From Candidatus Uhrbacteria bacterium (GTDB taxonomy: Bacteria; Patescibacteriota; Patescibacteriia; 2-12-FULL-60-25): a stretch of DNA of 33,912 nucleotides. Below, one piece after another: positions 1 through 33,912 of the stretch. The translations under genes and the position numbers were made by a program. The stretch covers positions 1 through 33,912 of the forward strand of contig CAIXDN010000052.1 of assembly GCA_903918235.1 (NCBI GenBank), read 5' to 3'. The notes below the pieces were generated by a model. That model had not been told where the DNA came from. It did no database searches and saw nothing but the letters and a program-made list of their open reading frames with translations. Each line of letters starts with the position of its first letter. Position 1 is the stretch's first letter.

Positions 1-430
1 CACCCAGATATACCGTCCATCGAATGCAAGAGTAGCTGGAGCCGAACCAACGGCAACCGTCGCAACAACCGCATTTGTCGTAACATCAATTTTAGAAACC
101 GAATTGCTCATCCAATTCGCCACCCAAAGATACTGGCCATCAAATGCAATACCTTCCGGATTAGAACCAACAGCAACCGTTGCAACAACCGCATTTGTCG
201 TAACATCAATTTTAGAAACCGAATCCCAACCTGAATTAACCACCCAAATATACTGGCCATCAAATACAACACCAGAAGGCGACCAATCAACGGCAACCGT
301 CGCAACAACCGCATTTGTCGTAACATCGATCTTAGAGAGAGTATTGCTGTTCATGTTTGCTACCCACAAATAACTACCATCAAATGCAACACCAAAAGGA
401 CTCGTACCAACGGCAACCGTTGAACTACCC
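1..430 (-). repeat. YVTN/40-residue beta-propeller-type tandem repeats, exact 120-bp period
   Basis: cggcaaccgt(c/t)gcaacaaccgcatttgtcgtaacatc recurs at 51, 171 and 291, with a degenerate copy at 411. Encodes VSKIDVTTNAVVATVAVGSxPxGVAFDGQYLWVAN. Confidence 0.9.
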
Positions 431-2967
431 GTTCCATAAATCGTATTATTCAACAGCGGTGAAGTGAACCAACGATTCAAATACAAAGCATCTAATCGAT
501 CCGACACCGTAACACCCTGGCTTGCAGCCAATTCAATTGATCCATTCGATTTTGAAATAAAACCATCCCCATAAGACGTCGACCCTGCCCCTGCCACAAA
601 AGCACCATTCGTATAAACGCTAGACGCTGATCCAATATTCCCAGCAACAAATAAATCCTTACCCGTCAGCTGAAACAAGCTATTCATGCCAGTAGATGTC
701 GTTGCTCCAATAACGACATCCGCACGAGTTTGTCCTGCCATCGTCTGACCAATAATAAGTCGACTAGACGTTGTGTTTGTATCAAAACGGAATGGAGCGG
801 TATTAAGTGCAGCATTTCCAATAATCAAATCCGTTGTTCCTGTCGCATTTCTAACAAAATCACCAGCGAAATTAAACGTCCAGTTAAGATCAGCCCCACC
901 GCCAGAAGGAAGACAGTTCGTACCATCCGCAAGACAAACGTTCTGACCTCCTGAAACAATCGATCCACCAACAGCCAAATCTCCAGAAATATTTGCCGAC
1001 TGTCCAATGGTGACACCACCAAGGAACGAAGCATCAACTCCAAACAAATTATTTCTTACCGATAATGTTCCTGTCTCAATGCCACCTGTTTCAAGCTGTT
1101 GGACATAGGCACCACCCATATCGAAGACCTGCATCGTATTTGCCGTACTATTTGCAACATAGGCATATCGTCCCTGAACATAAACCGATGATGGGTTTGC
1201 TCCTGTCGCTACAGCGCCAATGCTGAGCATTGCGGCAGGGTCAGAAACATCAAATACCTGCAATGTACTAGATAAAAGATTTGTAACATAAGCATATCTA
1301 CCCTGAACATAAACCGAATCAGGAAAAGATCCAGTAGCAATTGTACTAATACCAATAGGAGTAGTTGGATCAGAAACATCAAATGTTTGCAAATAATCAA
1401 AACCTCCATTATTTACAACGTACGCGTATCGCCCCTGGACATAAACCGATTGTGGGTTTTCATTTGTAGCAACAACTCCAACAGAAATTGGATTCATCGG
1501 ATCCGCGGCATCAAAAATCTGTAACGAATTTGAAGCGACTCCATTTAACAAATAAACATATCGTCCCACAACGGTAACTGAACGAGGGTTCGCACCTGTA
1601 GCAACAGTCCCCAAACCAGAAGGAGCTGATGGATCAGACACGTCTACAATTTGTAATGAATTTGAAGCTGTATTTGTAATATATGCATAACGACCTTGTA
1701 TATATATTGAATTTGGCGAAACTCCAGTGCTAAAAGAACCTACCACTAAAGGAGCTTTTGGATTGGAGACATCAAAAATCTGCAATGTATTCGAAGTTTG
1801 ATTTAGTACATAAGCATACTTTCCTTGTACATAAACCGCTTGAGGAAATACGTTTGTCGCTGTCGTGCTTAAGCTTATTGGAGATGATGAATTTGAAACA
1901 TCAAGTATTTGCAACAAATTTGCAAATGAATCTACTACGTACACATATCTCCCTACAACAAAAGTCGAGTTAGGAGTTGCTCCCGTACCAACCGATCCAA
2001 CTGCCCCTGTCGGAACCTTGCCTGCGACATGCATTTGCGTAATAGGACTCGCCGTTCCAAAACCAGCATTTCCTGAAAAACTCGAGACATTCGATACTGT
2101 AAAATCACCCACAACATCAAATGTCCCCGTGACACTTGATGCTCCTGCATCAAATCCTCCAAACAATGAAAGCGTCGTCGTCGTATAATCTCCGCGATTC
2201 GTAACCGTCTGCAACGTATCCGTCTCAACTCCTGCACCAGCAGAACAAAATGATCCATCAGAAAGACATACTCCAACCCCACCTACCGTCGTAGACGCAA
2301 AAGCAGCATTGCCTTGTCGATTAACAGAAAATACTGTTGATCCAGAATCATCAATACCTCTAATGAGGTAATCAAAATCATTCGACGTTCCCATAGAACG
2401 AACATCGAGAGCAGAACGATCACTAAGCGCAGCGTCATTACTTGTTTGATTGATCGTAAACAATGTTTCCCCACTTAATGCCGTACTCGAGGCATACATT
2501 CCCTGTAACTGTCTTGCATTAAAAGCCTGGGGCACAGAAGCAAAACGCTTTCTCGGTAACATTTCAGAATCTCCGTTAACACTTACGCCAAGATAAATCG
2601 CATCGCTATTCCAATCAACGCTATCCAATGAATTCTGAGATCCTCCATCAACAGAAGTATCTCCAAGAAGAACGGTAAACAAACCATTCTGAACAGTCAC
2701 CGGTAATTCCGTAGGGACACCCGTTGTTCCCGTAGCCGTCCAAAGTGTAACACCTCCAGCAGACGCATTATAAAGCGAAAATTTTATCAAATAACTACCA
2801 TCTGCTACCGGAAAACCAGAAGCATCCATCAAACGCGCCTGATAATTAATTTGGTTATTAATTCCAATATTTGCTACTGGTGCCGCAAGAGCAGAAGAAA
2901 ACGAGAAGGCCACCCCACCAACAAGGAGGGCTAACGTGAGAAGAAAAGAACGTAAGAAGCGGGTCAT
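1..2967 (-). CDS. Modular secreted surface protein, C-terminus truncated by window edge: signal peptide, N-terminal 'INYQARLMDASGFPVADGSYLIKFSLYNA' domain, LVIVD-type propeller, then YVTN-type repeats
   Basis: Open minus frame read by eye from ATG at 2967 (MTRFLRSFLLTLALLVGGVAFSFSSALAAPVANIGINNQINYQARLMDASG...) with no stop to position 1. Absent from the ORF track because it has no stop in the window. Confidence 0.88.
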   Translation of the reverse strand, partial: MTRFLRSFLLTLALLVGGVAFSFSSALAAPVANIGINNQINYQARLMDASGFPVADGSYLIKFSLYNASAGGVTLWTATGTTGVPTELPVTVQNGLFTVLLGDTSVDGGSQNSLDSVDWNSDAIYLGVSVNGDSEMLPRKRFASVPQAFNARQLQGMYASSTALSGETLFTINQTSNDAALSDRSALDVRSMGTSNDFDYLIRGIDDSGSTVFSVNRQGNAAFASTTVGGVGVCLSDGSFCSAGAGVETDTLQTVTNRGDYTTTTLSLFGGFDAGASSVTGTFDVVGDFTVSNVSSFSGNAGFGTASPITQMHVAGKVPTGAVGSVGTGATPNSTFVVGRYVYVVDSFANLLQILDVSNSSSPISLSTTATNVFPQAVYVQGKYAYVLNQTSNTLQIFDVSNPKAPLVVGSFSTGVSPNSIYIQGRYAYITNTASNSLQIVDVSDPSAPSGLGTVATGANPRSVTVVGRYVYLLNGVASNSLQIFDAADPMNPISVGVVATNENPQSVYVQGRYAYVVNNGGFDYLQTFDVSDPTTPIGISTIATGSFPDSVYVQGRYAYVTNLLSSTLQVFDVSDPAAMLSIGAVATGANPSSVYVQGRYAYVANSTANTMQVFDMGGAYVQQLETGGIETGTLSVRNNLFGVDASFLGGVTIGQSANISGDLAVGGSIVSGGQNVCLADGTNCLPSGGGADLNWTFNFAGDFVRNATGTTDLIIGNAALNTAPFRFDTNTTSSRLIIGQTMAGQTRADVVIGATTSTGMNSLFQLTGKDLFVAGNIGSASSVYTNGAFVAGAGSTSYGDGFISKSNGSIELAASQGVTVSDRLDALYLNRWFTSPLLNNTIYGTGSSTVAVGTSPFGVAFDGSYLWVANMNSNTLSKIDVTTNAVVATVAVDWSPSGVVFDGQYIWVVNSGWDSVSKIDVTTNAVVATVAVGSNPEGIAFDGQYLWVANWMSNSVSKIDVTTNAVVATVAVGSAPATLAFDGRYIWV
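1105..1990 (-). repeat. Seven protein-level LVIVD-like repeats (~43-44 aa; ~129-132 bp period)
   Basis: Repeated motif (K/R)YAYVxNxxSNxLQIFDVSDPxxP; conserved units seen at ~1163, 1292, 1424 and 1556, among others. Confidence 0.82.
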
Positions 2968-3389
2968 GTAAGACCTTTGAAATCCACATACAACGGTGGA
3001 ATCAAAAGCTATTACTATTCTATAAAATCCAATTCATCACAATCGATAATGCAAATATTTGCTGTATACAGAGCAAAATAATCTCACAAAACAAACAAGA
3101 ATATTCTAGATAAAATATGTGGATAAACTGTGAATAGCCAAAATTCTTCTTTCAAGCAGAGAAAAATGCCAGCTCAAATAATACGCAACGCAAAAAAGAA
3201 CATCTTTTACCTACAGAAGAGCAGACCAATATTTCCTATAAAGCCAATAATTCCCCAATCATTAGCAAAGGAAGCTCTCCTACAAATATCAAAGCGGTGT
3301 TTAGCGCTCACCCATAAGTATAGGGCGGAACAATAAACACCGCATATTTAGCTAAACCAAAACAAAGATATCCCTACTGCTAAAACAAC

Positions 3390-6300
3390 TTAAGCTGGGG
3401 ATAATTTGTGAGCAACCCTGCTAAGAGCAATGTGCTTATCAACGACCGCTTCTTTCACCGCAAACAAATTAATATCCTCTGTTTTAAACCGCTCAAATCC
3501 CGGCTTCTCCGCAGTCACAAAGTACATGCTCTTCGCAGCAAAGAAACCATAGCGCCCCTTTGGAGTTGTAACCTGCGTTTCCAAAAGCTTATTAAACTTT
3601 TTATCAAAGATACGAACAACAACCGAGCCAAGTGGTTTTCTCGTAACTGCATCGTAAACAATGCCCCAACCCTTTGGTTTCTTTGGCAGTGCCAAGCGCC
3701 TAAACAAGAAATACGTACACACTTGAAACGCTACTAAACCTGCCAACATCCAGCTTGGCGATACAGCTAGCGCACCGATTGTAACAAAAACCCCAATCAA
3801 ACTAACAGCATGTTGCAGACGGCGCAAATAACGCTTCCACAATACAGAGCGAGGCGTTTCTTCCTTCATCGCAGGATCAATAGGGATATTGACCGCTAGG
3901 TTTACTTCATCCGTAATCTCGATATTTTCGCCATGATACAAATCAAGCAAATCCACATCTTCATGTTCATCTTTCAAATACTGGGTCGGAAACGCATATC
4001 CTGGCTTAACAACCTCAATACGATATAGCCCAGGCCTAACAAGAAAAGTAAATCGACCATTCATATCCGTGATACTTGTTTGTACAACAGCCCTGGTCTG
4101 CGCCTGCAATAAACGTACAACAACCAAATCCAGCGGAGCTTTTGACAGCGCATTATAAACAACACCCCATTTCTGACGTTTTTTTCTTCGGAAAAGAAGA
4201 ACGGGTTGTGTGATTAAAAAGCCAAGATAATTCAAAAGACTAAACAAAGAACCAGCTGTTGCAACGTTTGCGATCACAATAGCAGCAACGACAGGAGCCG
4301 AGACCGTCGCAACTTGCCGCGCCTGCTCCGATTGTAAAATCTCTATAATTGGCCCAAGAATAGGAATAGCTACTGAAACAGGAAGGATAATATCAATAGA
4401 AGCATAATTTTGTGTAACTTCAATCTCTTTTTCTTGCGTCACATAACCATCTTTAACAACCTCAATACGATACGAACCATTCTTAACTAAATATCCATAC
4501 GTTCCTTGCTCCGTCGTAACAATCGTATTCACCTGACTATACGGTGCCCCCTTCCACTCTTGCCACTGACCATCAACACGCTCAAATAAGCGCACAGTAG
4601 CATTTTTTACAGGCGATAAATCAGAAGCAACATCTTTTCTCTCAAGCACACGACTAGGCGAAATGGTTTCTATCGTACCAGGAGCATACGCAGAGCGTTC
4701 ATCCTCTAATTGCACTTGCACAGTAGCCTGTGTGCGCCCAGCATCATAAGAAGGCACAAATGTTGCTCCATAATAGGTACTTCCCGGTAATGGTGTCAGC
4801 GAATATACGGACGAGCCAACACGAATCATCGCGCTCTTAATCATCGCCGGAAGATCCAACGCAGAAACACGTACAAGCACCGACGTACCTTGTGGCACGC
4901 GAATAACACCAGCCGCATCAGGCTGAAGCGACAATAAGCCATTGTTTGCAGAATATTCAGGCTTAATCACAAAGCTCGATACACCAGGCTCAACCGGAGG
5001 CGTTGAAGTCACAACAGGAAACTCAACAGTTGGAACCGTAGAAGTACCTGAGCCACTCCCAACAGAAGGAACGACCGGAATCGTTGTTGTAGCCGCTATT
5101 CCACCTGATCCCACACCACCAGTAGGACCGCCAGACGGAGGTCTTGTCGGCGGTCTTATGACCGGAGGAACAACTGGAGGAGGCGGAACAACCGGAGGAG
5201 GTACAATCGCTATATGAACAGGCGTAGCATCCGCATTAGCTCCACTAGAAAAATTTCCGGAACGATCAAAAGCAAAATTCGTATAGTAATACTTCACGCC
5301 ATTAACAAGGCCCGTATCAATGAACGAGGTAGCACCTCCTTGATAAACGTCTCTCCCATCATCTGGCCTCATTGGGTAACCATCCATTCTCGCTCGTATT
5401 TTCACAAGAGAGAAATCTCGATCGCTTGGGTTTCTCCAGCTCAGACTATTTTGTGTATCTCCAGCGGTGGCTACAAAACGATAGACATTGGCAGGCGGAG
5501 TAACATCGCCAGTTGTCGTAAATGTATAATCAGCAGAAGCGCTTGTTAAGGAATCAATCGGCTCTGTAGAGCTCGCCTGAAAATGATAAAGGGTCGCAAT
5601 CGTTAATCCCGACAAAACCACAGAGTGACTCGTCACATTACCAGCACTAGACGCTTCCAAACCATAAACACCCGTCAAACCATAATGAACATGACTTGAT
5701 GCTGGTAATCGTGTACTCCAAGTAATAACCGCGCCATGATCCGTAATGGATGTTGCTCGAACATTAGAAATAACCGGCAATAAGCCGACAGCAACAGTAG
5801 TAAATACAATATCTGGACTATGTGAAACATTCCCCATCGCATCAATAGCCGATATCTTAAAATGAATCACCGTACCCATTGGAAGATCTATCAAAGAAAC
5901 AACATGACTTATTAAATAGGAAGAAATCGTTGTAGAGCCTAGTAAATAAGATGTATTCGTTCCCCAAACAAAATTACTTCGAGCCGCCTCATCTGTATCC
6001 CAAATAATATCAGCGGTAGAGGAGGTAATATTTAAGACCTGAATGTTTAAAATGGATGGAGCTATAACGTCTGAACTGCTTCCTCCCGGAGCCGGGACCG
6101 TAGCGGAAATTCCACCAGAAATGCCAACAGAATCATTTGTCTTAATCGGAACATCAATACCACCAACATCGCCAAAGGTTCCACCAATAGAAAGAGAAAT
6201 GCGACCGCCTCCTCCTGACGGATTGATAATCTGGCGTGAACCACCAACTACAGTTAAACCAATGCGAACATACACAAGATCCCCAGACGCGATCTCTCCA

Positions 6301-6680
6301 ATAACCGCATCCGTAGGAGCAATAAGCGTAATCTTTTGCCCTACGATATCCGCACCCCAAACTCCAGCAGCCGCAGCTCCGGCGATTGTTGGATTTGTTT
6401 CAAAGCCCGTAATAGCACCATGAAACAAACCAATATCAGCAGATGTAATTGAAGTGAGATCAAATCCAGACGGAAAATCAATGGTAATGGTATCTGTTGG
6501 TGCATCAACACCGCTAACAGTAATAAATCGAATCTCATGATCAGAAGCAGCACCAACGCTTTGCCTTGTCATAACATCACGACGACCCGTAAGAACATCA
6601 GCCTTTACACCAGTAAAGGGCAACATCGCAAACAACGCGGTGAAAACCGCGGCAAAAATACAAAAAGAGTGTCGTCTCAT
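3390..6680 (-). CDS. Large secreted/membrane protein: signal peptide, FN3-like domains, Pro-rich linker, three carboxypeptidase-regulatory-like (transthyretin-like) domains, C-terminal transmembrane segments
   Basis: 1096-aa ORF. N-terminal hydrophobic signal; FN3-like 'ISNVRATSITDHGAVITWSTRLPASSHVHYG'; repeated 'GxYGYLVKNGSYRIEVVKDGY' motifs; hydrophobic segments before RRKKRQKWG and around SLIGVFVTIGALAV. Confidence 0.85.
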   Translation of the reverse strand: MRRHSFCIFAAVFTALFAMLPFTGVKADVLTGRRDVMTRQSVGAASDHEIRFITVSGVDAPTDTITIDFPSGFDLTSITSADIGLFHGAITGFETNPTIAGAAAAGVWGADIVGQKITLIAPTDAVIGEIASGDLVYVRIGLTVVGGSRQIINPSGGGGRISLSIGGTFGDVGGIDVPIKTNDSVGISGGISATVPAPGGSSSDVIAPSILNIQVLNITSSTADIIWDTDEAARSNFVWGTNTSYLLGSTTISSYLISHVVSLIDLPMGTVIHFKISAIDAMGNVSHSPDIVFTTVAVGLLPVISNVRATSITDHGAVITWSTRLPASSHVHYGLTGVYGLEASSAGNVTSHSVVLSGLTIATLYHFQASSTEPIDSLTSASADYTFTTTGDVTPPANVYRFVATAGDTQNSLSWRNPSDRDFSLVKIRARMDGYPMRPDDGRDVYQGGATSFIDTGLVNGVKYYYTNFAFDRSGNFSSGANADATPVHIAIVPPPVVPPPPVVPPVIRPPTRPPSGGPTGGVGSGGIAATTTIPVVPSVGSGSGTSTVPTVEFPVVTSTPPVEPGVSSFVIKPEYSANNGLLSLQPDAAGVIRVPQGTSVLVRVSALDLPAMIKSAMIRVGSSVYSLTPLPGSTYYGATFVPSYDAGRTQATVQVQLEDERSAYAPGTIETISPSRVLERKDVASDLSPVKNATVRLFERVDGQWQEWKGAPYSQVNTIVTTEQGTYGYLVKNGSYRIEVVKDGYVTQEKEIEVTQNYASIDIILPVSVAIPILGPIIEILQSEQARQVATVSAPVVAAIVIANVATAGSLFSLLNYLGFLITQPVLLFRRKKRQKWGVVYNALSKAPLDLVVVRLLQAQTRAVVQTSITDMNGRFTFLVRPGLYRIEVVKPGYAFPTQYLKDEHEDVDLLDLYHGENIEITDEVNLAVNIPIDPAMKEETPRSVLWKRYLRRLQHAVSLIGVFVTIGALAVSPSWMLAGLVAFQVCTYFLFRRLALPKKPKGWGIVYDAVTRKPLGSVVVRIFDKKFNKLLETQVTTPKGRYGFFAAKSMYFVTAEKPGFERFKTEDINLFAVKEAVVDKHIALSRVAHKLSPA

Positions 6681-6746
6681 ACAAGAGAAATCATCCTCAG
6701 CAGCCGGCCTCGCGTCTAAAGCAAGGTCGATGGCCGAAAAATCTTC

Positions 6747-7631
6747 TCAACCCAATTGCCTCAATGCTCTACGACCAAAAAGAAGCAAAATCACAAATGA
6801 AATGAATCCACCAAAGACCAACAACATCATTTTCCAAGGCCAAATCTGAAAAGAAACAGTCGATTCTCCAACAGCTCCAACGCGTCCAGCGACACGGATA
6901 TGCGCCTGGTACCATCCAAAACCACCATCATTCCAATCACTTGTATAAAGACGATTTGATCCTGGCAAAATTCTTCCTTTGGTCATGTTTCCATCAATGG
7001 TCGCCACATTTCTTCCAAACATATTCGTAAGATCAATCTGAATATCCGGACGAACATGAACGTTGCCTTGATTCTGCACATCTTCAATAAAACGAACAGG
7101 CGATGAACCCTGTGAAACCTGCTCAACACGCGCGCTCTGCAAAGACATACGCTCATTCAAATTTCCGTTAACCGTAGCAAAAACTAAAATACCAATACGT
7201 GGAATCGCGGAAACATTATTTCCAACAACAGAATCAATAGTTGTCTGCGTTAAGAAAATGGCTGCAAAATGACCGCCAGAAGAAGCATCATCTGGAACAC
7301 GTAATGAAACTGGAAGTTTTTTTGTTTCTCCAGGCCTTAATGTAATCGTCGGGGCATCTAAATATAACCAATCTGGCAACCCTGACGTATCACTTGATGA
7401 TAAAAAACGAACACCCCCACCTTCACCCTCCGATAAAAACTTCTGAATTGTCAACGCATACGTCATTGGTTTAGACTCATCATTGCTTACGACGATAGAA
7501 AAATCCTTCTGTGTACCAACATCAGCAGAAACCTCGATAATTGCTGGATTAACACTAATAGCTCTGACATGAAATCCAAAAAAAACAGACGTTGTAAGGA
7601 GCAAAGCGACAAAGAAAGAACGAAAACGCAT
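6747..7631 (-). CDS. DUF916/WxL-binding-like secreted protein with C-terminal transmembrane helix
   Basis: Signal peptide then 'ISVNPAIIEVSADVGTQKDFSIVVSNDESKPMTYALTIQKF', 'LRPGETKKLPVSLRVPDDASSGGHFAAIFL'; C-terminal TM MMLLVFGGFISFVILLLFGRR. Confidence 0.75.
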   Translation of the reverse strand: MRFRSFFVALLLTTSVFFGFHVRAISVNPAIIEVSADVGTQKDFSIVVSNDESKPMTYALTIQKFLSEGEGGGVRFLSSSDTSGLPDWLYLDAPTITLRPGETKKLPVSLRVPDDASSGGHFAAIFLTQTTIDSVVGNNVSAIPRIGILVFATVNGNLNERMSLQSARVEQVSQGSSPVRFIEDVQNQGNVHVRPDIQIDLTNMFGRNVATIDGNMTKGRILPGSNRLYTSDWNDGGFGWYQAHIRVAGRVGAVGESTVSFQIWPWKMMLLVFGGFISFVILLLFGRRALRQLG

Positions 7632-7632
7632 A

Positions 7633-8556
7633 TCAGTAATTTGCCGTTAGCGTGTAATAAACATTTTGCGAATAAGTACCTGCATTTGTTGTAGGAGAAA
7701 TAGACAACTTATAGACCATACCGATCTTATCAGACGTGGGTCCAGTAGCAGCACCGCTCGTCTGAACAATTCTTTGTGTTGCTGTTACAGCAAGATCCGT
7801 ACCAGAAGAAAAAGCCGTTGCCCCGGTTGTTTCCGCGCCATATTCTTCGCTACCCAAAGTAACAGAACCATCAGCCACGGAAGAAAATACTTGCGCCGTA
7901 GCATTTTGAAGCTCCTGATCAGCCAGTAAATACAACGTATAACCAGTAGAAACATTTGATAATACCGATGTTCCAACAATAGAAGTATAAGGAATATTGA
8001 TTACGATACTCCCAAAATTTATTGAATTTGAATTCAATAAAAAAACCTTATCATCACCGCCAGCAGGTACCGCATTCATAAGAGCACCATCTCCATCGAA
8101 TCGATCAACTGAAATAACGAGACCAACAATGCTAGAAATGCGTCCTACCGCAACATAGCGAGAAAAATCAGCATTTTCACTAACAGCAATCAAATTTCCA
8201 ACAGAAAACCCAGCAGCTGAACTTACGGTGACAGTATTACCAACAGCATTAAATCCCGTATAAGAACGACTCACAGAAGCAGAGCTCGCGCTTACTTGAT
8301 ACGTAAGCGTATCTACACCTTCCGGAGCTCGATAACCCGCAGAAAGCTGAAAATTTGCGCTTGTACTCGTACCGGAACCAGTGCCGCCAATAGAATCCGT
8401 TGAAGAAAAGTTTGTACTCGAAGAACGATCTAAACCACCAGAATTCACATTATCCCAAGGGATGAGAAAATGAGTGCTAGACATCGCCAAAACATTGTTC
8501 CCTGCAAACAACAGAGACAACATAACAAGAAGGAACAAAGGCTTGTTCAATGACAC
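7633..8556 (-). CDS. Secreted beta-rich protein, WxL-like C-terminus (hypothetical)
   Basis: Signal peptide MSLNKPLFLLVMLSLLFAGNNVLA; 'SSTNFSSTDSIGGTGSGTSTSANFQLSAGYR'; C-terminal 'INFGSIVIN...NAGTYSQNVYYTLTANY'. Confidence 0.75.
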   Translation of the reverse strand: MSLNKPLFLLVMLSLLFAGNNVLAMSSTHFLIPWDNVNSGGLDRSSSTNFSSTDSIGGTGSGTSTSANFQLSAGYRAPEGVDTLTYQVSASSASVSRSYTGFNAVGNTVTVSSAAGFSVGNLIAVSENADFSRYVAVGRISSIVGLVISVDRFDGDGALMNAVPAGGDDKVFLLNSNSINFGSIVINIPYTSIVGTSVLSNVSTGYTLYLLADQELQNATAQVFSSVADGSVTLGSEEYGAETTGATAFSSGTDLAVTATQRIVQTSGAATGPTSDKIGMVYKLSISPTTNAGTYSQNVYYTLTANY

Positions 8557-8862
8557 GTACCTATTTTATCAAAAATTTACAAAAGATTCAATCATGAAAT
8601 ATAAGCGTCGTAAAACATATATGACAATATATCCATTATTCGGCTAATGTTAGCTAAATAATGGATATGTAAATAAAATACTTTTATGAACAGTTATACA
8701 AAATTCAATAAAATTATAGTAAATATTTATCAAAAAAACATCATAGATCGCATAACCTTCAAAACATCTATTCCACATTTTGACATAATAAAAATCGAAA
8801 CACCTATAAATCATAAAAGATAAACGCTGAATCAAAAAACACATACTCATACATACAATATA

Positions 8863-8878
8863 TGTTTCACATGAAACA
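8863..8878. promoter_or_regulatory. parS: parS-like site 1 (TGTTTCACATGAAACA, one mismatch)
   Basis: 15/16 match to consensus parS TGTTTCACGTGAAACA. Confidence 0.8.
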
Positions 8879-9073
8879 TATATATTCACTCAATATATGC
8901 CAAGAACATCTAAAAGTAGCGAAATATTAGAAAAAATCATCGATATATCAAATTCAGTCACTAAATAGTATCGAAACAAAAAATTGTGAATATCGGATTC
9001 ATATATCAACCATTACAAGAAGAACATTTTGTCTAGAAACTCAAAATAACATATCTCTAAAACACGCTCTTTA

Positions 9074-9089
9074 TGTTTCACGTGAAACA
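9074..9089. promoter_or_regulatory. parS: parS site 2 (perfect TGTTTCACGTGAAACA)
   Basis: Exact match to consensus 16-bp ParB palindrome. Confidence 0.93.
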
Positions 9090-9175
9090 TAAATTTTAGT
9101 AAGCCGATATTCTATAAGCGATAATTTTAGCATGTACTAACAATTACATAATTATGTACCTAACTATCCAGCATT

Positions 9176-9191
9176 TGTTTCACGTGAAACA
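9176..9191. promoter_or_regulatory. parS: parS site 3 (perfect)
   Basis: Exact match to consensus 16-bp ParB palindrome. Confidence 0.93.
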
Positions 9192-9388
9192 AAACATTCT
9201 ACAATAATTAGAACGCAGCGCTTTAACAATTAAACTATTAACTATTAGATCGTAAACAAAAATATTTTTCGTATTAAAGCAATGCTTTCGGCACACTGAA
9301 ATAAATATATTTCTAAACAAATATTCTTTGCAGAAGGTACTAGACACTGCCTTAGCACTATGTGATTAAGACAAATAATATCCAGATT

Positions 9389-9404
9389 TGTTTCACGTGA
9401 AACA
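9389..9404. promoter_or_regulatory. parS: parS site 4 (perfect)
   Basis: Exact match; directly abuts the tRNA-Ala terminator hairpin. Confidence 0.93.
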
Positions 9405-9405
9405 A

Positions 9406-9432
9406 AAACATTCTGCAATTAGCAGAATGTTT
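9406..9432 (-). terminator. Intrinsic terminator downstream of tRNA-Ala
   Basis: 11-bp perfect stem AAACATTCTGC / GCAGAATGTTT with U-rich tail on the minus strand. Confidence 0.8.
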
Positions 9433-9435
9433 TCA

Positions 9436-9511
9436 TGGTGGACCAAAGGAGATTCGAACTCCTGACCTCTGCAATGCGAATGCAGCGCTCTACCAACTGA
9501 GCTATTGGCCC
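9436..9511 (-). tRNA. tRNA-Ala (anticodon CGC), CCA encoded
   Basis: GGGCCAATAGCTCAGTTGGTAGAGCGCTGCATTCGCATTGCAGAGGTCAGGAGTTCGAATCTCCTTTGGTCCACCA folds as a cloverleaf; G3:U70 wobble pair (Ala identity) present. Confidence 0.96.
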
Positions 9512-9599
9512 AAATAAGTAAAATATTTTTCTTATTTAAGCGATTGTCTTCTCACTATAGTTCAATAACGATGATTGTAGTCATGCTTGAAGCTAAGAA

Positions 9600-9615
9600 T
9601 GTTTCACGTGAAACA
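9600..9615. promoter_or_regulatory. parS: parS site 5 (perfect)
   Basis: Exact match; lies between the two tRNA genes. Confidence 0.93.
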
Positions 9616-9636
9616 AATTTACTATAAATATTTCTC

Positions 9637-9711
9637 TGGTGCCTCCACGAGGAATTGAACCTCGATCTAGGGCTTAGGAGTCCCTCGTTCTATCCGTTAA
9701 ACTATAGAAGC
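9637..9711 (-). tRNA. tRNA-Arg (anticodon CCT), CCA encoded
   Basis: GCTTCTATAGTTTAACGGATAGAACGAGGGACTCCTAAGCCCTAGATCGAGGTTCAATTCCTCGTGGAGGCACCA; anticodon loop CTCCTAA. Confidence 0.93.
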
Positions 9712-9856
9712 TTAAGTGTCGTAAAATATTTAATGTACAATCATCATTTCTCGAGAGGGAAGTGACAGTAGTATATTTTTAATATGGCTTCAAGTCAACG
9801 TATGAACATAGCGCTTGACTTATTCCTTGGCTAAGGCTAATCTTAGGCAACTTCAT

Positions 9857-10120
9857 ATGCCAAATAAGCATGCCGCAGTAAAAGACCTCCGCAAGAATGA
9901 GCGCCGCGCTCTTCGTAACGCACGTCTTAAGACACACGTTAAGTCGCTTTCGAAGCAACTTAAAGAAGTTGCAAAAGCCGGAAGCAAAACCGAGGTTGTT
10001 GAAGCAGCCCGCAAGCTTCAACAAGCATCAGCAAAAGCAGCAAAAAATCACGTTCTACATTTTAACAAAACACGTAGAATGACCTCCGCAGCCAGCAAAC
10101 TAGTAACAGCGACAAAGTAA
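9857..10120 (+). CDS. rpsT: 30S ribosomal protein S20 (start moved inside the ORF-track call)
   Basis: MPNKHAAVKDLRKNERRALRNARLKTHVK... typical S20; ATG at 9857 preferred over 9815. Confidence 0.92.
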   Translation: MPNKHAAVKDLRKNERRALRNARLKTHVKSLSKQLKEVAKAGSKTEVVEAARKLQQASAKAAKNHVLHFNKTRRMTSAASKLVTATK

Positions 10121-10122
10121 CA

Positions 10123-10152
10123 AAAAACCTCGCTTAAACAGCGAGGTTTTTT
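10123..10152. terminator. Bidirectional intrinsic terminator between rpsT and holA
   Basis: AAAAACCTCGCT-taaac-AGCGAGGTTTTTTT. Confidence 0.9.
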
Positions 10153-10167
10153 TATCTATTTACAAGT

Positions 10168-11010
10168 CTAAGGAATAAGTGCTTTCGACTCTTCTTCCGT
10201 ACAATAACCAGCTCTTTGCAGCAACAACATTTTTACTATCGCGAGAAGCGAAGCCTCAGCATACAAAAACTTTTGTGATTGTAATTTATTAATAACAAAA
10301 GGAGAAAGACCAGCAAAATCGCGATCACGAACTCGTAAAACATTCACAAACTGTTGATGCAAACCTGCCAGTTCCTGATAACGCAACTCCATCGAATCAA
10401 CCGTAAATCTTCTTTGATTTTGGCCTTGTACAATTTGATCTGCAAGCTGAAAAACATTCGCATCAGCAAATACGCTGTCAACATTTATGGGTGCTCCAGC
10501 AGAAAGCTTCGTAAGCTCATTGATAAACCGCCAAGAATCCCCAGAGCAAGATTTTGCCAATACAAGAGCATCATTCTCATCAACATTACCTAGTGTTTTT
10601 ACAATAGTTTTTGCCCATTCAAGAAAAGCTCTATCCGTAAGAAACAGATATTCTTGAACAAGAATCTTTGGCAAGGACTCAAATAATTTCAACGTGCTTA
10701 CTGGTGGCTTTACTTCTTCAACAGAAACAACAATAAGTGAATCAGCATCTCTGGATAACGCTTCCAAAAGCGCGTGTTGTTTTGATTTTGGACAACTAGA
10801 AACAATTCCATCAACACGTAAAAATCGTCTTGGGGAAAATAAACTCGCTCCTGCTGCTTTTGAAATAATTTCTTCAACACCCTCTTTTCCGGAAGATAGT
10901 CGCTCTACAGAATGACCTTCTGGATCGTATTTTTGCTTGAATCCTAACTCAAGCTCTTTCGCTCTTGCGATAGCGCGATAACTATCGGGACCGCAACACA
11001 AAATAAACAC
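10168..11010 (-). CDS. holA: DNA polymerase III delta subunit
   Basis: MFILCCGPDSYRAIARAKELELGFKQKY... HolA-like; convergent with rpsT, a common neighbour. Confidence 0.8.
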   Translation of the reverse strand: MFILCCGPDSYRAIARAKELELGFKQKYDPEGHSVERLSSGKEGVEEIISKAAGASLFSPRRFLRVDGIVSSCPKSKQHALLEALSRDADSLIVVSVEEVKPPVSTLKLFESLPKILVQEYLFLTDRAFLEWAKTIVKTLGNVDENDALVLAKSCSGDSWRFINELTKLSAGAPINVDSVFADANVFQLADQIVQGQNQRRFTVDSMELRYQELAGLHQQFVNVLRVRDRDFAGLSPFVINKLQSQKFLYAEASLLAIVKMLLLQRAGYCTEEESKALIP

Positions 11011-11053
11011 CCACGTATCGTGGCGATAGGGGAACGTCCTGTCAAAACAAACC

Positions 11054-13699
11054 TTAAACCGACGTCATTTCATCCCAATTATTACCAAATTTTGCTTCTA
11101 CTTTAATAGGAACACCAACCGATTCTACCGTTTCCATAAGCTGACAGACAAATGCCGAAACACGTTGGACCTCGTGAACAGGAACCTCAAGCACCAATTC
11201 ATCATGCACCTGCAACAAAACACGAGACTCAGGAGAATACTCAGGCAACTCCAACGCGAGCTTGATCATCGCTAACTTCATCAAATCAGCATCCGTTCCT
11301 TGAACAGGCATATTAATAGCCATTCGTTCTGCCTGAGCTCTTACCATTGGTAACGTAGAATAAAGTTCCGGTATATAGCGACGTCTTCCAAAAAGTGTCT
11401 CAACATAGCCAAGTTTTTTAGCAGACTCCTTCGTCTCAGCCATATACACCTTTATACCTATATAGACCTCAAAGTACCTATCAATAAACTCCCTAGCCTC
11501 TTTAAACGTGATACCCGCTGTCTGCGCCAAGCCCTGAGGACCCTGTCCAAAGATTAATCCAAAGTTAATGGCTTTCGCGATCCGACGCTGCTCCTTTGTA
11601 ACGTCAGCGAAAGCAATCTTCCAAATCGATGCTGCCGTAGCTGTATGGACATCATCTCCTCGTTCAAACGCTTTCATCATTTCTGTATCATGAGAAAGAG
11701 CTGCGACCAATCTCAATTCTATCTGGGAATAGTCACATGAGACCAATGTAAAACCAGGCTTCGCAATAAAAGCATGACGGATTTTTCTTCCAACTTCTGT
11801 TCGTATTGGAATATTTTGTAAGTTTGGCTCCATGGATGACAAACGACCCGTAGAAGTAATCGCTTGATTATATGTCGTATGAATTCTTCCATTCACATCC
11901 GCAAGACTTGGCAAAACGTCAACGTATGTAGAAAGAAGTTTTGACAGTTCACGATAGGCTTCTATCAATTCAATGATCGGATGCAAACCGCGTAATTTTT
12001 CCAACTCATTTGAAGCCGTAGAGTATGCGGATTTACCTTTTTTTATTCCTTTTGTTGGTAGCGCCAATGTGACAAACAATAGATCAGCAAGTTGCGAAGG
12101 TGAGCCTGGATTAAAATCCCGCCCAGCAATCTCTATCATCTGTTTTTCCAATGAGCGTTTCTCAAGAGACATCTCTGTAGAAAGCGAATGCAAATAATCT
12201 CGATGAATCAAGATCCCTTCTTTTTCCATCGCACGTAACACAGGAATCAAAGGAAGTTCAAATCGATTCAAAATTGGTAATAGCTGTTCCGTTTCAAGAG
12301 CAGATCTCAAAGGATTGATACAAGCTCTGATAACACTCACTTCTAGTAATGGACCTGATTCTTGTTCAAGAACAACAGAACAATATTTTGTTCCAATCGT
12401 GACTAAATCATGATTACGTTCTCCCGCAGATAAAAGATAACTTGCGAGCATCGTATCAAAACTCCATCGCAAAAGAGTAAGTCCCAAGCCTTCTGCAAGT
12501 CGCATTTCTTCCTTGGCATCATGCGCAACAAACTGACGGACTTCTTCTGAAAAAAACTCTTGCAAAAGCTCGACAGAAGAACGGACGCAGGAAGCAGAAA
12601 AAAGATAGGCGGTCTGATCATCCGCAAGGACAATTCCTCCGGCTTCATTTCCAAACAAAGATCCTTGAGAAGCGCGAACAACACGGACGATAACATCTTG
12701 AGATTTCCGTAGCCTGTCTAATGCATTTTTTACATCAAAACTTTTTTCAACTGAAATATCTCTTAAGGCGATCTGGTGAAGAGAGAGCGAAGCCGGCTGT
12801 ACCGGCTTAATATTCTTTTCTTTCTTTACATACACACCAGGGATTTTTTCCAGCAATGTCTTAAAACCATTTTCTGATAAAAAAAGTTGTAATCCTTCCT
12901 TGTCTTTCGGAAAGGTTCCATCCTTCACTTCATACAAAATCGGCACGTTCCGATCGATGGTCACAAGCGACAAAATAGCAGGGACATCCTTCTCCGCGTG
13001 AAGAAGTTTTTCTCGAAGAGATTTTGATAGCTCGGAAGACGCATCATGAGCTGCCACAAAAATATGTTTCAGATCACCATACTTCTGCAAAAGATCAGTT
13101 GCACCAACATCACCAATACCTCGAATACCAGGAATATTGTCAGACGTATCACCACGCATCGCTTTATATTCTAAAAATTGCTCTGGAGTAAGCCCATATT
13201 CTTCCTGAATCGCGTCAATATCATAACGCTTTGTTTCTGTAACACCCTTCACAAAAGCCATAACAGAAATTCCTGGACAGACAAGCTGCAAAGCATCGCG
13301 ATCACCCGTCACAATCGTGACATCCCAACCCTTATTTTTTGAACGCTCAGCAAATGTACCAATCAAATCATCAGCCTCATAACCATCTTTTTCAAATGAC
13401 TCAACACCCAAAAGAGCAAACCCTTCCTTTACCCAAGGAATCTGCTCATAAAGTTCCTCCTCCTTATGTTCACGATTTGCCTTATAAGCTTCATAAGCGA
13501 TATGTCGAAACGTTGGAGCCTTCGTATCCCAACAAGCAATAAACGCATCCGGCTTTTGCTCATTTAAAAGTTTCATCACCGACAGCAACATGCCATACAC
13601 GCAATTCACAACCTGCCCCTTCGGGTTCGTAAGCGGATGGATCGCATGCCAAGAACGATGCAACAAAGCATTTGCATCCAAAATATAGAGTCGTTTCAT
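11054..13699 (-). CDS. polA: DNA polymerase I
   Basis: 5' nuclease domain (YILDANALLHRSWHA, GYEADDLIGTFAE, MRGDTSDNIPGIRGIG) and family A polymerase motifs (DYSQIELRLVA, QRRIAKAINFGLIFGQGPQGLA, QVHDELVLEV). Confidence 0.97.
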   Translation of the reverse strand: MKRLYILDANALLHRSWHAIHPLTNPKGQVVNCVYGMLLSVMKLLNEQKPDAFIACWDTKAPTFRHIAYEAYKANREHKEEELYEQIPWVKEGFALLGVESFEKDGYEADDLIGTFAERSKNKGWDVTIVTGDRDALQLVCPGISVMAFVKGVTETKRYDIDAIQEEYGLTPEQFLEYKAMRGDTSDNIPGIRGIGDVGATDLLQKYGDLKHIFVAAHDASSELSKSLREKLLHAEKDVPAILSLVTIDRNVPILYEVKDGTFPKDKEGLQLFLSENGFKTLLEKIPGVYVKKEKNIKPVQPASLSLHQIALRDISVEKSFDVKNALDRLRKSQDVIVRVVRASQGSLFGNEAGGIVLADDQTAYLFSASCVRSSVELLQEFFSEEVRQFVAHDAKEEMRLAEGLGLTLLRWSFDTMLASYLLSAGERNHDLVTIGTKYCSVVLEQESGPLLEVSVIRACINPLRSALETEQLLPILNRFELPLIPVLRAMEKEGILIHRDYLHSLSTEMSLEKRSLEKQMIEIAGRDFNPGSPSQLADLLFVTLALPTKGIKKGKSAYSTASNELEKLRGLHPIIELIEAYRELSKLLSTYVDVLPSLADVNGRIHTTYNQAITSTGRLSSMEPNLQNIPIRTEVGRKIRHAFIAKPGFTLVSCDYSQIELRLVAALSHDTEMMKAFERGDDVHTATAASIWKIAFADVTKEQRRIAKAINFGLIFGQGPQGLAQTAGITFKEAREFIDRYFEVYIGIKVYMAETKESAKKLGYVETLFGRRRYIPELYSTLPMVRAQAERMAINMPVQGTDADLMKLAMIKLALELPEYSPESRVLLQVHDELVLEVPVHEVQRVSAFVCQLMETVESVGVPIKVEAKFGNNWDEMTSV

Positions 13700-13776
13700 A
13701 CCAACAGCATGACAGGAACGAACAGCAAAAAGAAGAGGACCCTGACAAAAATGCCAAGGTCCATAATAAGAGGGTT

Positions 13777-14691
13777 TTAGCTACTCGCTCTCAAATACGC
13801 CCACAGAACCAACCCGGCAAAATCATTAACAGGGTAACGAGAAACAAGGAAACCATCGACCGCCCAACGTTGCGTCAGAATCGTCTTTGCAGAAAGAGTG
13901 CGTTCAATGTGTTGTACAGAGCCATCCGTATCTCGATCAATCGCCTCACCAGGAAGTGACGTCGATTCGCTCCAATAGATTTTTCCCTCAGCATCAATCG
14001 TTAACAAACGATATTCACCAGAGGAAAGCGCTACCAGACTAACGACGCTTCCATCGGAATCGTAAACAAAACGACCCGCATCCAGGATACCCTGAATATT
14101 AGGTGCCAATGTAAGACGATTCCAAACCAATTGACCATCACAGACTTTTTTTGCCATCACGATCTCAAGCGACTTCTCTCCAGAGCGCAAAGAAATCGCA
14201 TAAACAATTCCTTCTGGAACGTTGATCCCGACGACAGCGGGACCAGAACCATTAGCGGTACAATCGATCCATTTTCCACCAAAACGGAACAGACAGCACT
14301 CAAGTTCTCCGACAAAACGTGCCTGATGAGAAATAAGACCCGTATCTTGATCCTTTTGCTGATGTAAAACGCCCACAAGAGCATCAAGCGTTGCCGTGTC
14401 CTCAAGAAGCTCCCTGAGTCGTGCGCTTCCAGTAAGAAAAACGCAGTTTCCAAGAGCATAGTATCCACGGATCCGAATCTCGCTGTGTTCACAAGCGAGA
14501 AACTGCGTATCAACAGCGCTCGACATACGCGCCAAACGAACATGGCGACGAGACTTATCTCCTTGTACCGCAAGCAAAATCAATCGATCGTGATGCTCCG
14601 TGATCCGTGCATTCAGGGAGTATATTGGCACCATCTCGTCTAGCATGACATCAAATGGAAGACTGGTTTCACAAGAACGATTAAAGGACAT
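13777..14691 (-). CDS. Hypothetical protein, likely start at internal ATG
   Basis: ORF track 13777..14808. ATG at 14691 (MSFNRSCETSLPFD...) is preceded by the purine-rich SD-like GGAGAGGTAG. Confidence 0.6.
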   Translation of the reverse strand: MSFNRSCETSLPFDVMLDEMVPIYSLNARITEHHDRLILLAVQGDKSRRHVRLARMSSAVDTQFLACEHSEIRIRGYYALGNCVFLTGSARLRELLEDTATLDALVGVLHQQKDQDTGLISHQARFVGELECCLFRFGGKWIDCTANGSGPAVVGINVPEGIVYAISLRSGEKSLEIVMAKKVCDGQLVWNRLTLAPNIQGILDAGRFVYDSDGSVVSLVALSSGEYRLLTIDAEGKIYWSESTSLPGEAIDRDTDGSVQHIERTLSAKTILTQRWAVDGFLVSRYPVNDFAGLVLWAYLRASS

Positions 14692-14853
14692 CTCTACCTC
14701 TCCATTCCCATTCACAGCACTGCAAACGGGATAAGAAGATACAATAGGCACAGGATACCGTAAAGGGTACAGACAAAAACAATGTATACCGCTTGCGAAA
14801 AACTCCATCTCTCGCTAATATTGGCGAGCCTCGTAAGACAAAGTCTTTTACGA

Positions 14854-14928
14854 GGCGTGGTAGCCAAGTGGTAAGGCACGGGTCTGCAAAACCTGTATTC
14901 GTGGGTTCAATTCCCACTCACGCCTCCA
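14854..14928 (+). tRNA. tRNA-Cys (anticodon GCA), CCA encoded
   Basis: GGCGTGGTAGCCAAGTGGTAAGGCACGGGTCTGCAAAACCTGTATTCGTGGGTTCAATTCCCACTCACGCCTCCA. Confidence 0.95.
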
Positions 14929-14933
14929 TAACA

Positions 14934-14957
14934 AAACCCCGACGAATGTCGGGGTTT
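14934..14957. terminator. Bidirectional intrinsic terminator between tRNA-Cys and the 3D-domain gene
   Basis: AAACCCCGAC-gaat-GTCGGGGTTT followed by TGTTTTT. Confidence 0.9.
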
Positions 14958-14961
14958 GTTT

Positions 14962-15573
14962 TTAACTCTGCTCAATCGGTTCTTCCGCCGGGCCATACTT
15001 ACCAATCCTGTGTAAATCCGCCGTACGCCCCTTCCACTGATCCCAATTACGTTTACCGTTTCCCATCTCAACAACTTCAACAACGATATTTCTCTTAACT
15101 CCATGTCGCTTAGCCGTCTGTAAATCCTTCATCCAAATATCAACACGATTGGAATATCGGCTACTTGTCCGATCATGTACCTCAAAAATCTTATCGCCAA
15201 AAATCGTCGGTAAACGGATCTTTGTACCAATAGGCAAGACATTCGTCGCAACATATCCATCACGAACGACTGAACCATCAGCCGTAATAAACGGCAAACC
15301 ATCACGTTCTTGGATGCGCGAAGTATAAGCCGTAGAATCCAAGTGTATCGTTTTAATCGTTAATGGACGCGATTTTTCTGGAATAGTAAATACACTGTCA
15401 GAAAGAAGTGGTACATTCGTTCTGTTCCAAAAGAGTCCAGGTATAAGATCTTGAGCCATGGCCACTGAGGCACCAGTCTGTACGCCAAGCAAAACGAGCG
15501 CCATAATAGCAAGACACGTTATTTTGGCTACGTTATACTGATTGCGAGTACAAGTAGTCATAGTTAAAAACAA
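14962..15573 (-). CDS. Secreted 3D-domain protein (putative peptidoglycan-active)
   Basis: Hydrophobic N-terminus; 'HLDSTAYTSR...LPIGTKIRLPTIFGDKIFEVHDRTSSRYSNRVDIWMKD' matches the 3D-domain pattern. Confidence 0.75.
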   Translation of the reverse strand: MFLTMTTCTRNQYNVAKITCLAIMALVLLGVQTGASVAMAQDLIPGLFWNRTNVPLLSDSVFTIPEKSRPLTIKTIHLDSTAYTSRIQERDGLPFITADGSVVRDGYVATNVLPIGTKIRLPTIFGDKIFEVHDRTSSRYSNRVDIWMKDLQTAKRHGVKRNIVVEVVEMGNGKRNWDQWKGRTADLHRIGKYGPAEEPIEQS

Positions 15574-15632
15574 TAATTAAGAAGAAACAATAACATAACA
15601 AAACCCTATCATCAAGGGTTTTACTCAATAAA

Positions 15633-18491
15633 ATGGCTAACTTTAGCAAAAATCTAAGAGACATGCGCTTCAAATTGCGTCCTCTGAGCCGTAAACTTGG
15701 ACCAAAAGCATGGCTTTCACTGAAAATAGCCATTTTAGGAGGCTTTTCGATACTCATCATCGGATTATTCGTTTTCACATTATTCGCTGCTTGGGTGAGT
15801 AGAGATCTCCCAGATCCAAATTCCCTCATCACAAGAAACGTCCAACAATCCACAAAAATCTACGATAGAACAGGGGAACACCTCCTCTATGAAATCCACG
15901 GCGATGAGCGCCGTACCCTTGTAAAGATTGAAAACATTCCAGACTCCATGCAAAAAGCCGCGATCGCAATAGAGGACCGTCTCTTCTACGAACATAACGG
16001 TATCTACTGGAGAGGCTTAGTGAGAGCTGTCGTGATGAGCGTTGTTAACGGACAAAAACTCCAAGGCACCTCAACACTAACGCAGCAACTTGTCCGAAAC
16101 GCCATTCTCACAACAGAACGTTCTTACACACGCAAACTCAAAGAAATCATTCTCTCGCTTCAGATCGAACAAAAATACTCCAAACAGGAAATTCTTCAGA
16201 TGTATCTCAATGAAATTCCTTTTGGCTCAAACCTCTACGGCGTAGAATCAGCTGCTCAAACATATTTTGGAAAACCAGCAAAAGATCTCACCTTGGATGA
16301 ATCCGCTCTTTTTGCCGCCATCATCCAAAGACCAGACTATTTTTCTCCCTACGGAACAGGCTTGAGCGGAGACAATCGCCCAAGACTGATCCAACGCCAA
16401 CATACTGTTCTTGATAAAATGGTCGCAGAAGGATTTATAACCAAAGCCGACGCCGATGCAGCAAAAGAAATTAAAACCCTCGACAAAATTAAACCTAGAA
16501 GCGTTGGCAATATTAATGCGCCACATTTTGTCATGTATGTCCGTGATCTCCTTGAAACAACCTATGGAGACAGAACGGTTGCTCAAGGCGGGTTAAAAGT
16601 CCTAACAACGTTGGACTGGAACATGCAACAAGCTGCAGAGGAAGAAGTAAAAAAAGGCGTAGAAAATCTTGGAACACGCTACAAATTCACCAACGCAGCA
16701 CTCATCGCTCTTGATCCAAAAACCGGACAAGTTCTCTCCATGGTTGGATCCAAAGACTTTTATGATGAGAAAAGCGATGGCCAATTTAACGTCATTCTTT
16801 CAAAGAGACAGCCAGGTTCAAGCTTTAAGCCAATTGCTTATGCCGCCGCATTTATGCGTGGGTACCTTCCAGAAACACAGCTCTGGGATGTAAACACGAC
16901 CTTCAAAACAGATATCGGAATCTATGAACCAAAAAACTATAGCTTAAAAGAAAATGGCCCTGTCTCCATCCGCCAAGCATTAGCCGGATCACTAAACATT
17001 CCTGCAGTAAAAGTTTTGTACCTCGTAGGTGTTGGACGTGTACTCGATTTTGCAGAATCTCTCGGCTACACGACACTTGCCGATCGTAGTCGTTTTGGTC
17101 TCTCACTCGTTCTTGGTGGCGCAGAGGTAAAACCAATTGAACATGCCGCCGCGTACGCAGCATTCGCAACAGAAGGCGAGTGGCGTCCAACGTCCGCAGT
17201 TCTCCGCGTAGAAGACGCCGATGGAAAAATTCTTGAAGAATGGAAAGTACCAGAACCACGCCGTGTCATGGATCAACAAATCGCACGGCTCGTAAGCGAC
17301 GTTCTTTCTGATAACAATGCTCGCGCCTATATCTTTGGAGGAAGCAACTATCTCACCCTTCCAGATAGACCCGTTGCCGCAAAAACCGGAACAACAAACA
17401 ACAACCACGATGCCTGGACCGCAGGATATACACCTGATCTTGTTTCCGTCGTCTGGGTCGGGAATAATGACAACTCAGAAATGAAAACCGGTGCCGACGG
17501 CTCAATTGTTGCTGCACCAATCTGGCAAGGCTTTATGAAACGCGCACTCAAAGGCAAGCCCGTAACACCATTCACAAAACCAGCGCCATCAGAAACAACA
17601 AACCAAGCGCTCCTTGGAAGGGTCTTTGAACGCATGATAAAAGTAAATACGCTCACCGGAAAACTCGCAACCGACCAAACACCGCCAGAACTAGTAGAAG
17701 AGCGCATCGGCCGCGAAGCGCATTCGCTGCTTTACTACATCGATAAAGACGATCCAACTGGTCCACCACCAAACAATCCAGCTGATGACCCTCAATTCAG
17801 CAACTGGGAGTCAGCGATTCAAAACTGGGTAACAAGAACGGGCTGGAACGCAACAAGCACCATTCCAACAGAAACCGACAGCGCTTTTACTGAAGCAACT
17901 CGACCTCAAGTTTCCGTCCTATCTCCTCAACTAAACGCCTCAATAACCACACGTCAAACACAAATAAGCGCATCAATGAACGGAACGCGTCCCATCACTC
18001 GCGTAGAAGCATTCGTAGACGGCGCTCTTGTTGGAACCGGTATCAGCGAGCCTTGGACATTCAATATTCGCATTCCAAACAGAATAGAAAAAGGCTATCG
18101 TACCCTCATCGTTCGAGCATACGACAACATGGGACAATGGGGTGAAGCAAGTGTCACATTCAATCTTGATGCAGAAATCGATCCAAGCGAACCAGTCATA
18201 AACATCCTCTCACCAGCAAGCAATGAAATCTGGGCACGCTCTACATTCCCAAAAAAAATTCATATCCGCGTAGAGAATCCCTCACAATATGAACGCATCG
18301 ACATAAGTTTTGTCGGCACCGATGGAATCGATCGCCTCGTAAGCACAGAACCAAATCCAACAAGTAACGATATTTCTGTTTCCGTCCCCGCAGGTCCACC
18401 AGCTGGCCAATACAATCTACAAATAAAAGCAAAAAAAATTGGTACAGAGCAATACGACCAAATACAAACATCAATAGATATCACAGACTAA
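15633..18491 (+). CDS. Bifunctional class A penicillin-binding protein (GT51 + transpeptidase) with Ig-like C-terminal extension
   Basis: GT51 motifs ([27 protein letters not shown]); transpeptidase SxxK (PGSSFKP), SLN, [29 protein letters not shown]; C-terminal ~180 aa Ig-like. Confidence 0.95.
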   Translation: [952 protein letters not shown]

Positions 18492-18497
18492 ATCTCT

Positions 18498-19607
18498 ATG
18501 TTCGCAACCAGATTTCAACAGTTTGGCTATCGGCATATTGCAAAGCCAATCTTTTTTCGTTGCGATCCAGAAAAAGTACATGACGTGATCAATATCGTTG
18601 GAAAAATACTCGGTCGATATACAATAACACGCAAAGCAACTGAAATACTCTTTGCGTATAAACACCCTTCCTTACAATCAACGATTCTAGGAATGAAGTT
18701 TTCAAATCCAGTCGGGCTCTCCGCCGGCTTCGATAAAAATGGAGAGCTTACAGACCTAATGCCATCTGTAGGATTTGGATTTGAAGAAATCGGCTCAATA
18801 ACAGGCGAGTCATGTGAAGGAAACCAAAAACCTCGTCTCTGGCGATTACCAAAATCAAAAGCTCTTATCGTCTATTACGGATTAAAAAATGATGGCTGCG
18901 AAGCAATTGCAAAGCGACTTAAACAAAAGACATTCTCAATTCCCATCGGAACAAGTATCGCAAAAACAAACAGTCCAAAAACCGTTCCAGCAGACGCGGC
19001 CATCGCCGATTACAAAAAAGCCTTTCAAGCATTCGCCACGATTGGAGATTACTTCACAATAAATATCAGCTGTCCAAATGCCTTTGGTGGTGAACCCTTT
19101 GCCGATCCAGAAAGACTTGAGCAATTACTATCAGAACTCGACACGGTTGCAACAACAAAACCAATCTTTCTAAAATTTGCAGCCGACATTTCAACAAGTG
19201 AAATCGATACACTCGTACAAGTAGCCGACCATCATCGCGTACATGGCTTTATCCTCACTAACCTCACAAAAAACAGAAACAATCCACAAATCCATCAACA
19301 AGAATTGGATCATGTGGGTAAAGGTGGAATAAGCGGAAAACCCGTCGCAGATCTCTCAAATACTCTCATTTCACATCTTTATAAAACCGTCGGAAAACGC
19401 TACGTACTCATCGGTGTCGGCGGCATCTTCTCTGCACAAGATGCCTACAAAAAAATACAACGTGGCGCTTCCTTGGTTCAACTGATTACCGGCATGATCT
19501 ATGAAGGTCCACAGCTGATCGGGCAAATCAACCACGATCTAAAGGAACTTCTAAAAAAAGACGGCTACAAAAACATCCAACAAGCCATAGGAACCTACAA
19601 AGAATAA
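18498..19607 (+). CDS. pyrD: Dihydroorotate dehydrogenase, class-2-like scaffold
   Basis: N-terminal 'FFRCDPEKVHDVI', 'NPVGLSAGFDKNGE', 'GNQKPRLWRLPKSKALIVYYGLKNDG', 'YVLIGVGGIFSAQDAYKKIQRGASLVQLITGMIYEGP'. Confidence 0.9.
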   Translation: MFATRFQQFGYRHIAKPIFFRCDPEKVHDVINIVGKILGRYTITRKATEILFAYKHPSLQSTILGMKFSNPVGLSAGFDKNGELTDLMPSVGFGFEEIGSITGESCEGNQKPRLWRLPKSKALIVYYGLKNDGCEAIAKRLKQKTFSIPIGTSIAKTNSPKTVPADAAIADYKKAFQAFATIGDYFTINISCPNAFGGEPFADPERLEQLLSELDTVATTKPIFLKFAADISTSEIDTLVQVADHHRVHGFILTNLTKNRNNPQIHQQELDHVGKGGISGKPVADLSNTLISHLYKTVGKRYVLIGVGGIFSAQDAYKKIQRGASLVQLITGMIYEGPQLIGQINHDLKELLKKDGYKNIQQAIGTYKE

Positions 19608-19635
19608 AAAAATGCCCCATAGATTGGGGCATTTT
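19608..19635. terminator. Bidirectional intrinsic terminator between pyrD and dnaN
   Basis: AAAAATGCCCCA-tagat-TGGGGCATTTTT. Confidence 0.9.
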
Positions 19636-19637
19636 TC

Positions 19638-20768
19638 TTACTGTCTGATCGGCATCACAATATATCTGAACCCTTCTTGATCCTTTGGCGTCACAACAAT
19701 CGGATTCATCGCATCAATCATTTTGATAACAACCTTGTCTGTTCCCATCGCACTCAAACCGTCAGAAATATAACGGAAGTTCAAAATAACTTTGTTTGCC
19801 TCTCCGGTAATCTCCGCCTTCAACATCGTCTTATGTGCACCAGTACCAGTATCTGCCGATGAAACCTTCAAACCTTCCTCCGGAACAACCTCAAAATGAA
19901 TATCAAACAATCCTTGGCGAGAAAACAATGAAGCAGCTCGAATCGCTTTTTGAATCTCAGAACGAGACAAAACAAGCGTGGTTTTAAAGTTTTCCGGAAT
20001 TAACTGTCGATAATCAGGGAAAGAAGCTTCAATCAAACGAGAGATAAGCTCAACATTTCCATAAGTCATCACCATCTGACTATCCGTAATCGACCATTCA
20101 ACCTGTTCCGGCATTCCAACGTCATCTTTGTATGCGGTCAAAATTCTGGCCGCCTCCTGCATCGCACGAGCCGGTACGATACATTTACCATCTAACTGAC
20201 TCCCGCTACCTTCAAGAGGCAAAATACGCTCCGAGAGACGATAGGAATCCGTAGCAGCGATAACCAAGCTACCTTTGATCTGTGTATGAAAATAACACGA
20301 CACACCTGAGAGCTCTGGACGAGACTCTGAACCTGATACAGCAAAAGCGACCTGACCAATAGCATTTCTCAAAGCCTCTGCTTTCAAATGATATCCACCT
20401 TCTTTTGCTAACTTGGGGATAAGAGGAAACTCTGATGATGGCATTCCCTTAATAGATGTAGACGATCCGTCAGCTCGAACCTCAAGGGCGTCTTCTGTAA
20501 GTACAAGCTCAACCTTTCCAGAAGGAAGTAACGAGATATAGTCCTGAAGGAGCTTGGCTGGCACCGTAAACTCTCCTGGAGCCTCTACGCGCCCTCGTAC
20601 TTGTGCAGAGACAGCCATCTCTAAATTAGTAGTACATAACTTAAGTCCACCGGCATCCGTTTTAAGAAGAACATTTCCCAAAATAGGAAGGTTGGCATTC
20701 TTTCCAGAGATGTGGCTTACAAGAGAGAGCCCTTGTAAAAGATTTTCCTGAGTACAAGCGAAGTGCAT
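19638..20768 (-). CDS. dnaN: DNA polymerase III beta subunit (sliding clamp)
   Basis: 376 aa; MHFACTQENLLQGLSLVSHISGKNANLPILGNVLLKT... ; C-terminal YIVMPIRQ. Confidence 0.96.
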   Translation of the reverse strand: MHFACTQENLLQGLSLVSHISGKNANLPILGNVLLKTDAGGLKLCTTNLEMAVSAQVRGRVEAPGEFTVPAKLLQDYISLLPSGKVELVLTEDALEVRADGSSTSIKGMPSSEFPLIPKLAKEGGYHLKAEALRNAIGQVAFAVSGSESRPELSGVSCYFHTQIKGSLVIAATDSYRLSERILPLEGSGSQLDGKCIVPARAMQEAARILTAYKDDVGMPEQVEWSITDSQMVMTYGNVELISRLIEASFPDYRQLIPENFKTTLVLSRSEIQKAIRAASLFSRQGLFDIHFEVVPEEGLKVSSADTGTGAHKTMLKAEITGEANKVILNFRYISDGLSAMGTDKVVIKMIDAMNPIVVTPKDQEGFRYIVMPIRQ

Positions 20769-21041
20769 ATTTTCTGTCTGATGTTTACACTCCGTGATGT
20801 CTTAATCAAGTTTAAATATTTACAGTAGTAACAATAGGGTATGTGTACAAAAGGGATAACGTAAAACGTGGCTAATATTAGCCACGTTTTACGTCTATTC
20901 TATCCACTGTTGACGGGGACATCATCTGTTCAATACGTGGATGAAATGTCTGTTCTGGTCTTGTTCTGAACCTTATCCAAGGGTTATACAGAGTTTTATC
21001 CCCACCTATCCACAGTTTTATCCACAGGTGATTTTGCTAAC
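20769..21041. promoter_or_regulatory. oriC: Candidate replication origin (oriC) between dnaA and dnaN
   Basis: Same-orientation DnaA-box-like 9-mers at 20973 TTATCCAAG, 20984 TTATACAGA, 20996 TTATCCCCA, 21006 CTATCCACA and 21018 TTATCCACA (perfect), spaced 10-12 bp; AT-rich stretch ~20800-20835; 36-bp palindrome at 20859. Confidence 0.7.
20859..20894. repeat. Perfect 36-bp palindrome in candidate oriC
   Basis: ACGTAAAACGTGGCTAATATTAGCCACGTTTTACGT is its own reverse complement. Confidence 0.95.
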
Positions 21042-22430
21042 CTATGCACTGTGGCTATAGAGGCGTTCTCTAAGCGTTGTAAGATCGTGCTTAAGCTGAT
21101 CATCGTCTTTAAGCATTTCATTGATTTTGTTGCAGGCGTGCATGGCGGTCGTATGATCTCTTCCTCCAACCTGATCACCGATAGAAGGATAAGAACATTT
21201 TGACTCTTCGCGTAGCAAATACATGGCAATTTGTCTCGGGAAAGCAAGGCGTCGCTCACGACTCTTGCCAAGAATATCATCCATAGAGATGTCAAAATAG
21301 GTGATGACGACCTCTAAAAGAAGTCTTGGAGTAATATTGCGCTTGGTGATAGTAGGGGAAAGACTTTGCAAAATTGGCTGAACGGTAAGAAGTGTTGGTG
21401 GAACGTTTTTGAATTGATGATAAGCGATGATTTTATTCATCGCGCCTTCTAATTCGCGTACATTTGACTGGATAGCGCCAGCAATCGCATGAAAGATCTC
21501 TGTAGATAAAGCATAATTTTTATCTCGAGCCTTTGCTTGAAGAATAGCGACGCGTGTCTCAAAATCTGGTTTAGAAATATCAACCATCATTCCCCACTCA
21601 AAACGTGACTGAAGTCGACTTTCTAATGTCTGAATATCTTTTGGAGGTCGGTCAGAGGCAATAACAATCTGCTTATCTTTTTGATGCAAAGCGTTAAACG
21701 TATGAAAAAACTCCTCTTGTGTACCTTCTTTTCCAGTAAGGAATTGGATATCATCAATTAAAAGGACGTCTACCAAGCGATATTTGTTATTAAACTCATT
21801 CATCCTCCCGCCACGCACGGATTGAATAAACTCATTGGTAAAACTTTCGCAAGTGACATATCGGATTTTTGCCTCAGGAACTCTTGCTTGAATATGATGG
21901 CCAATCGCATGAAGAAGGTGTGTTTTACCCATTCCAGCGCTCCCATGGATAAAAAGTGGGTTATAGACGTCGCCTTTTGCGGCCACGGCTTGGCTGGCCG
22001 CATGAGCAAGTTCATTGCCTTTTCCTACGATAAACGTGCTAAACGTGTAGCGTGGATTAAGACCAACATCGCTTATAGGCGCAATAGGTTTAGATGGCGC
22101 GTCAAAATGCGTAGAGTCCTGGGAGACGGACGTCTCAGAATAAGAAGGTTGAACAGGCTCGATCTGTAGGACGGTTGTATTTTTTACCTCGATATTATAA
22201 ACAACTTCTCGTATAGGAAGGCTGGAAGCATTTCTAAGAGCTTTAACGATTTGGTCGTTATACTTCTTCTCCATCCAGGTCTTCGTAAAGGTATTTGGAA
22301 CAGCAACGACGGCCTTTATGCCCTCTACACTGATAAGATAAGTGTTTTTAAACCAGGTCGTAAAATTTGCTTTAGAGAGACTCAATTCGAGCTCTCCGAG
22401 TACCGCTTGCCAAAGGGCTTGCTGATCCAT
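21042..22430 (-). CDS. dnaA: Chromosomal replication initiator DnaA
   Basis: NPRYTFSTFIVGKGNELAHAASQAV, GSAGMGKTHLLHAIGHH, LLIDDIQFLTGKEGTQEEFFHTFN, C-terminal GGRDHTTAMHACNKI. ORF track starts at 22448; MDQQALWQAVL at 22430 is the likelier start. Confidence 0.96.
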   Translation of the reverse strand: MDQQALWQAVLGELELSLSKANFTTWFKNTYLISVEGIKAVVAVPNTFTKTWMEKKYNDQIVKALRNASSLPIREVVYNIEVKNTTVLQIEPVQPSYSETSVSQDSTHFDAPSKPIAPISDVGLNPRYTFSTFIVGKGNELAHAASQAVAAKGDVYNPLFIHGSAGMGKTHLLHAIGHHIQARVPEAKIRYVTCESFTNEFIQSVRGGRMNEFNNKYRLVDVLLIDDIQFLTGKEGTQEEFFHTFNALHQKDKQIVIASDRPPKDIQTLESRLQSRFEWGMMVDISKPDFETRVAILQAKARDKNYALSTEIFHAIAGAIQSNVRELEGAMNKIIAYHQFKNVPPTLLTVQPILQSLSPTITKRNITPRLLLEVVITYFDISMDDILGKSRERRLAFPRQIAMYLLREESKCSYPSIGDQVGGRDHTTAMHACNKINEMLKDDDQLKHDLTTLRERLYSHSA

Positions 22431-22554
22431 AAAAATTAAGACGATCATTCCAACTGTGCATAACTATGTCAAACCTGAGGACTAAAACCAAGCGAAAGGG
22501 TTAATACTTGCCAATTTTTGCGAAATACTATATCTTACTCGGGTCTCCAATTAT

Positions 22555-22722
22555 ATGGCAACTAAGAGAACCTACCAACCAAAGAAGCGTCGAAGAGCCC
22601 GTGTACACGGCTTTCGTTCACGCATGAGTACCCGTACCGGACGCGAGGTATTGTCGCGCCGTCGCAAGAAGGGTCGCCGCGTTTCGGCGATTAAAACCGT
22701 CGTTAAGCGCTCCCGCCGTTAA
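22555..22722 (+). CDS. rpmH: 50S ribosomal protein L34 (below ORF-track size limit)
   Basis: Translated by eye: [55 protein letters not shown]. Confidence 0.96.
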
Positions 22723-22763
22723 AAAGCGGTAGAATAGACGAGGGTAACCCCTCGTCTTTTCAT

Positions 22764-23171
22764 ATGTTGCCAAAAAACGAACGCCTTCGCCGTGCAAAAG
22801 ACTTTGCCCTCCTCTCTCAGAAGGGTCGTGTTGTGTATAGCCCGTTCTATGCACTTCGTATTCGAGCGAGCCAGGAGCCGACAAAAGTCGGCTTCGTAAC
22901 ATCAGCGAAAGTCTTTAAAACAGCCGTCGCTCGCAACCGAGGTAAACGGCGCATGCGAGACATTCTGCGCCTCCTTAAGGCAGAGTGGCCTACAAAGATG
23001 GACATTCTCTTTATCTTAAAGCTAGAAGTCCTAAAGGCCGATTTTAGCGAGCTTCAAGCAATGGTCCGCCGATCATTTGAAAAGATTCCAGAAGCGATGA
23101 GCAAACCACCGACACCAAGAAAGCTCAAAGCAAGAAAAAAATCATCGGTTGTTTATAAAAACGAATCATGA
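22764..23171 (+). CDS. rnpA: Ribonuclease P protein component
   Basis: MLPKNERLRRAKDFALLSQKGR...VGFVTSAKVFKTAVARNRGKRRMRDILR; adjacent to rpmH. Confidence 0.93.
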   Translation: MLPKNERLRRAKDFALLSQKGRVVYSPFYALRIRASQEPTKVGFVTSAKVFKTAVARNRGKRRMRDILRLLKAEWPTKMDILFILKLEVLKADFSELQAMVRRSFEKIPEAMSKPPTPRKLKARKKSSVVYKNES

Positions 23172-23419
23172 ACCCTTGGAATTTGCCAAGATACCTTGGT
23201 CAAACAATGATCAGGATCTATCAAAACACTCTTTCACCGGATCACGGTTTTTTTAAGGACTTATACCCATACCGTGTGTGTAAGTTTCATCCAACCTGTT
23301 CACAATACACAAGTGACGCCATAGGAAAATATGGCTTAATAAAAGGAAGTTGGATCGGCTTCCGCCGCATCCTACGATGTAATCCTTGGAGCCACGGTGG
23401 TATTGATCACGTTCGCTAA
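23168..23419 (+). CDS. yidD: Membrane protein insertion efficiency factor
   Basis: IRIYQNTLSPDHG...YRVCKFHPTCSQYTSDAIGKYGLIKGSWIGFRRILRCNPWSHGGIDHV; 4-bp overlap with rnpA. Confidence 0.95.
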   Translation: MNPWNLPRYLGQTMIRIYQNTLSPDHGFFKDLYPYRVCKFHPTCSQYTSDAIGKYGLIKGSWIGFRRILRCNPWSHGGIDHVR

Positions 23420-23673
23420 ATCCCAAGAAGAGATTTAATATCCTCATCCGGCAAAGGAATGTTAATGCGCTTCCGCTTGCCCATGGAACCCTTATCAATA
23501 GAAATCTCCGAAGGCGCTAACCCAAGTTTCTTGGCAAGAAACTTAACAAGCGCTTCATTAGCTTTTCCCTCAACCGGAGGAGCCGCCAAGCGAATCTTCA
23601 AAGCCCCATCATGCATCCCAACGATTTCAGTAATGGACGCATTCGGCACAACAGAAATAGCGAGATAAGACAT
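23416..23673 (-). CDS. DUF167/YggU-family protein
   Basis: MSYLAISVVPNASITEIVGMHDGALKIRLAAPPVEGKANEALVKFLAKKLGL...; start set at ATG 23673. Confidence 0.88.
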   Translation of the reverse strand: MSYLAISVVPNASITEIVGMHDGALKIRLAAPPVEGKANEALVKFLAKKLGLAPSEISIDKGSMGKRKRINIPLPDEDIKSLLGI

Positions 23674-23692
23674 ACAACCATCATAACAAAAA

Positions 23693-23730
23693 AAATCGTA
23701 GGGGCAATTCATGAATTGCCCCTACGATTT
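23693..23730 (-). terminator. Perfect 38-bp palindrome plus T-run; terminator downstream of tig
   Basis: AAATCGTAGGGGCAATTCATGAATTGCCCCTACGATTT; followed on the minus strand by a T-run. Confidence 0.85.
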
Positions 23731-23739
23731 ATATTGCGG

Positions 23740-25023
23740 CTATTTAATGCACTCATTCTTCACCCAATCCAATGTTCTTCGGTTGCGCATCGTTACTTTT
23801 ACATAGTCACGATAGTCCGGGCTAGAGACATGGGAGCGAGTCTCGGTTTCATGTGGCGGTAAGTTCTCGAGGATACGATCAAGCTCTGCATCAACTTCCT
23901 CATCGGCAACATCAATGTCTTGTTGCTTAGCGAGAGCTTTGATCAAAACAGCAGTCTGGATTCTGCGAATAGCTTGCTGAACAAAATCAAGTTTCAAATC
24001 AGCTTCCGTTTTCTTGATGGAAGAAAGATAGTCCTCCCATTTCATGCCCTGTTCCTCGATATTGCGTTGCAATTCCTGTTGCATGCGACGTACCTCTTCA
24101 TTGATCAAGATTTCTGGAACTTCAGAAAAACTGGACTGCTCAACAAGCTTTTCAAGCATCTCGATCTCCGCAGCATCCGAGCTACGCTGATCAAGTTCCT
24201 TCTGCATATTCTCACGAAGTTTTGTGTTGAGAGCCTCCATGTTTTCAACACCTACACCTTTTGCAAATTCATCAGTAAGCTCAGGCATTTCCAAAGCATG
24301 AACAGATTTTGCATTGACCTTAAAGTCAACATCTTTTCCAGCGATATGCTTTTGGAGATAGTCCTCAGGAAAGGGAAGGACAAACGTGCGCTCTTCACCC
24401 TCCTTGATGCCGTTAAGTTTTTCCGCAAGGCCAGCAAGATACTGTGGCTCAGAAAGGTAGATCCGATAGTCTCTGCCGGTACCGCCCTCAAGAGCAACAT
24501 GCTCACGGGACAATTCCATATCGACAATGACGAGATCTTCCATGGTTGCTGGGCGATCTACGCGTACTTCCGTTCTGCGCATTCTGCGCATTTCCTGAAG
24601 AGCATCTTCAACCTCTTTGTCGGTTGCAGCCTTCAATTTTTTCTCAACCTTACAGTCTTTCACAACAGGCATCTTGGTGATTTCTGGAGCGATTGGCGTA
24701 TGCGTGGTAAATTTAATCTCTTGCCCAGGCGTGAGCTGATCAACGCTGACAGCGGGGGATCCGACCGTCTCAAGTTTCTCGCCCACCACAGCTTTTACGT
24801 AAAAAGATCGGACAATGCGTTCAATGGCGGTCTCAAGAATCTTCATTTCACCGACTAAACGAGAGACGTCAGCATAAGTCGCTTTGCCGGGACGAAATCC
24901 TGGCAAGGGTTTTGCTTTAGAAATTTCAACAACAGCTTCTTCACGGTAAGGAGCAGACTCCTCCCAGGAGATCTCAAACGCGATTTTGACTTCCGATTTT
25001 GGTAGTTTAGTTACAGTATACAT
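23740..25023 (-). CDS. tig: Trigger factor
   Basis: 427 aa; MYTVTKLPKSEVKIAFEISWEE...KPLPGFRPGKA; PPIase-like and C-terminal domain pattern. Confidence 0.9.
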   Translation of the reverse strand: MYTVTKLPKSEVKIAFEISWEESAPYREEAVVEISKAKPLPGFRPGKATYADVSRLVGEMKILETAIERIVRSFYVKAVVGEKLETVGSPAVSVDQLTPGQEIKFTTHTPIAPEITKMPVVKDCKVEKKLKAATDKEVEDALQEMRRMRRTEVRVDRPATMEDLVIVDMELSREHVALEGGTGRDYRIYLSEPQYLAGLAEKLNGIKEGEERTFVLPFPEDYLQKHIAGKDVDFKVNAKSVHALEMPELTDEFAKGVGVENMEALNTKLRENMQKELDQRSSDAAEIEMLEKLVEQSSFSEVPEILINEEVRRMQQELQRNIEEQGMKWEDYLSSIKKTEADLKLDFVQQAIRRIQTAVLIKALAKQQDIDVADEEVDAELDRILENLPPHETETRSHVSSPDYRDYVKVTMRNRRTLDWVKNECIK

Positions 25024-25134
25024 AGAGAAATTTAGACATCGAACCTACGTGATTTTAGAGCAATCGTCAACCTTAAAAATCAGAACGCATACGCCCTTGT
25101 CAAAACACGTGTTTTCCAGCACTCTACTGACACT

Positions 25135-26217
25135 ATGGCTCTCCAAATTGGCATTGTCGGTCTTCCAAACGTGGGCAAGTCCACGCTGTTTTCCGCAATC
25201 ACAAAAAAGCAGGTTGATTGCGCAAACTACCCATTCTGTACGATCGACCCAAATGTCGGCGTTGTTGAAGTTCCGGATGCTCGCCTCGCCGTCCTCGCTA
25301 AAATTAGCCAAACAAAAAAAATAATCCCTACGGTCATTGAATTTGTCGACATTGCTGGTCTCGTAAAAGGCGCCTCAGAAGGCCAAGGTCTTGGCAACAA
25401 ATTCCTCGCAAATATCCGCGAGACTGATGCGATCGCACAAGTTGTCCGCGCGTTTGAAGACTCCAACATCCTCCACGTCGACGGTTCCATCAACCCGCTC
25501 CGCGATGCAGAAACGATCAACACAGAGCTCGCGCTCGCTGACTTAGACGTTCTCACAAAACGCTCCTCAACCATCGAGAAGCAAATGAAGAGTGGCAAAA
25601 CAAAAGACCTTGAGGCAGAAGCTCTTGCGGTTGCCAAAGCGATCGAAAATTTGAATGCGGGAACCATGCTCCGCGACGTTGAGTGGACCGATGACGAGCG
25701 TTTTTCGCTTCGTATTTTGCAGGCGCTCACAATGAAGCCAATGCTTTACGTTGTAAATGTCAGTGAGGCCCAGCTCGGTGACGGCTCATGGAAAGCGCGC
25801 GTTACGGGATTAAATGGCCTCGTTGTTCCTGTCTGCGTAAAAATGGAAGCCGACCTTTCAACCATGTCCGATGAGGAAAAAAATGAATACCTAGAAATGG
25901 CCGGTCAAACGCAAAGCGGTTTAAACAGATTGATCCAAGAAGCCTACGTCGCTTTAGGACTGATTACCTACCTCACGACGGGAGAAATTGAAACCCGCGC
26001 CTGGACCACCAAAAAAGGCTCAACCGCCCCACAAGCCGCTGGTGTCATCCATACCGATTTTGAAAAGAACTTCATTCGCGCAGAAATTACTCCATACCAA
26101 GATTACGTCGACTGCGGCTCAGAAGCCGTCTGCCGCGAAAAAGGAAAAACCCGCATCGAAGGAAAAGATTACATCATGCAAGACGGCGACGTCTGTTATT
26201 TCAGAATAGGAGCATAG
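25135..26217 (+). CDS. ychF: Redox-regulated ATPase YchF (Obg-like GTPase family)
   Basis: MALQIGIVGLPNVGKSTLFSAITKKQVDCANYPFCTIDPNVGVVEVPD ... GEIETRAWTTKKGSTAPQAAGVIHTDFEKNFIRAE. Confidence 0.97.
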   Translation: MALQIGIVGLPNVGKSTLFSAITKKQVDCANYPFCTIDPNVGVVEVPDARLAVLAKISQTKKIIPTVIEFVDIAGLVKGASEGQGLGNKFLANIRETDAIAQVVRAFEDSNILHVDGSINPLRDAETINTELALADLDVLTKRSSTIEKQMKSGKTKDLEAEALAVAKAIENLNAGTMLRDVEWTDDERFSLRILQALTMKPMLYVVNVSEAQLGDGSWKARVTGLNGLVVPVCVKMEADLSTMSDEEKNEYLEMAGQTQSGLNRLIQEAYVALGLITYLTTGEIETRAWTTKKGSTAPQAAGVIHTDFEKNFIRAEITPYQDYVDCGSEAVCREKGKTRIEGKDYIMQDGDVCYFRIGA

Positions 26218-26255
26218 CTCGTCACGGCCTCCATAAAGGCATAGAATGTATAAAT

Positions 26256-27869
26256 ATGGAAATGTCTCGACGAACAGCCTTGAGCGCATTAGCTATAGGA
26301 GCAGTAGCCATAGCGGGGAAGGATATTCTGAGCAGCTTAGATAGAATTATTCCTGAAGAGGCTCCAAAGCCACCAAAGAAACAAGAAATCCAACGCGATG
26401 AAGTTGAATTTTCTGAACCGCATGACCAAACAATACGTTGGGAAGTTGGAAGCCGCCTCCATAAAGATGAAGAGAATGATGCGCGTGAAATAGCAGCATT
26501 TCAATTAGAAATAAACGATTTTGCAAAAAAACTAAGACAAGAAATTGGCTTTGTGCCAAATGGAAGTAGCGATGCTAGCCAAGAACAAGAGGCGGCACGG
26601 AAGGCGCTTCTTGCATCGGTACTTCCCGAGAGGATAAAGCAAATAGCAAAAATCCTAACGCGATATCCCTCGACACGAGGGCAGGAAGCACGGCTACTAT
26701 ATGAAGACGCGCTACAGCTTTTTAGCTCATGTCATGGACAAGGCTTAGTATTTAAAGCATGGAACGAGGCTCTTGCAACAGAGGGCAAAGAGGTTTCTTT
26801 TGATAGAAATGGACAATACTATGAGACGCGGATGCGAGACTATGTTCCAGCAAGTCCAGACATATGGAGCCAGGACATGGATCCGAGAAATAAGCCGAAT
26901 CGTCCGGAAGCAGACAGGCAACGTATGCAAGAAAAACCAGGCTGGTCTGGAAAGCAGCGTAAAAAGCTCTTCAAAAGACTTTCATCTCAGCCTTGGATGA
27001 TCGAGCTAGGAAAACAAGAAGACCTTACACTCGTGGAATACTATTCATTTATAAAATCGTATATACATGAAAAAAGCGAGTCAGATGAAGAATCGCCAAG
27101 AGCGCTCGCAGAACGATTGCTGGAAGCAAGACGCACGATGCTTGAGCGGTCGATTGTAGACGCATCGACAGAGCAGGTGATTATATTTGCAGGAAACGAT
27201 GCAAGATATTTTTCAGGAACAGAAGACGGCGCATGGGATGAGGTTCTCGAATCATCTGGAGTAAATCAAGACCGTATAAACAAAATTGCAACACCAGAAG
27301 GAGGCTCAAACTCAGAAACGCTCGGCATGTTAAAAAAAGTTATTGCTTCATCAAAAGGAAAAACGCTGCTGGCATTTAGTACGCATGGAGCAGAGCATTT
27401 TTTGGGGATGGGCCATCAAGGAGGAGCTGAGGCAATTACAGATGTTGCATTAGCAGAGGCATTACTTGCTCGTGTACAGGAACAACACAGCGCAGAAACG
27501 CTAAAAGATATTACCGTGATAATGGACGCATGCCATACATATGAGTTTGCAAAAAATGTCATGCAAAAAATGAAAGAAGCATGGCAGGCAAAACAGCCTC
27601 GTCCTTTTCCATTCGCACGCATCCAGTTGCCCTGCATCGTAGCTGGCGTACAAGAAGGTTCAGTAGGACAAGCAGGATCAGTCATCTCGCGAGTCTTGCA
27701 AAACCAGTTAGGAGGTATTGAAAAAGACAGAGGCATTTCCGGAAGAAGACTCCTTCAAAACGTGCAACCAACTTCTTATGAGGAAAACGACATGACATTT
27801 TTTTCTCCAGGAACCGGCTTAGAATTTGCAGATAACAGCGGGCATCTTTCACAAGAAAGGATCGTGTGA
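26256..27869 (+). CDS. Putative clan CD (caspase/gingipain-like) cysteine peptidase, exported (RR signal-like N-terminus)
   Basis: MSRRTALSALAIGAVAIAG N-terminus; His motif TLLAFSTHGAEH (His377) and Cys motif ITVIMDACHTYEF (Cys426), 49 residues apart. Confidence 0.6.
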   Translation: MEMSRRTALSALAIGAVAIAGKDILSSLDRIIPEEAPKPPKKQEIQRDEVEFSEPHDQTIRWEVGSRLHKDEENDAREIAAFQLEINDFAKKLRQEIGFVPNGSSDASQEQEAARKALLASVLPERIKQIAKILTRYPSTRGQEARLLYEDALQLFSSCHGQGLVFKAWNEALATEGKEVSFDRNGQYYETRMRDYVPASPDIWSQDMDPRNKPNRPEADRQRMQEKPGWSGKQRKKLFKRLSSQPWMIELGKQEDLTLVEYYSFIKSYIHEKSESDEESPRALAERLLEARRTMLERSIVDASTEQVIIFAGNDARYFSGTEDGAWDEVLESSGVNQDRINKIATPEGGSNSETLGMLKKVIASSKGKTLLAFSTHGAEHFLGMGHQGGAEAITDVALAEALLARVQEQHSAETLKDITVIMDACHTYEFAKNVMQKMKEAWQAKQPRPFPFARIQLPCIVAGVQEGSVGQAGSVISRVLQNQLGGIEKDRGISGRRLLQNVQPTSYEENDMTFFSPGTGLEFADNSGHLSQERIV

Positions 27870-27883
27870 TGAGATAGGTTGAT

Positions 27884-29170
27884 ATGAACGTCGCTATTGT
27901 CGGTACCGGTTATGTCGGACTTGTTTCCGGCGCTTGTCTCGCTGAGCTCGGTCATCACGTCACATGCGTGGATCTCGATCCTCAAAAAATTGAAAAACTT
28001 CGCCAAGGCATCATGCCGATTTTTGAGCCAGGATTAGAAGAAACCGTAAAGCGTAATGTTGGAAACGGCCGTTTGAAATTTACAACAGAGTACACAGAAG
28101 CTGTCCCAAACGCAGAATGGGTTTCCATCGCTGTCGGCACGCCTTCCGCAGAGGACGGCTCAGCGGATCTTTCCTATGTATTTGCTGCCGCAGAAGCAGT
28201 AGCTAAGCACATGAATAAATACATCGTTGTTGCAGATAAAAGTACCGTACCTGTTGGTACCGCGGAACGCGTGCGCGAATGTATCAAAAAACACTATTCC
28301 GGTGATTTCGACGTCATTTCAAATCCGGAAATTCTCCGAGAAGGTCACGCCGTTTCCGATTTCATGAATCCAACGCGCATCATTATTGGTTCACCATCAG
28401 AGCGCGCAACAGAATTAGCAAAGCAACTTTTCGCAGTTCTTGATTGTCCAAAACTCATCATGTCACCTCGTTCCGCCGAGCTCACCAAATATGCGGCAAA
28501 CGCATTTCTCGCAACAAAAATCAGTTACATAAACGAGATCGCGCATCTCGCGGAAATGCTCGGCGCCGATATTGAAGAAGTCGCGATAGGCATTGGTTCA
28601 GATCCGCGCATCGGTAAAGATTTTTTACGCGCCGGTCTCGGTTGGGGCGGATCCTGTTTTCCAAAAGACGTACGTGCCATTCGCAAAGTCGGAGAAGCGC
28701 TCGGCCATCCGATGTCTATCGTTTCCGCGGCTTGTGAGATGAACGAGCGCGCCAAATCGCGCATCGTAGATCGTGTGGAGCAAGCACTCGGTGGTCTTTC
28801 AGGAAAACACATCGGTCTCCTCGGACTCGCTTTCAAAAACAATACCGACGACACACGCGAATCCGCCGCACTAGAACTGGCACGTCGTTTTCATGAAGCG
28901 GGCGCATCCGTTGCCGGTTACGATCCCGAGGCTGTTATCTACGACCCCGACGCTATGCGTTACGTGTTACGCGGTACAAGCCCTCTCGAAGTCGCACAAA
29001 ATGCCGACGCTATCGTGATCGCCACAGAATGGGATGAATTCCGCAACCTAGACTTGTCTGCCATTCGCAAAGCAATGAAAGGAGATTTGCTCATGGACGC
29101 CCGCAACCTGTTAAAACCCGAAGCCGTCCGCGCCGCCGGTTTCCGCTCATTGTCCGTCGGAAGAGCTTGA
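27884..29170 (+). CDS. ugd: UDP-glucose 6-dehydrogenase
   Basis: MNVAIVGTGYVGLVSGACLAELGHHVTCVDLD ... GLGWGGSCFPKDVRAIRK ... GLAFKNNTDDTRESAALELARR. Confidence 0.96.
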   Translation: MNVAIVGTGYVGLVSGACLAELGHHVTCVDLDPQKIEKLRQGIMPIFEPGLEETVKRNVGNGRLKFTTEYTEAVPNAEWVSIAVGTPSAEDGSADLSYVFAAAEAVAKHMNKYIVVADKSTVPVGTAERVRECIKKHYSGDFDVISNPEILREGHAVSDFMNPTRIIIGSPSERATELAKQLFAVLDCPKLIMSPRSAELTKYAANAFLATKISYINEIAHLAEMLGADIEEVAIGIGSDPRIGKDFLRAGLGWGGSCFPKDVRAIRKVGEALGHPMSIVSAACEMNERAKSRIVDRVEQALGGLSGKHIGLLGLAFKNNTDDTRESAALELARRFHEAGASVAGYDPEAVIYDPDAMRYVLRGTSPLEVAQNADAIVIATEWDEFRNLDLSAIRKAMKGDLLMDARNLLKPEAVRAAGFRSLSVGRA

Positions 29171-29824
29171 TTGTGTAGGCGAGAACAATTTTGAATACTT
29201 GGCAAAATGTTCGTGGGCTCTTTTGTCGAAAAGATTTTTTACGTCCGCATCTTCTGATGCGATTTCGTCCTGGGCCTCGATAACAAAAATACCATCCTCC
29301 GTCATTTGAGCCTTTTGCAACAGAGCACGAACAAGTTCAAAAAATTTTTTGGTATCGGCAAGATATTCATTCTGATGGGGATAGACCCATAAGTTATTTG
29401 GATCAACACTGGGATCCGTGTATTTTTCCGTATTTATTTTTATAGCAGTCTCATTAATAAGATTTTCATCTAAATTTGCAAAATATTCACTCAATTGAAG
29501 CGCGGAGAATTCCCAAAAGCCAGTCGCATCAAGAAGATCCCGTGACACGTATTCACCTATCGTATCTCCTAAGTATTCATGGGCTAAGCTGCCAAAACGC
29601 AAATCAAGAAGCGTGAAAAGCCACATGAGCTGCGTCTCGGTAAAAGGATTCTTAAGAGAATCAAAAACCATATCACCGCAAGCGTACTTTTCGAGCTCAT
29701 GGCGTATGCTGTCATACGGCTTGTTAAGCATGCCTCGCATGGTTTGCACCATTTCGGGCAAAGCATCCCAAGCACTATCAGCAGTCTTAGCGCTCCAAGC
29801 ATGAAACTTTAGATCAAGGCTCAT
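29147..29824 (-). CDS. Hypothetical protein; 3' end overlaps ugd 3' end
   Basis: Likely start ATG 29824 (MSLDLKFHAWSAKTADSAWDALPEMV...); ORF-track start is 29884. Confidence 0.6.
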   Translation of the reverse strand: MSLDLKFHAWSAKTADSAWDALPEMVQTMRGMLNKPYDSIRHELEKYACGDMVFDSLKNPFTETQLMWLFTLLDLRFGSLAHEYLGDTIGEYVSRDLLDATGFWEFSALQLSEYFANLDENLINETAIKINTEKYTDPSVDPNNLWVYPHQNEYLADTKKFFELVRALLQKAQMTEDGIFVIEAQDEIASEDADVKNLFDKRAHEHFAKYSKLFSPTQSSSSDGQ

Positions 29825-29878
29825 AGAACATGAATATAACATTGACTCCAAACCAAAACAATGGAACGGAGTTAAAGG

Positions 29879-31033
29879 GTGCAATCATCACTCTGGAAAA
29901 TCTCCGGCTGGTTCCTTTCCGCTTTTTTGATTGGAACCGCACTCCACAGTCCATTCCCATGCGCAAAAATCGGAATGGACTGTTTTGCATTCGGTGCGGT
30001 GATGGCTGTTCTTGCAATTGTTATAGCGTCAAAACCAACCACAAAACTTGTCGCGCTTATTGTGCTGGCTTTACTCCTCGGTCTTTGGCGTTTTGAATCG
30101 TCCGTCATTCCCGGCAACCTTCGTTTTCTTGATCCAAAAGGTTTTGCGTATACACGAGTCGCATCAAATCCATGGCGTGAACAACTAACCGCACGCATTC
30201 GGCAAGGCTTGCCCGGCGATGAAGGTGCATTGCTCGCCGGCATTTTGTACGGAGAACGAAATCTTTCAAAAGAATCAAAAACCGCATTCCGCACCGCCGG
30301 TATGACGCACCTGATCGCCGTGTCCGGTTCAAATGTAATGATCGTTGTTCTTGCCGCGATGCAACTTTTTGGACTGTTTCATTTCTCACGCAGGAAAACT
30401 TTTTTACTTCTTACGGGCGTGTTGATCGCATTCGTCTGGCTCGTTGCGCCGCAAGCGCCGGTCGTTCGCGCCGCGATCATGGGCTGGCTCATCACGCTCG
30501 CCCCAATGGTCGGTCGCATCCCTTCAACAAAACGACTGCTCCTTGTCGCGGCCGTTGTCTTTGCCGCATGGAAACCTTGGTCGCTCGTTTACGATCCCTC
30601 ATTCGCCTTATCGTTCTTAGCAACAGCCGGTCTCATGACATGGGGAAAACGCTTCGACGGCTATTTTGAAAAGCGCATCCCGTGGAAAGGGTTGCGTGAA
30701 AGCATTTCCATGACGCTCGCCGCCACACTCATGACAACGCCATATGCGACATGGGCATTTGGCCAAACTACGGTGATCGGCGTATTCACAAATTTGCTAG
30801 CGCTTCCGTTAATTCCATGGGCGATGGGAACCGGACTGATCGCGCTCATACTTCCATTTGAACCGTTCACACTTCCGGCCAGAGGTTTTCTCTCCGCGCT
30901 CTTATGGATTGCGGACACCGCACAAAGTCTCGGTTGGGGATCTTGGTCAGGTTTGGGCGTGACTCCGTGGTTTATGTTTGCCTGCTATGCAGTGATTTGG
31001 TGGGCTTGGAAGAAGTTACCCACAGAACAGTAA
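29879..31033 (+). CDS. ComEC/Rec2 competence-domain membrane protein (GTG start), no C-terminal metallo-beta-lactamase domain
   Basis: LPGDEGALLAGILYGERNLSKESKTAFRTAGMTHLIAVSGSNVMIV; multiple TMs; VVRAAIMGWLITLAP; ends at KKLPTEQ*. Confidence 0.88.
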   Translation: MQSSLWKISGWFLSAFLIGTALHSPFPCAKIGMDCFAFGAVMAVLAIVIASKPTTKLVALIVLALLLGLWRFESSVIPGNLRFLDPKGFAYTRVASNPWREQLTARIRQGLPGDEGALLAGILYGERNLSKESKTAFRTAGMTHLIAVSGSNVMIVVLAAMQLFGLFHFSRRKTFLLLTGVLIAFVWLVAPQAPVVRAAIMGWLITLAPMVGRIPSTKRLLLVAAVVFAAWKPWSLVYDPSFALSFLATAGLMTWGKRFDGYFEKRIPWKGLRESISMTLAATLMTTPYATWAFGQTTVIGVFTNLLALPLIPWAMGTGLIALILPFEPFTLPARGFLSALLWIADTAQSLGWGSWSGLGVTPWFMFACYAVIWWAWKKLPTEQ

Positions 31034-31280
31034 GATAAAATAATCCACAGGCTCTACGCGAGTTCTGTTAGATAAGAAGCCGCGTCATAAAAAGAAAACA
31101 AAATAATTCAAACAAGCACGTCATTAAAAAGAGGAAAGAAACAAAGTCAAAACTGTTATGTCGATGAAGACAAACAGATATTTTGACGCGATACTCTGCA
31201 ATTCCTACTATGTAATTATGGCACGAGGGAACGTATACATCCGTACGTGTCGTAAACAAAAAACACATTGCTCGTTGAAA

Positions 31281-31550
31281 GGAAGCTCCCAGGTTTACCG
31301 GCCTGGAAAGCTTCCGTGATCCGGACCTCTTCATGCTTGCAGGTCTAGATCACGCCTTAAAGCAAAGTAAATCAATGTAATGATTAAACGTGGAATATCA
31401 AGAAAGTCTCAGGTGAATTGACGCTGACTCATGAGTAGTCAAACCCTGATCATCTCGATATTGGTGGTACGACCAACCGCCTCTGTTCAATCAGCCTTCA
31501 GCGCCGGGGTAACCCCTGGCCGTGCTCACAATGAGTGTTGAGCGCGGTCG
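31281..31550 (+). other. Non-coding stretch with several strong inverted repeats (candidate structured RNA or 5' leader)
   Basis: GGAAGCT-CCAGG...CCTGG-AGCTTCC (31281-31315); GTGATC-GGACCT...AGGTCT-GATCAC (31316-31353); GCCGGGGTAACCCCTGGC (~31502-31520); GCTCA...TGAGC (~31523-31543). Confidence 0.45.
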
Positions 31551-31560
31551 GGAGGTTCCT

Positions 31561-31944
31561 ATGCGCCGATGGATCATCTTCATGCTCGTGACAGTCACCA
31601 GTCTCATCCTTTTTCCCGCAATCGCTGGCTGCGCTCAAGGTTACGATGTAACCAAACACCAAAGCGAATGGCTAACTCAAGACGCCGGAGCTGCAACTCG
31701 CGTTATGGCCGCAACAGAAGTCTGCAACGGTTTCGATGACGACTATGACGGCCGCGTTGATGAAAACTTTGAATGTAGCCTCGGTCAAATCGGACCGATC
31801 TGTTATATGAGAAGTGGAATTATGAGCCGTCTAAAATGCCAGTGGCCCTACTGCCTGTGGAGCCGTGAATGCTGCGGCTCAGAAGTCTGCGGAGACAGCT
31901 TCGATAATGATTGCGATGGATTTATCGATGAAAATTGTTACTAA
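31561..31944 (+). CDS. Small Cys-rich lipoprotein with two MopE-like metal-binding motifs
   Basis: MRRWIIFMLVTVTSLILFPAIAGC lipobox; EVCNGFDDDYDGRVDENF and EVCGDSFDNDCDGFIDENCY. SD GGGAGG before ATG 31561. Confidence 0.78.
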   Translation: MRRWIIFMLVTVTSLILFPAIAGCAQGYDVTKHQSEWLTQDAGAATRVMAATEVCNGFDDDYDGRVDENFECSLGQIGPICYMRSGIMSRLKCQWPYCLWSRECCGSEVCGDSFDNDCDGFIDENCY

Positions 31945-31963
31945 CAATCGCAAGCCTACTGAA

Positions 31964-31992
31964 GCCCCGATCCGAATCTATCGGGTCGGGGC
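31964..31992 (+). terminator. Strong hairpin after the MopE-like gene (weak U-tail)
   Basis: GCCCCGA-T-CCGA-atcta-TCGG-G-TCGGGGC. Confidence 0.6.
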
Positions 31993-32072
31993 ACTTCTAT
32001 AAACTTATCCACTTTACCCAAAACGAAGAGTCCCGTATCGTATAGAACATAAATCGAACACATGAAAAAAAT

Positions 32073-33155
32073 ATGGCAAAAAAAGTAAATGATGAACAAG
32101 CAGGTCGCAACGCAGCAGCACAAACAGCAATCGATCAAATTAAAGAAAAATTTGGTGATGGATCAATTATGCGACTTGGGGAAGCACGCAAGATGGATGT
32201 AGAAACAATCCCAACGGGATGTCTCTCTCTCGATCTCGCGCTCGGAGTCTTTGGAGTTCCGCGCGGACGTATCATTGAAATCTACGGCCCAGAAGCATCT
32301 GGTAAAACGACGCTTGCCCAGCACATCATTTCAGAAGCACAAAAAATGGGTGGCATCGCCGCCTTCGTAGACGCAGAACACGCGCTCGATCCAGAATATG
32401 CAAGAAAGATCGGTGTAAATATCGATGAAATGCTCATCTCTCAACCAGATAACGGAGAGCAGGCTCTCGATATCGTAGAAACACTCGTTCGATCAAATGC
32501 CGTAGACGTCATCGTCGTCGACTCCGTAGCAGCCCTCACACCAAAAGCAGAAATCGAAGGAGAAATGGGCGACCACCACATGGGTCTACAAGCTCGTTTG
32601 ATGTCCCAAGCATTACGCAAACTCACAAGCATTGTCTCTCGTTCAAAAACAACCGTCATCTTCATTAACCAGATTCGTATGAAGATCGGTGTAGTCTTTG
32701 GAAACCCAGAAACAACAACAGGAGGAACAGCGCTTAAGTTCTATTCATCGATGCGTATCGAGGTTCGACGCAGCGCTCAGATAAAAATGGGCGAAAAGAT
32801 TATCGGAAACCGTGTAAAAGTAAAAATCGTAAAAAACAAAGTCGCCGCCCCATTCCGCACAACAGAGTTCGATATTATGTACAACGAAGGCATTTCCGTT
32901 CCTGGTGACTTGCTTGATTGCGGTGTAGAACTTGGCGTTGTAAACAAATCAGGAAATTCCTATTCATTTGGTGGAGAAAAGCTCGGAGTTGGGCGTGAAA
33001 ACGCAAAACTTTCGCTAAAAGAACGCCCAGCAGTCATGAAAGAAATCCGTGAAAAGTCGATCGCTACATGGAAAGAACGCGAGCAAACAGGCACCGCAAT
33101 AAAAAAGACCGACGACTCAGATAGCATGGCAGACGAGATTCCAGCAGAAGAATAA
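32073..33155 (+). CDS. recA: Recombinase A
   Basis: [85 protein letters not shown]. Confidence 0.98.
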
Positions 33156-33191
33156 AACAGAAAACCAAAATTCTGATAGAATGATGCGGTT

Positions 33192-33912
33192 ATGGCCAGA
33201 CGTAAAAAAAAGTCTTTTGACTTAGCCTTAGATTCGGAAACAGGCAAAGGTATAGCGATAATACTGCTATTCTTTATTTCCTTTTTTCTATTGCTGGCCA
33301 TGTTTGATTTTGCAGGAGCTTTTGGCCATGCATTAAACAACGGAGTTTCCTATGTATTCGGTTGGGATAAAATCGTTGTTCCATTCTTGCTACTAGCCTG
33401 GGCATATCACGTACTCGCCCCAGAAAGACTACCTCTAAAATTCTCTAACGTTATCGGGTTTTTATTGTTTTTTGTCAGCTTAAACCCGCTGGTTCATATT
33501 GTTACTTTCCCTGGAATAGAAAATGTTGCTGACGGAGCCCTCATGTCCTCAGGAGGAAAGCTCGGTGAAATGATCGGCTTACCTCTTGTAGGAATGATGG
33601 GTATGGCAGGAACAATGGCAATATTGGCAGCGCTATTTATTGTTTCGCTTTTACTAACATTCAACGCTTCATTAAAACAGATTTTATTTTTCTTTGACCT
33701 TATGTTCAAAGGAGGAGCAAATTTGGTCCGTGCGATCATGATACCGTTTCAGAAATGGAGCGATTCAAGAACCCGTGCTGCAGAAGCAGCGATGATTCAG
33801 CAAAGCCAAGCTCCAATGCTAGCAAAGTCAGATGAATCAAAAAAGACAACATTCACAAATAGCAATGAGGAGGAAGAGAATGAGAAAGAAAGTGATGAGG
33901 AAGAGGAGGAGG
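33192..33912 (+). CDS. ftsK: FtsK/SpoIIIE DNA translocase, N-terminal membrane domain (truncated by window edge)
   Basis: MARRKKKSFDLALDSETGKGIAIILLFFISFFLLLAMFDFAGAFG...; multiple TMs then an acidic linker. Open to the right edge, so absent from the ORF track. Confidence 0.8.
   Translation, partial: MARRKKKSFDLALDSETGKGIAIILLFFISFFLLLAMFDFAGAFGHALNNGVSYVFGWDKIVVPFLLLAWAYHVLAPERLPLKFSNVIGFLLFFVSLNPLVHIVTFPGIENVADGALMSSGGKLGEMIGLPLVGMMGMAGTMAILAALFIVSLLLTFNASLKQILFFFDLMFKGGANLVRAIMIPFQKWSDSRTRAAEAAMIQQSQAPMLAKSDESKKTTFTNSNEEEENEKESDEEEEE

Follow-up and report, generated by a model that had tools for sequence, protein, structure and literature searches.

A clustered parS array interleaved with two tRNA genes near the candidate origin of a Candidatus Uhrbacteria-like Patescibacterium

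The closest described counterparts of the locus analysed here are the chromosomal ParABS systems of Bacillus subtilis and Caulobacter, with which it shares the same 16-bp parS site (TGTTTCACGTGAAACA), an operon of ParA and ParB, the order of the ParB domains, the residues that read parS, sites close to the origin and an SMC protein. Membership of this class can be judged by consensus parS sites, their proximity to the origin, a ParA-type Walker ATPase encoded with ParB, CTPase, HTH and C-terminal dimerisation domains in ParB together with its parS-reading residues, and ParB binding to parS and spreading from it; a position of parAB near the origin is common, not obligatory and not decisive. 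Pseudomonas aeruginosa is alike in that several sites, parS1-4, are clustered near oriC, and differs in its site, TGTTCCACGTGGAACA, and in having parAB ~7 kb from oriC; one parS site suffices there for segregation (PMC4368675). Redundancy is therefore expected in the Uhrbacteria array too. In Caulobacter ParB, positions 173, 179, 184 and 201 set the choice between parS and NBS, and the contacts Q162, G170, K171, S172, N178 and R204 are common to both; variants specific for parS require R173 and work best with G at 201, where C, S and T are also allowed, while most residues can stand at 179 and any residue at 184 (PMC7383237). Almost nothing has been described of how Patescibacteria segregate their chromosomes, and the literature searched contained no paper combining parS, ParB and Patescibacteria. 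The cluster reported here is almost certainly a typical ParABS centromere and, as a described example, new in Uhrbacteria.

The parS array and its surroundings

The window, by which we mean the whole stretch of 33,912 nt that was analysed, contains the following features:

7633-8556, minus strand, p307, a conserved gene on the side of the array away from the origin
8863-8878, no strand assigned, parS site 1, TGTTTCACATGAAACA, with a central CA variant
9074-9089, no strand assigned, parS site 2, TGTTTCACGTGAAACA, a perfect palindrome
9176-9191, no strand assigned, parS site 3, TGTTTCACGTGAAACA, a perfect palindrome
9389-9404, no strand assigned, parS site 4, TGTTTCACGTGAAACA, a perfect palindrome
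9436-9511, minus strand, tRNA-Ala(CGC), a conserved neighbour of the array
9600-9615, no strand assigned, parS site 5, TGTTTCACGTGAAACA, a perfect palindrome
9637-9711, minus strand, tRNA-Arg(CCT), a conserved neighbour of the array
9857-10120, plus strand, rpsT (S20), a conserved gene on the origin side of the array
20985-21026, plus strand, DnaA-box-like repeats between dnaA and dnaN, the candidate oriC
21042-22448, minus strand, dnaA

The array, 8863-9615, measures 753 bp, with the sites spaced in order by 211, 102, 213 and 211 bp, which agrees with the sequence-only reading that had first reported four exact sites and one variant within ~750 bp. That reading had also noticed no further copy in the window, and none was found at up to three mismatches; at the same threshold dinucleotide-shuffled versions of the window gave a mean of 0.18 matches and a maximum of 1. 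We then have these five sites as the only matches at up to two mismatches in the whole genome, a draft of 874,397 bases in 81 contigs that is 89% complete, so that extra sites are possible in the missing sequence; a reversed-pattern control across the same 874-kb draft gave 0 matches. The proposed check for random scatter of the 16-mer thus placed all five copies of the genome within the origin-proximal cluster. Site 5 lies 11.4 kb from the DnaA-box repeats, consistent with the ~11-12 kb originally estimated. A Rayleigh test over 60 gaps gave no sign of helical phasing in the spacing (p about 0.4-0.8). Between dnaA and dnaN, next to the DnaA-box repeats, there is also a perfect 36-bp inverted repeat at 20859-20894 (18-nt arms, no loop).

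The array occupies an AT-rich non-coding stretch, 8557-9856. This gap had been described as large, which is right as to its size (1.3 kb), but it is not empty: the two minus-strand tRNA genes lie among the parS sites, an interleaving that sets the Uhrbacteria array apart from those of B. subtilis and Caulobacter. A terminator-like hairpin at 9405-9433 directly adjoins site 4 and is separate from the palindrome. The sole low-E Rfam match, to a CRISPR repeat at 9026-9063, was under the gathering score and was judged to be chance. The product of p307 matches the CPR pilus protein PamT weakly, under the cut-off. Three genes with secreted-looking products of 1096, 294 and 307 aa, the last of them with this weak resemblance to PamT, lie in a row at 3390-8556, and their synteny is kept in the family.

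ParB, its partners and its reading residues

Whether the genome has a parB homologue had been set as a check on the sites. A single ParB_N protein is encoded, on contig C19 (E 1e-32 to PF02195), adjoining parA:

L007:5362-7037, parAB
L007:5362-6252, parB

The two genes overlap by 4 bases. ParB_N (CTPase), HTH_ParB and ParB_C (dimerisation) are all over the Pfam cut-off in ParB, which also contains the GERRLRA box, and the ParA encoded with it is a Walker-type ATPase with KGGVGKTT in its sequence. In a phmmer comparison ParB matched a solved ParB at 2.7e-51; the structure entry is named just 'Chromosome-partitioning protein ParB', and we take 6T1F/7BM8 to be the Caulobacter protein. The closest ParB among named genomes, at 83% identity, is from a Ca. 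Uhrbacteria MAG. An SMC protein, with an SMC_N match over the cut-off, is encoded on contig C81. Both parAB and the SMC gene are on contigs other than that of the array, and contig C19 contains no parS; since parAB is not beside parS, the cognate pairing rests on this ParB being the sole ParB_N protein found. On its contig parAB is flanked by relA/spoT-like and KefB-like transporter genes (named by eye).

Wherever a Paceibacteria assembly has parB and dnaA on a single contig, which holds for 11 of them, the two genes are at least 160 kb apart: 164-378 kb in ten (G031, G054, G063, G073, G081, G096, G097, G112, G116 and G131), whereas in G046 they are separated by 747 kb as measured on the contig, a distance that may be shorter around the circle. 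Uhrbacteria thus differ from B. subtilis and Caulobacter in having parAB far from dnaA and parS, and parAB is not near the origin as it is in P. aeruginosa. ParA and ParB act in trans, so this separation need not alter the mechanism.

Read off the alignment, positions 173, 179, 184 and 201 of this ParB are R, I, Q and S, and all six of the shared contacts are kept. The protein therefore has parS-reading residues, Ser at 201 being reported as compatible with parS specificity, although it departs here from the Gly of B. subtilis and Caulobacter. Ser201-Asn202 replaces Gly-His in 14 of the 14 family ParBs examined (our own and 13 others, counted by eye); elsewhere in the class position 201 is Gly in 12, Ser in 4 and Thr in 1 (17 proteins from other families, by eye). 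Perfect parS sites occur in family members whose ParB has Ser201, G011 and G002 among them, and thus Ser201 accompanies ordinary parS in nature. The family is a natural test of Ser at this position.

Conservation and interpretation of the array

Nine other members of the family (G001, G002, G007, G011, G013, G015, G027, G031 and G033) have an array of 3-10 sites at the same place, in the conserved order p307-array-tRNA-Ala(CGC)-tRNA-Arg(CCT)-holA-polA, with the sites around the tRNAs. rpsT gave tblastn matches in 7 of these nine (some contigs end early), and in G030 p307 and the array are followed by the contig end. Array density and gap are therefore the family norm, and the idea that such dense clustering is unusual did not survive the comparison. 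Measured in ten genomes of the family, of which the window is one, the array is 7.7-18.9 kb from dnaA (8-19 kb in round figures). Three members of another family (G054, G095 and G124) keep parS beside tRNA-Ala/tRNA-Arg/polA. A tRNA-anchored centromere conserved in this way provides an origin marker for fragmented assemblies.

Across related genomes ParB_N was found in 137 of 144, and parS at up to one mismatch in 56, a difference explained in part by the use of the Pseudomonas-type site TGTTCCACGTGGAACA in several other Paceibacteria families. A scan with GTTNCACGTGNAAC gave no match in 22 of 44 genomes, picked mostly for their absence of canonical parS. Around dnaA, no clustered parS-like palindromes were seen in four of these 22, all of them ParB-bearing, in which the ParB sites may be single, far from dnaA or absent from the assembly. 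Near-complete Paceibacteria with a good ParB and with neither the canonical nor the Pseudomonas-type parS include G044, G045, G049, G053, G063, G097 and G118, among others.

Could the palindromes have nothing to do with segregation, and serve instead as transcription-factor operators, or to terminate the transcripts of the tRNA pair or of the neighbouring pilus-like genes? They are intergenic, between the tRNA genes and p307, and site 4 adjoins the terminator-like hairpin. That hairpin, however, is distinct from the palindrome, the sites exactly match the bacterial parS consensus, family members have 3-10 copies at variable spacing, the genome has zero copies elsewhere, and its ParB has the residues that read parS, all of which make this explanation very improbable. 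Still less probable is that the sites are part of a mobile element or an integrated plasmid. Integration often targets tRNA genes, and two of them adjoin the array, but the neighbours rpsT, holA, polA, dnaN and dnaA are core genes whose order is conserved across the family, the surroundings of the array showed neither parAB nor an integrase nor attachment repeats, and the arrays at the same place in relatives refute this explanation.

We give equally little credence to Noc-type or other nucleoid-occlusion sites in place of a centromere. The first NCBIfam model for ParB is indeed Noc TIGR04285, with 217.5 bits, under the cut-off of 315; yet R173 is kept, in place of the Noc-type Q173/R201 pair, and the NBS (ATTTCCCGGGAAAT) is absent genome-wide at up to one mismatch and has one match at two mismatches, as does the control. 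Moreover, NBS occur dispersed along the chromosome (PMC7383237), whereas the sites here are clustered.

With high confidence, we read the five palindromes as the ordinary chromosomal ParABS centromere of a Ca. Uhrbacteria-like Patescibacterium, in a partly tandem-duplicated array. The cluster almost certainly works like a standard ParABS segregation system, with a ParB-parS binding that we infer. Following the ParABS literature, ParB, encoded elsewhere with ParA, would bind each parS through its HTH domain, close as a CTP-dependent clamp and slide to adjacent DNA; the ParA ATPase would move the ParB-coated origin region, which probably also loads SMC. As to the earlier claim of an active ParABS system and likely centromere, the sites and the intact ParA-ParB pair support it, the words 'active' and 'centromere' being interpretation. 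The family-wide array position, the tandem duplication, the unlinked parAB and Ser201 together with canonical parS go beyond that reading. We consider it rather unlikely that the Uhrbacteria form of ParABS is lineage-specific, that is, a tRNA-anchored parS array growing by parS-tRNA duplication, with parAB uncoupled from the origin and a ParB that uses Ser201-Asn202 in place of the usual Gly-His to read canonical parS, its specificity perhaps being wider or changed.

Growth of the array

Local alignment and collinear repeats revealed a putative remnant between sites 3 and 4:

9191-9283, minus strand, decayed copy of the tRNA-Ala unit (terminator-like piece 9191-9213, tRNA piece 9206-9239, upstream piece 9259-9283)

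The sequence that follows site 3 can be aligned to 9405-9599, which follows site 4 and contains tRNA-Ala, with a local score of 42, compared with a best score of 37 among 2000 dinucleotide shuffles, and three collinear repeats (D6, D3 and D4) tie the decayed copy to the site 4-tRNA-Ala unit. The simplest reading of this one decayed copy is that the array grew partly through tandem duplication: a unit of ~211-213 bp, consisting of parS and tRNA-Ala, would have been duplicated, after which the spare tRNA would have decayed and lost ~53 bases while its parS was retained. Sites 1 and 2 bear no trace of duplication; the equal 211-bp gap had made them a candidate duplicated unit, which was dropped for want of sequence similarity. 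No tRNA remnants were found in the arrays of relatives, so nothing indicates that the duplication is general, and the remnant here gave no tRNA match in Rfam even at E 5. With no remnant in relatives, and Rfam blind to this one, the duplication looks like a lineage-specific event. The decayed tRNA copy would represent one route by which a bacterial centromere array gains sites.
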